Source of the DNA: Saccharopolyspora thermophila
GTDB lineage: Bacteria; Actinomycetota; Actinomycetes; Mycobacteriales; Pseudonocardiaceae
Length of the DNA: 64,000 nt
Reading direction: 5' to 3'
Assembly: GCF_014646075.1 (NCBI RefSeq)
Contig: NZ_BMMT01000019.1
Span: forward strand, 1 to 64,000
How positions within the stretch are numbered: the first letter of the stretch is position 1; the number at the start of each line of letters is the position of its first letter. Shown piece by piece: positions 1 through 64,000 of this stretch. The position numbers and the translations under genes were made by a program. Below the pieces are notes generated by a model that saw only the letters and a program-made list of their open reading frames with translations, ran no database searches and was not told the origin of the DNA.

Positions 1-118
1 CACAGAACCACAGCTCCTCAAAAATCCGGGACTGCTCCAGGGAGAAAATCGCCGGATCCGTGTAGTACTGGCCCGGCAGCGTCGTCAGCAGGCTCTCCGT
101 CGGACCGGTCGTCGTCAT
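1..118 (-). CDS. Rieske oxygenase alpha subunit, glycine-betaine monooxygenase-like (N-terminal fragment)
   Basis: Only the first 39 codons lie in the window. The ATG is at 118-116 and is preceded by a GCGAGG ribosome site. The readable protein contains LLTTLPGQYYTDPAIFSLEQ and then a FEELWFC segment, the typical opening of GbcA/stachydrine-demethylase-type ring-hydroxylating oxygenases just before the Rieske centre. Family enzymes oxidatively remove a methyl group from glycine betaine, giving dimethylglycine and formaldehyde. The context agrees: dimethylglycine oxidase lies 64 bp upstream on the same strand, and a Rieske ferredoxin with its reductase is transcribed divergently. The Rieske and iron sites are outside the window, so the substrate is inferred from neighbours. 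Confidence 0.75.
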   Translation of the reverse strand, partial: MTTTGPTESLLTTLPGQYYTDPAIFSLEQSRIFEELWFC

Positions 119-181
119 AGCAACCTCGCTTCGGTAGGTTCGGGTGGTTCGGGAACGGGGACGGTTGGTAACCCGTCCGCT

Positions 182-2779
<2,598 letters not shown>

Positions 2780-2780
<1 letters not shown>

Positions 2781-3865
2781 CAGAGCACCACCACCGAGCG
2801 CAGCACCTCGCCGCGGTGCATGCGGTCGAAGGCGGCCTCGACGTCGTCCAGCGCGATCCGCTCGGTGACGAAGGCGTCGAGGTCGATGCGACCCTGCTGG
2901 TGCAGTTCGACCAGCACCGGGAAGTCGCGGCTGGGCAGGCAGTCGCCGTACCAGGAGGATTTGACCGCGCCGCCGCGGGAGAACACGTCGATCAGCGGCA
3001 GGTTCAGCTCCATGTCCGGGGTCGGCACCCCCACCAGCACCGCGGTTCCGGCCAGGTCGCGGGCGTAGAACGCCTGCCGGAACGTCTCCGGCCGGCCGAC
3101 CGCGTCGATCACGACGTCGGCGCCCACGCCGTCGGTGAGCGCCCGGATCGCCTCGACCGGGTCGGCGTGCCGAGCGTTGACGAGGTCGGTCGCCCCGAAC
3201 CTCTCGGCCCACTCGAGCTTGCGCGGGTCGACGTCGACGGCGATCACCCGCCGGGCACCGGCCAGGTCCGCGCCGGCGATCGCGGCGCTGCCCACCCCGC
3301 CGCAGCCGATCACCGCGACGGTGTCGCCGCGCTGCACCGGCGCGGTGTTGACCGCAGCCCCGATCCCGGCCATCACCCCGCAGCCGAGCAGCCCGACCAC
3401 CGCCGGGTCGGACTCGGGATCCACCTTGGTGCACTGCCCCGCGGCGACCAGCGTCTTCTCCGCGAACGCGCCGATGCCCAGGGCTGGGGACAGCGGCGTG
3501 CCGTCGGTCAGGGTCATCGGTTGCTCGGCGTTGCGGGTGTCGAAGCAGTACTGGGGGCGGCCCCGGCGGCAGGACCGGCACCGGCCGCACACCGCCCGCC
3601 AGTTGAGCACCACGAAGTCCCCGGGCTCGACGTCGGTGACGCCGGGGCCGACCGCCTCGACGACGCCGGCGGCCTCGTGCCCGAGCAGGTACGGGAACTC
3701 GTCGCCGATGCCGCCTTCCCGGTAGTGCAGGTCGGTGTGGCAGACCCCGCAGGCCTGCACGGCGACCAGCGCCTCCCCGGGACCGGGGTCCGGGACCAGG
3801 ATGTCGAGCACCTCCACGGGTGCGCCTGCCTTGCGTGAAACGACGCCTCGGACCTCGTGGTGCAC
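2780..3865 (-). CDS. mscR: S-(hydroxymethyl)mycothiol dehydrogenase (mycothiol-dependent formaldehyde dehydrogenase)
   Basis: This 361-residue zinc-dependent medium-chain dehydrogenase has exactly the family length when the GTG at 3865 is used. A GAGGAG ribosome site sits 8 bp before it; longer in-frame extensions give an unlikely N-terminus. Catalytic zinc residues are in CGVCHTDLH (about 39-47) and GHE, the structural zinc loop is [15 protein letters not shown], and the NAD motif is GCGGVG. The sequence agrees with actinobacterial MscR/FadH along its length. It oxidises the spontaneous formaldehyde-mycothiol adduct to the formyl adduct in the cytosol. As the first gene of the betaine operon, it would remove formaldehyde released by the two demethylating enzymes downstream. 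Confidence 0.93.
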
Positions 3866-3933
3866 GGGCAGCTCCTCTTCGCACGAGCGCGGGGGTATCG
3901 GGGGTGAGCGGACCAGAGCCGCGAACAGGTGGG

Positions 3934-4000
3934 TTGCGTAATGCACACCTCGTTGCCTGATGCGAGACAACACGATGAGGCCGGGCCCGGCCACTGTCAA
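3934..4000 (-). promoter_or_regulatory. Promoter of the mscR-dmgO operon with two direct-repeat operator half-sites
   Basis: On the minus strand TTGACA (4000-3995) is followed after 17 bp by CATCGT (3977-3972). Just downstream of the predicted start point lie two same-orientation copies of TTGC-N3-ATGC, at 3953-3963 and 3934-3944, 19 bp apart. Related TTGCGCAT arms appear at the divergent promoter, so one regulator may control both operons. The regulator gene is not identified in the window. Confidence 0.5.
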
Positions 4001-4117
4001 GGGGTTTCGGCGACACGCTCGGGGTTACCACCTGGTAGCCCGAACCCTCACCCGGAACCGCGTCGATTCCCGTGTGTCGCCCAGGAAAAACGTCTCGAAG
4101 ACGCCCCGCTCACACCC

Positions 4118-4182
4118 TTGACGACCATCCGTACGTCAGCGATCCTGTTGCGCATCACGGCCCATGTTCTCCTATGCGCAAC
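4118..4182 (+). promoter_or_regulatory. Promoter of the ferredoxin-reductase operon overlapping an inverted repeat
   Basis: TTGACG (4118-4123), a 17-bp spacer and GATCCT (4141-4146) form a plausible promoter. It abuts a perfect 9-bp inverted repeat, GTTGCGCAT (4147-4155) and ATGCGCAAC (4174-4182), with an 18-bp centre. The arms would cover the start point, as expected for a repressor site, and share the TTGC/ATGC core with the repeats before mscR. Confidence 0.5.
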
Positions 4183-4203
4183 AACTCGGGAAGGGAATCG
4201 CCC

Positions 4204-4551
4204 ATGATCGCCGTCTGCCGTGTCGAGGAGCTGCCCCCTGGGGAGTCGATCCGGTTCATCGCCGACGCGCCCATCGCCGTGTTCAACGCCGACGGCGAGT
4301 TCTACGCGATCGACGACACCTGCACGCACCAGGACGCCTCGCTGTCCGACGGGTTCCTGGAAGGCTGCTTCGTCGAGTGCCCGCTGCACGCGGCGTCCTT
4401 CGACCTGCGCACCGGCATGCCGACCTGCCTGCCCGCCAAGCGACCGGTGCGCACCCACCCGGTGACGGTCGAGGACGGTGTCGTGTACGTGCATGTGGCC
4501 GGGCAGGACCGCCAGCCGGAGTACGCGTGGGAACAGGAGGGCGTCGCGTGA
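4204..4551 (+). CDS. Rieske-type [2Fe-2S] ferredoxin
   Basis: This small soluble protein of 115 residues has the two Rieske ligand boxes, CTHQD and CPLHAASFD, separated by the usual 18 or so residues. It resembles BphF/NirD-type ferredoxins that carry electrons from a flavoprotein reductase to an oxygenase. The ATG at 4204 follows GGGAAGGGA; no extended domain is lost by choosing it over upstream frames. The stop overlaps the GTG of the reductase gene (GTGA), so the two are translationally coupled. It is divergent from the Rieske oxygenase/dmgO operon, which makes it the likely electron donor for betaine demethylation. Confidence 0.88.
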   Translation: MIAVCRVEELPPGESIRFIADAPIAVFNADGEFYAIDDTCTHQDASLSDGFLEGCFVECPLHAASFDLRTGMPTCLPAKRPVRTHPVTVEDGVVYVHVAGQDRQPEYAWEQEGVA

Positions 4552-5732
4552 GGACGATCGCGGTGGTCGGCACCTCCCTCGCCGGGTACTCGGCGGCGCA
4601 GCAGCTGCGCGCGCAGGGGTTCGAAGGCCGCCTGGTGATGGTCGGGGACGAGGTGCACCTCCCCTACGACCGGCCTCCGCTGTCGAAGGACTTCCTGCTC
4701 GGCAAGATCGACCAGGACGCCCTGGCGCTCGCCGACCAGTCCGACATCGACGAGCTCGCAGCCGAGTGGCGGACCGGCGACCCCGCGGTGCGCCTCCGGT
4801 GCTCCGACGCCTCGATCGAACTGCTCAGCGGCGAGCGGATCGGCGCCGACGGCGTCGTCATCGCCACCGGCGCCGCTCCCCGGACCCTCCCCGGGACCGA
4901 GGGCATCGCCGGGGTGCACGCCCTGCGCACACTGGAGGACGCCGCCCGGCTGCGCGACGAACTGGCCGGCGATCGCCGCGTCGTGGTCGTCGGAGCCGGT
5001 TTCATCGGCGCCGAGGTGGCCTCGTCGTGCGCCGCTCTCGGCCTCGACGTGACCTTGGTGGAGGCTGCTGAGCTGCCGCTGGTGCACGCGTTGGGGCTGC
5101 GCATGGCCGCGGCCTGTGTGGAACTGCATGGCGATCACGGGGTGCGGGTCCGGCTCGGCACCGGTGTCGAGCAGATCCGGTCGGGCTCCGACCGCGTGAC
5201 CGGCGTCCGCCTCACCAGCGGGGAGGAGTTGCCCGCCGACGTTGTGGTGGTCGGCATCGGCGTCAGCCCGAACACCGGGTGGCTGGCGGACTCGGGACTC
5301 ACCCTCGCGGACGGTGTCGGTTGCGACGCGGGCGGGGTCACCGAGTTGCCCAACGTCGTGGCGGTCGGTGATGTCGCACGGGTGCACCGACCGGATCTCG
5401 GCCGTTCCGTGCGCACCGAGCACTGGACGGCGGCCAGCAGCCAACCGCGTGCCGCGATCCGGAACCTGTTGGCCGGGCGCACCGTCGAGCACCACGACGA
5501 CGTTCCCTACTTCTGGTCCGATCAGTACGGCGTGCGGATCCAGTTCGCCGGAACCGTCCAGCCCGGCGACGAGGTCACCGTCGTGGACGGCGACGTTGCG
5601 GACCGCTGCTTCCTGGCGCACTACGAACGCGGGGGCCGGCTCGTGGGGGTCCTCGCGTTCAACCAGCCCCGGGCGTTCGGCCGGGCCCGACGACAGATCG
5701 CCAAGCCCGCCCTGGATGCGCCGCTGTCCTGA
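4548..5732 (+). CDS. FAD-dependent ferredoxin reductase (NAD(P)H)
   Basis: This 394-residue protein of the BphA4/putidaredoxin-reductase family starts at GTG 4548, 8 bp after AGGAGG and inside the end of the ferredoxin gene. It has a modified N-terminal FAD fold (VVGTSLAGYSAAQQL), the conserved YDRPPLSKDFL segment, the NAD(P)H fold VVVVGAGFIGAEVASS and the C-terminal FAD motif VVAVGDVA. The C-terminal domain carries the EHW segment typical of this family. It should reduce the Rieske ferredoxin encoded just upstream and complete a three-component oxygenase system with the oxygenase at the left window edge. Confidence 0.9.
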   Translation: MRTIAVVGTSLAGYSAAQQLRAQGFEGRLVMVGDEVHLPYDRPPLSKDFLLGKIDQDALALADQSDIDELAAEWRTGDPAVRLRCSDASIELLSGERIGADGVVIATGAAPRTLPGTEGIAGVHALRTLEDAARLRDELAGDRRVVVVGAGFIGAEVASSCAALGLDVTLVEAAELPLVHALGLRMAAACVELHGDHGVRVRLGTGVEQIRSGSDRVTGVRLTSGEELPADVVVVGIGVSPNTGWLADSGLTLADGVGCDAGGVTELPNVVAVGDVARVHRPDLGRSVRTEHWTAASSQPRAAIRNLLAGRTVEHHDDVPYFWSDQYGVRIQFAGTVQPGDEVTVVDGDVADRCFLAHYERGGRLVGVLAFNQPRAFGRARRQIAKPALDAPLS

Positions 5733-5799
5733 AAACCCCACCGCAACGCCCATCCCGGGTCCGGTTCCCCGCCCCGGTGCTCAGAACAGGTCAGAGGGC

Positions 5800-6333
5800 A
5801 CGCCCGCGTTCGTGGAGAACAGGCGCCTGGACGTGCTCGCGGTCAACCGGCTCGGCCACGCGATGTACGCGCCGATGTTCGAAGACTCGGGGCGCCCGGC
5901 CAACTTCGCCCGGTTCACATTCTTCAACCCGCGGTCGACCAGGTTCTATCGTGACTGGGACTGGGTGGCCAACACCACCGTGGCCATCCTGCGCACGTCG
6001 GCTGGTCGCGACCCCTACGACAAGGACCTGTCCGACCTCATCGGAGAACTCAGCACCCGCAGCGAGGAGTTCCGCACCCGCTGGGCCAGGCACAACGTCC
6101 GCCTGCACCAAACCGGGCTCAAGCACTTCCACCACCCCGTGGTCGGCGACCTTGCTCTGACGTTTGATGCGCTGGAGCTCGCCGCCGCCCCCGGCCTGCG
6201 GTTGATCGCCTACACCGCCGAGCCCGGATCCGCGTCGGAGGATGCGCTCAACCTCCTCGCCAGCTGGGCCGCGACCCTCGACCAAGGCGACCAGGACGAG
6301 GCCACCACCGACACGGACGCGCGCACCCGGTGA
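5800..6333 (+). pseudogene. 5'-truncated MmyB-like XRE-family regulator (ligand domain only)
   Basis: The frame reads like the C-terminal two thirds of MmyB-type transcription factors: TPAFVENRRLDVLAVNRLG, then RFYRDWDWVANTTVAILR, GELSTRSEEFRTRWA, FHHPVVGDLALTFDALEL and YTAEPGS. These proteins normally start with an HTH_31/XRE DNA-binding domain of 80 or so residues. None is readable here: the frame leaves the ferredoxin-reductase 3' region and enters the homology abruptly near 5800. A GTG at 5812 or an internal ATG could start a domain-only protein, but no good ribosome site is visible. It is most likely a decayed gene truncated by deletion of its 5' end. Confidence 0.65.
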
Positions 6334-6361
6334 CCGCGCACGCTGCGACGGTCCGGGGCCG

Positions 6362-6670
6362 CTAGTCCTCGCGGACGGGACGGGACGTCGACAGGCCCCA
6401 TCGGGATATCCCGTCGACGAACTCGCTGAAGGTGATGTGGCCGTCCCCGTCCTCGTCGAGCTGCTGCATGAGGTGTTCCACCGTCTGCTCGATCTCGCTG
6501 GCAGTCAGCACGGCGTCCGCCGCGTCGCCTCGTCGATCGAGTTCGTTCAACAGTCTCAGCAGCAGTGCCGTGATCTCGTTGCGGTCGAGCACGCCGTTGG
6601 CGTCGACGTCGGACGCCGCGAAGAACGTCCTGGGGTCGAATTCGTGCGTCGTCGCTTCCTCGTCTGCCAT
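6362..6670 (-). CDS. Small EF-hand calcium-binding protein
   Basis: The 102-residue acidic protein has two textbook EF-hand loops, DVDANGVLDRNE (about 22-33) and DEDGDGHITFSE (about 72-83), each with side-chain ligands at positions 1, 3, 5 and 12. There is no signal peptide or membrane segment, so it should be a cytosolic calmodulin-like calcium binder or buffer. The ATG at 6670 follows a GGAACCG-type weak site. It stands alone between the truncated regulator and a strong terminator. The target is unknown; similar small EF-hand proteins occur in actinobacteria without assigned roles. Confidence 0.85.
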   Translation of the reverse strand: MADEEATTHEFDPRTFFAASDVDANGVLDRNEITALLLRLLNELDRRGDAADAVLTASEIEQTVEHLMQQLDEDGDGHITFSEFVDGISRWGLSTSRPVRED

Positions 6671-6794
6671 TCCGGTTCCCTCGGTTGCGGTGATCGGTCG
6701 CCCCCATGATCCCAACGGGCCGGGTCTGGCGGATGCGTTCCGCGATGATTCGCCGACCACCGCCTCGGCAAACGGGGCCTTCCGGCCGACCAAG

Positions 6795-6838
6795 GCGGTT
6801 CGCGGGGTCCTTTTTCGCGGAAGGACCCCGCGAACCGC
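6795..6838 (-). terminator. Perfect 18-bp hairpin terminator after the carboxylase gene
   Basis: Arms 6795-6812 and 6821-6838 are perfectly complementary over 18 bp around an 8-nt loop. The hairpin begins 12 bp beyond the stop of the large carboxylase gene and has no U-tract, as is common for actinobacterial terminators. It separates that gene from the EF-hand gene downstream on the same strand. Confidence 0.8.
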
Positions 6839-6849
6839 GAGCTGTGGTA

Positions 6850-12345
<5,496 letters not shown>

Positions 12346-12617
12346 CGACAAGCCTCACAAGTCCGACAACAACGCGAAAAGGCGACGGCCCGCGTGCGGA
12401 ACGTCGCCGAACTCGCCCCCAACTCTGCCAGTTGCCGACGAGTCGCGTTAGGCGGAGCGAGACAGTCGTTCATGACCAAGATTTGTAGAGTGTCGCCAAT
12501 CCAGGTCGGCGACCTCGCGGAAGCCCCGGACGGTGCCCATGGTTGCGCCGACGCCGGGCGGTGGAACAATCAGCCTGACCAGGAAAGTCCCAGCTCGAAT
12601 GATCGGTTGGTCGAGCC

Positions 12618-14972
12618 ATGGTCGCAAAGCCGCCAGGCAACCTGCCCGCTGACACGTCGAGCTTCGTCGGCCGCACCCGCGAGGTCGCTTCGGCGGAGGA
12701 GCTGTTGTCGGGCACTCGGCTGCTGACCCTGACCGGTCCCGGTGGCGTGGGCAAGACGCGGCTGGCGCTGCGCATCGCCGCCGAAGTGCGCACGGCGTTC
12801 CGGGACGGCGCCTGGCTGGTCGAACTGGCGGCGCTGGAAGATCCCGACCTGCTGGTGCAGGCCGCCGCCACGACGCTGGGAATCCGCGACTGGTCGTCGC
12901 GGCCGACCCTGGACGTGCTGCTGGGCTACCTGGCCGACAAGCACATCCTGCTGGTCCTGGACAACTGCGAGCACCTGGTCGGCGCCTGCGCGGAGTTCGT
13001 GCAGGTGTCGCTCGGCGCGGCGCCCGGACTGCGGGTGCTGGCCACCAGCCGCGAGTCGCTGCGGATCCCGGGTGAACAGCTGATGGCCGTGCAGTCGCTG
13101 TCGCTGCCGGACCCCGACCACACGCTGCGGCCGGATGAGATCACCCGATACGAGGCGATCGACCTGCTCGACCAGCGAGCCTCGGCCGCGGCACCCGGGT
13201 TCTCCCTCACCGCCGACACCATCCCGCCCGCGGTGCGGCTCTGCCGGCGGCTGGACGGGATCCCGTTGGCCATCGAGCTCGCCGCCGTGCAGTTGCGGAC
13301 CATGCCGATCGAGCAGCTGCTCTCCGGCCTGGAGCAGCATTTCAGCCTGCTCACCAGCGAAAACAGCACCGCACTGCCCCGCCACCAAACCCTGCGGGAG
13401 ACCATCGACTGGAGCTTCGACCTCTGCTCACCCGACGAACGGCGGTTGTGGGCCCGCACCTCGGTGTTCGCCGGGGATTTTGACCTCGAGGCCGCCGAGA
13501 GCGTCTGCTCCGGCGACGGCATCTCCCCCGACGACGTCGTCGTCCTCGTGTCGGAGCTGGTGGAGAAGTCCATCCTGACCCGGTCCGACCCGCCGCACGG
13601 CCAACGCGCGCGGTACCACATCCTGGACACGCTTCGCCGGTACGGACTGGAGAAGCTCCGCGCCTGCGGCGAAGAGCAGCGGCTGCGGCAGCGGCACCGC
13701 GACTGGTACCGGAGCTTGGCCGAACGGGCCGCGGCGCAGTGGTTCGGCCCGGACCAGGCGCAGTGGGTCGCCCGCCTGCGCAGCGAGCACACCAACCTGC
13801 GGGCGGCCATCGAGTTCTGCCTCTCCGAGCGGACCAACGTCCAGGCCGGACTGCGTATTGCCGGATCGCTGTGGTGCTACTGGATGCCGTGCGGGGTCCT
13901 CGCGGAAGGGCGGCAGTGGATCGACCGCCTGCTCCAGTTGGACCCCGAGCCGACCAGCGCGTACGGCACAGTGCTGTGGGTCTACAGCTGGGCGGCCTCC
14001 CACCAGGGCGAACCGGACGCCGGCGAAACCCGCGCCGAGCAGTGCCGCAGGCTGGCCGAGCAGCTGGGCGACCCGCAGATGGGGGCGTATGCCCTGCAGG
14101 TGGCCGGGCTGGGCGCGATGAGCAGAGGTGACCTCGCGAGCGCGCGGTCGTTGTGCGCCGAGGCGTGGCGCCGCCACCGCGCCCTCGGTCATGTCGCCAG
14201 CCCCGCGGTCATGGCGCTGATGCAGCAGGGCTTCGTCGCGGCGCTGCAGGGCGACGTCGACCAGGCCGTCGCGTACGCCGAGGAATGCGTCAGCATCACC
14301 GGGGAACACGGTGAGGACTGGACCCGTTCGTGGGGGCTCGTGGTGCTCGGGCTCGCCCTGTGGCTCCGCGGCGACCACCGGGCGGCGATCCCGCCGCTGC
14401 GGGAGAGCATCGCCACCAAGCGCGGCCTCCACGACCTGTTCGGCCTCGGCATGGCGGTGGAGTTCCTCGCCTGGTCGCTGACCTGCACCGGCCGCCACAA
14501 GGACGCGGCCCGGCTGTTCGGGACCCTCGAGCGCATCTGGCCGTTGGTCGGCGTCCCTCTGATGGGAATCCAGCCGCTCGCCGAACTGCACCGGGAGAAC
14601 GAGGCGAAGACCCGGGCCGCGCTCGGCAAAGCGGCTTTCGACACCGCCTTCGGCGCGGTCGCGGGGTTGGACCCGTACCAGGCGCTCGACAGGGTGCTGG
14701 GCGACGAAGGCATTTCGGGGCAGGCCGCGCGGCGAAAGCCCTCGTCGAAGCGCGACGACCAGCGGTGGGCACCGCTGACCCGCCGGGAGCGGGACGTGGC
14801 CCTGCTGATCGCCGAGGGTTTGTCGAACCGGGACATCGCCGCCAGGCTGCTCATCGGGCAGCGCACCGTCGAGTCGCACGCGGAACGGATCCTGACCAAG
14901 CTCGGCGCGACCTCACGCGCCCAGGTCGCGGTCTGGGTCGTCGAACGGCAGGCCGCCCACCAGCCGGGCTGA
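12618..14972 (+). CDS. ATPase-domain LuxR-family transcriptional regulator (copy 1)
   Basis: The 784-residue protein has an NB-ARC/AAA-type ATPase near the N-terminus (Walker A GPGGVGKTR at about 41-49, Walker B LLVLDNCEHL), then a winged-helix segment, TPR-like helical repeats (about 380-690) and a C-terminal LuxR/GerE HTH (LTRRERDVALLIAEGLSNRDIA, then TVESHAERILTKLGA). Such proteins act as ATP-dependent, signal-sensing activators. It is about 45-50% identical by eye to the gene at 15.6 kb. The ATG at 12618 has no strong ribosome site. The effector and targets are unknown. Confidence 0.88.
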   Translation: MVAKPPGNLPADTSSFVGRTREVASAEELLSGTRLLTLTGPGGVGKTRLALRIAAEVRTAFRDGAWLVELAALEDPDLLVQAAATTLGIRDWSSRPTLDVLLGYLADKHILLVLDNCEHLVGACAEFVQVSLGAAPGLRVLATSRESLRIPGEQLMAVQSLSLPDPDHTLRPDEITRYEAIDLLDQRASAAAPGFSLTADTIPPAVRLCRRLDGIPLAIELAAVQLRTMPIEQLLSGLEQHFSLLTSENSTALPRHQTLRETIDWSFDLCSPDERRLWARTSVFAGDFDLEAAESVCSGDGISPDDVVVLVSELVEKSILTRSDPPHGQRARYHILDTLRRYGLEKLRACGEEQRLRQRHRDWYRSLAERAAAQWFGPDQAQWVARLRSEHTNLRAAIEFCLSERTNVQAGLRIAGSLWCYWMPCGVLAEGRQWIDRLLQLDPEPTSAYGTVLWVYSWAASHQGEPDAGETRAEQCRRLAEQLGDPQMGAYALQVAGLGAMSRGDLASARSLCAEAWRRHRALGHVASPAVMALMQQGFVAALQGDVDQAVAYAEECVSITGEHGEDWTRSWGLVVLGLALWLRGDHRAAIPPLRESIATKRGLHDLFGLGMAVEFLAWSLTCTGRHKDAARLFGTLERIWPLVGVPLMGIQPLAELHRENEAKTRAALGKAAFDTAFGAVAGLDPYQALDRVLGDEGISGQAARRKPSSKRDDQRWAPLTRRERDVALLIAEGLSNRDIAARLLIGQRTVESHAERILTKLGATSRAQVAVWVVERQAAHQPG

Positions 14973-15004
14973 CGGGCCCCACCGGCGCAGCGGCAGGGAG
15001 GACC

Positions 15005-15021
15005 GGGCCTGGCTCAGGCCC
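15005..15021. terminator. Short hairpin between convergent genes
   Basis: GGGCCTG (15005-15011) pairs perfectly with CAGGCCC (15015-15021) around a 3-nt loop. It spans the stop codon of the SnoaL-like gene and lies 33 bp after the stop of the first LuxR-type gene, so it may terminate transcription from both sides. Confidence 0.45.
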
Positions 15022-15499
15022 TCCTGGAGAGGCCCACGCCGGTTTGGGCGTCCTCCTCGCCGCGCATCTGGCGGAGCAGGGTCTCGTTGTCGTAGTAGAC
15101 GCGCTCGGCGACGAGCTTGCCCGCTTCGTCGTCGTCTCCGAAGAGGTAGAACGCGGCCACTTCCACCGAAACCGGTCGGCCCTGCGGCGCGACCCCGCAG
15201 TACTCGCCGCGGTGTGTCCCGGTGATCGTCACCTCACGCACGGACGTCCCGGGGGTGTCGTACGCGCCGGTGACGACGACCCGGAAGTCCGGGATGGCCG
15301 CCTCGATGAGCTGGTAGAAGTCCTGGACCCCCTGGAACCCGGGAAACCGGGTGCTCAGGGGGACGACGTCGTAGTACGCCCGCTCGTCGGTCAGAAAGGT
15401 CCCGTACACGCGCGCCCAGTCGTGCTCGTTCTCGCCGCGGATGTGCTCGTCGATCGTCCGGCGTTGGGCGACGATCCGCTCCTGGTCGGTCACGGTCAT
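15014..15499 (-). CDS. SnoaL-like / NTF2-fold protein (ester cyclase family)
   Basis: The 161-residue protein fits the SnoaL-like polyketide cyclase/ester cyclase group: an N-terminal helix (RRTIDEHIRGENEHDW), then FPGFQGVQDFYQLIEAAIPDFRV, a frequent signature of this family, and a central THRGEYCGVAPQGRPVSVE strand pair. The NTF2-like fold forms a pocket for small hydrophobic ligands; many members have no known reaction. It starts at ATG 15499 after GGGGAG and is divergent from the second LuxR-type regulator, which may control it. There is no polyketide synthase nearby, so a polyketide role is not supported. Confidence 0.72.
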   Translation of the reverse strand: MTVTDQERIVAQRRTIDEHIRGENEHDWARVYGTFLTDERAYYDVVPLSTRFPGFQGVQDFYQLIEAAIPDFRVVVTGAYDTPGTSVREVTITGTHRGEYCGVAPQGRPVSVEVAAFYLFGDDDEAGKLVAERVYYDNETLLRQMRGEEDAQTGVGLSRRA

Positions 15500-15588
15500 G
15501 ATGACTCCCCTCGGTTCAGCGTTGCACCGCCGGTCCGCATCAGCAACCGAACGGCCCGCGCGTCCGGGCCGCTCCGGCCGCCGCGTAC

Positions 15589-15601
15589 TAGGCTGGCGTT
15601 G
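15589..15601 (+). promoter_or_regulatory. Probable leaderless promoter of the second LuxR-type gene
   Basis: TAGGCT (15589-15594) fits an actinobacterial TANNNT -10 box and lies 6 bp before the GTG start at 15601. There is no clear ribosome site, so the transcript may start at the start codon itself. Confidence 0.4.
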
Positions 15602-17952
15602 TGTCCGGCATCACCGCGGGTCTGCGGCGGAGAGATGACCGGTCGGCCGAGGTGACCAGCTTCGTCGGACGTCGGCGCGAGATCTCCGAGCTGAAGCGGC
15701 TGCTGTCGGAGCACCGGCTGGTCACGCTCACCGGTCCCGGCGGGGTGGGCAAGACTCGGCTGGCGCTGCGGGTGGCCGACGAGGTCCGGCGCGCGTTCCA
15801 CGGCCGGATGTGGGTCGTCGACCTCGCCGAGTTGCGCGAGCCCGGGCTGCTCGCCGAAGCCGTCGCCGAGCAGCTGCGGGTGCATCAGGGGAGCGCCGAG
15901 CCCGCCGTCGACACGATCATCGACCGCATCGCCGCCGAGCCCGTGCTGCTGGTGCTGGACAACTGCGAGCACCTCGTCGACGCCTGCGCGACGCTGGCGA
16001 GCACCCTCGTGCGAACCTGCCCGGAGCTGCGGATCCTCGCCACCAGCAGGCAGTCGCTCGGCCTGACCGGCGAGCGCACCTACCAGCTCCGACCGTTCCC
16101 GGTGCCCGACCCGGACCGGGTCAGCTCGCCCGCCTCGGTCACCCACTTCGACTCCGCGCGGCTGTTTGTGGATCGCGCGACCGCGGTGCTGCCGCACTTC
16201 ACCGTCGACAGCGGCAACTACCGAGCGCTCGCCCGGCTCTGCCACGACCTCGACGGCATCCCGCTGGCCATCGAGCTGACCGTGCCCCAGCTGCGCGCGC
16301 TCACCCTCGAGCAGCTCGCCGACCGGCTCGGCGAACGCCACGCGTTGCCGGGCGGCAGCCGACGCGGCCTGCCGCCGCGGCACCGGACCCTGGAGGCGCT
16401 GATCGACTGGAGCTACCAGCTGTGCAGCGAGGCCGAGCGCCACGTGTGGGTGAGCGCGTCGGCGTTCTCCGCCACCTTCGACCTGGCTGCGATCGAGCAC
16501 GTCGCCGCCGACGACGCGGTTCCGCGGAAGGACGTCCTGGGGCTCGTCGACGCGCTGGTGGACAAGTCGATCTTTTTGCCCGAGCGCACCACGACCGGGA
16601 CCCGCTACCGGATGCTGGACACCACCCGCCGGTACGGCGAGGAGAAGCTCGCCGCCGCGGGCCGGCAGGACACCGTCCGCCACCGCCACCGCGACTGGTT
16701 CGCCCACCTTGCGGCGAGCTTCGGCGGGCGGTGGATCGGCCCGGAGGAGCCCGCGTGGCACGCCCGGGTGCACCAGGACTACCCGAACCTGCGGTCGGCC
16801 CTGGACCACTGTGCCCACGCGGACGGCGAAGCCGGGATCGGCCTGCGGATGGTCGTGCAGCTCGTCGACTACTGGACGTTGCGCGGGACGCTCGCCGAAG
16901 GGCGCGTCTGGCTCGACCGCCTTCTCGACCGCGTGCCCGGGCAGTCGCGGGAGCGGCTGGCCGGCCTGGTGCTCAGGGCCTGGTTCGCCGTCGAGGAACA
17001 CGACCGAACCACCGCCCGGGCGTGCCTGGCCGAGGCCGTGCCGCTGGCCGGACGAGTGGGCACCGATGAGCAGGTGGCCTACCTGGTGGAGGTCTCCGGG
17101 ATGGCCGCACTGCTCGAATCCGACCTGGGCCGAGCGGTCGAGTTGCTCGGCGCCGCGTTCGAGCGGTTCCGCCGCGCCGGAATCCTGCGCGGCGAACTGT
17201 TCGCGCTGGGCCTGTACGGCTTGGCCGCGGGACTCAACGGCGATCCGGCACGTGGCCGTGAGCTGCTCGACATGTGCATCGACGAGGCCGTGCGGGTCGG
17301 CGATGTCTTCTGGCGGTCCTACGCGCTGTGGGCGCGCGGCTGCATCGACGTGCACGACGACCGGTTCGACAGCGCCGAGCGGTTCTGCAAGGAAGCGCTC
17401 CGCACGGCGCTGGTGCTCTCGGACAGGTCCGCCATGGCGTTGGCGGTGGAAGCCCTCGCCTGGGTCGCCGAGGGACGCGGGCGCCACGATCGCGCTGCCC
17501 GGCTGTTCGGCTCCGCCGGCGCGCTGTGGGCGGAGATCAGCGGCTCGCACGTCTTCTACACCGCCCTGACCGGCTGGCACCATGACTTCCTGGCGCGCAC
17601 CAGGGCAGCGCTGGGCGACAGCGCCTACGAGAGATCTTTCCAGGACGCCTCCCGGCAGTCGATCGCCGACGCGATCGACTTCGCGCTGGAGACCGCGCCC
17701 CGGTCCGCTGCGCAGCAGCGCTCGCGTGACCGTTCCGGCGCGGAGGATCAGGCCCTGACCCGCCGCGAGTTCCAGATCGCGCAACTCGTCGCCGCGGGCC
17801 TGACGAACCGGGACATCGCCACCCGCCTCGAGATCCCCCAGCGCACGGCCGAAGCGCACGTCCAGAACATCCTGACGAAGCTGGGCTTCCGCTCACGCGC
17901 CCAGATCGCCACCTGGGTGGCGGCCCGAGAAGGCTCCCACCTACTCACCTGA
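15601..17952 (+). CDS. ATPase-domain LuxR-family transcriptional regulator (copy 2)
   Basis: At 783 residues this is a paralogue of the gene at 12.6 kb with the same layout: a SFVGRRREI opening, Walker A GPGGVGKTR (about 40-48), Walker B LLVLDNCEHLVDAC, a GIPLAIEL sensor segment, a TPR-like helical array and a C-terminal LuxR HTH (LTRREFQIAQLVAAGLTNRDIA). The start is GTG 15601, probably leaderless. It is divergent from the SnoaL-like gene and in the same direction as copy 1, so a tandem duplication with the SnoaL gene between the copies is plausible. Ligand and regulon are unknown. Confidence 0.88.
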   Translation: MSGITAGLRRRDDRSAEVTSFVGRRREISELKRLLSEHRLVTLTGPGGVGKTRLALRVADEVRRAFHGRMWVVDLAELREPGLLAEAVAEQLRVHQGSAEPAVDTIIDRIAAEPVLLVLDNCEHLVDACATLASTLVRTCPELRILATSRQSLGLTGERTYQLRPFPVPDPDRVSSPASVTHFDSARLFVDRATAVLPHFTVDSGNYRALARLCHDLDGIPLAIELTVPQLRALTLEQLADRLGERHALPGGSRRGLPPRHRTLEALIDWSYQLCSEAERHVWVSASAFSATFDLAAIEHVAADDAVPRKDVLGLVDALVDKSIFLPERTTTGTRYRMLDTTRRYGEEKLAAAGRQDTVRHRHRDWFAHLAASFGGRWIGPEEPAWHARVHQDYPNLRSALDHCAHADGEAGIGLRMVVQLVDYWTLRGTLAEGRVWLDRLLDRVPGQSRERLAGLVLRAWFAVEEHDRTTARACLAEAVPLAGRVGTDEQVAYLVEVSGMAALLESDLGRAVELLGAAFERFRRAGILRGELFALGLYGLAAGLNGDPARGRELLDMCIDEAVRVGDVFWRSYALWARGCIDVHDDRFDSAERFCKEALRTALVLSDRSAMALAVEALAWVAEGRGRHDRAARLFGSAGALWAEISGSHVFYTALTGWHHDFLARTRAALGDSAYERSFQDASRQSIADAIDFALETAPRSAAQQRSRDRSGAEDQALTRREFQIAQLVAAGLTNRDIATRLEIPQRTAEAHVQNILTKLGFRSRAQIATWVAAREGSHLLT

Positions 17953-18150
17953 ACCCGAAAACCCGGCGCCGACCCGAAGGGTGGATCCGTTTGGTCGGTC
18001 GACGCCGTATGCGCGGCGTTCCTGCTCGGTGAGGGCGGCACGCGTGTGCGCGCGGTGGTGCTGGGCGAGATCGGGGGGACGTTGCCTCGTGTTCCCTCAC
18101 GGAGTTCGCACTGGTGCGTCCGCGTGCTCGCCGATCAGGGGCTTCAGGTG

Positions 18151-18348
18151 TCAGCCTCCGGGCGGGGCGATGCTCATCGCGACGCGCACCGCCTCCAGGT
18201 GCGTCCGGCACACGGTTCGGGCCCGGTCCGGTCCCGGGTTGATCCGGGTGCCCATGGCGTCACAGACCCACGTGCCGGTGCAGTAGTTCCGGTACACGTG
18301 CGGCTTCTGCCGGCGGAGCTGCTTCATCGGGGTTCGGGGCGAGTGCAT
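18151..18348 (-). CDS. Small Cys-containing protein of unknown function
   Basis: A 65-codon frame starts at ATG 18348 with AGGA 10 bp upstream. The product is basic at its N-terminus (MKQLRRQKPHVYRNYCTGTW) and has three cysteines (YCTGTWVCDA and ARTVCRTH) with a nearby histidine, which could form a small metal-binding or disulfide knot. No export signal is visible. I do not recognise a family. It is the only frame in the 17,953-18,534 gap with a ribosome site and protein-like composition; it could still be spurious. The remainder of that gap holds only a weak possible stem at 17,969-17,998. Confidence 0.4.
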   Translation of the reverse strand: MHSPRTPMKQLRRQKPHVYRNYCTGTWVCDAMGTRINPGPDRARTVCRTHLEAVRVAMSIAPPGG

Positions 18349-18534
18349 GGTCGGTCGTTCCTGGTCGTGGCTCGTGTGATGGGTGGATCTGACAGCCCCC
18401 AGATTCGCTCGGCCGGCCCCACCCGGACACGGGAGCACTACCAAGGCGACTACCTACTTCTGGTCCTGGCCGACCCGCGTGGTCGCCCGGCCACCGGAAG
18501 AGCCGCAGGCGGTGATCCCGCACACACTGGTGCT

Positions 18535-19341
18535 GTGCTGCGCGTCGTGCTCGTCGTCGTGGTGGTGGTCACCGTGGTGCTGACGTGTGTCTGGGCGTTC
18601 CAACGCCGGTTGATCTACTTCCCCTCCGGGCAGCCACCGCCGGTGTCCACGGTGCTCAGCGGCGGCCGGGAGGTGGTGCTGCGCACCAGCGACGGGCTGC
18701 GGCTGGACGCCTGGTACGTGCCCGGCCGCGGCCAGCCGCGCGGCACCGGTGTGCTGGTCGCCAACGGCAACGCGGGGAACCGCTCCCTGCGGGCTCCGCT
18801 GGCCGACGCGCTCGCCAACCGCGGACTGGCCGTGCTGCTGTTCGACTACCGCGGCTACGGGGGCAACCCGGGCCGCCCGAGCGAGGAGGGGCTGGCCAAG
18901 GACGTCCGCGCGGCGCTGCGCTACCTCGTCGAGGAAGCCGACCTGCCAGCGGACCGGCTGGTCTACTACGGCGAAAGCCTCGGCGGGGCGGTGGTCACCG
19001 AGCTGGCCGCCGAGCACGAACCAGCCGGGCTGGTGCTGCGGTCACCGTTCACCGACCTCGCCGCCGTCGGCCGGCGCCACTACCCGTACCTGCCGGTCAG
19101 GATGCTGCTCCTGGACCGGTTCCCGCTCGTGACGCACCTGCGCGACGTCCGGTGCCCGGTGATCGCCGTCTACGGCAGCGCCGACACGATCGTGCCCCCG
19201 GAGGAGAGCAGGGCCGTGGCCCGCATCCGGCCGGGCACGACCGAGCTGGTCGTGGCGAACGCGGGCCACAACGATCGCGCGCTGCTGGACGGTCCCGAGG
19301 TGGTCGAGTCGGTGGTGCGCCTCTCCCCCGGACCGCGTTGA
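18535..19341 (+). CDS. Membrane-anchored alpha/beta hydrolase (ABHD-like)
   Basis: The 268-residue protein begins with one hydrophobic helix (VLRVVLVVVVVVTVVLTCVW), an uncleaved anchor or signal, followed by RRLIYFPSGQ, which is typical of the FrsA/ABHD12-13-type group. The catalytic triad is readable: nucleophile Ser in GESLGGAV, Asp in GSADTIVPP and His in NAGHND. The active domain should face outside the membrane. GTG 18535 is chosen because it places the helix at the N-terminus, but no strong ribosome site confirms it. The substrate is unknown; family members are esterases or lipases. Confidence 0.78.
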   Translation: MLRVVLVVVVVVTVVLTCVWAFQRRLIYFPSGQPPPVSTVLSGGREVVLRTSDGLRLDAWYVPGRGQPRGTGVLVANGNAGNRSLRAPLADALANRGLAVLLFDYRGYGGNPGRPSEEGLAKDVRAALRYLVEEADLPADRLVYYGESLGGAVVTELAAEHEPAGLVLRSPFTDLAAVGRRHYPYLPVRMLLLDRFPLVTHLRDVRCPVIAVYGSADTIVPPEESRAVARIRPGTTELVVANAGHNDRALLDGPEVVESVVRLSPGPR

Positions 19342-19400
19342 CCCACCGCAGGTGACACCGGCTGCGTTCGTGGCAACGCGCCCCGCACGCCGCGTGCGCA

Positions 19401-20027
19401 CTAGGCCGGGGCTTCGTCGGTGGCCGCGCGGAAGAACATCGCGACCGTGAGAGCCCCCGGATCGACGACTCCGCGCGCGTTCTCGCCCACGTAGCTGGCG
19501 CGTCCGCGGCGTGCGAGCAGCTGTTCGGTGGACGCCGCCCCGGCGCGCGCCGCCCGCGCTGCCTCGGCGAGTGCGGTGTGCACGTCCACGCCCCGGTCGG
19601 CCGCGTCCGCCAGCGCCTGCGCGGCGGGCACCATGGCGTCCACCATCGTCTTGTGGCCCACCTCGGCCTTGCCCAGCCGCTGCACGACGGCGGCGGCGTT
19701 GGTCGCGGCCACGGCCAGGGCCGACGTGGTGACGTCCGCGCCGAGCGCCTTGGCGAACTCGCGGAACCACATCCCGAACAACGGTCCGCTGGTGCCGCCG
19801 GTGTTCAGGAAGGCATCCGAGACGGCCGTGAAGACGGCGCGCGGCGACTCGGACGGTTCCGCATCGAGGTTGGCGGCCGTGCGGCGCAGGGCGGAGCGGA
19901 GGTTCGTGCCGTAGTCGCCGTCGCCGGCCTTCCGGTCCAGTTCGGTCAGCTCAGACGATTCCCGTTCCACCGCGGCGATGAAGCGGTCGATCCAGGCTCG
20001 CGTGCTCAACGTCGTCGTTGCGTCCAT
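19401..20027 (-). CDS. dhaL: Dihydroxyacetone kinase, nucleotide-binding subunit DhaL
   Basis: This 208-residue all-helical DhaL protein has the magnesium-binding pattern LDRKAGDGDYGTN (about 28-40) with the three conserved aspartates, followed by GTSGPLFGMWF and a GHKTMVDAM segment, all characteristic. DhaL holds the nucleotide and passes phosphate to the substrate bound on DhaK. It is the second gene of a dhaK-dhaL pair, 39 bp after dhaK. No DhaM or other PTS component is in the window, so whether phosphate comes from PEP or directly from ATP is open. Confidence 0.9.
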   Translation of the reverse strand: MDATTTLSTRAWIDRFIAAVERESSELTELDRKAGDGDYGTNLRSALRRTAANLDAEPSESPRAVFTAVSDAFLNTGGTSGPLFGMWFREFAKALGADVTTSALAVAATNAAAVVQRLGKAEVGHKTMVDAMVPAAQALADAADRGVDVHTALAEAARAARAGAASTEQLLARRGRASYVGENARGVVDPGALTVAMFFRAATDEAPA

Positions 20028-20066
20028 ACCCTTTTCTCCGATCTTCGTCGACTACCCGCGGGTGGT

Positions 20067-21074
20067 TCACCAGGTCAGCGCCGGCGTGCGGACCGGGGCG
20101 TCCCAGAGGTCGACGAACTCGTCGTCGGCCCGCACCAGGGTGATCGAGCACCCGCGCATGTCCAGCGACGTCACGTACGGGCCCACCAGCGAACGGGCCA
20201 CGTGGATCCCCTGGCCGTCGAGGAACTCGGTGAGTTCGCGGTGCGCGACCGACAGCTCGAGCGCGTGCGTGGCGCCCAGCCCGTTCACGATGGCCAGCAC
20301 CGACTCGCCGCGGCGCAGCCCGAGCGCGTCCACGACCGGCCGGGCCAGTTCCGGTACGAGCTCGCGCACCGGCGCGAGAGGGCGGCGACCGATCCCGCGT
20401 TCACCGTGGATGCCAACACCGAACTCGATCTCGCCGTCGGGCAGGTCGAACGACCGGCGGCTCTGGCCCGGGTGCGTGCAGGACTCCAGCGCGAGGGCCA
20501 TGGTGCGTGCCGAGTCCACGACGCGGCGCCCCAGGCCGGCGACCTCGGCCAGGCCGGCTCCGCGCTCGGCGGCGGCGCCGCAGATCTTCTCCACGGCGAC
20601 GACGGCGGCCGTGCCGCGGCGTCCGGGTCCCTCGTCGTGGCCGTCGGTGGCGAGGTCGTCGTCGACGAGCACGGTCTCGACCTCGATGCCGTCATCGGCG
20701 ACCAGCTCCGCGGCGATGGAGAAGTTGAGCACGTCACCGGTGTAGTTCTTGACCACGAGCAGCACCCCGCGACCGCGGTGGGCCGCCTCGACGGCCGCGC
20801 GGATCTGGTAGGCGGTCGGGCTGGCGAACACCGCGCCCGGGACGGCCGCGTCGAGCATGCCGACGCCGACGAATCCGGTGTGCAGCGGCTCATGCCCGGA
20901 ACCGCCCCCGGACACCAGTGCGACCTTGTCCCGCCGACCGGCGTCCGCGCGGACGAGGTAGGCCGGGTCGGGGTTGTGCCGGAGCAGGTGGGGATGGGCC
21001 CGCTGCAGGCCCTGGAGCGCTTCGGAGACGAACTCGTCCGGATCGTTGATCAGCTGCCGAACGGGCACGGTCAC
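20067..21074 (-). CDS. dhaK: Dihydroxyacetone kinase, substrate-binding subunit DhaK
   Basis: The 335-residue protein has the DhaK signatures: the N-terminal VALVSGGGSGHEPLHTGFVG, the KNYTGDVLNF segment and GVGIHGE, whose histidine forms the hemiaminal bond with the ketotriose. The start is GTG 21074 with GAGGTG just upstream. Family members phosphorylate dihydroxyacetone, and relatives act on erythrulose or similar short ketoses. It heads the dhaK-dhaL operon and is divergent from an IclR-type regulator over a large palindrome. The split transketolase 13 kb away could be a metabolic partner, which is inference only. Confidence 0.92.
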   Translation of the reverse strand: MTVPVRQLINDPDEFVSEALQGLQRAHPHLLRHNPDPAYLVRADAGRRDKVALVSGGGSGHEPLHTGFVGVGMLDAAVPGAVFASPTAYQIRAAVEAAHRGRGVLLVVKNYTGDVLNFSIAAELVADDGIEVETVLVDDDLATDGHDEGPGRRGTAAVVAVEKICGAAAERGAGLAEVAGLGRRVVDSARTMALALESCTHPGQSRRSFDLPDGEIEFGVGIHGERGIGRRPLAPVRELVPELARPVVDALGLRRGESVLAIVNGLGATHALELSVAHRELTEFLDGQGIHVARSLVGPYVTSLDMRGCSITLVRADDEFVDLWDAPVRTPALTW

Positions 21075-21104
21075 ACCACCTCATCGCAGTGTCTGCTTCA
21101 TTAC

Positions 21105-21137
21105 CGAATACAATTCGACATTGTCGAATCGCATTCG
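21105..21137. promoter_or_regulatory. 33-bp near-perfect palindromic operator between dhaK and the IclR gene
   Basis: The centre is a perfect 17-bp palindrome, ATTCGACA-T-TGTCGAAT (21113-21129). Symmetry continues outward to CGAAT at 21105 and ATTCG at 21137, with only two mismatched pairs in 16. It lies 31 bp before the dhaK start and 66 bp before the regulator start, so it is the obvious site for the IclR-type protein and could control both genes. Confidence 0.75.
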
Positions 21138-21202
21138 CACCGTAGGGCCTGACCGCGCTGGTTGTAAAGTGCAGCCACCGGGGAACCGCGGCAGGGAGGG
21201 CC

Positions 21203-21961
21203 ATGATCCAGTCCGTCGACCGGGCGATACACGTGCTCGGCGTGCTGCAGGGGGCCCGACGCCTCAGCCTGTCGGAGATCGCGGCGCGGCTGGACCTGCC
21301 CCCCTCCACGGTGCACGGGATCATCAAGACCCTCGCCGCGCACGGGATGGTCGTGCAGGACCGCGAGTCCGCCCGGTACCGAATCGGTCCCGCCGTGCTG
21401 AAGCTGGCCAACGTCTACCTCGACACGCTGGAGCTGCGCTCGCGCAGCGTGAGCTGGTCGGCCGAGCTGGCCCGCCGCACCGGCTTCGCGGTGCGCACCG
21501 CGGTGGGCAACCTCGACGAGGTCGTGGTCATCCACCACGACCCCCGGCCCGACGGCTCCCGGCAGATGCCCGAGGTGGGCATCGTCATCCCGATCCACGC
21601 CAGCGCCCTCGGCAAGGCGCTGCTCGCCTTCCTCCCGGACCAGGCAGAGGAGCTCGCCCGGCGGGAACTCCGGAGCATGACCGCGGAGACGATCACCGCC
21701 CCGCAGGCGTTGCGCGACGAGCTCGACCGGGTCCGGCACACCGCGTTGGCCACCGAGCAGGAGGAGGCGGTGCTCGGCGACTGCGGCGTCGCGGCCCCGA
21801 TCTTCGACGCCTCCGACCAGGCCGTCGGTGCCATCGGTCTCGTCGTTCCCAAGGAGGACTGGCCCCCGTCGGACGCGGCGTGCGCGGCGGTCCGCGAAAC
21901 CGCACGCGCCATCTCGCGGGAACTCGGTGCGGCGCGCTGGCCCGTTCCCCCCAGCCACTGA
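21203..21961 (+). CDS. IclR-family transcriptional regulator
   Basis: The 252-residue protein has an N-terminal winged helix-turn-helix (SVDRAIHVLGVLQGARRLSL, then EIAARLDLPPSTVHGIIKTL) and a C-terminal IclR effector domain with the conserved HASALGKALLAFLP segment. It starts at ATG 21203, preceded by GCAGGGAGG. It faces dhaK-dhaL across the 33-bp palindrome and is therefore probably their local regulator, sensing a ketotriose, its phosphate or a precursor. Confidence 0.88.
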   Translation: MIQSVDRAIHVLGVLQGARRLSLSEIAARLDLPPSTVHGIIKTLAAHGMVVQDRESARYRIGPAVLKLANVYLDTLELRSRSVSWSAELARRTGFAVRTAVGNLDEVVVIHHDPRPDGSRQMPEVGIVIPIHASALGKALLAFLPDQAEELARRELRSMTAETITAPQALRDELDRVRHTALATEQEEAVLGDCGVAAPIFDASDQAVGAIGLVVPKEDWPPSDAACAAVRETARAISRELGAARWPVPPSH

Positions 21962-22315
21962 CGGCCCGGCCAGATGGCCCCACCGCTCGGCCCGGCTGGA
22001 CTGCGGGGCAACACGAGCGTGTGTTCCTCGCGGGGCGGTGCTTCGCAGACCGTGAGCCAGGGACACCTCCGCGTTCGCCGGAACGGTCGCATGTGGACGC
22101 TCGGAGTTCGGCCACGGCACGGCAAGCCCGGTTGCCCCGCGTGATCCGGCGCGGAACACCGGCACCTGGCCGCATGACACCCCTTGTTCTTTCGAAGGAT
22201 TCGCGGATTCCGTGGTGGCCCCGGTTCGCGGTCTGCGGGCACCGGTGGTGGACGTTAGGGTTGCGTGTCCGCACTTTTCCGGTATGCGCTCGTTTCCTGC
22301 GAGGGGTGAGCAACG
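21962..22315. other. Gap with no recognisable gene
   Basis: About 350 bp separate the IclR gene from the glycosyltransferase. I see no protein-like frame with a ribosome site, no tRNA and no strong hairpin. A TAGGGT near 22,256 could be a -10 box for the glycosyltransferase but has no convincing -35 partner. Confidence 0.4.
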
Positions 22316-23488
22316 ATGCGGGTGTGCGTTGTTCGGTGCCATTACCTCCGCAATTCGCGGGTGAAGCGGGAGATCGACGCGCTGGTTCTGGCCGGTCACG
22401 AGGTGGATGTCGTCTGCCTGAAGGAACCCGGCAAGCCCGCTGTCGAGCGCGGACCGGGGCTGACGATCCGCCGGGTGCCGTTGCGGCACGACACCGGCGC
22501 CGGAATCGTGCGGCTGCTGTTCGAGTACGGGCTGTTCTTCCTGCTGGCGACCGCGATCGTCGCCGCGCTGCACGCACGGCGCCGCTTCGACGTGGTCCAG
22601 GTCAACTCGGTCCCGGACGCGCTGGTTTTCGTGGCGCTGCTGCCGAAGCTGACCGGGGCCCGGGTGCTGCTGGACGTGCAGGAGCCCATGCCGGAGTTCT
22701 TCGCCACGCGCTTCGGCCCGGGGCGCAAGCGCCCGCTCGTCCGGCTGATCGCGGCGTTGGAGCGGTGGAGCATCCGCTTCGCCGACGCGACGATCACCGT
22801 GACCGAACCGATGCGCCGCACGTTCGTGGCGCGCGGCGCGTCGGCGCACAAGCTCACCGTCGTCATGGACGGGGCGGACGAACGGGTCTTCGATCCCGAC
22901 CGGTTCCCGCGCGCGGAACGGGACCCGAACCGCTTCGTGCTCATCAGCCACTGCACCATCGAGCCGCAGTACGGCCTGGACACCGCGATCGAGGCGGTCG
23001 CGCTGCTGGCCGAGGAGATCCCGGGCCTGTGCCTGCGGATCTTCGGGACCGGATCCCAGCGGGCAGAACTGCGCGCCCTCGCCGAACACCTCGGCGTGGC
23101 CGACCACGTGTGGTTCAGCGAAGGGTTCGTGCCGCTGGACCAGCTGGTGGCCGAGCTCGCCGCCGCCGACGTCGGGGTCGTCGCCATGAAGCGGGACCCG
23201 TTCCGCGATCTCACGCTGGCCGGGAAGATGTTCGACTTCATCGCCCTGGGCACCCCCATGGTCGTATCGATCACGACATCGGTGGAGGAGACCTTCGGCG
23301 ACGGCTGCTTCGAGCCCTTCGAGTCGGGCAACGCCCAGGACCTCGCCCGAGCGCTCCGCCGGTTGCACGACGAACCCGAGCTGGCCCACAAGTACGCCCA
23401 ACGCGCATCCGAGGTGGTCCGCCCGCTGTCCTGGCCGGTGCAGCGCCAGCGGTACCTGGACGTGGTCGCTGCGCTGGGCCGGAGCTGA
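22316..23488 (+). CDS. Glycosyltransferase, GT4 family
   Basis: The 390-residue GT-B protein opens with RVCVVRCHYLRNSRVKREID, typical of GT4 enzymes of cell-surface polysaccharide pathways, and has the C-terminal donor-site pattern AGKMFDFIALGTPMV with the conserved lysine and a downstream E-rich segment. The hydrophobic stretch near 60-80 is probably the membrane-facing part of the N-terminal domain. ATG 22316 follows GAGGGGTGAGC. It stands alone between an unrelated regulator and a convergent sugar operon, so donor and acceptor are unknown. Confidence 0.85.
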   Translation: MRVCVVRCHYLRNSRVKREIDALVLAGHEVDVVCLKEPGKPAVERGPGLTIRRVPLRHDTGAGIVRLLFEYGLFFLLATAIVAALHARRRFDVVQVNSVPDALVFVALLPKLTGARVLLDVQEPMPEFFATRFGPGRKRPLVRLIAALERWSIRFADATITVTEPMRRTFVARGASAHKLTVVMDGADERVFDPDRFPRAERDPNRFVLISHCTIEPQYGLDTAIEAVALLAEEIPGLCLRIFGTGSQRAELRALAEHLGVADHVWFSEGFVPLDQLVAELAAADVGVVAMKRDPFRDLTLAGKMFDFIALGTPMVVSITTSVEETFGDGCFEPFESGNAQDLARALRRLHDEPELAHKYAQRASEVVRPLSWPVQRQRYLDVVAALGRS

Positions 23489-23514
23489 CCGCGTCACGCG
23501 AACAATCGAGGACC

Positions 23515-23610
23515 GCTACGGCCGGGAGGCCACCACGGCCCCGTAGCCGCTGTCCCGAAGGGTGCGGAGCGCCGCTGCGGCCCGGTCCTGGTCGGCGGGG
23601 CCGCAGCGGC
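23515..23610. terminator. Two consecutive hairpins between convergent genes
   Basis: The first stem pairs GCTACGG (23515-23521) with CCGTAGC (23541-23547). The second is a perfect 13-bp stem, arms 23571-23583 and 23598-23610, around a 14-nt loop. Together they fill the gap between the glycosyltransferase and the leftward sugar operon and can stop transcription from both directions. Confidence 0.7.
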
Positions 23611-23632
23611 GTGGACCTCACGGGTCCCGGGC

Positions 23633-24490
23633 TCACCAGTACCGGGTGACGTACTCGTCGATCTTGGCGCGCATGGTCGCGGTGGACTCGCGGGCGCGGT
23701 CCTCCCAGGCGAAGACGCACGAGACCATGATGCCGTCGAAGTCGTTGGCCCTGAGATTGCTGAAGAACTCATCCCAGTCAACCTCGCCTTGGCCGATGTC
23801 GAGGTGCTGGTGGACGCGGGCCGGCGAGCCGGGAGGGTTGACGATGTAGCGCAGCCCGGAGGACGCGGTGTGGTCGAACGTGTCGGCCAGGTGCACGTGG
23901 GTGAGCAGGTCCCCGGCGTGCTTCATGATCCCGGGCGCGTCGTTGCCCATGTGGAAGGTGTGCGGGGCGCAGTACAGGAACTGCACGTTGGGCGAGTTGA
24001 TCCCGCGCACCAGGTCCACCGCCGCGTGGCCGTCCTCGACGAAGTCGTCCGGGTGCGGCTCCAGTTTGAGCGAGATGCCCTCGCGCTCGAAGATGGGCAG
24101 CAGCTCCTCCATCGACCGCCAGAACCCGGCCTCGCTGCGTTCCGGCGCCTCGGGTCGGCCGTTGAACTCGGAGACCATCACGTCCACGCCGAGGTCGACG
24201 GTGATCTGGATGGCGCGCTTCCAGTAGCGGACGGCGGCCTTCCGGTCGTCCTCGTCGGGACCGGACCAACGGTAGAGGGGCAGCACGGAGGCGACACCGA
24301 CTCCGGCGGCGTCCAGTTCCGCCCGGAACCTACGGACCGTGGCGTCGTCGATGCGGGGGTGGGTGAAGAAGGGCAGCGCATCGTCGCGGGGCGACAGCTC
24401 GATCCACTCGAAGCCGAGCTCGGCCACCAGGCGGGGCAGTTCGAGCAGCGGGGTGGACCGGAACATGTACGGGTCGAGTGCGATCTTCAC
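23633..24490 (-). CDS. Sugar phosphate isomerase/epimerase-like TIM-barrel protein (copy A)
   Basis: The 285-residue protein belongs to the AP-endonuclease-2/xylose-isomerase-like barrel family. Metal-site segments are readable: MVSEFNG, LKLEPHPDD, a histidine-rich CAPHTFHMGND and THVHLADTFD near the end. Members isomerise or epimerise sugars and inositols, or cleave keto acids, using a divalent metal. It is the last gene of a four-gene leftward operon with a second isomerase-like protein, a VOC protein and a Gfo/Idh/MocA oxidoreductase. The exact reaction cannot be assigned. Confidence 0.8.
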   Translation of the reverse strand: MKIALDPYMFRSTPLLELPRLVAELGFEWIELSPRDDALPFFTHPRIDDATVRRFRAELDAAGVGVASVLPLYRWSGPDEDDRKAAVRYWKRAIQITVDLGVDVMVSEFNGRPEAPERSEAGFWRSMEELLPIFEREGISLKLEPHPDDFVEDGHAAVDLVRGINSPNVQFLYCAPHTFHMGNDAPGIMKHAGDLLTHVHLADTFDHTASSGLRYIVNPPGSPARVHQHLDIGQGEVDWDEFFSNLRANDFDGIMVSCVFAWEDRARESTATMRAKIDEYVTRYW

Positions 24491-24520
24491 GGGGGAGTTC
24501 TCCCTGCCAGCTGGTCGTTT

Positions 24521-24910
24521 TCAGGGTTCGGCGCGGGACGACGCCGTTTCGTGCAGTTCGATCTGGTTGCCCGAAGGGTCCCGCAGGAAGGCCTGGCGCG
24601 CGGTGCCGATGGTGACCGCTTCGCTCACCGGCACCCCGCGGCGCAGGAGCCGTTCCCGCTCCGCGTCCAGGTCTGCGGTCCGCAGCGCGAAGTGCTGCCC
24701 GAGCGCCGGGGGCGGCGTGCCCTCGATCAGGTGGATCTGGTGACCGCCCACGTCCAGCCAGGCGCCGCGCCCGGCTGACGCGGGACGGTCGGTGCGCAGG
24801 CGCAGGCCCAGCACGCCCGTGTAGAAGTCCAGCGCATCGTCGAGGTCGTGCACCATCAACGACACGTGGTGGATCTCGAGTGGGGTCTGCTTTGCCGGGC
24901 AACACAACAT
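24521..24910 (-). CDS. VOC (glyoxalase/dioxygenase) superfamily protein
   Basis: The 129-residue protein has a single vicinal-oxygen-chelate module: IHHVSLMVHDLDDALDFYTG at the N-terminus, QHFALRTADLD in the middle and DPSGNQIELHE near the end, supplying the His and Glu metal ligands. Two halves of the family fold are present. ATG 24910 follows AGGA and removes a long unlikely N-terminal extension of the frame. Placed between two isomerase-like genes, it may isomerise or open a sugar-derived intermediate; VOC proteins are too diverse to be more precise. Confidence 0.78.
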   Translation of the reverse strand: MLCCPAKQTPLEIHHVSLMVHDLDDALDFYTGVLGLRLRTDRPASAGRGAWLDVGGHQIHLIEGTPPPALGQHFALRTADLDAERERLLRRGVPVSEAVTIGTARQAFLRDPSGNQIELHETASSRAEP

Positions 24911-25005
24911 CCCGGAGTCCTTTCCTCTTTGGTGGGCCGGCGGGCGGGAAGGCCAGTCCATATGAGACACGGCGACCCGGGAACCGCCTCGCCGGCCGGA
25001 ACGCG

Positions 25006-26004
25006 TCAGAGCTTGGCGGCGGCCGCGTGGAGGTTCTTGGCGGCCAGGGCGAGTCCTTCGGTCTGGGAGTAGGCGGCGTCCTCGTGCTCGATGTTGACGG
25101 CCATGTCCGGGTCGATCTCGGCGAGTGCGGCGAGGAATTCGGCCCAGTAGCTGGTGTCGTGGCCGATGCCGACGGCGACGAACTTCCAGGCGGGGTTGGC
25201 CGGCCAGGAGTTGCACCAGTAGCCGATGCCGGTGGGGACCTTGTTGGGATTGTCGGCGGGGACCCGGGTGTAGGAGGTGTCGAGCACGCCGCGGACGTCG
25301 ACGCCGGGACAGATCATGGCGTCCTTGGCCGCGGCGTGGAACACCAGCGGGCCGAGGTAGCGGATGCTGGCGACGACGTCCATGCCCTGCCACATCAGGT
25401 GCGACGGGTCCATCTCGGCGCCCACGTTGGTGGCCCCGATCAGTTCCACCAGCCTGGTCAGCGTGACGGGAGAGAAGACCACGTTGTGCGGGTGCATCTC
25501 GATGGCGACCCGGACGTCGTTGGCGCGGGCGAGCGCGTCGATCTCCGTCCAGAACTCCGCGGCCACGCCCCACTGGTAGTCCAGGACGTCCATGTAGACC
25601 CCGTCCCAGGGGTTGACGACCCAGGACGGGTACTTCGCGTCGGGATCGGAGCCGGGGGTGCCCGACATGGTCACCACGTTCCTGACGCCGAGCAGTCCGG
25701 CGAGCCGGATGGTGCGGCGCAGGTCCTCGGCGTGCTTCGGCCCCACCCCGGGCAGCGGGTTGAGCGGGTTGCCGTTGCAGTTCAGGCCGGTGAGTTCCAT
25801 GCCCCGCGAGGCGAAGGTGGCCAGGTAGTCCTTGCGGGCCTTCTCCGAGGCGAGCAGGAGGTCCACCGGGCAGTGCGGGGCGGGCAGGAAGCCGCCGGTG
25901 TTGACCTCCACCGAGGTCAGCCCGTTGGCCTTGAGGAAGTCGAGTGCATCGGCCAGCGGCCGGTCGTGCAGGCAGGCGGTGTAGGCACCGAGTTTGAGTG
26001 GCAT
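25006..26004 (-). CDS. Sugar phosphate isomerase/epimerase-like TIM-barrel protein (copy B)
   Basis: The 332-residue protein starts MPLKLGAYTACLHDRPLADALD and carries the family metal-site segments TGLNCNGNPLNP, VAIEMHPHNVVF (Glu and His), EMDPSHLMWQG and FHAAAKDAM. It is longer and only distantly similar to copy A, so the two probably act at different steps. ATG 26004 follows GAAAGG. It lies 34 bp downstream of the Gfo/Idh/MocA gene. A combination of one oxidoreductase and two such barrels is common in inositol- or keto-sugar catabolism; the substrate here is unknown. Confidence 0.82.
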   Translation of the reverse strand: MPLKLGAYTACLHDRPLADALDFLKANGLTSVEVNTGGFLPAPHCPVDLLLASEKARKDYLATFASRGMELTGLNCNGNPLNPLPGVGPKHAEDLRRTIRLAGLLGVRNVVTMSGTPGSDPDAKYPSWVVNPWDGVYMDVLDYQWGVAAEFWTEIDALARANDVRVAIEMHPHNVVFSPVTLTRLVELIGATNVGAEMDPSHLMWQGMDVVASIRYLGPLVFHAAAKDAMICPGVDVRGVLDTSYTRVPADNPNKVPTGIGYWCNSWPANPAWKFVAVGIGHDTSYWAEFLAALAEIDPDMAVNIEHEDAAYSQTEGLALAAKNLHAAAAKL

Positions 26005-26038
26005 GGTGAGGGCCTTTCGTCGTGTGGAGGAAGGAACT

Positions 26039-27220
26039 TCAGGAGACGTCGACTGGCGCGCCACCAGCCTGGGCGGAGGCGACCACGGCCTGGATGACGC
26101 GCATGGTGTGCAGCGCGTCGGCGAAGGACGCGCACGCGGGCAGCGGGTCCGGTGTCCCCACGATCTGGTCGAGGAACGCCCGGCACTGGTAGACGAACAT
26201 CTCGGCGTTGCCGCCGCCGTTGCCCGGCGCCTGCATGGGGTACCCGCCGGCGAAGTAGGGCAGCTGCGGCCCCGCGATGACCTGCCGGGCGCCGCGGGTG
26301 CGGGCCTCCGGCTGGGCGTCGTCGAAGACGTACTCAGCGGGTCGGTGCCAGTCGAACGAGGCGCGGCCGGACAGCCCGCAGACGTCGAAGCCCAGCCCGT
26401 TGGGCATGCCGAACGCGGTGCGCGACACGGAGAACACGCCGGTGAGCCCGGAGCGGAACCGCGCGGTGAACACGGCCGTGTCCTCGTTCTCGACCTCCCC
26501 GACCTCGTCGCTGACCGGCGCGGCGTTGTGCCCGACGACCGCGCCCAGCGGCAGCGGCCGCTTCGGGATCGTCGTCGACAGCGCCGCACCCGAGACCGAC
26601 TCGATCGGCCCGCAGACGAACTCGCCCACGTCGATGATGTGGGCACCGATGTCCCCCAGGGCACCGCTGCCGGGCCCACCCTTGTACCGCCAGCTCAGCG
26701 GACCACGCGGGTCGGTGGCGTAGTCGCACCAGTAGCGGCCGTTGAACAGCGTCGTCTCGCCCAGCTCACCAGCCTGGACGTGGTCGCGGATGGCCGCGAT
26801 CGCCGGGGACCGGCGGAAGGTGTAGCCCACGGCCGTCACCACCTCGGCGGACCGCTCCACGGCGACCATCGCCTCAGCGTCGGCCATCGAGCCGGCGAGC
26901 GGTTTTTCGCACAGGACGTGTTTCCCGGCGCGCACCAGGGCTTCGGCGATCGGGCGGTGCAGGTCGTTGCCGACCACGATGCTCACCGCGTCGATCGACG
27001 GGTCCTCGACGATCTCCTCCCAGCCGGCGACCGCATTCTCGAAGCCGTACCGGCGCGCGGCGTCCTCGGCCAGCTCGGTGTTGACGTCGGCGATCGCGGC
27101 CAGCCGGATCGGCGGGAGTCCCTCGCCGAAGACGGTGTTGACCTGCCGGTAGCCCGCCGCGTGGCTGCGCCCGGCCATGCCTGCCCCGATGACCGCTACG
27201 GACAGTGGTTGCTTCGACAT
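26039..27220 (-). CDS. Gfo/Idh/MocA-family NAD(P)-dependent oxidoreductase
   Basis: The 393-residue protein has an N-terminal Rossmann fold (VAVIGAGMAGRSHAAGY), the diagnostic GKHVLCEKPLAGS segment with the catalytic lysine, and the C-terminal GDIGAHIIDVGEF motif with conserved Asp and His. Members oxidise a hydroxyl of sugars or inositols. ATG 27220 has AGGAGG 10 bp upstream and replaces a longer frame. It is the first gene of the leftward operon and is preceded by a clear promoter and a perfect LacI-type palindrome, so it is probably repressed by the divergent LacI gene until substrate appears. Confidence 0.88.
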   Translation of the reverse strand: MSKQPLSVAVIGAGMAGRSHAAGYRQVNTVFGEGLPPIRLAAIADVNTELAEDAARRYGFENAVAGWEEIVEDPSIDAVSIVVGNDLHRPIAEALVRAGKHVLCEKPLAGSMADAEAMVAVERSAEVVTAVGYTFRRSPAIAAIRDHVQAGELGETTLFNGRYWCDYATDPRGPLSWRYKGGPGSGALGDIGAHIIDVGEFVCGPIESVSGAALSTTIPKRPLPLGAVVGHNAAPVSDEVGEVENEDTAVFTARFRSGLTGVFSVSRTAFGMPNGLGFDVCGLSGRASFDWHRPAEYVFDDAQPEARTRGARQVIAGPQLPYFAGGYPMQAPGNGGGNAEMFVYQCRAFLDQIVGTPDPLPACASFADALHTMRVIQAVVASAQAGGAPVDVS

Positions 27221-27349
27221 GCTTGCGCGTCCTCCTGCTGGGGTTGCCCAACGGTGCGCCCGTTGGGAAAAGCTCTGGTCCGGTGGAGTCTTCGAGCGCC
27301 GGCCCACCGGACAACGGCCGGTACCGCGCCCGGGGAGATGTTCCGGACA

Positions 27350-27371
27350 GCTACCGGAACGTTCCGGTAGC
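27350..27371. promoter_or_regulatory. Perfect 22-bp LacI-type operator
   Basis: GCTACCGGAAC and GTTCCGGTAGC form an uninterrupted 22-bp palindrome with the central CG that LacI-family repressors favour (core AACGTT). It lies just downstream of the predicted leftward promoter and 130 bp before the first gene, an ideal repression position. Confidence 0.8.
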
Positions 27372-27383
27372 GTGTGATGGCAG

Positions 27384-27413
27384 ACACTATGCCTGCCATG
27401 GTGCTTATGTCAA
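27384..27413 (-). promoter_or_regulatory. Promoter of the leftward sugar operon
   Basis: On the minus strand TTGACA (27413-27408) and TAGTGT (27389-27384) are separated by 18 bp. The start point would fall about 5-8 bp before the LacI-type palindrome. A second inverted repeat, ATGGCAG/CTGCCAT (27377-27383 and 27393-27399), overlaps the -10 box and may be another regulator site. Confidence 0.65.
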
Positions 27414-27489
27414 GACATAGTCACAAGTCGTTCACCGGCTACCTTGTCCGCAGCCGTACGGGCCCACGGCGTCCGAGAGGCAGGTGGAG

Positions 27490-28500
27490 ATGGCCAGGAA
27501 GACCGGGAAACCCACGATCGTCGACGTGGCACGTGCCGCGGGCACCTCGGTGTCCTCGGTCTCGGTCGCCCTGCGCGGCGAACCCGGGGTCTCCGAGCAG
27601 ACCCGGCTGCGCATCCTCGACGCCGCGCAACGCCTCGGTTACCGGCCCGACCAGCGCGCCCGCCTGCTGCGCGAGCAGCAGTCACGGCTGCTCGGCGTGA
27701 CCTTCGCGGTCAACCAGACCTTCCAGGCGGAGGTGATCGACAACCTCTACCGCGCCGCCGACCGCTGCGGCTACGACCTGCTGCTCAGCGCCACCACCCC
27801 GACCCGCTCGGCATCCGAGGCCGTCGACGACCTGCTGCGCGACCGGTGCGAGACCCTGATCCTCATCAGCCCCGCGCTCGACGAGTCGCAGCTGGCGGAC
27901 CTGAGCACCCGCGCCTCGGTGGTGACCATCGGCTCGGAACTGCGGGTCGGCGCGGTGGACTCCGTGCACTCCGACGACCGCCAGGGCGTCACCGACGTCG
28001 TCGACCACCTCGTGGGCCTCGGACACCGCCACATCACCTACGTCGACGGCGGGACCACCGCCATGGCCGCCGTCCGCCGCGCGGCCTACCTCGAGGCGAT
28101 GCGGACGCGGGGACTCGGCGAGCACGCCCGCGTGCTCAGCGGGGACTCCACCGAGGAGTCCGGGATCGCGGCCGCGACCCGCATCCTCGACTCCGGCGAA
28201 CCGCTGCCCACCGCGATCTGCACGCACAACGACATGATGGCGTTCGGCCTGCTGCACACCCTGCGCTCGCGGGGGATCGCAGTTCCCGACGACATCTCGG
28301 TCGTCGGCTTCGACAACACCCGGATGGCCGCCCTGGCCACGGTCCAGCTCACGTCGGTCAGCCAGGACGCCGCCCAGCTCGCGCGGACCGCGGTGGAACG
28401 AGCCATCAGGCGCGCGGAGAACCCCGCACCGGGCGAGGAAATCGTGACCCCGGCCCGCCTCGTCATCCGGGAGACCTCCGGGCCACCGCGCCCGGAGTAA
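27490..28500 (+). CDS. LacI-family transcriptional regulator (left operon)
   Basis: The 336-residue protein has the LacI headpiece (TIVDVARAAGTSVSSVSVAL, then GYRPDQRARLLREQ hinge) and a periplasmic-binding-protein-like effector domain (THNDMMAFGLLHTLR, then DDISVVGFDNT). ATG 27490 is preferred over GTG 27484 because GAGAGG lies 9 bp before it. It is divergent from the Gfo/Idh/MocA operon with the perfect operator between them, so it most likely represses that operon and releases on binding a sugar or sugar acid. Confidence 0.88.
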   Translation: MARKTGKPTIVDVARAAGTSVSSVSVALRGEPGVSEQTRLRILDAAQRLGYRPDQRARLLREQQSRLLGVTFAVNQTFQAEVIDNLYRAADRCGYDLLLSATTPTRSASEAVDDLLRDRCETLILISPALDESQLADLSTRASVVTIGSELRVGAVDSVHSDDRQGVTDVVDHLVGLGHRHITYVDGGTTAMAAVRRAAYLEAMRTRGLGEHARVLSGDSTEESGIAAATRILDSGEPLPTAICTHNDMMAFGLLHTLRSRGIAVPDDISVVGFDNTRMAALATVQLTSVSQDAAQLARTAVERAIRRAENPAPGEEIVTPARLVIRETSGPPRPE

Positions 28501-28541
28501 GTCCGGCGTCGTCCCCAGGAACGCCCCTCGGACTTCGGGCC

Positions 28542-28587
28542 TTGACGCCGCCGAGTCGGGCCCCTAGTTTCTGGAATCGATACCAGA
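28542..28587 (+). promoter_or_regulatory. Promoter and LacI-type operator of the rightward sugar-acid operon
   Basis: TTGACG (28542-28547), a 17-bp spacer and TAGTTT (28565-28570) form a good promoter. Directly overlapping its end is TCTGGAATC/GATACCAGA (28570-28587), an 18-bp palindrome with one mismatched pair and a central CG. A second repeat, GGAATCG/CGATTCC, overlaps it. The arrangement predicts steric repression by a LacI protein, probably the one encoded second in the operon. Confidence 0.7.
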
Positions 28588-28660
28588 ACCGATTCCCGTC
28601 TCGGCAAACGGCCGGTCCACCACCCCGACCGGCCCGCCGGGACCCGGCAATGGAGCGCGG

Positions 28661-29830
28661 ATGACGAGCGTCGGGACCCCTGTCGAGCAGCGAGATGCCC
28701 GCGCGCAGCTCGCTGGCCTGACCATCACGGGCATCGAGGTCGTGGGGGTGCGCGCACCCCTGCCCCGCGAGTTCAAGGGCAGCTACTACCGGATGACCCA
28801 CCGGGCCACGCTGATCACCCGCGTGCGCACGGCCGACGGGATCACCGGCGAGGCATACGTGGGCGACGAGGACGGCGCCCTGGCCGCGATCGCCGCGATC
28901 ATCAAGCGGGAGATCGAACCGAAGCTCCTCGGTGAGGACGCCTTCGCCACCGAACGGTGCTGGCAACTCGCCTACCCGGCGACCTTCGACATCCTGCGCG
29001 ACCGCCGGCTCGGCCTGGTGGCGCTCGCCGGTGTGGACAGCGCGATCTGGGACGCCGTCGGCAAGGCGCTCGGGATGCCGCTGCACCGGCTGTGGGGCGG
29101 ATACCGACGCGAGGTCGAGCTGATGGCGATCGGCGGCTACTACGGGGAACCGCTGGGGTCAATCGCCGACGAGATCGCGTTCTACCGCGAGCGCGGGCTG
29201 GCCGGGGTGAAGTTCAAGGTCGGCGGAGCCACACCGGAGGTCGACGCGAAACGCGTCGCCCTGGTCCGCGAGGCCGCCGGGGACGACTTCATCATCACCG
29301 TCGACGCCAACCAGGGCTATGAGGTGGCCGAGGCCCTGGAGTTCGCCTGGCGGGTCGAGGACCTCGACATCCGGTGGTTCGAGGAACCGGTGCGGTGGCA
29401 CAACGACCGGCGCTCACTGCGCGACGTGCGGACCAGGTGCCGGATTCCGATCGCCGCCGGGCAGAGCGAACACAGCCCGAGCGGCTGCCGCGACCTGATG
29501 GAGGCCGGGGCGATCGACGTCTGCAACTTCGACGCCTCCTGGTCCGGTGGGCCGACCGCGTGGCGGCGCGCGGCGGCGGTGGCCCTGGCCTACGACGTGG
29601 AGATGGGGCACCACGAAGAACCGCACATCGCGGCGCACCTGCTGGCGAGCCAGCCGCACGGCACCTACGCCGAATGCTTCCACCCGGACCGCGATCCGTT
29701 CTGGTGGCACCTGATCGAGTCCGAACGGCCGCTCGTCGACGGCAAGCTCCAGCTCTCCGACGCACCCGGGCTGGGCTGGCGGCTCGACGAGGACTACGTG
29801 GGCCGGCACCGCATCGACCTCGGGGGGTGA
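28661..29830 (+). CDS. Enolase-superfamily (mandelate racemase/muconate lactonizing) sugar-acid dehydratase-like protein
   Basis: The 389-residue protein has the capping domain and a barrel with readable active-site positions: KFKVGG (KxK base on strand 2), IITVDANQG, WFEEPV, AAGQSE for the metal carboxylates, and MGHHEEPHIAAH, which supplies a late histidine. This pattern fits acid-sugar dehydratases or racemases of the mandelate racemase subgroup. The substrate cannot be predicted. ATG 28661 follows GGAGCG. It is the first gene of an operon with LacI, MFS transporter, aldehyde dehydrogenase, split transketolase and SDR genes. Confidence 0.85.
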   Translation: MTSVGTPVEQRDARAQLAGLTITGIEVVGVRAPLPREFKGSYYRMTHRATLITRVRTADGITGEAYVGDEDGALAAIAAIIKREIEPKLLGEDAFATERCWQLAYPATFDILRDRRLGLVALAGVDSAIWDAVGKALGMPLHRLWGGYRREVELMAIGGYYGEPLGSIADEIAFYRERGLAGVKFKVGGATPEVDAKRVALVREAAGDDFIITVDANQGYEVAEALEFAWRVEDLDIRWFEEPVRWHNDRRSLRDVRTRCRIPIAAGQSEHSPSGCRDLMEAGAIDVCNFDASWSGGPTAWRRAAAVALAYDVEMGHHEEPHIAAHLLASQPHGTYAECFHPDRDPFWWHLIESERPLVDGKLQLSDAPGLGWRLDEDYVGRHRIDLGG

Positions 29831-29831
29831 C

Positions 29832-30878
29832 ATGGCGGACAAGAGCCTGGGGATGCGCGGTGCGAAGCCGCGTCGTCCGGTAATCCGGGAGGTCGCGCAG
29901 CACGCGGGAGTCGCGGTCTCCTCCGTGTCGCGGGTCATCTCGGGGCACCCGGACGTGAGCGACAAGATGCGCGAGCGGGTGCTCCGGGCGATCGAGGAAC
30001 TCGGGTACGTGCCCGACCTCGCCGCGCAGAGCATCCGCACGGGCGCGACGATGACGATCGGCTTCCCGCTCAGCGACATCCGCAACCCCCTGTTCTCCGA
30101 GATCGCGCACGCCGCGGAGACCAGGCTCGAGAAGCGGGGCTACTCCCTGCTGATGATGAGCTCGCTGCACGACCCGGACCTCGAGGTCGAGCACCTGCGC
30201 CGGCTGCAGCAGCGGCGGGTGGACGGCCTGCTGGTGTCGGTGACCGACGAGCAGCACCCCGAGACGGTGCGGCAGCTGACGGCCGCGGGCGTGCCGATCG
30301 TGCTCGTCGACCGGGACATCCCCGAACTCGCCGACGCCTCGGCGGCGCGCTTCGACCACGCCACCGGACTGACCGCCGCGGTCGAGCACCTCGTCGCGCT
30401 GGGGCACCGCTCGATCGGTCTGGTGAACGGCTCGCCGACCGTGCGCCCGTCCCGCGAACGCGCGAGGGCGCTGCGGGAGATCGCCTCGGCCGCACCGGAT
30501 CTCCGGGTGCAGGTCGTGTCGGGTGACTTCAGCAGCGAGCACGGCGCGAAGCAGACCTACAACCTGATGAGCCGGCCGGATCGGCCGACCGCCCTGATCG
30601 CGGGCAGCAACCAGATCCTGGTGGGCGTGTTGTCCGCCCTGGCGGAGCTGCCCGTCGAGGTGCCGCGCGACGTCAGCCTGGTCACCTGCGACGAGGTGCC
30701 GATGGCCGCGTTCGTCCGCCCCAGGCTGGCCACCATCCGCCGGGACGTCCAGGAGATCGGCCGCCTCAGCGCCGATCTGCTGCTCGCCGCGCTCGACGGC
30801 CAACCCGCCCGCACCGTCCAGCTACCCACCACCTTCGAGCCCGCCGACTCGTGCACCGCTCCCCCTACCGCCACGTGA
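29832..30878 (+). CDS. LacI-family transcriptional regulator (right operon)
   Basis: The 348-residue protein has the LacI headpiece (VIREVAQHAGVAVSSVSRVI, then GYVPDLAAQSIRTG) and an effector domain beginning MTIGFPLSDIRNPLFSEIAHAAE. It starts one base after the stop of the dehydratase gene, so it is cotranscribed and probably autoregulated. The palindrome overlapping the operon promoter (28570-28587) is its most likely site. It is not closely similar to the other LacI protein at 27.5 kb. Confidence 0.87.
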   Translation: MADKSLGMRGAKPRRPVIREVAQHAGVAVSSVSRVISGHPDVSDKMRERVLRAIEELGYVPDLAAQSIRTGATMTIGFPLSDIRNPLFSEIAHAAETRLEKRGYSLLMMSSLHDPDLEVEHLRRLQQRRVDGLLVSVTDEQHPETVRQLTAAGVPIVLVDRDIPELADASAARFDHATGLTAAVEHLVALGHRSIGLVNGSPTVRPSRERARALREIASAAPDLRVQVVSGDFSSEHGAKQTYNLMSRPDRPTALIAGSNQILVGVLSALAELPVEVPRDVSLVTCDEVPMAAFVRPRLATIRRDVQEIGRLSADLLLAALDGQPARTVQLPTTFEPADSCTAPPTAT

Positions 30879-30917
30879 TGCCACGCGACATCCACGACTT
30901 CAACGGAGAAGATCGTC

Positions 30918-32252
30918 TTGTTTGGATTACCCACCGGCGCGCCCACAGAGCCCGGCGCGGCCGAGATGCACCACAACCAACGACGTGCCCGCTGGGCCGG
31001 ACTGATCGGCACCGCGCTGGAGCAGTACGACTTCGTCATCTACGGCACGGCGTCAGCCCTGGTCTTCAACACCGTCTTCTTCCCCGACGTCAGTGCGACG
31101 GTCGGCTACCTCGGCAGTTTCTCTGCCTATGCCGTCGGTTTCTTCGCCCGCCCGCTGGGCGGCCTGTTCTTCTCCCGGTTCGGTGACCGGCTGGGCCGCA
31201 AGTGGGTGCTGGTGGCGACGCTGGCCCTGATGGGGACGGCGACGTTCGCGATCGGCCTGCTGCCGGGATACGCCTCCATCGGCTTTGTCGCACCGGTCCT
31301 GCTGGTGCTGCTGCGCTGTGCGCAGGGCTTCGGCGCGGGGGCCGAGATGGCCGGCGGCACGGTCCTGCTCACCGAGACCGCGCCGGAGGGGCGGCGTGGC
31401 CGCAATGCGGCCATGGTCTGGGTCGGAGCGTCCGGTGGCACGGCACTCGGCGCGCTGGTCTGGCTGGTCGTGCAGCTCATGCCGGAGGAAGACCTGGTTT
31501 CCCACGGCTGGCGGCTGGTCTTCTTCAGCTCGGCGGCCGTGACGGTCCTGGCTTTCGTGCTGCGGCGCACACTGCGGGACTCGCACGTGTTCACCGAGAC
31601 CCGCAAGCAGGCCGCGGTCGAGACCTCGCCCATCAAGGACGTCTGGCGCAACAGCCGGCGCAACGTGCTCCGGGTCTTCGCCATGGTCGTCGGGGTGAGC
31701 ATCAACTCCTACATCTACCAGGTGTTCCTGGGCAGCTACCTGGTGGCCGAGGTCCAGGTGGACAAGTCGGTCTTCACGCAGTCGTTGCTCGTCGGCGCGC
31801 TGGCCGGGATGCCCGCGGCCTACTTCTTCGGCTGGCTGTCCGACCGGATCGGCCGGCGCCGCGCGTTCACCGTCGTCGCGGTCGGCATGATCGCCATGCC
31901 GGTGCCGTCGTACCTGCTGCTCGACACCGGCCACCCGGTACTGATCGCGCTGGTGATCGTCCTCGGCTTCGTGTTCGCGGCCGAGGGATCGGTCAGCGCT
32001 CAGGCGGCCTTCCTGCCGGAGATCTTCGGCTCCCGGTACCGGTACGCGGGCGTCACGCTGGGCCGGGAGATGGCCTCGATGGTCGGCGGCACCGGCCCGC
32101 TGGTCTGCTCGGCGCTGGTCGCGTGGGCGTCCGGCAGCTGGGTCCCGGTCGCGATCCTGATGATGGCCGTCACCGTCGTCTCGCTCATCGCCACCGTCCG
32201 CACCCCGGAAACGCGGGACCGCGATCTCTACACCGAAGCGGACGCAGCCTAG
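30918..32252 (+). CDS. MFS transporter, metabolite:H+ symporter (MHS) type
   Basis: The 444-residue protein has about 12 hydrophobic helices and the MHS-family hallmarks: WAGLIGTALEQYDFVIYG near helix 1, RPLGGLFFSRFGDRLGRK between helices 2 and 3, and the mid-protein SDRIGRRRAF repeat. Relatives import organic acids, betaine, shikimate or 2-oxoglutarate with protons. The start is TTG 30918 with GGAG upstream. Within the operon it is the probable uptake system for the sugar acid or related anion metabolised by the neighbouring enzymes. Confidence 0.85.
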   Translation: MFGLPTGAPTEPGAAEMHHNQRRARWAGLIGTALEQYDFVIYGTASALVFNTVFFPDVSATVGYLGSFSAYAVGFFARPLGGLFFSRFGDRLGRKWVLVATLALMGTATFAIGLLPGYASIGFVAPVLLVLLRCAQGFGAGAEMAGGTVLLTETAPEGRRGRNAAMVWVGASGGTALGALVWLVVQLMPEEDLVSHGWRLVFFSSAAVTVLAFVLRRTLRDSHVFTETRKQAAVETSPIKDVWRNSRRNVLRVFAMVVGVSINSYIYQVFLGSYLVAEVQVDKSVFTQSLLVGALAGMPAAYFFGWLSDRIGRRRAFTVVAVGMIAMPVPSYLLLDTGHPVLIALVIVLGFVFAAEGSVSAQAAFLPEIFGSRYRYAGVTLGREMASMVGGTGPLVCSALVAWASGSWVPVAILMMAVTVVSLIATVRTPETRDRDLYTEADAA

Positions 32253-32276
32253 TCCCCCTCCGAAGAGGAGCAGTTC

Positions 32277-33701
32277 GTGACGCACACCCCTGCCTTCATC
32301 GCCGGTCTGCACGTCGCGGGGTCCGCCGCGTACGACAACATCGACCCGGCCACCGGCAAGCCGCTCGGCACCGTGATCCGTTCCGGCGCCGGGGAGATCG
32401 ACGCGGCCGTGCAGGCCGCCTGGGCGGCGCAACCGGCCTGGAACGACACCCCTCCCGCCGAGCGCGCGGCGCTGCTGACCGGGCTGGCCGACGCGATCGG
32501 TGCGCACACCGAGGAACTGGCCCGACTGGAGAGCGAGGACACCGGCAAGCCGCTCACCCAGGCCAGAACGGACGCGGCGGTGTGCGCTCGTTACTTCCGG
32601 TTCTACGGGCACGCCATCGACAGCTACTACGGCGACACCATTCCCGTGCAGCCTGGCGTCCACGCGTTCACCACGCGCGAGCCGTTCGGCGTCACCGGGC
32701 ACATCGTGGCCTGGAACTACCCGATGCAGTTGTTCGCCCGGGGCGTTGCGCCGGCCATCGCGACCGGGAACTGCTCGGTGGTCAAGCCTGCCGACGAGAC
32801 TCCGCGCACCGCGGTCCGGATCGCCGAACTCGCCGCGGCGGTGGGCATTCCGGCCGGCGTGATCAACGTGGTGCCGGGGTACGGCGTCGAAGCGGGCGCG
32901 GCGCTGACCGCGCATCCCGGGGTGCGCCACATCGGTTTCGTCGGTTCGACGCGGGTGGGCGCCGAGGTGGCCCGGGCGGGCGCGGACCGCGTGACGCCCG
33001 TGGTGCTGGAGCTGGGCGGGAAATCGGCCCACGTGGTCTTTGCCGACGCGGCGCTCGACGAGGCGGCGGACGCGATCACCCGGGGGATCCTGCAGAACGC
33101 CGGGCAGACCTGCTCGGCCGGTTCGCGCCTCATCGTGGCGGAGCAGGTGCACGATGAGCTGGTGGCGAAGCTGGTGGAGCGCTTCACCCGGGTCCGGATC
33201 GGGGCTGGTGTCGACGACCCCGATCTCGGCCCGTTGATCAGCGCCAAGCAGCAGGCCAGGGTGCGGGGGTTTCTCGACGAGCTGGCTACCGGGGAGGTGC
33301 TGGTCGGCGGCCGGGCACCGCAGGAGCCCGACCTCGCCGACGGCGCGTACTTCCTGCCGACCATCGTTGACGGTGTGGATCCGATGAGTCCGCTGGCGCA
33401 GCAGGAGGTGTTCGGCCCGGTTCTCGCGGTCATGACCTTCACCGAGCGGCAGGACGCGATCCGGCTCGCGAACTGCACCGACTACGCGCTGATGGGGGCG
33501 GTGTGGACGCGCGACCTCAGCAATGCCCTGACGACGGCCCGCGCCATCGAGGCCGGGCAGGTGTACGTCAACGCGTTCGGTGCGGGCGGCGGTGTGGAGC
33601 TGCCGTTCGGCGGATTCCGGAAATCGGGGTACGGCCGCGAGAAGGGCATCGAGGCGATGAACGCCTATACGCAGACCAAGACGTTCGTCATCAGACTCTG
33701 A
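32277..33701 (+). CDS. NAD(P)-dependent aldehyde dehydrogenase
   Basis: The 474-residue protein is a complete ALDH: FGVTGHIVAWNYPMQLF and GNCSVVKPADETP for cofactor binding, GFVGSTRVG, the general base Glu245 in LELGGKSA and the nucleophile Cys279 in NAGQTCSAGSR. The start is GTG 32277, 7 bp after GAGGAG. It resembles betaine-aldehyde and semialdehyde dehydrogenases. In this operon it should oxidise an aldehyde produced from the sugar acid, or glycolaldehyde-type fragments from the transketolase step. The specific aldehyde is not known. Confidence 0.9.
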   Translation: MTHTPAFIAGLHVAGSAAYDNIDPATGKPLGTVIRSGAGEIDAAVQAAWAAQPAWNDTPPAERAALLTGLADAIGAHTEELARLESEDTGKPLTQARTDAAVCARYFRFYGHAIDSYYGDTIPVQPGVHAFTTREPFGVTGHIVAWNYPMQLFARGVAPAIATGNCSVVKPADETPRTAVRIAELAAAVGIPAGVINVVPGYGVEAGAALTAHPGVRHIGFVGSTRVGAEVARAGADRVTPVVLELGGKSAHVVFADAALDEAADAITRGILQNAGQTCSAGSRLIVAEQVHDELVAKLVERFTRVRIGAGVDDPDLGPLISAKQQARVRGFLDELATGEVLVGGRAPQEPDLADGAYFLPTIVDGVDPMSPLAQQEVFGPVLAVMTFTERQDAIRLANCTDYALMGAVWTRDLSNALTTARAIEAGQVYVNAFGAGGGVELPFGGFRKSGYGREKGIEAMNAYTQTKTFVIRL

Positions 33702-33737
33702 TCCGGAGTCCGCAGTGGACCGCGAAGGAATCCAGTC

Positions 33738-34652
33738 ATGACAGGTGTTCTCTCGATCCGGTACAGCGACGAGCAGCTCCGGAACCTCGCCGCGCGAGCG
33801 CGCGAACTGATCCTCCGGACCGCACACCACGTGGGTGCCGGGCACGTCGGCGGGTCGATGTCGGCGGCTGATCTGCTCGTCAGCCTGTACTTCGACGAGC
33901 TGCGCATCGACCCGGCCGCACCGCACGATGCGTCCCGGGATCGGTTCGTTCTGTCGAAGGGGCACTGCGCCCTCGGCCTCTACGTGGTGCTCGCGATGCG
34001 CGGCTTCTTCGACGAGGCGGAGCTGACCACGTTCGACCAGGGCGGGTCGCGCCTGCAGATGCATCCCGACATGACCAAGCTGCCCGGCATCGAGATGTCA
34101 ACGGGCTCGCTGGGGCAGGGGTTGTCCGCGGGCGTCGGCATGGCGCTGGGCGCCCGTCTCGGCGGACCCGCCAGCACCTCGCACGCCCGCACCTTCGTGC
34201 TGCTCGGCGACGGCGAGCTGCAGGAGGGCATGACCTGGGAGGCGCTGCACATCGCGCCGCGCTACCGGCTCGGGCGGCTCACCGCGATCCTGGATCACAA
34301 CGGCCTTCAGCAGTACGGCTGGCCACCGCGCGCCGGCGAGCGCGGAGACCGGCGCGACCCCTGGGCCGGGGCTGACCTCGCCGCCACGTTCGGTGGGCTC
34401 GGCTGGCGGGTGGTCGACATCGACGGCAACGACATCACCGAGATCAGGTCAGCGCTGGCGCGGACACGCACCGCCGACCCCACGGACCCGCCCACGATGA
34501 TCATCGCGCACACCCGCAAGGGAGCCGGCGTCTCGTTCATGGAGATGTCGATCAGGTGGCACACCGGTGCCCCCGACGACGCGCAGCTGGCCCGGGCGCT
34601 GGCCGAACTGCGCGAGACGACGACCGATCACGGCGAAGGAGTACCGGCATGA
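33738..34652 (+). CDS. Transketolase-like enzyme, N-terminal (ThDP-binding) subunit
   Basis: The 304-residue protein equals the first third to half of a transketolase: HVGAGHVGGSMSAADLLVSLYF, then LSKGHCALGLYVVLA, STGSLGQGLSAGVGMALG and the thiamine-diphosphate motif GDGELQEGMTWEALHIA. The partner half is encoded next with an ATGA overlap. Split transketolases of this kind often act on unusual keto-sugars, for example in apiose catabolism, rather than in the pentose phosphate pathway. ATG 33738 follows GAAGGA. Confidence 0.9.
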   Translation: MTGVLSIRYSDEQLRNLAARARELILRTAHHVGAGHVGGSMSAADLLVSLYFDELRIDPAAPHDASRDRFVLSKGHCALGLYVVLAMRGFFDEAELTTFDQGGSRLQMHPDMTKLPGIEMSTGSLGQGLSAGVGMALGARLGGPASTSHARTFVLLGDGELQEGMTWEALHIAPRYRLGRLTAILDHNGLQQYGWPPRAGERGDRRDPWAGADLAATFGGLGWRVVDIDGNDITEIRSALARTRTADPTDPPTMIIAHTRKGAGVSFMEMSIRWHTGAPDDAQLARALAELRETTTDHGEGVPA

Positions 34653-35581
34653 GCATCGCGATGCGGGAGGCGTGGGGCACCGCGCTGGTCGAGCTCGGCC
34701 GGGACGTGCCCGAACTCGTGGTGCTCGACGGCGACCTCGGCACCAGCACGAAGGCGGACAAGTTCGCCGCGGCGTACCCCGACCGGTTCCTGCAGATGGG
34801 GATCGCCGAGCAGAACCTGGTGGGGGCCGCGGCCGGGCTGGCCACCACGGGCATGATTGCGTGGCTGTCCTCGTTCGGTGTCTTCTTCTCCCACCGCGCC
34901 CTGGACCCGATCCGGATGCTCGTCGCGCAGACGAACGCCAACGTGAAGATCGCGGCCGGGTACACCGGGATCTGCTTCGGCATGGCCGGCAAGTCCCACC
35001 ACGACCACGCCGATCTGGCGATCATGCGTGCGATGCCGGGGATGGTGGTGCTGGCGCCGGGCGACGCCGCCGAATGCGCCGCGATGACGCGCTGGGCGAC
35101 CGCGTACGAGGGACCGGTCTACCTGCGGGTGGCCCGGGACCCGGGCCCCGACCTCCCACCGGCCGGGTTCGAGCTGGGCGCCGTCCGCGAGCTGCGCTCC
35201 GGCACCACCGCGGTTCTGGTGTCCACCGGGTCCCAGACCGCTCGGACGCTGCAGGCCGCCGAGCTGGCCGCGGCCGACGGCCTGGACCTGCGGGTGCTGC
35301 ACCTGCCCACGATCAAACCGCTCGACGAGCAGTCCCTGATCGAGGCGATCGGCGACGCGCCCTACGTCGTCACTGTCGAGGACCACTCCACGTTCGGCGG
35401 TCTGGGCGGGCTCGTCGCCGAGATCGTCTCCGGGGGACCGCGCCCCGTCCCGGTGCGCCGGATCGGCCTCGCGGACACCTGGGTCGAGTCCGGGTCGAAC
35501 GACTACCTCCTCGACCGGTACGGGTTGTCGGCCGAAGCGGTCGCCGCTCAGGTCACCGCGATCGCCGAGGAACTGTCATGA
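34649..35581 (+). CDS. Transketolase-like enzyme, C-terminal (pyrimidine-binding) subunit
   Basis: The 310-residue protein holds the pyrimidine and C-terminal domains: LVVLDGDLGTSTK, then QMGIAEQNLVGAAAGLA with the catalytic glutamate that activates thiamine, SHHDHADLAIMRAMPGM, and the C-terminal VSTGSQT and EDHSTFGGLGG. ATG 34649 overlaps the stop of the first subunit and follows GAAGGAG. The two proteins should form one heteromeric enzyme transferring a two-carbon ketol unit. No pentose phosphate genes are adjacent, supporting a dedicated catabolic role. Confidence 0.9.
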   Translation: MSIAMREAWGTALVELGRDVPELVVLDGDLGTSTKADKFAAAYPDRFLQMGIAEQNLVGAAAGLATTGMIAWLSSFGVFFSHRALDPIRMLVAQTNANVKIAAGYTGICFGMAGKSHHDHADLAIMRAMPGMVVLAPGDAAECAAMTRWATAYEGPVYLRVARDPGPDLPPAGFELGAVRELRSGTTAVLVSTGSQTARTLQAAELAAADGLDLRVLHLPTIKPLDEQSLIEAIGDAPYVVTVEDHSTFGGLGGLVAEIVSGGPRPVPVRRIGLADTWVESGSNDYLLDRYGLSAEAVAAQVTAIAEELS

Positions 35582-36366
35582 CCGGCGATCCGCGGCGCAC
35601 GGCCGTGGTGAGCGGCGCGGCCCAGGGGATCGGTGCCGCGACCGCGGCGCAACTCGCCCGTGACGGGTGGCGGATCGCCGTCCTGGACGTGAACGGCGAC
35701 GGCGCGGAGCAGCGGGCCGAGCAGCTCGACGCGGAGTTCCCGGTCGACGGCGGTCACCTCGGTATCCGCTGCGACGTCTCCGACGAGGCGGAGGTGCTGC
35801 GGGCCACCGGGCTGGTGGCCCGCTCGTCCGGCCGGATCGATGCCGTGGTGTGCGGTGCGGGCAACCTGGTGCGGGCACCGGCCACCGAGCTCGGGGCGGA
35901 CGTCTGGCGGCGGCACCTCGACATCCACCTGACCGGCAGCTTCCTGCTGGCGCAGTCGGCGTTCGAGCACCTCCGGCGAACCGGCGGCTCGGTCGTCACG
36001 ATCGCGTCGGTCGCCGCGACGCTCGGGCTGCCCCGCCGCGTGGCCTACGCCGCCGCCAAGACCGGCGTCGTCGGCATGACGCGGACTCTCGCCGCCGAGT
36101 GGGGACCGCACGGGATCCGGGTCAACGCGGTCGCGCCGGGGTATGTCGACACCGAGATGGTCCGTTCCGGTTTCCGGGCCGGCACCCTGGACGAACGAGC
36201 TCTGCTGGACCGCACCCCGCTGCGGCGGCTCGCCACCCCGGAGGACATCGCCGCGGCAATCGGCTTCCTCGTCTCCCCTGCCGCCGGCTTCATCACCGGC
36301 GTGCTGCTGCCGGTCGACGGTGGTCTGATCATCGACGGCACCTTCGACCAGTCCAGAGCACCATGA
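35578..36366 (+). CDS. Short-chain dehydrogenase/reductase
   Basis: The 262-residue classical SDR has AVVSGAAQGIGAATA for nucleotide binding, CDVSD, the CGAGN segment (normally NNAG), a catalytic Ser in TIASVAATLG and the YAAAK pair (Tyr and Lys), ending in the usual GGLIIDG tail. ATG 35578 overlaps the transketolase stop (ATGA), so it is the last gene of the operon. It should interconvert a hydroxyl and a ketone on the pathway sugar or sugar acid. Confidence 0.88.
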   Translation: MTGDPRRTAVVSGAAQGIGAATAAQLARDGWRIAVLDVNGDGAEQRAEQLDAEFPVDGGHLGIRCDVSDEAEVLRATGLVARSSGRIDAVVCGAGNLVRAPATELGADVWRRHLDIHLTGSFLLAQSAFEHLRRTGGSVVTIASVAATLGLPRRVAYAAAKTGVVGMTRTLAAEWGPHGIRVNAVAPGYVDTEMVRSGFRAGTLDERALLDRTPLRRLATPEDIAAAIGFLVSPAAGFITGVLLPVDGGLIIDGTFDQSRAP

Positions 36367-36414
36367 CCAACGTCGACGACCGAAAACCGCGGGCGTTGTG
36401 CGCAGTTCGACTGC

Positions 36415-36427
36415 TAGCGTGGTGGCG
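36415..36427 (+). promoter_or_regulatory. Probable leaderless promoter of the phosphotransferase gene
   Basis: TAGCGT (36415-36420) is a TANNNT -10 box exactly 6 bp before the GTG start at 36427, and no ribosome site is visible. The spacing is the same as at the second LuxR-type gene, supporting leaderless transcription. Confidence 0.4.
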
Positions 36428-37425
36428 TGGAGACCCGTCCGGACAACGTCGACGACGAAGACCTGTCGATCGGGCTCGCCGAGCACTTCGGCATCGTGGC
36501 GACCACGATGTCCTATGCCCCGGTCGGTTTCGGCGACCACCACTGGCACGTGACCGGCGATGACGGCGGGCAGTGGTTCGTCACGGTCTCCGACCTGACG
36601 CACAAGCAGCACTGTGGACCGACTGCCGAGACGGCGTGTGCGGGCCTGCGCGAGGCCATGGAAACCGCGGCCACCCTGCGCGAGCGCGACGGCCTGGACT
36701 TCGTGGTGGCACCGCGGCGCTCGCGCGGCGGATCGCCCGTGGTCGCGTTGGACGACCGGTTCGCGCTCAGCGTCTTCCCCCGCATCGCGGGCCAGTCCGG
36801 CGACTTCCGCCAGGAGCTGCCCGGCGCGGAGCGGGACCAGGTCCTCGGGCTGCTCGCCCGGCTGCACCGCAGCGCACCGCCGGCATCCACTCCGGCCACC
36901 GTGCTGGACCCACCGGGACGGGCCGACCTGGAGAACACCCTCGCTGAGCTGTCCGCCCCCTGGTCCGGCGGCCCGTTCGCCGAACCCGCCCGTAAGCTCG
37001 TGGTCGACGCGGAGGAGCTGCTCCGCACGCGCCTGGCCGATTTCGACCGCCTGGCCGAGCAGGTCCGGCGCAGCGGCAGGCCGCAGGTCGTCACGCACGG
37101 CGAACCGCATCCCGGAAACCTCCTGCGCACCGAGGACGGCCACCTCCTGCTGATCGACTGGGACACCGTCGGGCTTGCCGTGCCCGAACGCGACCTCGCC
37201 CTGCTCTCCGGTGATCCCGCGGCGCTCGGCCACTACGCCGAGCTCACCGGCAACGACCCGGACCCGGCGGCGCTGGCGCTGTACCGCCTGCGCTGGAGCC
37301 TCACCGACCTCGCCGAGTTCCTTGAGTGGTTCCGCAGCCCGCACCTCCGCACCACCGACACCGAGATGGCCTGGGCGGGCCTCACCGACACCCTGGAGAA
37401 CCTCAGGACCTTTACCCCGCCGTGA
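36427..37425 (+). CDS. APH-family phosphotransferase (aminoglycoside/choline kinase-like)
   Basis: The 332-residue protein has the APH kinase C-lobe motifs THGEPHPGNLL (Brenner box; the usual catalytic Asp is replaced by Glu) and LLIDWDTVGLAVPERDLALL (metal-binding aspartate). The N-lobe is short and divergent. Members phosphorylate aminoglycosides, homoserine, choline or small metabolites. No antibiotic genes surround it, so resistance is not implied. It begins at GTG 36427, 60 bp after the SDR, with its own apparent promoter. Confidence 0.75.
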   Translation: METRPDNVDDEDLSIGLAEHFGIVATTMSYAPVGFGDHHWHVTGDDGGQWFVTVSDLTHKQHCGPTAETACAGLREAMETAATLRERDGLDFVVAPRRSRGGSPVVALDDRFALSVFPRIAGQSGDFRQELPGAERDQVLGLLARLHRSAPPASTPATVLDPPGRADLENTLAELSAPWSGGPFAEPARKLVVDAEELLRTRLADFDRLAEQVRRSGRPQVVTHGEPHPGNLLRTEDGHLLLIDWDTVGLAVPERDLALLSGDPAALGHYAELTGNDPDPAALALYRLRWSLTDLAEFLEWFRSPHLRTTDTEMAWAGLTDTLENLRTFTPP

Positions 37426-37453
37426 AACCGCGCTGCGGAGATCCAGTGGGACC

Positions 37454-37495
37454 CCGGGAAGGCCGCAACACCCCGACGCATCAGCGGCTTCCCGG
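37454..37495. terminator. Hairpin between convergent phosphotransferase and TetR genes
   Basis: CCGGGAAGGCCGC (37454-37466) pairs with GCGGCTTCCCGG (37484-37495) over 12 bp with a single bulged G. It sits in the 144-bp gap between converging genes and can serve both. Confidence 0.65.
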
Positions 37496-37569
37496 TCATG
37501 CCGACGCGAGCGAGAGCACGGAGTCCGAACAGGACAGTCGAGGCACGGGAATCCGGCGACTCGATCCGC

Positions 37570-38154
37570 TCACGCTTCGTCGCGTTCCGCGCGGATGCCC
37601 CACCACAGCAGGTCGGTGAGGCTTTCGGCCTGGCTCCGCCAGTCCCCGCCCGGGTCGAGGAACAGCAGGCCGCCCAGTCCGCGCAGGACGGTCTCCGGGT
37701 CCAGGTCGGCACGGACGGTGCCGGCCGCGACGTTGGCCTCCAGCAGGGTGGCGACCGCGCCGACCATGCTCTCGTGGGCACTGACGACGGGCAGTTCGCC
37801 CTGGGCGGCCGTCGCGGCGCGCAGCGCCTTGGCCAGTCCCCGCTTGGTCATCATGTAGTGCGCCAGGTGGTCGGTCGTCCACACCCGGAACGCCTGTTCC
37901 GGGGTGTGCTTCTCCAGCAGGCTCGGCACGACCTCGACGAGATGCCGCAGCTCGCGCTGGTAGACCGCCAGGATGAGCGCTTCGGGCGTCGGGAAGTGCC
38001 GGTACACCGTGCCGACGCCCACCCCGGCCTGCTTGGCGATGGCGTTGAACGAGACCTCGCTCGAGCAGGCCAGCGACTTCGCCGCCGCCGCGAGGATGCG
38101 CTCGTGGTTGCGCCGGGTGTCCGCACGCCGGGGGCTGACCGATCCCGTCGTCAT
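37570..38154 (-). CDS. TetR-family transcriptional regulator
   Basis: The 194-residue protein has an N-terminal TetR helix-turn-helix ([16 protein letters not shown], then [21 protein letters not shown]) and a helical effector domain. It starts at ATG 38154 and is divergent from the three-subunit molybdenum hydroxylase operon. Two matching operator-like palindromes lie between the genes, so it probably represses both itself and that operon, responding to the aldehyde or heterocycle the enzyme oxidises. Confidence 0.87.
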
Positions 38155-38241
38155 CGTCCCTCCCCGGTCGTCTGCCTCGTCCGGCCTGAATGTAATGCAC
38201 GGCGCCGCTCGGGCCCGAGCGGCGCCGGTGCGCGCTCGTTG

Positions 38242-38296
38242 CGAAGCGGATTGTCATCCGCTAGTCTCAGATCGTGAAGCGGATAAATATCCGTTT
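38242..38296. promoter_or_regulatory. Twin TetR-type operators before the molybdenum hydroxylase operon
   Basis: Two sites share the pattern GAAGCGGAT-N4-ATCCG. Site 1 (38242-38260) contains AGCGGAT/ATCCGCT, perfectly symmetric about TGTC. Site 2 (38275-38296) is GAAGCGGAT-AAAT-ATCCGTTTC with one mismatched pair in the arms. Their centres are 33 bp apart, about three helical turns, so two dimers could bind one face of the DNA. Confidence 0.75.
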
Positions 38297-38380
38297 CATC
38301 TCGCGGTGGGTTCGGCGCAGCCACCACCGCAGCCACGCCGTCAGGCTTCCTACGCGGACGATCCGCGGGAAAGAGACCCA

Positions 38381-38833
38381 GTGGACATCTCACTCGATAT
38401 CAACGGCCGGACCGAACAGCTCAGCATCGACCCCGGTGTGACGCTGCTGGACGCCCTGCGGGAGCGCCTCGGTATCACCGGCCCGAAGAAGGGCTGCGAC
38501 CGGGGCCAGTGCGGCGCCTGCACGGTGCACGTCGGCGGCCGGCCCGTGTTGTCCTGCCTCACCCTGGCCGCCACCGTGCGGCAGCCGGTAACGACGGTGG
38601 AAGGACTGTCCACCGAGGACCGATTGCACCCGGTCCAGCAGGCGTTCGTCGACCAGGACGCGCTGCAGTGCGGATTCTGCACGTCCGGGCAGATCATGTC
38701 GGCGGTCGCCGCGGTCGAACAGGGCGTCGAGGACGTCCGGGAGTTCATGTCCGGCAACCTCTGCCGCTGCGCGGCCTACCCGAACATCATCGCGGCAGTC
38801 GAACAAGCGAGGCAGGCCGATGCGTCCCTTTGA
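38381..38833 (+). CDS. Molybdenum hydroxylase [2Fe-2S] subunit (PaoA/CoxS-like)
   Basis: The 150-residue protein has a plant-ferredoxin-type cluster site ([13 protein letters not shown]) and a second helical cluster domain ([10 protein letters not shown], then CRCAAYPNI), the usual eight-cysteine arrangement of xanthine-oxidase-family small subunits. The GTG at 38381 gives the normal N-terminus; no Tat signal is present, unlike E. coli PaoA, so the complex should be cytosolic. Its end overlaps the start of the FAD subunit by 14 bp. Confidence 0.9.
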
Positions 38834-39779
38834 ACTCACCCGACCCACCACCATCGAAGCCGCGCTCACCTCGCCCGGCGCGTTCCTGGCCGGCGGGACC
38901 ACGCTCGTCGACCTGATGAAACTCGACGTGCTGACACCACAGCACGTGGTGGACATCAACGAGCTGCCGTTGCGGGGCATCGACACCAGCGACGGACTGC
39001 GGATCGGCGCGCTGGAGCGGATGAGCGACGTCGCCGCGCACCCCGGGGTGTACCCGGCCGTCACCCGCGCCCTGCTGCAGAGCGCCTCCCAGCAGCTGCG
39101 CAACATGGCCAGCATCGGCGGAAACCTGTTGCAGCGCACCCGCTGCACGTACTTCCGCCATGTCGCCATGCCGTGCAACAAGCGGCAACCGGGCAGCGGT
39201 TGTCCCGCGATCACCGGGGCCAACCGGATGCATGCCGTGCTGGGCACCAGCGACGCGTGCGTGGCAACGCACGCCAGCGACCTGGCGGTGGCCCTCGTCG
39301 CGCTCGACGCGGAGCTCCGGCTGGTCAGCGCCACCGGGAGCCGCACCGTCCGGCTGGCCGACTTCTACCGCCTGCCGGGCGACACCCCCGAGGTGGAGAA
39401 CGACCTGCGACCCGGCGAGCTGATCGCCGAGGTCCTGGTGCCGCGGCTAGACTGGGCGTCGCACTCCACCTACGTCAAGGTCCGGGACCGCCAGTCCTAC
39501 GAGTTCGCGCTGTGCTCGGCCGCGGTCGCGCTGGACGTGCGGGACTCGCACATCGTCGACGCCCGGGTGGCGGTCGGCGGTGTGGCGACCGTGCCGTGGC
39601 GGCTCTCCGCGGTCGAGGAGGCGCTGCGCGGTGCGCCCGCGACGCCGGCGTCCTTCGAGACCGCTGCCGCCGCGGCCGCCGACGGCGCCAGGCCGTTGTC
39701 CGCCAACGGCTTCAAGGTGTCCCTGCTGAAGCGGACCGTGATCCGCGCACTGATCGAACTGACCGAGGGGAGCCGCTGA
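38820..39779 (+). CDS. Molybdenum hydroxylase FAD subunit with extra [4Fe-4S] insertion (PaoB-like)
   Basis: The 319-residue protein has the FAD-binding [13 protein letters not shown] and ASIGGNLLQ loops. Right after the latter comes [21 protein letters not shown], the cysteine-rich insertion that binds a [4Fe-4S] cluster in PaoB and in the 4-hydroxybenzoyl-CoA reductase beta subunit. This separates it from CO dehydrogenase or xanthine dehydrogenase FAD subunits. ATG 38820 lies inside the end of the preceding gene. Operon order iron-sulfur, FAD, molybdenum matches paoABC. Confidence 0.88.
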
Positions 39780-41950
39780 TGAGCAACCGGCTGGACGGTC
39801 CGGTGAAGGTCACCGGACGGGCCAAGTACGGGGCGGACCACAGCTTCCCCGGCATGGTCCACGGGTACATCGTGCTCAGCACCATCGCCCACGGCGAGAT
39901 CGAGGCCATGGACGTCACGGCGGCCAAGACCGCTCCGGGCGTGCTCGGCGTGTACTCGCCGTTCGACCCGCTCAAGCTGCACACGCCGGATTCGATGTTC
40001 GGCAAGACGTGGGTTCCGCTGCAGAACAGGGAGGTCACCTACTACGGCCAGCCGATCGGCTTCGTGGTGGCGGAAACCTTCGAGCAGGCCCGGGACGCGG
40101 CGATGCTCGTCGAGGTCTCGTACCGGCAGCGGCCCGTGCTGACCTCGCTGGAGGACGGGCTCGCCGCGGCCGAGGAGGCGCCGGTCTCCTGGGACGGTTC
40201 GCCCGCGGCCCTGGAGGTTCTCGCCCCCGACGTGGAGTCCATTGAGGACGCCCTGGCGGCGAGCCCGGTGGTCGTCGAGGCGACGTACACCACCGCGACC
40301 CAGAACCACGCCGCGATGGAGCCGCACTCCGCGGTCGCGGTGTGGGACTCCGACGGCCTCACCATCTACAGCGGGAACCAGGGCGCGGACCTCCAGGCGG
40401 CGGAGCTGGCCGCCGCGCTGGGCGTGGAAGCGTCGTCGGTCCGCGCGGTGAACCCGTTCGTGGGCGGCGCTTTCGGTGGCAAGGCCCGCACGTCCGCTCC
40501 GGCGTTCCTGGCCGCGGCCGCGGCCAGGGACCTCGGGCGCCCGGTCAAGGCCGTCCTCACCCGGGAGCAGGTCTTCACGGCGACCGCGGGCCGCGCCGCG
40601 ACGGTGCAGAAGATCGCCCTCGGCGCGGACACCGACGGCACGCTGATCGCGCTGCGGCACGACTCGTGGTGCAGCACACCAGTGGACCGGTCCTTCGTCG
40701 AGCGGACCTCGCACGGCACCTCGCGGGAGTGGTACGCCACGCAGAACCTGGCCATCAGCCAGAAGATCGTGCCGCTGCACGTCCCGCCGACGACGTTCAT
40801 GCGGGCGCCGGGCGAGGCGCCCGGGTCGTTCGCGCTGGAGAGCGCGATCGACGAACTCGCGGTCGCGCTGGAGATGGATCCGATCGAGCTGCGCCTGCGC
40901 AACAACTCGACCGCACCGCCCGGCAAGGACCTGCAGTGGTCGAGCAAGCACCTCGACGAGTGCTTCCGCATCGGCGCGGCCCGGTTCGGCTGGGCGAACC
41001 GCTCACCACGGGGCCGGACCGACGGCGACTGGCTGGTGGGCATGGGCACGGCCACCGCGATGTTCCCCGCCCTGCGGTTCCCGGCCACGGTCGAGATCAC
41101 CCTGCACGCGGACGACACGGCGGTGGTCGCGACCTCCGGGGCGGACCCGGGAACCGGTCTGCTGACCGTGCTGTCCCTGGTGGGTGCCGAATCGCTGGAC
41201 ATCGCACCGGAGAGGGTCACGCCGCGGCTGGGCGACTCGGCGTTGCCGCCCGGTGGCTTGTCCGGCGGCTCGACCGCCACGGCGAGCGCGGGTTCGGCCA
41301 TCGTGATCGCCGCCGCCCAGGTGATCGACGACCTGCTGGCCCTGGCGTCGTCCCCGGGGGCGCCGTTCGACGGCCTGGAGGTCTCCTACGCGGACGGGCG
41401 CGTGCTGGCCGACGGCCGGTCGATGACCTTCGGTGAGCTCCTGCGGGCGGTGAACCGCCCGTCGATCTCCGCGACCGGGTCGTCGGGACCCGGCGAGGAG
41501 GTGACCAAGCACTCCTTCAGCTCGTTCGGCGCCCAGTTCTGCGAGGTCCGGGTGCACCGGTGGACCCGCGAGATTCGGGTGTCGCGCATGCTGGGCGTGT
41601 TCGACGCCGGCCGGATCATCAACGAGAAGACGGCGCGCAGCCAGATCATGGGCGGCATGATCTGGGGCGTGTCGGCAGCGCTGCACGAGGGCCTGGAGAT
41701 CGAGGAGAACGGCCGGCTGGCCAACGGTGACTTCGCGGGCTACCTGATCCCGGTGAACGCGGACATCCCCGAGGTCGACGTCCACTTCGTCGAGTACCCG
41801 GACACGCTGCACAACGCGGTCGGCGCGAAGGGCCTGGGCGAGATCGGCACGGTCGGCATGGCGGCGGCCGTCGCCAACGCCGTTGCCAACGCCACCGGCA
41901 TCCGCGTCCGCAAGCTCCCGATCCAGATCGAGGACCTCCTCGAGGAGTGA
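39779..41950 (+). CDS. Molybdenum hydroxylase catalytic (molybdopterin) subunit (PaoC-like aldehyde oxidoreductase)
   Basis: The 723-residue protein is a complete xanthine-oxidase-family large subunit: VTGRAKYGADH at the N-terminus, NPFVGGAFGGKA, TFMRAPGEAPGSFALESAID in the active-site region and GAKGLGEIGTVGMAAAVANA with the catalytic glutamate. It starts at ATG 39779 overlapping the previous stop (TGATG). The [4Fe-4S]-type FAD partner suggests a PaoABC-like aldehyde oxidoreductase, but an aromatic heterocycle hydroxylase is possible. No cofactor-sulfurating chaperone (PaoD/XdhC type) is in the operon. Confidence 0.88.
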   Translation: MSNRLDGPVKVTGRAKYGADHSFPGMVHGYIVLSTIAHGEIEAMDVTAAKTAPGVLGVYSPFDPLKLHTPDSMFGKTWVPLQNREVTYYGQPIGFVVAETFEQARDAAMLVEVSYRQRPVLTSLEDGLAAAEEAPVSWDGSPAALEVLAPDVESIEDALAASPVVVEATYTTATQNHAAMEPHSAVAVWDSDGLTIYSGNQGADLQAAELAAALGVEASSVRAVNPFVGGAFGGKARTSAPAFLAAAAARDLGRPVKAVLTREQVFTATAGRAATVQKIALGADTDGTLIALRHDSWCSTPVDRSFVERTSHGTSREWYATQNLAISQKIVPLHVPPTTFMRAPGEAPGSFALESAIDELAVALEMDPIELRLRNNSTAPPGKDLQWSSKHLDECFRIGAARFGWANRSPRGRTDGDWLVGMGTATAMFPALRFPATVEITLHADDTAVVATSGADPGTGLLTVLSLVGAESLDIAPERVTPRLGDSALPPGGLSGGSTATASAGSAIVIAAAQVIDDLLALASSPGAPFDGLEVSYADGRVLADGRSMTFGELLRAVNRPSISATGSSGPGEEVTKHSFSSFGAQFCEVRVHRWTREIRVSRMLGVFDAGRIINEKTARSQIMGGMIWGVSAALHEGLEIEENGRLANGDFAGYLIPVNADIPEVDVHFVEYPDTLHNAVGAKGLGEIGTVGMAAAVANAVANATGIRVRKLPIQIEDLLEE

Positions 41951-41954
41951 AACC

Positions 41955-41997
41955 TGCGGGCACTCCCAACGCCCCCGCGGCGCTGGGAGTGCCCGCA
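41955..41997. terminator. Perfect 14-bp hairpin between convergent genes
   Basis: TGCGGGCACTCCCA (41955-41968) pairs perfectly with TGGGAGTGCCCGCA (41984-41997) around a 15-nt GC-rich loop. It starts 5 bp after the stop of the molybdenum subunit and can also stop transcription from the TauD-like gene. Confidence 0.82.
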
Positions 41998-42049
41998 CCC
42001 TCATGCCTTGACGTCGGCGTCGCCCGGACCGCCGAGCCGCGCTGGTGGT

Positions 42050-42889
42050 TCAGCGGCTCGTGGAAGCGCTCAGGGCTCCTGCCTCGTGGTGGGGCCAGCG
42101 GGGTGCTTCGCCGACCGGCTTGTCGCCGAGGATCGTGACGCGGCGTCCGACCCGGCGGCCCGCGTAGTCGTTGACCGCGTAGTGCTGGGTGACGCGGTTG
42201 TCCCACACCGCGACCGCGCCCGGCACCCAGCGGTAGCGGCAGACCCGTTGCGGGCTCTCGGAAACCTCGAACAGGTGATTCAGCAGCGCGTCGCTCTCGC
42301 CGGGGGTCAGCTGCGGGATGCGGCGGGTGAACATGCGGTTGACGTACAGGGAGCGGCGGCCGGTCTCCGGGTGCGTGCGCACCACAGGATGCTCGGCCTC
42401 GCTGCGGAACGAGCCGTTGGGGTGTTCGAAGACGTGCACCGCGGTGAGCCCGTCGAGCAGGTCGCGCACCGGCGCGGACACCGCTTCGTAGGCCAGGTAC
42501 TGGTTGCTCCACATCGTGTCGCCGCCGGCCGGTGGGCACTCCACGAGCTGCAGCACCGACGCGATCGGCGGGGCGGGGCTGAACGTGACGTCGGTGTGCC
42601 AGACGTCGGCGCGCGCGCCCTCGTCGGAATCCAGCACCACGATCTCGTCGTGCCCAGGCAGTTTCGGCAGGAACGGGTGCACCTCCAGTTCACCGAACCG
42701 GCGACCGAACGCCTTGTGCGCCTCCGGTTCGAGCCCCGCGGCGTCGGGGAAGAACAGCACGAGGTGCTTGAGGAGCAGTTCCCGCACCGTGGCGAAATCG
42801 GCGTCGGTCAGCGAATCGAGCGGCACACCGCGCACTTCCGCGCCGAGGGCACCGGACACCGGACGCACGTCGAAACGGTTCTCGGTCAT
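42050..42889 (-). CDS. TauD/TfdA-family Fe(II)/2-oxoglutarate dioxygenase
   Basis: The 279-residue protein has the iron facial triad in VWHTDVTF (His and Asp) and in [10 protein letters not shown] (distal His), followed by the 2-oxoglutarate arginine region [10 protein letters not shown]. Full-length homology starts [22 protein letters not shown] 42889 has GGAGGA just upstream; the longer frame is not needed. Family members hydroxylate taurine, herbicides and also natural-product scaffolds. It is divergent from the O-methyltransferase at the edge of the terpenoid cluster, so it is a candidate tailoring oxygenase; a free-standing taurine or alkylsulfonate role cannot be excluded. Confidence 0.85.
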
Positions 42890-43053
42890 TCTTCCTCCAT
42901 TTTCTTGCTGTTTCCGGGCAGCGTGGAGCAGCATTCCGGAACAAAACCAGGAAATGCGGGTGATGGTTGACAGGAATTGTTTTCGACTGACACGCTGACC
43001 GTGCCGGTGATCGTTCCCGGCGGATCCCGTACTCCCCCGTCGAAAGGACGCCC

Positions 43054-44055
43054 ATGCCGCAGGACGCCGCAGCCGAGCTTGCCCGCCTCGTGGACCTGGC
43101 TACCCCGTTCGCGATCCGCACCGCGGTCGCGCTGCGGCTGCCCGAGCTGGTCGAGGCGGGGACCACCGGTCTCGCCGAGCTCGCCGCCGCGACCGAGTGC
43201 GACAAGGACTCGCTGGCGCGGCTGCTGCGACACCTGGTGTCCGTCGGCCTGTTCGCCGAAACCGCACCGGGCACCTACGGTCTCACGCCGCTGTCGCGCG
43301 AACTGCTCGGTGCGGAGCACCGCTGGCAGCGCCGCTGGCTCGACATCGACGGCCCGGGCGCGAAGATGGACCTCGCCTACACCGGGATGCTGCATTCGGT
43401 GCGCACCGGCGAATCCGCGTACGGCCGGGTGCACGGCATCGACTTCTGGGCGGACTACCAGCGCGACGAACGGCTGCGGCTGTTCTTCGGCGCGATCATG
43501 GCCGGGCACGCCTGGCAGACCGGCCCGACCGTGGCCGCGGAGTACGACTGGACCGGGGTGCGGCGGGTGCTCGACGTCGGCGGCGGGACCGGGGCCCTGC
43601 TGTCGGAGATTCTGCTCAAACACCCGCACCTGACCGGTGCCGTGCTGGACCTGCCGCCGGTGCGTCCCGAGGCCGAGCAGGCGTTCGCCGACGCCGGGTT
43701 GACCGGGCGCGCGGAGTTCGTCGGCGGCAGCTTCTTCGACCCGCTGCCCCGCGGCTACGACGTGCTGCTGGTGTCGCGGGTGCTGACCGACTGGAACGAC
43801 GAGAACGCCACGGCGATCCTGCGCCGCTGCGGTGAGGCCGCGCGGCCGGACGGACGCGTGCTGATCGTCGAGGTGCTCGCCGGCCAGGAGCACGCGAAGA
43901 ACAACTCGTCGTTCGACCTGCAGTCGCTCACGCTGCTGGGCGGTCGCGAGCGCACCGTCGCCGACTTCCACGCGCTGGCCACGGCCGCGGGCCTGTCGGT
44001 GTGCGCCACGCACGACTGGCCGAGCGGGCTGGTCGTCGTCGAGTGCGTGAACTGA
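43054..44055 (+). CDS. SAM-dependent O-methyltransferase (DnrK/hydroxyneurosporene family)
   Basis: The 333-residue protein has an N-terminal helical dimerisation and winged-helix part ([20 protein letters not shown]) and a class I methyltransferase core with [16 protein letters not shown] for SAM and [20 protein letters not shown], followed by LIVEVL. This is the small-molecule O-methyltransferase family common in polyketide, terpenoid and carotenoid tailoring. ATG 43054 follows GAAAGGA. It ends 8 bp from the convergent FAD monooxygenase gene and is the only rightward gene of the cluster, so it may have its own control. Confidence 0.87.
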
Positions 44056-44063
44056 CACCGCGC

Positions 44064-45311
44064 TCATGCCCAGCTCGGCAGCCGCCGGGCCCGCGGATCC
44101 GGCAGCACCCCGAGCTGGTGCAGCCGGTCCAGCGGCGTCAGCGGGTGCACGCCGAGCCCGGACATCGTGTGCATCACGGTGTAGCGGATCCGGTCGTTGC
44201 GCCCGGTGCCGCGCAGCGCCCGGCGGCCCACGACCCGGCCCACCCACGACAGGTCGGTGATCATCCGCGCCGCGTTGTGGCTCGTCCGCCCGACGTGCGC
44301 GAGATTCGCGCGCCGGGCGGCCGAGTACCGCGCGAGCGCGTGGTCCACCACGGCGGGGGCCAGTGACCCGCCCTGCCGCAGCATCGCGGCGAGTTCGTGG
44401 GCGTCGGCGATCGCGCTGTTCATGCCCTGCGCGGCCATCGGGTGCACGGCGTGCCCGCTCTCCCCGACCAGTGCCAGTCCCGGTGCGGCCAGCGAGGGCG
44501 CGAGAAACCGGGACACCGGCAACACCTGCCGTCCGGCGAGGCTCACGCGTATCGACTCCGCCAGCGGTGCGAGCGCGGGAGTCTCCCGGACCAGGCCGGT
44601 GGCCCAGCGGTCCAGCCCGTCGGCGTCGAGCCCGCGCAGCTCGTGCGCACCGGTCTGTGCGTAGAGTCGGATGCGACCGTCCGGCAACGGATAGCGCAGC
44701 CGCAGCCCGCGCGGCGTGACGTAGGCGGAGAAGTCGGGTTCGACGGCCGGGGCGTCGTGCAGTTCCAACGCGACCAGCCGGTGGGGGTAGTCGTCGCGGC
44801 GGAACTCGATCCCGGCAGCGCGACGCAGCCGGGACGACACGCCGTCGGCGGCGACCACGAGCGCCGCCTCGACGACGTCACCGGCCAGCCGGACGCCGGT
44901 GACCCGACCACCGGCGGACGCCAGGCCGGTGACCAGTGCACCGCGGCGGAACTCGACGCTGTCCGGCAGGGACTTCTCGAGCGCCTCGAGGATCACCGCA
45001 TAGTCGTGGGCCAGCAGCCAGTTGTGCCGCGCGGGCAGGCGCGCGTAGTCGAGGACCATCTGCGCGCGTCCCTCGGCGTCGCGGGCCACCAGCTTCTCGA
45101 GCCGTAACGCCCCAGCCTCCGCCAGCCGTGGTAGGACACCCCACTCGTGCAGGATCGCCAGCGATCCCGGCTGGAGCACTTCTCCCTTGGCGACCGGCCG
45201 CACCCGCTCCTGCTTGTCCAGCAGCAGCACGCGCCGGCCCAGCCGACCGAGCGCGCACGCGGCCGCCAGCCCGGCGACGCCCGCACCACACACCACGATG
45301 TCGTAGGTCAT
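44064..45311 (-). CDS. FAD-dependent monooxygenase (UbiH/PHBH class; possible epoxidase)
   Basis: The 415-residue protein has an N-terminal FAD fold (DIVVCGAGVAGLAAACALG), a DG-type motif (VVAADGVSSRLRRAAG) and a modified GD motif (LALVGESGHAVHPMAAQG, with Glu for the usual Asp). It is a class A flavin hydroxylase that uses NAD(P)H and oxygen. ATG 45311 overlaps the cyclase stop (ATGA). Next to a squalene-cyclase-like protein, a UbiA prenyltransferase and a polyprenyl synthase, the attractive inference is epoxidation of a prenyl chain before cyclisation; aromatic hydroxylation of the acceptor is equally possible. Confidence 0.82.
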   Translation of the reverse strand: MTYDIVVCGAGVAGLAAACALGRLGRRVLLLDKQERVRPVAKGEVLQPGSLAILHEWGVLPRLAEAGALRLEKLVARDAEGRAQMVLDYARLPARHNWLLAHDYAVILEALEKSLPDSVEFRRGALVTGLASAGGRVTGVRLAGDVVEAALVVAADGVSSRLRRAAGIEFRRDDYPHRLVALELHDAPAVEPDFSAYVTPRGLRLRYPLPDGRIRLYAQTGAHELRGLDADGLDRWATGLVRETPALAPLAESIRVSLAGRQVLPVSRFLAPSLAAPGLALVGESGHAVHPMAAQGMNSAIADAHELAAMLRQGGSLAPAVVDHALARYSAARRANLAHVGRTSHNAARMITDLSWVGRVVGRRALRGTGRNDRIRYTVMHTMSGLGVHPLTPLDRLHQLGVLPDPRARRLPSWA

Positions 45312-46969
45312 CGCGCCACCGCCTTCCGGTAGCGGGCGAGGGCTTTGAGCGCGAGACCATGCGCCAGCGCGGGATTCGGGTACCGGCACACGTGCCGCAC
45401 GTACTCGTTGACGTTCGCGGCCGGCCAGCCGCCGCCGGGCAGCCGGTGCGCCAGCAGCCAGTCCACACCGGGCCGCACGGCATCCGGTTCCGCCCCGGCG
45501 GCGAGCAGCGCCGACACCGCCCACCCGGTTTCCTCGACGGTTCCGGGTTCGCCGTCGCCGGTGCCCCACGAGCCGTCGGGCAGCCGTGTGCGTTCGAGCC
45601 AGGCCCGCGCCCGCCGCGCCGGTTCACTGCCCGCGGCACCGGCCTTGGCGAACGTCTGGAGCACGGCCGAGGTGCCTGCGGTGTGCATGCGGTACCAGAC
45701 GGACTCGTAGCTGCCGTCCGGCCGCTGCGCCGTGGCCAGCCAGCGCAGCGCACGGCGGACGCGGCGGTCGTCGGCGGGGACGCCCGAGTCCAGCAGCCCG
45801 TCCACGGCCTGCGCGGTCATGTGCGGGCACGGTCCGCTGTTGGCCACCTTGGTGTTGCGCACGCACAGGCCCCACGAGCCGCGGGTGTCCTGCTGCAGCG
45901 TCAGCCACGTGACGCCGCGCCGTATGGCGTCGGCCTGGTCCACGCCGGGCAGGTGGTTCAGCACGGACAGCACCTCGCCGGTCTCCAGGGTCGCGGGCCA
46001 GCCGCGGGTGCCCGACCAGCCCCAGAACCCGGGCGGGCAGCCGAACGCGGTGAAGGGCCGGTCCTGCTGCAGGCGGAGGAAGAGCTCCTTGGCGGCGGCC
46101 AGCCGCGGGTCGTCGGCGTACCCGGCTTCGAGCAGCCCGGCGGTGGCGTACACCGTCCAGGTCAGATCCAGCGGGCCGCTGGACCACGAACCGTCGGGCG
46201 CGACCATCCGGCGGAACCAGCCGACGGCGCCCTCCACCATGTCACTGCCCAGCCCGGCGCGGGCGAGCCCGGTGCAGATCAGCCCGGTCACCCAGGCGTC
46301 CTCGCACCAGGCACCGGTGCTGCCCTCGTGCTCGTAGACCTGCCGGATCACGGCAAGCGCCTTCGGCTCCGCCAGCCTCGCCAGCGCCCGCTGCAGGCGG
46401 GTCAGCGGTTTGTGCCGCGTCTGGGCCAGGCCGAGTGCGGAGACCATCGGGGCGCGCAGGTCGAACAGCCGCCGGTACAGCCCGGGCAGCAGCGCGAGTT
46501 CGAGCGGGAACCGCCGCATCTGGCGCGGGTCGAGCCAGCCCGCGAAGCCGTAGAACTGGCGGCACCAGGCGACGACCTCCGCGTGCGGGATCGCCTGCAG
46601 GTCCCCGGTCCTGCGCATCCACTCCTGGCCTGCCTCGACCTCGGCGGCGTTGCCGCGCGGATCCACCAGGTGCAGTACCGCCGACGCCACCGCCGTCGGC
46701 CCGGACTCGGAGGCGCCGCCGGGCACCATCGCCCAGCCGCCGTCGTCCGCCTGAGTGCGCTTGAGCCAGCCCACACCGGCTTCGATCAGATCCGCCGCCC
46801 CACCGGGATCGGCGAAGTGCAGCGCGCACACCGCGCCGACGGTGCCGAGCGTGGAGGTCAGGTTCGCTCCGCCGTAGTCGAACACCCCGTCCGCACGTTG
46901 GGCGGCGAACAGCGCCTCGGCGCCTTCGGTGATCGCCTCGGTGATCCGGTCAGCGCGCAGAAAGGTCAT
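45308..46969 (-). CDS. Squalene-cyclase-like (prenyltransferase/squalene oxidase repeat) protein, DXDD not found
   Basis: The 553-residue alpha-alpha-barrel protein has five or more QW-type repeats, including QADDGGW (about 73-79), APDGSW, QQDTRGSW, QRPDGSY and RLPDGSWG. Size and repeats place it with triterpene cyclases and related bacterial terpene cyclases, though it is shorter than hopene cyclase (about 630). I cannot find the protonating DXDD motif. At the equivalent place it reads LETGE (328-332), only loosely like the DCTAE of oxidosqualene cyclases. It could cyclise an epoxidised prenyl chain using a different acid. It overlaps its neighbours on both sides by 4 bp. Confidence 0.78.
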   Translation of the reverse strand: MTFLRADRITEAITEGAEALFAAQRADGVFDYGGANLTSTLGTVGAVCALHFADPGGAADLIEAGVGWLKRTQADDGGWAMVPGGASESGPTAVASAVLHLVDPRGNAAEVEAGQEWMRRTGDLQAIPHAEVVAWCRQFYGFAGWLDPRQMRRFPLELALLPGLYRRLFDLRAPMVSALGLAQTRHKPLTRLQRALARLAEPKALAVIRQVYEHEGSTGAWCEDAWVTGLICTGLARAGLGSDMVEGAVGWFRRMVAPDGSWSSGPLDLTWTVYATAGLLEAGYADDPRLAAAKELFLRLQQDRPFTAFGCPPGFWGWSGTRGWPATLETGEVLSVLNHLPGVDQADAIRRGVTWLTLQQDTRGSWGLCVRNTKVANSGPCPHMTAQAVDGLLDSGVPADDRRVRRALRWLATAQRPDGSYESVWYRMHTAGTSAVLQTFAKAGAAGSEPARRARAWLERTRLPDGSWGTGDGEPGTVEETGWAVSALLAAGAEPDAVRPGVDWLLAHRLPGGGWPAANVNEYVRHVCRYPNPALAHGLALKALARYRKAVAR

Positions 46970-47979
46970 GCCGGGTCCTTTCCCCCGGCCGCCACCGCGG
47001 CGGGCGGGAACTCGTGGTGGGCTCGCATCAACGCCTGGGTGAGCAGGGAGAACAGCAGGACGGGGAGCACGAGTGCGACGGCGAACCGGCCGCCGGCGGC
47101 GCCGGCGACGACCGCGGCGGCGAGCACGAGCCGCTCGGCCACCAGCAGTTCGTGTGCACGCAACGCGGTCCGCGCGGCCACGACGTCGCCCGCGCGCAGC
47201 AGCGGCGTGAACGCGCAGGCCCCGCAGGCGGCGGCGACAGCGGTGAGCGCGAGCTGGGCGGCCGGGTCCGCCACCGCCCAGGCCGCGCCGAGCACGACCA
47301 GCAGGAGACCTCCGGCGTACAGACGCAGCGCGAGCCGCACCGCGTGCCGGACGCCGCAGCGGACCGGCACCGAGCGGTATCCCCCGGCACGGTCGCCGTC
47401 AACGTCGCGGATGGTTCCCACGAGGTTCGACGCGGTGTCGTGCAGGAGGAAACCCACCACCACCGGCAGCAGCCTCCACGGCGGCCACGGCGCGGCCACC
47501 ATCGCACCGATGACGAGGGCGAGCGCGGTGAGCCCGCCGCGCGCGAGGTTCCCGGCGATGCCGCGTCGCTTGAACACCGTGCTGTAGCCGACGATCCCGG
47601 CCATCGCGGCGACGAACAGCGGGACGATCCGCCAGTTCGCCGACAGCACCAGCACGGCCGAGAGGGCCGCGCACACCAGGCCGCCGCGCAGCGCGGCCGC
47701 AATGGACAGCCGTCCGGACGGGATCGGCCGGTGCGGTTTGCCGATCGCGTCGAGACCGCGGTCGAAGTAGTCACCGAGGTAGTGCCCGGACAACCAGCCC
47801 AGCACCGGGGCCAGCGCCGCGGCGACCAGCGTGCCCGGCCGGTCGGCGCCGCCGGCCACCACGGCCCCGGCGAGCCCGAGCAGCCCGGGATAACAGGACG
47901 TGTAGGGCCGCCAGGTCTGCACGTGCGCCAGGACCGACCGGCCGATCCGCCGCGGCAGTCCCGTGGTTGCCAGCGCCAC
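46966..47979 (-). CDS. UbiA-family membrane prenyltransferase
   Basis: The 337-residue membrane protein has about eight hydrophobic helices and both aspartate-rich motifs: GDYFDRGLD (about 69-77, followed by KPHRPIPSG) and TIRDVDGDRAGG (near 190-200). UbiA enzymes attach a prenyl chain to an aromatic or other acceptor, and a few act as cyclases. It starts at GTG 47979, 2 bp after the polyprenyl synthase stop, and its stop overlaps the cyclase start. Together these genes could make a prenyl donor, attach it and cyclise it. The acceptor is unknown; menaquinone or haem synthesis is unlikely in this context. Confidence 0.9.
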   Translation of the reverse strand: MALATTGLPRRIGRSVLAHVQTWRPYTSCYPGLLGLAGAVVAGGADRPGTLVAAALAPVLGWLSGHYLGDYFDRGLDAIGKPHRPIPSGRLSIAAALRGGLVCAALSAVLVLSANWRIVPLFVAAMAGIVGYSTVFKRRGIAGNLARGGLTALALVIGAMVAAPWPPWRLLPVVVGFLLHDTASNLVGTIRDVDGDRAGGYRSVPVRCGVRHAVRLALRLYAGGLLLVVLGAAWAVADPAAQLALTAVAAACGACAFTPLLRAGDVVAARTALRAHELLVAERLVLAAAVVAGAAGGRFAVALVLPVLLFSLLTQALMRAHHEFPPAAVAAGGKDPA

Positions 47980-47981
47980 GG

Positions 47982-48989
47982 TCAGCGGTCCCGCCGCACC
48001 GCGAACTCGGCCATCGCGCCGAGCAGACCGGCTGCCTCCGCGACCGGCAGCACGCCGAGCCCGGACTTCGCCAGCCGCACCTCCTCCCGGGCGCGCGCCA
48101 GACCGAGCTCCAGCGCCCCCGTCGCCGCCACGACCTCACGCAGGGCGGCCAGCGCCGCACCGGGCGCGAGCTCGCCCGCCAGCACCCGCTCGATCCGCCG
48201 CCGCTCAGCCGGCCCGCCCTCACGGTGGGCCAGCAGTACCGGGAACGTCGCGCGGCGGTTGGCCGCGTCGCTGGTGCCCGGTTTCCCGGTGACCGCCGGG
48301 TCGCCGAGGAACGGCAGCAGATCGTCGTACATCTGGAAGGCGAGCCCGGTGTGCTCGGCGAACTCCGCGACGACGTCGACCTCGCCGACCGTGCCGCCGC
48401 CGAGCACCGCACCGGCCTGGCAGGCACCGCGGAACAGCGCACCGGTCTTCAGCGCGGCCACCCTGAGGTACGCCGTGAGACCGCTGCCCGGCGTGCCGGG
48501 TCCGGGAGGTACCAGCAGCCCCTCCTGCACCTGGCCGCGGCACAGGTCCTCGCCCGCCCGCGCGAGCATGCGCACCGCGGTCACGATGTCGGCTTCCGGC
48601 GCCGCGCATTCGGCGAGCGCACCGAACAACCTGATGATCAATGCGTCCCCGATGACGATCGCCGCGGGCACGCCGTAGCGGGCGTGCACGGACGCCCGGC
48701 CGCGGCGGGTGTCGTCGCCGTCGATGATGTCGTCGTGTACCAGCGTCGCCGCGTGCAGATACTCCACCGCCAGCGCCGCGGGCATCACCGCCTCCCGGTC
48801 GCCGCCGACGGCCTCGGCCGAGGCCACCAGCAGCAGCGGTCGCAGCAGCTTCCCCGGGGACAGCAGCGCGTAACGGGAGATCTCGTCGAGGTGTTCCCCG
48901 GTGGCGGGCCAACGTTCGGTGAGGGCGCGCCGGACCTCCGCCGCGACCGGGGACGCGGCGACCTCGTGGCTCAGGGCGTCGGTGGTCAT
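47982..48989 (-). CDS. Polyprenyl diphosphate synthase (GGPP or longer)
   Basis: The 335-residue trans-prenyltransferase has the first aspartate-rich motif DDIID (86-90, in HDDIIDGDDTRRG) and a second DDLLPFLGD motif. Small residues (Ala, Thr) occupy positions 4 and 5 before the first motif, which in this family allows a chain longer than farnesyl; C20 or longer cannot be separated by eye. ATG 48989 overlaps the aminotransferase stop (ATGA). It is the likely prenyl donor source for the UbiA protein next to it. Confidence 0.88.
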   Translation of the reverse strand: MTTDALSHEVAASPVAAEVRRALTERWPATGEHLDEISRYALLSPGKLLRPLLLVASAEAVGGDREAVMPAALAVEYLHAATLVHDDIIDGDDTRRGRASVHARYGVPAAIVIGDALIIRLFGALAECAAPEADIVTAVRMLARAGEDLCRGQVQEGLLVPPGPGTPGSGLTAYLRVAALKTGALFRGACQAGAVLGGGTVGEVDVVAEFAEHTGLAFQMYDDLLPFLGDPAVTGKPGTSDAANRRATFPVLLAHREGGPAERRRIERVLAGELAPGAALAALREVVAATGALELGLARAREEVRLAKSGLGVLPVAEAAGLLGAMAEFAVRRDR

Positions 48990-50047
48990 CCGGCGAACTC
49001 CTTGGCGGCGAACTCCTTGGCGAGCATCAGCACCGCGTCGTTGGCCTCCGGTGTCCCGGTGCTCACGCGCACCCCGGCACCGGCGATCTCGCGCACCGCG
49101 ACGCCGTTGGCGGCCAGGTACGCCACGAACGGCTTGCTCCGCTCCCCCAGCCGCAGCCACAGGAAGTTGCCGCCGCTGGGCGGGACGTCCCAGCCCAGTT
49201 CGAGCAGTCCGGCCCGCACGCGGTCGCGTTCGGCCGCCACCGCGCGGCAGCGCTCGCGCATCGCGTCCTCGGCGTCGAGCGCGGCCAGCGCCGCGGCCTG
49301 CGCGACCGTCGGCACGCGGTAGAACGGCAGCGTCGGCCGCAATGCCGCAGCCACCGGTTCGGCCGCCACCAGGTAGCCGACGCGGAGTCCGAGCAGGCCG
49401 TGGGACTTGGAGAAGGTGCGCACGACGGCGACCCGGTCGTCGGCCGCCGCGAGGGCGAGCCCGTCGGCGATCCGCGCGGGGTCGGCGAACTCGCGGTATG
49501 CCTCGTCGATCAGCACGAGCACGTGCGGTGGCAACGCGGCGAGGAAGTCGGCCAGCTCCGCCTCGCCGAGCACCTCGCCGGTCGGGTTGTTCGGGTTGCA
49601 CAGCAGCACGACCTTCGTCTCCGGTGTGACGGCGTCGGCCAGTGCGGCCAGGTCCTGGCGGTCGCCGTCCGAGGGCACCGCGACCGGTTCGGCCAGGGCG
49701 TTGCGGATCAGCAACGGGTAGAGCTCGAACGACGGCCAGGCGTGCAGCACGGCCGCGCCGGGACCGGAGTGTGCGGTGAGGAACTGCTGGAGCAGCGCGC
49801 CCGAACCGGCACCGGCGACCACCCGCTCCGGTGCGATCGCGAACCGCTCCGCGATCGCACCGGTGAGGCCGGTGGCCAACGCGTCGAGGGTGAGGTGCAT
49901 GGTGCGCAGACTGCGCTCGGCCGCCTCGAGCACGCCGGGCAATGGAGGGGAACAGTTTTCGTTCAACGACAGCTGATGGATGATCTGGGCCACGCGAATG
50001 TCGGCCTTTCCCGTGCCGCGCACAGGCTTTCCGTTGCCTGCCGCCAC
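48986..50047 (-). CDS. HisC-like class I/II PLP-dependent aminotransferase
   Basis: The 353-residue protein has LSLNENCSPPLPGV at the N-terminus, LLCNPNNPTGE, VLIDEAYREFAD and the PLP lysine in RTFSKSHGLLGLRVGY, all typical of histidinol-phosphate/aromatic aminotransferases. No histidine genes are nearby, so it probably aminates or deaminates an aromatic or alpha-keto building block for the cluster product. The 3' end carries an exact tandem 15-bp repeat (AKEFAAKEFAG). GTG 50047 is used; GTG codons slightly downstream are alternatives. Confidence 0.85.
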   Translation of the reverse strand: MAAGNGKPVRGTGKADIRVAQIIHQLSLNENCSPPLPGVLEAAERSLRTMHLTLDALATGLTGAIAERFAIAPERVVAGAGSGALLQQFLTAHSGPGAAVLHAWPSFELYPLLIRNALAEPVAVPSDGDRQDLAALADAVTPETKVVLLCNPNNPTGEVLGEAELADFLAALPPHVLVLIDEAYREFADPARIADGLALAAADDRVAVVRTFSKSHGLLGLRVGYLVAAEPVAAALRPTLPFYRVPTVAQAAALAALDAEDAMRERCRAVAAERDRVRAGLLELGWDVPPSGGNFLWLRLGERSKPFVAYLAANGVAVREIAGAGVRVSTGTPEANDAVLMLAKEFAAKEFAG

Positions 50048-50067
50048 ATTCCGGTTCAGTCACGGTC

Positions 50068-50097
50068 AGTGTGCTGGCCACCGTGATCAAATGTCAA
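50068..50097 (-). promoter_or_regulatory. Probable promoter of the five-gene terpenoid operon
   Basis: On the minus strand TTGACA (50097-50092) is followed after 18 bp by CACACT (50073-50068), giving a start point about 14 bp before the aminotransferase GTG. Inverted arms CACGGT (50061-50066) and ACCGTG (50080-50085) flank the -10 box and could be an operator. The other bases of the 50,048-50,311 gap show no gene. Confidence 0.5.
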
Positions 50098-50311
50098 GAA
50101 GCGTGAAAGCACCTTTTCCAGGGACGAACGGGGGTTCCGCACTACCGCGAACGGGGGCGCAACAGAAAGGAATCGTGTTTCTTCGGGCAGAAACCCGGAC
50201 ATTTTCGCGCACAGTTCCGCTGGCGGATCGACAACCCGAGGGCATTGTCGTAGGATCGCGCGCCCGACGAGGGAGCGTTTCGCTTCCCGGGTGGTGCGGT
50301 CGGTTCCCGGC

Positions 50312-51490
50312 TCAAACCAGAGCGGCGATGTCCTCGGCGAGCACGTCGAAGCCCGGCGCGTCCCGCACCTGTCGGGCGAAGTTCGCGGCACGACACCGGA
50401 AACCGTCGTCGGCGAGCACGCGGTGGACCGCGTCGGCCAGTGCTTCGGGCGTCGCCTCGGTGGGGCCGACGTGCAGGCCCAGGCCCAGGTCGGTAACGCG
50501 ACGCGCGTTGTCCGGCTGGTCGGCGAACAACGGCACGTTCACCATCGGCGTCCCGGCCTGCAGCGCCTCGTGGACACCGCCGAATCCGCCGTGCGAGAGC
50601 AAGAGCGCGGCCCCGCCGAGCAGTTCGCGCTGTGGCGCGAAGGACACCAGCCGGACGTTCTCCGGCCGCGGCCCGGACCAGGTGTCCAACGCCGGGCCGA
50701 CGGACACCAGCCCCCTGCACGGCAGTTCGCCGAGTGCCGCGACCATCGCGGCGAGCAGCCGCGGGGCCTCCGGTATGACGGTGTGCGCGACCGTGCCGAG
50801 GCCGGCGAGCACCAGCGGCCGTTCAGCCGAATACGAAAACCCTTGTGGCGAAGGGATGTTGGGCCGATAGGACCGCAGCGACGGCACGCGCAGCCACTCC
50901 GGGTACCACGCGGCGGGCACGACGGCGGCGAGCAGACCGTCGTTCGGCCGCCACGGATCGTCCGACGGCGCGACGCCGAGATCGGCCAGCTGGCTGTTGA
51001 GTACGCCGCGCAGGACGGGCAGGTGCGCCGACGAGTACGGCGCGATGTCGAGCACCGCTCGAGGCAGCCCGAGCCGTTCCGCGGCGAGGTAACCGCCGAA
51101 CTCGTTGCACTCCCGGACAATCACGTCCGGCCTCCAGCGCGCGGCCGCCGCGATCAGGTCGCGGGCGAAGATCCCGGCCAGCGGCCCGGCGAACGCCCTG
51201 GTCAGCGGACCGGGGTCGGCGCGGGCGCGCTCGGTCTGCGCCTCGTCCTCCCCCTCCGCGCCGGGCATGCCGGGACTGGTGCGGAACGCTGGGTCGGCGA
51301 GCAGCTGTTCGAGGGTGCGGACGTTCGGCAGCGGCAGGTGTTCGACGCCGTGCCGCGCGAGTTCCGCGGCCATGGCCGGAGCGGTCGCGACGCACACGGC
51401 GTGTCCGGCGCGCCGCAGCGCGTGCGCCACCGGGACCACGATCGGCACGAGGTGAGAGTAGTAGGGCAGGCAGGTGAGGACGATCCGCAC
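50312..51490 (-). CDS. MGT-type (GT1) glycosyltransferase
   Basis: The 392-residue GT-B protein opens RIVLTCLPYYSHLVPIVVPV and ends with the GT1 donor signature SFAPQRELLGGAALLLSHGG, then GGVHEALQAGTPMVNVPLFA-DQ. It resembles actinobacterial macrolide/polyene/erythromycin-type transferases that use activated sugars on small molecules. The frame also allows GTG 51496, which overlaps the FkbM gene stop (GTGA) and implies coupling; 51490 gives the standard N-terminus. It should glycosylate the cluster product. No deoxysugar genes are present, so a common NDP-sugar is likely. Confidence 0.87.
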   Translation of the reverse strand: MRIVLTCLPYYSHLVPIVVPVAHALRRAGHAVCVATAPAMAAELARHGVEHLPLPNVRTLEQLLADPAFRTSPGMPGAEGEDEAQTERARADPGPLTRAFAGPLAGIFARDLIAAAARWRPDVIVRECNEFGGYLAAERLGLPRAVLDIAPYSSAHLPVLRGVLNSQLADLGVAPSDDPWRPNDGLLAAVVPAAWYPEWLRVPSLRSYRPNIPSPQGFSYSAERPLVLAGLGTVAHTVIPEAPRLLAAMVAALGELPCRGLVSVGPALDTWSGPRPENVRLVSFAPQRELLGGAALLLSHGGFGGVHEALQAGTPMVNVPLFADQPDNARRVTDLGLGLHVGPTEATPEALADAVHRVLADDGFRCRAANFARQVRDAPGFDVLAEDIAALV

Positions 51491-51492
51491 GG

Positions 51493-52272
51493 TCACCGCC
51501 GCGCGTAGACGGTTTGGGTGCCCAGGTCGCCGAGCACGTCGCCCGGCTGCTCCGAGGTGACGGTGAACCCGCGTTCCGCCAGCACGGCCGGGGCGCCGGC
51601 GAAGTCCTGCACCTCCAGCACGACCTGCCGGATCCGAGCCCAGTCGTGGTCGTCGATACCGGCGAGCGCGTCCGCCTCGGAACCCTCGATGTCGATCTTC
51701 ACCAGGTCGATCGGGCCGGACGGGCCGACCTCGGCGAGCACGTCGGAGAGCCGTTCGACCGGCATCCGTACCTCGTACCGGTCCGCGAGCAGCCGTCGGC
51801 GGTGCGCGCGTTCCTCCGGTGTGCCTGCCAGCTCGCCGATCCGGGCCTTCTGCTCCGGGTACCGGGTGGAGTTGCCCGGCAGGTCGAGGAAGTACGTGAA
51901 CGCGACGTCCGGCTCCGCCCGCGCACCGAGCGCCCGCCGCAACGGCGTGACACCGGTGGCGCCGTGCCGGTCGAGGTTGGCGAGCAGCGCCTCGTAGGTG
52001 CGGGGCATCGGTTCGATCGCGACCACCCGCGCCCGCGGCCAGCGCTGCTTGACGTACAGGGTGAACAGCCCGACGTTCGCGCCGACGTCGACCACGACCG
52101 CGTCGTCGTGGAGCGCCAGTCCACCGCGCAGGTAACAGTTGCCGCGGAAGATCTCCGAGTAAATGAATTTGATTTCGGTCGTGTCCCCGGATTCCGGCAT
52201 GTAGCACCCGAATCCGGCGTCGAGCTCGACGTACCGGAGCCCAGCCACCGGCACCGCCACCTTTCCCACCAC
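51493..52272 (-). CDS. FkbM-family methyltransferase
   Basis: The 259-residue protein has a class I methyltransferase fold with VVVDVGANVGLFTLYVKQ for SAM, VVAIEPMPRTYEALLANL and the FkbM-typical LVKIDIEGSEADALAG. FkbM enzymes O-methylate hydroxyls of macrolides, sugars or glycolipids. It is the first gene of a pair with the glycosyltransferase, so methylation of the attached sugar or the aglycone is plausible. GTG 52272 is the outermost start; GTG codons a few positions in are equally possible. Confidence 0.85.
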   Translation of the reverse strand: MVGKVAVPVAGLRYVELDAGFGCYMPESGDTTEIKFIYSEIFRGNCYLRGGLALHDDAVVVDVGANVGLFTLYVKQRWPRARVVAIEPMPRTYEALLANLDRHGATGVTPLRRALGARAEPDVAFTYFLDLPGNSTRYPEQKARIGELAGTPEERAHRRRLLADRYEVRMPVERLSDVLAEVGPSGPIDLVKIDIEGSEADALAGIDDHDWARIRQVVLEVQDFAGAPAVLAERGFTVTSEQPGDVLGDLGTQTVYARR

Positions 52273-52615
52273 GTCCGGCGGCCCAGCCTAGGAACGCCCG
52301 AGCGGAGGGTCAACCGCCGAACCGTGACAGAACCGGTTCAGCGGGTCGTGGTTCTGGCCGACAACCGGTGCCGCGGCCGCTTACGTGCGGCTCACCCCCG
52401 ACGACTCGGTCCACTTCGGACCGTGCGAGATCCGGACGCCAGCACGGTCAGTGCCTACCGCGCCCGCGGGCCTGCGGCTCCCCCGCCCGCGGGTCGTGCG
52501 GCTCGCCGGATCCCGCGGGTCGTGCGGACGAAGTTCCCCACTTCAGGCGAATTTGGGAGCGCCACGAGGACGAGGTTCGCACCGCGGAGGCGGATCGGGT
52601 GCGCGCCGTGGCCGC
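52273..52615. repeat. Gap containing three GC-rich imperfect direct repeats
   Basis: CCCGCGGGTCGTGCGG occurs exactly at 52486-52501 and 52512-52527, and a related CCCGCGGGCCTGCGG starts at 52463. Spacings are 23 and 26 bp. No gene is recognisable here. The stretch separates the FkbM gene start from the end of the debranching-like gene on the same strand, so it should hold the FkbM promoter, but I cannot point to one. Confidence 0.5.
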
Positions 52616-54736
52616 TTATTCCTCCTTGTGCAGTTCCCAGTCCTCCGGTAGTCCGCGCACCTCCGCCGTGGTGCCGTGGGCCTCCAGGTGGAGCGTCGTC
52701 GCGCCCAGGCGGAGGTCGGTGAGCACGAGGCGTCCCCACCGGTCCGGCAGGTGCGGGCGGAGGTGGAGGCGGCGCCGCGGCACGTGCGGTTCCAGGCCGA
52801 GGAACGACCGCACCAGCAGCAGCGGGGCCGCGCTCGCCCACGCCTGCGGCGAGCAGGACGTGGGATACGGCACCGGCGGGCTGAACTCGTCGCGGGAGAA
52901 ACCGCAGAACAGTTCCGGCAGCCTGCTCCCGAACGCCGCCGCCGCGTCGAGCAGGCCGGTCGCCAGCCGCTGGGCCAGCTCCGCCGCCCCGGGCAGGTGC
53001 GCGTAGCGGAGCAGACCGGCCACGGCGATCGCCGTGTCGTGCGGCCACACCGAGCCGTTGTGGTAGCTCATCGGGTTGTAGGCGCCCATCGACGCCGACA
53101 GCGTCCGCAGGCCGAAACCGCTGTCCATGTCCCGAGTTCCGAGGTTGCGCACCAACGCAGCGGCGTGCTCGTCGCTGGCGATACCCGACCACAGGCAGTG
53201 CGCGGCGTTGCTCGTCAGAGCGTCCACCGGCTGCTTGCGGCCGTCCAGCGCGACGGCATACCACCCCTGCTCCGGCAGCCAGAACGCTTCGTGGAACCGG
53301 GCGCGCAGGTCCGCCGCCCGGTCCCGGCACCGTGCGGCGGTGGCCGGGTCGTTGAACGCCTCCGCCAGTTCGGCCCGGGCGAGCCACGCCGCGTAGACGT
53401 AGCCCTGCACCTCGCACAGGGCGACCGGACCGGTGGCCACCCGCCCCGCCGCGTCGTTGATGCCGTCGAAGCTGTCCTTCCAGCCCTGGTTGACCAGGCC
53501 GCGGTCGGTCGCCCTGCGGTACTCCACGAAACCGTCGCCGTCCCGGTCCCCGTAGCCGTCCACCCACCCCAGCGCCGCGTCCGCCGCGGGGAGCAGGAAG
53601 CGCACCTGGGCCTCGTCGGCACCCCACCGCCAGCACTCCGCGAGCAGCATGACGAACAGCGGTGTCGCGTCGGCGGTGCCGTAGTAGTGGCTGCCACCGA
53701 GCACCTGGTCGTGGTCGGGGCCCAGGCGGGACTCGTGCAGGATGCGGCCCGGCTCCTCCTCGGTGAGCGGATTGACGCGCTTGCCCTGCGACTCGGCCAG
53801 CTTCGCCAGGGTGCCCAGCGCCAGGTCCACGTCCAGCGGCAGGGCCATCCAGGCGGTGAGCAGGCTGTCCCGCCCGAACAGCGTCATGAACCACGGGGCG
53901 CCGGCAGCCACGAAGGGCCGGCCGTCGTGGCTGCCGTCGTGGATCTGCAGCGCGCCCAGGTCGCTTTCGGTGCGGTGCAGGACCTGTGTGAGCACCGGGT
54001 CGTCGGCGGTGACGACCGTGCTGACCCGCCGCCACGCCTGCATCTTGCGCGCCGGACCGGTGTCCTCGACCTCGTCGCCCCGGTCGAACTGCGGCCGCAC
54101 CCGGTGGTTGCCGACGCTGGGCTGCACCACGATCTCGGTGTCCCACCGCCCGCGTGCCGGGACGACCACGCGCCAGGTCAGCGCGCCCGGCGCCACCACC
54201 GGGTCGCCGGAGGCGTTCACCGACAGGCCGCGCAGACCGTCGGACCGGTCGCGCAGCAGCAGTTCCGCGCCGGCGACGGTGACCTCGGCGCCGCCGTGCC
54301 CGGCACGCCCTTCCTTGACGGCGAACAGATCGGCGAAGTCCGCGTCGACGTGCAGCGAGAGGCTGGCGACCGTGGCCTCCGATCCGAGGTTGCGCAGTGT
54401 GATCCGCTCCCGCAGCCCGTCCGCGACCAGGCGTTCGCGGACCAGCAGCAGCGTGCTGTCGGCCTGCCCGGGTTTCGGCGGGCGGCGCAGCACGAACCGC
54501 GCCGCGAACGCGTCTGCGGAGATCACCGTCAGCGGGAACGGCGGCTGCCCGTCCAGGCGCAGCTCCCAGCGGGACAGCAGCCGCGCGTCGCGGAAGAACA
54601 ACCCGTGGGAGCTGCCGGGGCGGACGTCGCCGCAGGAGTCGGACAGGCAGAAGGTGCTGCCCTCCACCAGGGTCACGGTTCCCCCGACGGTCGCGACGGG
54701 CACTGGCTCCCCGGCGTTGAACACCCCAGGGGTCAT
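52616..54736 (-). CDS. Glycogen-debranching-enzyme-like glycosidase (amylo-alpha-1,6-glucosidase family)
   Basis: The 706-residue protein has the N-terminal GDE beta-domain (VTLVEGSTFCLSDSCGDVRP, then GLFFRDARLLSRWEL) and a C-terminal (alpha/alpha)6 barrel of GH133 type: GAPWFMTLFGRDSLLTAWM, NQGWKDSFDGI with a likely catalytic acid, YNPMSYHNGSVWPHDTAI and SPQAWASAAP. Such actinobacterial proteins act on alpha-glucans or trehalose-like glycans, but most are uncharacterised. ATG 54736 overlaps the glycosyltransferase stop (ATGA), so the two are cotranslated. There is no export signal, so it is cytosolic. Confidence 0.85.
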   Translation of the reverse strand: MTPGVFNAGEPVPVATVGGTVTLVEGSTFCLSDSCGDVRPGSSHGLFFRDARLLSRWELRLDGQPPFPLTVISADAFAARFVLRRPPKPGQADSTLLLVRERLVADGLRERITLRNLGSEATVASLSLHVDADFADLFAVKEGRAGHGGAEVTVAGAELLLRDRSDGLRGLSVNASGDPVVAPGALTWRVVVPARGRWDTEIVVQPSVGNHRVRPQFDRGDEVEDTGPARKMQAWRRVSTVVTADDPVLTQVLHRTESDLGALQIHDGSHDGRPFVAAGAPWFMTLFGRDSLLTAWMALPLDVDLALGTLAKLAESQGKRVNPLTEEEPGRILHESRLGPDHDQVLGGSHYYGTADATPLFVMLLAECWRWGADEAQVRFLLPAADAALGWVDGYGDRDGDGFVEYRRATDRGLVNQGWKDSFDGINDAAGRVATGPVALCEVQGYVYAAWLARAELAEAFNDPATAARCRDRAADLRARFHEAFWLPEQGWYAVALDGRKQPVDALTSNAAHCLWSGIASDEHAAALVRNLGTRDMDSGFGLRTLSASMGAYNPMSYHNGSVWPHDTAIAVAGLLRYAHLPGAAELAQRLATGLLDAAAAFGSRLPELFCGFSRDEFSPPVPYPTSCSPQAWASAAPLLLVRSFLGLEPHVPRRRLHLRPHLPDRWGRLVLTDLRLGATTLHLEAHGTTAEVRGLPEDWELHKEE

Positions 54737-55953
54737 GGCCGGTCCCCTGACGCCTGCAGGGTCGGACCGCCGTCGCCCGCCCGGTCGTAGGCGCGGTCCA
54801 GAGCGGAGTCGAGTGCGGCGTAGTCCCGGCGCAGCGCGCTGAGCTCGATCGCACGCCGGTAGGCGGCCTCGTAGCCGGCGCCGAGGCCATCGACGTCGAA
54901 GTGCTCGGCGACGTGCGCCCGGCACGCGGCGGGATCGAGCTCGGCGACCTCGGTCAGCGCCGCGGGCAGCTCGGCCGGATCGTCCCGCACCAGGCCGGTG
55001 ACGCCGTCCACGACCACCTCGGGCACGGCGCCGGACCGCAGCGCCACGACCGGGGTGCCGCAGGCCATCGCCTCGATCATGACCATGCCGAACGGCTCCT
55101 CCCAGCGGATCGGGAACAGCAGGCACCGCGCGGACGCCAGCAGCTGCCGCTTCTGCTGTGCGTCGGCGACCCCGAAGACGTGGTCGGACTCGGTCAGCCG
55201 GGGCCGTACCTCGCGCTCGAAGTATTCCTTCTCGACCGGTTCGGCGCACTTGCCCGCCAGGACGAGCCGCAGACCCGCCGCGTGGGCCGCCTCCAGCGCC
55301 AGGTGCGGCGCCTTGTCCGGGTGGAAGCGACCCAGGAACAGCGCGTAGTCGTCCTTGTCCGCCTGGAACGGCCAGTCGGCCACGCGCACGGCGTTGTGCA
55401 CGGTCGCAACCCAGTTGAGCTCCGGGGCCAGTTCCCGCTGCCGGTTGCTGATCGCCACCAGGTGCACGTCCGACCCGAGATGCTGGTAGTAGCGCTCCAT
55501 GTCGGGGACCACCGGTCCGTGCACGGTGACCACGGTCGGCACGCCGTAGGCGGGGACGTTGAGCGGACCGGCGAGGGTGTGGTCGTGGACCACGTCGAGC
55601 CCTTCGGTCCTTGCGAGCCGTTCGACCGCCCGGCGGACCGCGATGGCGTGCATCACCTCCGGGTAAGGCTCGCCCAGCAGTTCCGGCACGGTCCGGTCCC
55701 AGACGGGCACGAACCGCGCTTTGGTTCCGGGGCGCCCGGCGCCGAGGAGCGTCACGGCGTGGCCGCGTGCCACCAGCGCGTCGGCGAGGTCGGCGACGAC
55801 CGCTTCCACGCCGCCGTAGGCCCGCGGCGGCACGTCGAAGTAGGGCGGGGCCACCAATGCCACGCGCAGCGGACGACCGGCTTCCGGGATGGACCGGACC
55901 CCGGCCTTCGAAACAGGTCGAACGGGCCACGCAGGACGATGCGCGCTGCTCAA
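54733..55953 (-). CDS. Glycosyltransferase, GT4 family (CIRCE-linked operon)
   Basis: The 406-residue GT-B enzyme starts VALVAPPYFDVPPRAYGGVE, a hallmark of GT4 proteins, and has the donor site RWEEPFGMVMIEAMACGTPVV with both conserved glutamates. The start is TTG 55953, supported by GAGGAGG 5 bp upstream. It forms an operon with the debranching-like gene. The leader contains a perfect CIRCE element and, further up, a CRP-type site, so the operon looks stress- and carbon-controlled. A role in making or remodelling an intracellular glucan or glycoside is inferred. Confidence 0.87.
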   Translation of the reverse strand: MSSAHRPAWPVRPVSKAGVRSIPEAGRPLRVALVAPPYFDVPPRAYGGVEAVVADLADALVARGHAVTLLGAGRPGTKARFVPVWDRTVPELLGEPYPEVMHAIAVRRAVERLARTEGLDVVHDHTLAGPLNVPAYGVPTVVTVHGPVVPDMERYYQHLGSDVHLVAISNRQRELAPELNWVATVHNAVRVADWPFQADKDDYALFLGRFHPDKAPHLALEAAHAAGLRLVLAGKCAEPVEKEYFEREVRPRLTESDHVFGVADAQQKRQLLASARCLLFPIRWEEPFGMVMIEAMACGTPVVALRSGAVPEVVVDGVTGLVRDDPAELPAALTEVAELDPAACRAHVAEHFDVDGLGAGYEAAYRRAIELSALRRDYAALDSALDRAYDRAGDGGPTLQASGDRP

Positions 55954-55997
55954 GCTGCCTCCTCAAGCCGCCAGGCGAGCCACCGCCTGGTTTTCAG

Positions 55998-56024
55998 TTA
56001 GCACTCCCCCACAAAGAGTGCTAA
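55998..56024. promoter_or_regulatory. CIRCE element (HrcA operator)
   Basis: TTAGCACTC (55998-56006), a 9-bp spacer and GAGTGCTAA (56016-56024) match the CIRCE consensus without a single mismatch. It lies 44 bp before the TTG start of the glycosyltransferase operon. HrcA normally uses this site to repress groE or dnaK operons, but no chaperone gene is in the window. Confidence 0.93.
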
Positions 56025-56068
56025 CACGCGTCGATGCCCCCGACAAGCGAACACACGCGGCCATTTCA

Positions 56069-56084
56069 TGTGAAACAGATCACA
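56069..56084. promoter_or_regulatory. CRP/GlxR-type binding site
   Basis: TGTGA-AACAGA-TCACA is a perfect match to the TGTGA-N6-TCACA consensus of cAMP-receptor-type regulators. The symmetry extends one base on each side (ATGTGA/TCACAT). It is 45 bp upstream of the CIRCE element, in a position to activate or repress the leftward operon. It is over 400 bp from the rightward gene. Confidence 0.75.
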
Positions 56085-56338
56085 TGTAACGCGAAAAGAG
56101 CTGCGCCGCAGTCGGTTTCGTCTCTCAGCTCACACAGCCCGACGCGCCCGCGTCCTGTGAGGACAGCAACAAGCGGACCGCCCCAACCACTCGCGGCGCC
56201 GAGGCGGGCGGGACAATCGACGCGGACCCCGCTCTTCGGCGATGCTCTGCCGCAAGATGCACCGGGCGCTCCGATCCGCTGACGTGCCCCCGCACACCGA
56301 GCACAGTGGACGGAGGTGACCGCCGCGACCGAAGTTCC

Positions 56339-56368
56339 GCGGAACGCTTTCTGGCGGAACGCTTTCTG
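56339..56368 (+). repeat. Tandem 15-bp duplication in a long intergenic region
   Basis: GCGGAACGCTTTCTG occurs twice back to back (56339-56353 and 56354-56368). It lies in the 56,025-56,508 non-coding stretch between the CIRCE/CRP region and the small membrane protein gene. I see no gene or terminator in the rest of that stretch. Confidence 0.75.
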
Positions 56369-56508
56369 ATCGGCACGCGGCACCGGGACTTCTTGCCGTT
56401 GCGCCCCTCGCCGCGTGGTGCCTACGTTCGGGTCGCCGGGGTCGTCGACCTCGGCGCGCCGGCCGCGCACCGGGCACGCCCCGGCCCGAGATCAGGCGAG
56501 GAGGATTC

Positions 56509-56823
56509 ATGGCAAGCCCTCAACGCACCCGATCAACAGGCGGCCGGGCCGCCGGGGCCCAGCGAGCGAAGGCCGAGACCAGCCACGGCCCGACCCTCCA
56601 CCTCCCCGGGGTCACCGCCGAGTTCCACCGCCCGGACCTGCACGTGCCGAGCCGGCAGGATCTCGACAACGCGGTCAGCACCGCACGCCGGTACCTGCCA
56701 CCACCGGACCAGCTGACCTACTACGCGGGCCTGGGCCTCGTCGCGGCCCTGGGCGTGATCGAATGGCCGGTCGCCGCCGCGATCGGGATCGGCACGGCCA
56801 TGACGGGCCGAGCCGCCCGGTAA
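56509..56823 (+). CDS. Small membrane protein of unknown function
   Basis: The 104-residue protein has a basic, low-complexity N-terminus, a middle section ([23 protein letters not shown]) and then [37 protein letters not shown], a hydrophobic hairpin or single transmembrane segment. Similar small actinobacterial proteins share this PPP..LTYY..GL..VEWP pattern but have no known function. ATG 56509 has GAGGAGG 7 bp upstream, a strong signal that it is real. It is transcribed alone, before the zinc alcohol dehydrogenase. Confidence 0.72.
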
Positions 56824-57058
56824 CCCGCGGCGGACGCCGCGGGTTACCGGCGGCCGCCGGCAGGCCACCGCGCTGGCGCCTGGAGGTCAACCTCCGCATC
56901 CTCGATCTTTCAGACCAGGGTGGTCGCTGCGACGCGGTGAGCCTTCCCGGCTTCGCGATGCCCCGCGTGCCATGCGGGGCACCGCGTGCCGTGCAGGCGG
57001 ACCCGCCTGGCTCGTGCGTGGGTACCCGTGGGTCAGGACCGATGGGAAGGATCCGCTC

Positions 57059-58117
57059 GTGACGTCATCCGGCGTGCCGAGGATGCGGGCGTGGAGCGTG
57101 CGCGCACCAGGCGCGATCGAGACCGGGCCGTTGAGCTGCCAAGAGCGGCCCGTGCCGACTCCCGCGCGGGACGAACTGCTGGTCGAGGTCCTGGCGTGCG
57201 GGGTGTGCCGGACCGACCTGCACGTCAGCGAGGGTGACCTGCCGGTGCACCGCGAGCACGTGGTGCCCGGCCACGAGGTCGTCGGCCGGGTCGTCGCGCA
57301 CGGCGAGGACGCCACCACCTTCCGGGTCGGCGAACGCGTCGGTGCGGCCTGGCTTCGCCACACCTGCGGGGAATGCGCGTTCTGCCGCCGGGGCGACGAG
57401 AATCTCTGCCCACGATCCCGCTACACCGGATGGGACGCCGACGGCGGTTACGCCCAGTACACCACCGTGCCCGCGGCCTACGCCTACCGACTGCCCACCG
57501 AGATCGACAGCGTCGCACTCGCGCCACTGCTGTGCGCGGGCATCATCGGCTACCGCGCACTCCGCCGGGCGTCGCTGCCGGAAGGTGGCCGACTGGGCCT
57601 CTACGGGTTCGGCGGCAGCGCCCACCTGTGCGCACAGGTTGCGCTCGCGCAAGGCGCCCGAGTCCACGTCCTCACCCGCGGCGAAGCGGCACAGCGACTC
57701 GCCCTCCAGCTCGGCGCGACCTCCGCGCGCGAGGCCTACGACACACCGCCCGAACTCCTGGACAGCGCGATCCTGTTCGCCCCGGTGGGAGACCTGGTTC
57801 CGGTCGCCCTGCGCGCGCTGGACCGAGGCGGCGTGCTCGCCATCGCCGGAATCCACCTCACCGACATCCCCGCGCTGAACTACGAAAGGGAGCTGTTCTA
57901 CGAAAAGCAGCTGCGCAGCGTCACCTCGAACACCCGCCAGGACGGGCAGGAATTTCTCGAACTGGCCGCCCGCCACGGGGTGCGGGCCACGACCCACGCC
58001 TACCCGCTGGGGGCAGCGCAGCAAGCGCTGCAGGACCTCAAGGCGGGCCGCTTCGACGGTGCGGCAGTGCTCGTCAACGAAGACGCGGCACCCGGCCCGG
58101 GCGCGACCGGCGCCTGA
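57059..58117 (+). CDS. Zinc-dependent alcohol dehydrogenase (MDR family)
   Basis: The 352-residue protein has catalytic zinc motifs CGVCRTDLH and GHEVVG, a structural zinc loop [15 protein letters not shown] and a nucleotide site [11 protein letters not shown]. It resembles the AdhA group of bacterial zinc alcohol dehydrogenases. GTG 57059 with GGAAGG about 9 bp upstream is chosen; ATG 57083 is an alternative. It precedes a small frame and a DsbA-like gene. It lies 3 kb from the quinoprotein alcohol dehydrogenase but no shared operon is visible. The substrate is unknown. Confidence 0.86.
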
Positions 58118-58144
58118 ACCCGGCCCCAGCGACAGGAGGCCACA

Positions 58145-58348
58145 GTGGTCACCCAGCTCGACGGCCACGCCGCTGCGCTGCGTGCGGAACTCGAACCGGG
58201 CACCTCCGTGCGCACCACGCACCGAGCACGGCCAGCCATTTTCAGTCCTCAGTGGACCATGCTCTCGGCAGATGGTGTGGCCGGGACACGTCTGCTCCTC
58301 CGCGCAGCGCACGGGGTGCCGGGTCCGCGTCCGGCTGGAGCGGAATGA
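58145..58348 (+). CDS. Small protein of unknown function, coupled to the DsbA-like gene
   Basis: A 67-codon frame starts at GTG 58145, 5 bp after a perfect AGGAGG, and its stop overlaps the upstream ATG of the next gene (ATGA at 58345-58348). The sequence (VTQLDGHAAALRAELEPGTS at the start) matches nothing I recognise. The strong ribosome site and coupling argue for a real or recently truncated gene; the Arg/Pro-rich C-terminus suggests it may be a frameshifted or cut-down remnant. Confidence 0.45.
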   Translation: MVTQLDGHAAALRAELEPGTSVRTTHRARPAIFSPQWTMLSADGVAGTRLLLRAAHGVPGPRPAGAE

Positions 58349-58998
58349 TCGCCAGGAACAACGCCACCCCGGCTCGTGTTGACCCGGGCATGACCGCCAC
58401 GTTCTCCGTCACCTGGGACTACCGGTGCCCGTTCGCCCGCAACGCGCACGAGCACCTGCTCACCGGTCTGGCCGCGGGCGCCGACTGGCAAATCCGCTTC
58501 CTGCCGTTCTCGCTCGGCCAGGCACACGTCGAGCCGGGCGAGACCAGCGTCTGGGACGAACCCGCGCAGGACACCGGGATCATCGCCCTGCAGGCCGGTG
58601 TCGTCGTCCGGGACGAGTTCCCGGAGCAGTTCTCCGGGGTGCACCGCGCCCTGTTCGCGGCTCGCCACGACAAGGGGCTGCACCTGGAGGACCGATCCGT
58701 GATCCACCATGTCCTCACCGAGGGTGGGGTCCCCGCCGACGCGGTGTTCGCCCGCATCGACGACGGATCGGCTTTGCAACGGGTGCGCACCGAGCACGAG
58801 CAGTTCGTGGCCTCGCACAACGTGTGGGGCGTGCCGACCTTCATCGCCGACGACCAGGCGGTGTTCGTCCGGCTGATGAAACGCGCACCGGTGGGCGCCG
58901 ACGCGGCCGAGTCCGTCCGGACGATCGAACGCGTGGTCGACCTGCTGACGGAGTGGACCGACCTCAACGAGTTCAAGCGCACCTCCGTCCCCCGCTGA
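58345..58998 (+). CDS. DsbA-family thioredoxin-fold protein (FrnE / HCCA-isomerase-like)
   Basis: The 217-residue protein has a DsbA-like thioredoxin fold with helical insertion: FSVTWDYRCPFARNAHEHLL at the N-terminus and SHNVWGVPTFIADDQAVFV with the cis-proline loop near the end. The active site reads CPFA rather than CxxC, so a classical dithiol oxidase is unlikely; a thiol-conjugate reaction with mycothiol is possible. ATG 58345 overlaps the preceding small frame and follows GGAG; ATG 58390 is the alternative with no ribosome site. Confidence 0.75.
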   Translation: MIARNNATPARVDPGMTATFSVTWDYRCPFARNAHEHLLTGLAAGADWQIRFLPFSLGQAHVEPGETSVWDEPAQDTGIIALQAGVVVRDEFPEQFSGVHRALFAARHDKGLHLEDRSVIHHVLTEGGVPADAVFARIDDGSALQRVRTEHEQFVASHNVWGVPTFIADDQAVFVRLMKRAPVGADAAESVRTIERVVDLLTEWTDLNEFKRTSVPR

Positions 58999-59100
58999 CC
59001 AGACGATGTCCGCGTGCGATCCGTCGGCCACGCCTCCGGGCTGGCGACGCCTGACTGGCGATGCCTGCGGCGGGTACGAGAGCGGGCAGAACCGGCTCCG

Positions 59101-60150
59101 TCACCGGATCCGTCCGATCAGTGACCGGCCCAGCGCTTCGAAACCGGCGCGGATCTCCGCGGGCATCGGCACCGAGGCGAGGCAGTCCGCAACACCCGTC
59201 AGGTGCCGCGCGGCCTCGCGTTCGGTGAACTCCCGCCCACCGGCGTCCTCGACGAGCTGCGCCGCGAGCCGCAGGTCGGCGTCGGTCCGCAGCCCGGCGT
59301 CGAGCAGCGCCACCAGGCGCGAGCTCGCTGGGGTTTCCGCGGCCAGTGCGGCGATGATCGGCAGCGTCTTTTTGCCCTCTCGCAGATCCCCGAACACCGG
59401 CTTGCCGGTCGCCGTCGGATCGCCCCAGATGCCCAGCACGTCGTCGGTGCACTGGAAGGCCAGTCCCAGGTGGCGTCCCAGTCGGTCGAAGCACCCCGCG
59501 ACCGCGTCGTCCGCCCCGGCTAACAGGGCTCCCGCGGACGCCGAAAAGCCCAGCAGCGCACCGGTTTTCGCTACCGCCATCACCTCGTACTCGGCGATGC
59601 GCACGGCGTGCTCACCCGCCCAGGGCCGTTCGGTGAAGCGGATGTCCTCAACCTGACCGATAGCCATCTCCCGCATTGCAGCGGCGAGGCGTTCCGCCGC
59701 GGCGGCACCGGTGTTCGGGCCGCTCCCGCCGAGCAGAACCCCGAACGCTTCGGAGTGCAGTGCATCCCCGATCAGAATCGCCGCCGGGACGCCGTACGCC
59801 TTCCACACCGCGGGCTGGCCGCGCCGCAGTTCGTCGCCGTCGACGATGTCGTCGTGGATCAGGCTGAAGTTGTGGACGAGTTCGGCGGCGGCAGCGGCGG
59901 GCACCGCGTCCGACGGGGCGCCGCCGACCGCCTCCGCGGCAAGCACCGCCAGGGTCGGCCGAATGGCCTTGCCCGCGGCGAAGGAATCCCCCGACTGCCA
60001 GCCGAAGTGGTACGCGCCGATCCCCGCCAGCGCCCCGCCGAGCCGCCCGACGGCGGCTCGCAGCACCGGTTCGGTGAGCTCGCGAGCGCGTCTGCTCGCA
60101 CTCATCACCACGTCGTGATCACTGTCCGCGATCACTGTCATCCTCGTCAT
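59101..60150 (-). CDS. Polyprenyl diphosphate synthase (IdsA-like, FPP/GGPP class)
   Basis: The 349-residue protein has both aspartate-rich motifs, DDIVD in LIHDDIVDGDELRRG and DDVLGIWGD. It differs from the synthase in the terpenoid cluster: the residue five before the first motif is Phe, which in this family tends to shorten the product, and the second motif is the common GIWGD form. ATG 60150 follows AGGAGAGAGG. It is not linked to cyclase or prenyltransferase genes, so it may serve general isoprenoid supply. Confidence 0.87.
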   Translation of the reverse strand: MTRMTVIADSDHDVVMSASRRARELTEPVLRAAVGRLGGALAGIGAYHFGWQSGDSFAAGKAIRPTLAVLAAEAVGGAPSDAVPAAAAAELVHNFSLIHDDIVDGDELRRGQPAVWKAYGVPAAILIGDALHSEAFGVLLGGSGPNTGAAAAERLAAAMREMAIGQVEDIRFTERPWAGEHAVRIAEYEVMAVAKTGALLGFSASAGALLAGADDAVAGCFDRLGRHLGLAFQCTDDVLGIWGDPTATGKPVFGDLREGKKTLPIIAALAAETPASSRLVALLDAGLRTDADLRLAAQLVEDAGGREFTEREAARHLTGVADCLASVPMPAEIRAGFEALGRSLIGRIR

Positions 60151-61079
60151 GATCGGCCTCTCTCCTGGTTCTCGAACTCCCCGGGCACGATCCACGCTAT
60201 GGGCCCGGAGCGTCGATGGGATCGGCCGAAGTGGCAGCCGAGATCAACCGATCGGCCGGGAAAGCGGTCCCGACACCTCATACTTTCGGCCTAAGTGCTT
60301 CCGGTGCCTCGTGGCGCCCAGCGCACCGCGGCGCCGCGGAAACGGCGGCGAAAACCCCGGCCGTGCCGGTGGTCGCGTCCTCACCGAGGTCCTCCCACAC
60401 CACGTTCCACAGGGTGCAGCCGCCCCGGGCGGTGCGTCCGTCCGCTGCGGACACTCCGATAACCACAGAGGACACTGTGGCCACGTCGTCCGGGACGACC
60501 GTGGCGGGCTGCCCCTCGCCCTGGCCGCCGTCGCCGAGACCGCCGGTGCCGTGGTAGCGATCACCGTTGCCGTCGAAGACCGCGCCGGACCCGACCTCGA
60601 TGGCGGCGGCCACCGGATCATCGGCATTGCGGTGCCGAACAGCGATTCGACGACTTACACATGGGAAACATCAGCGAGACGCTCGTTCCCTTCCACCGCA
60701 AGAAGGCGTGTTTAGCGAGCTGAAGCCTTCTCGAAAACATGATGTTCGTGCTGGTCAGCAGCCATTTCTGGGCTGCTCAGCGCCTTACGCCGGGTGCGGC
60801 GGCAGAGCTATCCTGCACATGCGGTGGGATCCACGCGACGGGGGGAGGTGTCGGGTGGCCCGGACAATGCTGGTATGCCGAGCGGTCTCTGCCGACCGGA
60901 TGCGCGCCCGCTCCGGTCACGCCGCGGACCACCGCTACACCCGCAGGGAAAGTCCCCAGCAGTCACCGCACGATCTGCACGCCAGTCACGGACGGCAATC
61001 GCGGCCCGGGCGCGCACGCGCCGCCGATCACGACGGCATTACTGCCGGTGGATGAATGTAACACGAGGAGGCGAATCCG
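60151..61079. other. Long region without a convincing gene
   Basis: About 930 bp lie between the polyprenyl synthase start and the quinoprotein operon. Open frames on both strands (for example minus 60278-60613) lack a ribosome site and recognisable motifs. Small inverted repeats are CCACAG/CTGTGG at 60463-60480 and AGCAGCC/GGCTGCT at 60757-60777. The right part should hold the promoter of the quinoprotein operon, but I cannot identify it. Confidence 0.4.
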
Positions 61080-61550
61080 ATGGCGACCACCGCGAAGGAA
61101 CGGGAGCTGTCGGCGTTGGTGAGCGAGATCGGCCTGGACAGGCAGAACGGGGCGATGCTGGGGCGCCTGGTGACCCATGGGAACCTCGGGTACGCCCAGG
61201 AGGAGTCCGGCGGCCGCATGCGCGCCCAGATCCGGATCCCGCCCGACGAGCTGGTCTGGGATCCCGCGATCCTGATCATGCCGCACGGCGGCGAACTCGA
61301 ACTTGAGATCATCAACGATGACCAGAACACGCACTGCGCGCTCCTCCCGAGCAACGGCGACAGCAAGTTCATCTGGTTGCCGATCCACTCTCGGGGACGC
61401 GCCGTGCTCGATCTCGACGGCCCGGGCTGCTACTGGTACAGCTCCCCCGTTGGCAACGACGAAGGCCGGGGTCTCACCGGTGTGATCGCCGTGCTGGGAG
61501 ACGCCCCGCAAGAGGCCCGCCTGGACCGCCCGGACCAGCCACGACCCTAG
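61080..61550 (+). CDS. Cupredoxin-like protein of the quinoprotein operon
   Basis: The 156-residue protein looks like a single beta-barrel cupredoxin: IPPDELVWDPAILIMPHGGE, then EIINDDQNTHCALLPS (position of the first copper histidine) and DGPGCYWYSSPVG (position of the copper cysteine). The histidine and methionine that normally follow the cysteine are absent, so a type 1 copper site may be lost or altered. No signal peptide is present. ATG 61080 has AGGAGG 9 bp upstream. It directly precedes the quinoprotein dehydrogenase and may be its electron acceptor, a metal carrier or a structural partner. Confidence 0.65.
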   Translation: MATTAKERELSALVSEIGLDRQNGAMLGRLVTHGNLGYAQEESGGRMRAQIRIPPDELVWDPAILIMPHGGELELEIINDDQNTHCALLPSNGDSKFIWLPIHSRGRAVLDLDGPGCYWYSSPVGNDEGRGLTGVIAVLGDAPQEARLDRPDQPRP

Positions 61551-61563
61551 GAAGGAGCCGGTG

Positions 61564-63249
61564 ATGACGGAATACGTGGATGCGGGGGAGGCCGTCAACC
61601 AGGCGTCCTTGAGTGGTGTGGTCGGCACCGCGCCGCCGGTGGCCCGCGACGTCACGTACGACCGCATTCTCCAGGCCCGTCAGGAACCGCAGAACTGGCT
61701 GACCTACTACGGCACCTATGACGGGCAGCGGTACAGCTCGCTGGACCAGATCAACCGGGACACCGTGCGGCGCCTCACACCCGCGTGGGTGTTCCAGTCC
61801 GGCGCGGCGGGACTGCACGCGGGCCCGTCGACGTACTCGTTCGAAGCCGCCCCGCTCGTCGTGGACGGCATCATGTACGTCTCGGGCTGGGACGGCTACG
61901 TGTGGGCCGTCGACGGCCGGACCGGCCAGGAGCTGTGGCGGTACAAGCACGCGATCCCCTACGACACGACACTGTGCTGCGGCAACGTCAACCGCGGAGT
62001 CGCGGTGGCGAACGGGAAGGTCTTCGTCGTCACGCTGAACGCCCATGTGCTCGCGCTGGACGCGACCAACGGCAACTGCCTCTGGGACGCCACGTACGGT
62101 GACGTGCGGGCCGGGGAGAGCGCCACGGTCGCACCGCTGGTGGTGAAGGACCTGGTCGTGGTGGGCAGCTCCGGCGGCGAGTTCGGCGTCCGCGGCCACC
62201 TCGACGCCTTCGACCAGGAGACCGGACGGCACGTCTGGCGCCGGTACACCGTGCCGAAGCCCGGCGAGCCCGGGGCCGAGACGTGGCCGGACGGCCCGGC
62301 CTGGACGCGGGGCGGCGGGAACTGCTGGGTCACGGGCACCTACGACGCGGAGCTGAACCTCATGTTCTGGGGTACCGGCAACCCGGCGCCGGACTTCGAC
62401 GGAGGGGTGCGCGAGGGCGACAACCTCTTCACCGACAGCGTCATCGCCGTGGACCCGGACAACGGCGAGATCCGCTGGCACTACCAGTACAACCCGCACG
62501 ACCTGTGGGACTACGACAGCACGATGGAGAACATCCTGTTCGATCAGGATGGGCGCAAGCTGCTCGCGCACTTCGACAAGAACGGGTACTTCTACGTGCT
62601 CGACCGCACGAACGGCGAGCTGGTCCGGGTGGCTCCCTTCGTCGAACGGATCACGTGGGGCGAGGTCGACCCCAACGGCAAGATCACGCCCAAGGTGTTC
62701 CCGGACGAGGAGGGCAAGGAAGTCCACTTCTGGCCCGGCCCGGCCGGGGGCAAGGAGTGGACGCACGCGGCCTACAGCCCGAAGACCCAGCTGTTCTACG
62801 TCCCGGTACAGGACGTGGGCGCGAAGGTCACGCGGCGGCGCCGGGAGTTCAGGGAGAGCATCCCCTACTGGGGCGCGAGCGTCACCGTGGACTCCGACGA
62901 CATGCGGGGGGCGCTGGCGGCGTTCGACCCGTCGACCGGTCGGCAGGTGTGGAGCTACCCCAACGACGTGCCGATGTGTGCCTCCGTGCTGGCCACCGGC
63001 GGTGACCTGGTGTTCGCCGGCGAGCCCACCGGCGAGTTCGACGCGTTCGACGCGGAGACCGGTGAGCTGCTGTGGCAGTTCCAGACCGGATGCGGCCACC
63101 ACAGCAGCCCGACCACCTACAGCATCGACGGCAGGCAGTACCTCGCCGTGCCGGTCGGGTGGGGCGCCTGGGTCGAGGGGTTCCTGCCCTCGATGCTGGG
63201 GGCGCCGCACGGTGACGCGCTCTTCGCGTTCGCGTTGGCGCCGGAGTAG
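61564..63249 (+). CDS. PQQ-dependent alcohol dehydrogenase, lanthanide-type (DYD motif), without signal peptide
   Basis: The 561-residue quinoprotein is a methanol/ethanol-dehydrogenase-type eight-bladed propeller: NWLTYYGTYDGQRYSSLDQI at the N-terminus, vicinal Cys138-Cys139 (TTLCCGN), GESATVAPLVV with the metal-binding glutamate, FWGTGNPAPDF and the catalytic aspartate in LWDYDS. Asp316 is the base and Asp318, two residues on, is the extra carboxylate that marks lanthanide-dependent (XoxF/ExaF-like) enzymes. There is no haem motif. ATG 61564 is 6 bp after AAGGAG; no Sec or Tat signal precedes the mature-like sequence, although family members act outside the cytoplasm. The substrate alcohol is unknown. 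Confidence 0.87.
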   Translation: MTEYVDAGEAVNQASLSGVVGTAPPVARDVTYDRILQARQEPQNWLTYYGTYDGQRYSSLDQINRDTVRRLTPAWVFQSGAAGLHAGPSTYSFEAAPLVVDGIMYVSGWDGYVWAVDGRTGQELWRYKHAIPYDTTLCCGNVNRGVAVANGKVFVVTLNAHVLALDATNGNCLWDATYGDVRAGESATVAPLVVKDLVVVGSSGGEFGVRGHLDAFDQETGRHVWRRYTVPKPGEPGAETWPDGPAWTRGGGNCWVTGTYDAELNLMFWGTGNPAPDFDGGVREGDNLFTDSVIAVDPDNGEIRWHYQYNPHDLWDYDSTMENILFDQDGRKLLAHFDKNGYFYVLDRTNGELVRVAPFVERITWGEVDPNGKITPKVFPDEEGKEVHFWPGPAGGKEWTHAAYSPKTQLFYVPVQDVGAKVTRRRREFRESIPYWGASVTVDSDDMRGALAAFDPSTGRQVWSYPNDVPMCASVLATGGDLVFAGEPTGEFDAFDAETGELLWQFQTGCGHHSSPTTYSIDGRQYLAVPVGWGAWVEGFLPSMLGAPHGDALFAFALAPE

Positions 63250-63278
63250 CCCCGGGAACCGGAGAGGAGGTGCCGGAT

Positions 63279-63389
63279 ATGGACGCTGTCACCGCTCGCG
63301 CCGAGCTCCTCGAGTGGGAGACCCCGGAGTTCGAGGACATCGGGTGCGCGGCCGAGGTGACGATGTACGTCGCGCAGTTGGAGGACTAG
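63279..63389 (+). CDS. pqqA: PQQ precursor peptide PqqA
   Basis: A 36-residue peptide starts at ATG 63279 with AGGAGG 9 bp upstream. It contains EVTMY with Glu26 and Tyr30 in the E-x3-Y spacing that PqqE cross-links to build PQQ. The N-terminal part (ETPEFEDIG) resembles the recognition region of other PqqA peptides. It lies 29 bp after the quinoprotein gene and 79 bp before pqqC. A six-residue tail (VAQLED) follows the tyrosine. Confidence 0.88.
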
Positions 63390-63468
63390 CAGATCCACGG
63401 GCGCCGGGGCTTCCCGGTGCCCGTGCGGTCGCCTGGGGCGCACAAGCGGTGGAGGTGCGGCTGGACCC

Positions 63469-64000
63469 ATGACGACGACGCCCCTCGACACCGACGGCTT
63501 CGTCGCGGCGCTGCGTGCCCAGTCGCGGCGCTACCACGACCAGCACCCGTTCCACGTCAGGATGAACGCGGGGCAGCTGAGCCGCCGGCAGATCCAGGGC
63601 TGGGTGGCCAACCGCTTCTACTACCAGCAGAACATCCCGCGCAAGGACGCCGCCATCCTCAGCAACTGCCCCGACGTCGGCGTACGGCGGCGATGGGTGC
63701 GTCGCATCCTCGACCACGACGGCACCGCCGATCGCGAGGGCGGCATCGACGCGTGGTTGCGCCTGGCCGAGGCGGTGGAACTGACCCGCGCGGAGGTCTG
63801 CGACGAGCGCCACCTCGTGCCCGGCGTGCGCTTCGCCGTCGACGCCTACGTCACGTTCGCCCGCACCCGGCCCTGGGTCGAGGCGGTGGCGTCGTCGTTG
63901 ACCGAGCTGTTCGCACCGGACCTGATGGCCGAGCGGCTCGCCGCGTTCGAGCGCTGCTACCCCTGGATCGACCGCGACGGGCTCCGCTACTTCCGCACCC
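63469..64000 (+). CDS. pqqC: PQQ synthase PqqC (N-terminal part, cut by window end)
   Basis: The first 177 residues of an expected 240-250 are present. PqqC signatures are readable: [14 protein letters not shown], then [29 protein letters not shown] and DGLRYF. PqqC performs the final eight-electron oxidation and ring closure without a metal. ATG 63469 has GGAGGTG 13 bp upstream. The usual order pqqABCDE is altered: no pqqB lies between pqqA and pqqC; D and E may follow beyond the window. Confidence 0.93.

Follow-up and report, generated by a model that had tools for sequence, protein, structure and literature searches.

Alcohol dehydrogenases that carry PQQ work, as a rule, outside the cytoplasm. 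XoxF is periplasmic, and the structure 4MAE is one that we take to be this lanthanide methanol dehydrogenase. The ethanol dehydrogenases of the 6zcv, 6zcw and 1flg type are exported and use cytochrome c as their acceptor, and we know of no cupredoxin-like partner for these enzymes. The vicinal cysteines of the known enzymes form a disulfide. A PQQ cassette of Mycolicibacterium smegmatis, MSMEG_3721-3727, has been treated in PMC6529628, the portion of which drawn on here holds no word on location or copper.

The locus and its PQQ genes

The window analysed here is a stretch of 64,000 nucleotides from Saccharopolyspora thermophila (contig NZ_BMMT01000019.1). The genes of interest lie at its end, all on the + strand, and their order and coordinates are as the initial annotation had placed them. 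The first, at 61080..61550, encodes a leaderless protein of 156 amino acids, hereafter CUP, which belongs to the MSMEG_3727 family of PQQ-associated proteins by the profiles TIGR04339 (268.5 bits; curated cut-off 75) and PF23509 (267.7 bits; cut-off 27). It is followed at 61564..63249 by an ATG-initiated gene for a PQQ dehydrogenase of 561 amino acids (TIGR03075, 630.6 bits, above the curated cut-off), by pqqA at 63279..63389 (36 amino acids; TIGR02107, 37.5 bits; cut-off 20) and by pqqC, the first 177 codons of which occupy 63469..64000. The last gene extends beyond the window as far as contig position 64161, and its whole product scores 320.9 bits against TIGR02111, above the curated cut-off. 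No second match to TIGR03075 was found in the genome, and a paralog performing the exported job was rejected on this ground. The operon had also been described as self-contained, with pqqD and pqqE to be sought just downstream. Self-contained it is not: pqqB is found on contig C9 of the same genome, and contig C16 carries pqqD, pqqE and another pqqA.

PqqC-like matches are present in 36 of 55 dehydrogenase loci. Other neighbours were counted over 47 of 57 loci, leaving out two without a dehydrogenase and eight with short flanks, the window locus included; these are plain counts without a formal chance model, over many related loci, of matches anywhere in the fetched flanks (up to about 8 kb off for NCX). 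On this basis, katG lies upstream in 26/47 loci, with none within the flanks of the other 21, while a cation-transporter gene of the NCX or MntP type is found in the flanks of 37 and genes of RuMP formaldehyde fixation (HPS) in those of six. The position of katG suggests H2O2 as a product. Since the single katG copy of the window genome sits on contig C21, not beside the operon, and 21 of the 47 flanks are without the gene, this link to H2O2 is an indirect one here. A role in methanol use through the RuMP cycle is not supported for this strain, because no HPS match in its genome exceeds the cut-off (best 29.9 bits against 200). The NCX and MntP families have Ca2+ and Mn2+ as their annotated ions rather than Ln3+, and both transporter proteins tested score below the NCBIfam cut-offs of these families.

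Leaders, copper ligands and cysteines across the clade

The initial annotation saw no Sec- or Tat-type leader on the dehydrogenase or CUP, and named an upstream in-frame start as a way in which one might still arise. The absence of leaders is confirmed, and such a start is excluded for both proteins. The upstream frame of the dehydrogenase, followed back to a stop, lies inside the CUP gene and offers as sole alternative the GTG codon directly preceding the ATG, while CUP has a stop seven codons upstream and no start codon in between. Ribosome-site-like sequences precede both starts (AAGGAG for the dehydrogenase, GAGGAGG for CUP). Over the N-terminal region and upstream frame, peak 12-residue hydropathy reaches 1.21 for the dehydrogenase and 0.78 for CUP. 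Of 16 exported orthologs, 15 peak between 2.16 and 2.93 and one at 1.87.

This leaderless pattern is clade-wide in actinobacteria and not a quirk of one strain. By eye and hydropathy, a recognisable leader was called in none of 79 distinct actinobacterial dehydrogenases and none of 80 distinct CUPs. The former derive from 96 rows compared over a 250-residue stretch, many of them partial (55 distinct at full length), and the latter from 99 rows over 90 residues. Nine distinct dehydrogenase rows begin where the tblastn match does, short of their first residues; their starts were seen separately. One dehydrogenase row is gapped at several positions, and one CUP is shortened. Several genomes hold two CUP genes, and the plasmid collection has CUP in one record. 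Two solo CUPs (L114, L137) lie without a dehydrogenase within about 17 kb and give no clue to their role.

Orthologous pairs with the same two-gene order occur in other phyla, in Nitrospira moscoviensis, Gemmatimonadota, Armatimonadota and a Proteobacteria MAG (L053-L060, L099). In L053-L060, the dehydrogenases are 58 to 66% identical to that of the window and the adjoining CUPs 44 to 53%. Unlike the window pair, these orthologs bear lipoprotein-type leaders on both proteins (9/9 pairs, from eight genomes), all four type-1 copper ligands and an extra Cys pair in the dehydrogenase. The genome scan behind this sample picks up only loci that match one of six short peptides, so the sample is not exhaustive, and a single MAG contributes two of its nine pairs. 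In the phylum of a Gemmatimonadota MAG, four of 249 genomes matched, two of them over the cut-off, and one of these two (L099) is new; the phylum of N. moscoviensis gave no further copies, its one match among 148 genomes being the starting genome itself. The fetched flanks of L053-L060, several of them short, showed neither pqqC nor pqqE. Exported homologues had been counted beforehand as an argument against a cytoplasmic enzyme. Such homologues, with sequence signs of export, do exist, but their leaders are absent from the actinobacterial clade. Relatives in the same phylum but outside the clade do bear leaders (hydrophobic in L153, L155, L158, L160 and L162, twin-arginine-like in L156), and the eight CUP-linked loci compared alongside them have none.

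With six relatives as the root, at least five of them with leader-like N-termini, the tree places the leaderless dehydrogenases in one clade (37 rows, SH-aLRT 99); the lipoprotein group, based wholly on the nine pairs, has a support of only 70. The losses of leaders, copper ligands and Cys pair all map to one branch, and thus amount to one correlated event rather than independent repeats.

CUP has no credible sequence relative in the PDB (best E 0.034). Its predicted model (pLDDT 77.9) adopts a cupredoxin β-sandwich by matches from Foldseek (top match auracyanin 6kol, E 2.1e-6) and VIA-align (top match the CopA metal-binding domain 4f2f, Z 13.6, rmsd 2.1 over 96 residues); structure predictions took in 36 of the then 68 CUP rows in the first instance and 25 in the second. 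The initial description of CUP as cupredoxin-like is therefore upheld for the predicted fold, but the copper ligands are gone. All nine exported copies have the His-Cys-His-Met set of a type-1 site, versus His85, Ser122, Asp127 and Leu132 in the window. Among 79 readable leaderless CUPs, these columns read HSDL in 76 and HSDM in three, so that three of the four ligands are missing in the former and two in the latter. His85 (61332..61334, +), the sole ligand position kept in the window, is His in 80/80 distinct leaderless and 9/9 exported copies. Residues 122-128, S-P-V-G-N-D-E (61443..61463, +), occupy the site of the exported copies' Cys and second His. Here the columns of Ser122, Asp127 and Glu128 are Ser, Asp and Glu in 79/79 readable leaderless CUPs, and Cys, His and Ala (eight) or Leu (one) in the exported nine. 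Asn126 is likewise invariant among the leaderless CUPs (79/79 readable), as are Asn79, Asp80, Asp81 and Thr84 together with His85 (80/80). These replaced ligands rule out CUP as an active blue-copper acceptor.

The dehydrogenase has Cys138-Cys139 (61975..61980, +) and Asp316-Tyr317-Asp318 (62509..62517, +), as first reported. The vicinal cysteines are retained in 79/79 distinct leaderless and 9/9 exported enzymes, a surprising retention if the compartment is a reducing one. Among the leaderless dehydrogenases, Glu206, Trp255 and Asn273 are also kept in 79/79, Asp316 and Asp318 in 78/78 readable and Arg348 in 77/78. From alignments to solved structures, we take the columns of Glu206, Asn273, Asp316 and Asp318 to be cofactor or metal ligands. 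The assignment as a lanthanide-type enzyme is suggested by the DYD motif, the second Asp column of which holds Asp in five, Ser in three and Glu in one of the exported dehydrogenases; the motif itself stands as described, while its exported counterparts are mixed.

Two further columns separate the groups. Trp390 (62731..62733, +) stands where Cys is found in 9/9 exported and 0/78 leaderless dehydrogenases, and Gly419 (62818..62820, +) where Cys is found in 9/9 exported and Gly in 78/78 leaderless ones; both align with cysteines of 4MAE, which likewise lie 29 residues apart. This XoxF-like pair is also absent from 5/6 outgroup rows and from 6zcv and 6zcw, so its absence alone proves little. Leaderless dehydrogenases have Cys at new places, namely 472 (63/77 readable), 254 (59/79) and 227 (56/79), of which the window enzyme bears 254 and 472. 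The change in total Cys is modest, at 4 to 9 in leaderless versus 4 to 6 in exported proteins.

A probable relocation to the cytoplasm and its alternatives

The proposal that a methanol-dehydrogenase-type quinoprotein works in the cytoplasm draws strong comparative support from the differences in leaders, copper ligands and Cys pair between this clade and the exported pairs; its lanthanide and self-contained parts fare less well, given DYD as the one sign of the former and the placement of pqqB, pqqD and pqqE elsewhere. An exported pair of dehydrogenase and blue-copper protein has probably moved to the cytosol, with CUP now its copper-free partner. Gene content, the missing leaders, the ligand and Cys differences, the single clade and the neighbour associations are direct observations; the location, direction of change, ancestral electron path, acceptor, metal and substrate in the following account are what we infer. 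The ancestor would have been a pair exported and anchored as lipoproteins, its PQQ alcohol dehydrogenase donating electrons to a cupredoxin of the blue-copper kind. Both leaders would have been lost on the branch leading to the actinobacterial clade, leaving the pair to fold and work in the cytoplasm, where the dehydrogenase could take up PQQ made in the same compartment. With Ln3+ or Ca2+ as the hard metal at Glu206, Asn273, Asp316 and Asp318, it would convert an alcohol into an aldehyde, and would no longer give electrons to copper. These would most likely reach O2, either directly or by way of a cytosolic carrier, and in many species the linked KatG would deal with the resulting H2O2. CUP would have lost its copper, but it has the invariant replacements Ser122, Asp127 and Glu128 and still precedes the dehydrogenase. 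Because of these replacements and this gene position, its most likely role is that of a partner without redox function, acting as a subunit, as a loader of cofactor or metal, or as a docking element.

A more specific reading, compatible with relocation, is that CUP now binds a hard metal where copper once sat, as a Ca2+/Ln3+ chaperone or sensor for the dehydrogenase. The replacement of soft ligands by invariant O-donor residues, with no drift (80/80 and 79/79 readable copies), would agree with this, as would the NCX- or MntP-like genes in 37 of 47 flanks. The same invariance may however reflect a protein interface, and the annotation and sub-threshold scores of the transporters count against a lanthanide role, so that this reading is possible but one that we lean against. 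Its fullest form seems unlikely: a cytosolic lanthanide-quinoprotein system in actinobacteria, with lanthanide entering by the linked transporters, the copper place of CUP rebuilt as a Ln3+/Ca2+ site that loads or senses metal, the dehydrogenase acting as an O2-linked alcohol oxidase, KatG removing H2O2, and formaldehyde fed to the RuMP cycle in some Pseudonocardiaceae.

Alternatively, the pair might still be exported by a leaderless route (SecA2-like, as a hitch-hiker on a Tat substrate, or through another secretion system) and work at the cell surface. Mycobacteria are known to export some enzymes without a leader, a counterpoint to the cytosolic reading, and the retained vicinal cysteines would suit such a location. 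Export is nevertheless improbable in view of the blue-copper ligands lost in 79/79 readable CUPs, the XoxF-like Cys pair lost in 78/78 dehydrogenases, the newly gained Cys, and the PQQ genes and katG alongside, KatG being usually cytosolic; nor was a conserved third exported protein noticed in the neighbour clusters, which were read by eye. That the pair is a decaying, non-functional remnant of an exported system is very improbable: several features were indeed lost together, but the dehydrogenase keeps its active-site residues (Cys138, Cys139, Glu206, Trp255, Asn273, Asp316, Asp318, Arg348), the leaderless CUPs share 57 to 79% identity with that of the window, and the pair is retained with pqq genes in many loci, and CUP even in duplicate in several genomes. 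That the enzyme is an exported PQQ dehydrogenase of the usual sort, its start codon misread, is hardly credible and is refuted by the lack of any leader-giving start upstream, the ribosome-site-like sequences at the short starts and the conservation of the leaderless N-terminus across the clade.

Relation to described systems

If the relocation to the cytoplasm is true, a family-wide move overturns the extracytoplasmic rule for such enzymes, and implies cytosolic use of PQQ, possibly of lanthanides, with a new electron acceptor called for. It may also bear on an old report of PQQ made with methanol by an actinobacterium, Nocardia sp. 239 (Hazeu 1983, as cited in the part of PMC5606694 drawn on here). 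TIGR04339 is already a named family, and the relocation is undescribed among the open-licence PMC matches listed, none of which gives an account of the leaderless pair, the copper loss of CUP or a cytosolic PQQ alcohol dehydrogenase.

TIGR04339 and PF23509 take their name from MSMEG_3727, and the likeness of the window pair to MSMEG_3726/MSMEG_3727 is one of family name. Among solved structures, the best matches of the dehydrogenase are 6zcv, 6zcw and 1flg (E 4.5e-113 to 2.3e-97), with 380 to 382 bits for 6zcw and 6zcv versus 312 for 4MAE. It has in common with 4MAE the PQQ propeller, vicinal cysteines and DYD motif but is without the Cys pair of that enzyme; with 6zcv and 6zcw it has in common both the Asp at +2 and the absence of the 390/419 pair. 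Like the exported enzymes of the XoxF, PedH and ExaF type it contains DYD, but it has no export signal. CUP in turn has the predicted fold of the blue-copper proteins, while three of the four type-1 ligands are absent from it, and two or three from its leaderless relatives. Set side by side, the exported and the leaderless orthologs would show the states before and after such a move, a natural comparison in which dependence on compartment, copper and disulfide is open to direct test.

The locus and its genomic setting

Near its end the window, which lies on contig NZ_BMMT01000019.1 (C19) of a 5.36-Mb assembly, holds four forward-strand genes separated by gaps of 13, 29 and 79 bases. Profile matches identify these as a 156-residue cupredoxin-fold protein of TIGR04339/PF23509 (CUP; 61080-61550), a 561-residue PQQ dehydrogenase of TIGR03075 (DH; 61564-63249), pqqA (63279-63389) and pqqC, which starts at 63469 and ends beyond the window at contig position 64161. 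Outside the window and convergent with pqqC, the minus strand of C19 encodes at 64167-65315 (L005:6167-7315) a PF01699 sodium/calcium-exchanger protein, a candidate Ca2+ or Ln3+ transporter. Upstream of CUP, inspection by eye suggests two further genes, one for a zinc alcohol dehydrogenase-like protein (56972-58117) and the other, in the frame ending at 58998, for a DsbA/FrnE-like product that bears a CPFA motif.

The DH groups with Saccharopolyspora in the DH tree and is the sole TIGR03075 match in its genome, no second being found; C138, C139, D316 and D318, as read by the initial annotation, are all present. Elsewhere in the genome, pqqB lies on contig C9, and pqqE, pqqD and a longer pqqA on contig C16. 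The product of the latter pqqA (about L006:10095-10240, minus strand) has two PqqA-like W..PEFE stretches followed by a single EITMY core. Saccharopolyspora spinosa (L040) and S. rosea (L042) have similar double PqqAs, that of S. rosea standing beside a short form.

Leaderless proteins and their exported orthologs

The initial annotation also held that neither DH nor CUP carries a signal, and this stands, as no upstream start could supply a leader. The only in-frame alternative for DH is a GTG one codon ahead of the ATG, none exists for CUP as far as the nearest stop, and ribosome-site-like sequence precedes both starts. The same leaderless N-terminus is found in Pseudonocardiaceae, Streptomyces, a member of the Nocardiopsidaceae and a Solirubrobacterales MAG and, within the same phylum but beyond the class, in family f58. 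Leaders were detected by eye and with a 12-residue hydropathy window, whose maximum over the first 45 residues in a second set reached 1.36 among 38 DHs and 1.57 among 40 CUPs, both below the lowest exported ortholog (1.87).

A DH scan of 84,980 species genomes with six short peptide patterns returned 30 loci, 23 of which have CUP directly ahead of DH. These comprise 15 actinobacterial loci, all leaderless, and eight from other phyla, namely Nitrospira moscoviensis, Armatimonadota, Gemmatimonadota and a Proteobacteria MAG with two loci. Together with a ninth pair from a genome of the Gemmatimonadota phylum (L099), all nine exported pairs bear on CUP and DH alike a hydrophobic leader with a terminal lipobox-like Cys (...LIAGC and ...ATADC in the Nitrospira CUP/DH pair); in L059 and L060 the DH leader was read from the raw frame, the script-chosen start lying too far downstream. 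The remaining seven scan loci are more distant dehydrogenases with no CUP match, five of which served as tree outgroups. In a Gemmatimonadaceae MAG, two tandem CUP genes (L058:819-1866) precede DH.

In the DH tree, which has 52 rows and whose root was set with six dehydrogenases not belonging to the clade, all 37 leaderless DHs group as a single clade (SH-aLRT 99), and the nine exported DHs, with a support of 70, may thus be paraphyletic. One branch of the unrooted CUP tree, with a support of 100, parts leaderless from exported copies. The simplest reading is loss on one branch, as a single event.

TIGR04339 was matched in 2/394 genomes sampled by class, 91/297 by family (90 over the cut-off) and 17/396 by phylum (11 over the cut-off), the window's genome being counted in each. 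TIGR03075 exceeded its cut-off in 9/396 genomes of the phylum sample, at ten places, all leaderless with an adjoining CUP (the window, L145-L152 and one via L074). As a same-phylum control, N-termini were inspected in 20 of 29 fetched loci, weaker TIGR03075 matches among them. Of these weaker matches, L153, L155, L158, L160 and L162 have a hydrophobic leader and L156 a twin-arginine-like one, which shows the phylum to be capable of exporting enzymes of this kind; the leader was not clearly readable in L159, L163 and L164, and L154, L157 and L161 were partial.

Copper ligands and cysteines

The type-1 copper positions are occupied by His-Cys-His-Met in every one of the nine exported CUPs. Among 80 distinct leaderless CUPs, these positions read His-Ser-Asp-Leu in 76 and His-Ser-Asp-Met in three, one copy being cut short. 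Residues N79, D80, D81, T84, H85 and N92 (window numbering) are identical in all 80, as are S122, G125, N126, D127 and E128 in the 79 readable copies; the residues replacing the copper ligands thus show no drift. AlphaFold models of the window and Nitrospira CUPs (pLDDT 77.9 and 79.5), poor over the first ~30 residues and the C-terminal 16, both matched cupredoxin folds. Solo leaderless CUPs, with no DH within about 17 kb, occur at L114:8308-8763 and L137:8780-9214, amid gene neighbours conserved between the two; each genome additionally carries a regular CUP-DH pair (L113 and L138).

Catalytic and metal residues of DH are invariant or nearly so among leaderless copies. A Cys pair at columns 390 and 419 forms a disulfide in known enzymes. 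It is found in all nine exported copies and, with the same spacing of 29, in the lanthanide methanol dehydrogenase structure 4MAE; the columns are aromatic and Gly in all 78 readable leaderless copies. Because the pair is absent from five of six outgroup rows and from the quinoprotein ethanol dehydrogenase structures 6zcv and 6zcw, its loss is supportive and not decisive. New Cys sites of leaderless DHs lie at 472 (63/77), 254 (59/79), 227 (56/79), 309 (32/78) and 323 (28/78), the window's DH having those at 254 and 472. The shift in total Cys is modest, with counts of 4 to 9 in 55 full-length leaderless DHs and of 4 to 6 in exported ones.

Gene neighbours and proposed working

The neighbour map covers 57 loci (40 additionally fetched and 17 others), 55 with DH, and its counts rest on the 47 of these with flanks of at least 5 kb upstream and at least 7 kb downstream. 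katG is present in 26/47, a sodium/calcium-exchanger-type gene (NCX) in 21, a second cation-transporter type (MntP-like) in 16 and either transporter in 37; PqqE is present in 29 and the RuMP formaldehyde-fixation gene HPS in six, and a single locus lacks them all. In each of the 29 loci having katG, it lies upstream on the same strand and a regulator gene, found in one further locus, is also present; both regulators tested (n=2) contain a LytTR domain. One KatG and one HPS tested each exceeded its NCBIfam cut-off; the NCX and MntP proteins tested matched Pfam domains but fell below NCBIfam cut-offs. The window's locus has the adjoining NCX and no katG beside it, the genome's katG being on contig C21. 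Within the window's family, katG-CUP-DH sits amid RuMP-cycle-type genes at L108, L112, L117, L126, L129, L133 and L139, where tblastn found HPS and Rpe in 7/7, RpiB in 6/7 and Fba in 4/7, one example of each being checked by profile; these seven loci suggest a methanol module.

PQQ is made in the cytoplasm, and a cytosolic DH would therefore need no PQQ export. The cytosol would be the wrong place for a copper acceptor, and CUP has indeed lost its copper ligands. Linkage to katG points to H2O2 and hence to O2 as a possible acceptor for DH, direct or indirect. Linkage to RuMP genes in a few Pseudonocardiaceae similarly points to formaldehyde, such that methanol may be one substrate there, and the linked cation transporters are consistent with metal handling.

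No published account of CUP or DH leaders, copper loss or location was found among the top matches of searches in the open-licence PMC literature. The TIGR04339 family and the PQQ cassette of M. smegmatis are already named in two papers (PMC3023750, PMC6529628). According to the latter, the need for mycofactocin excludes an overlapping PQQ-dependent function in the growth of M. smegmatis on ethanol under the conditions used.
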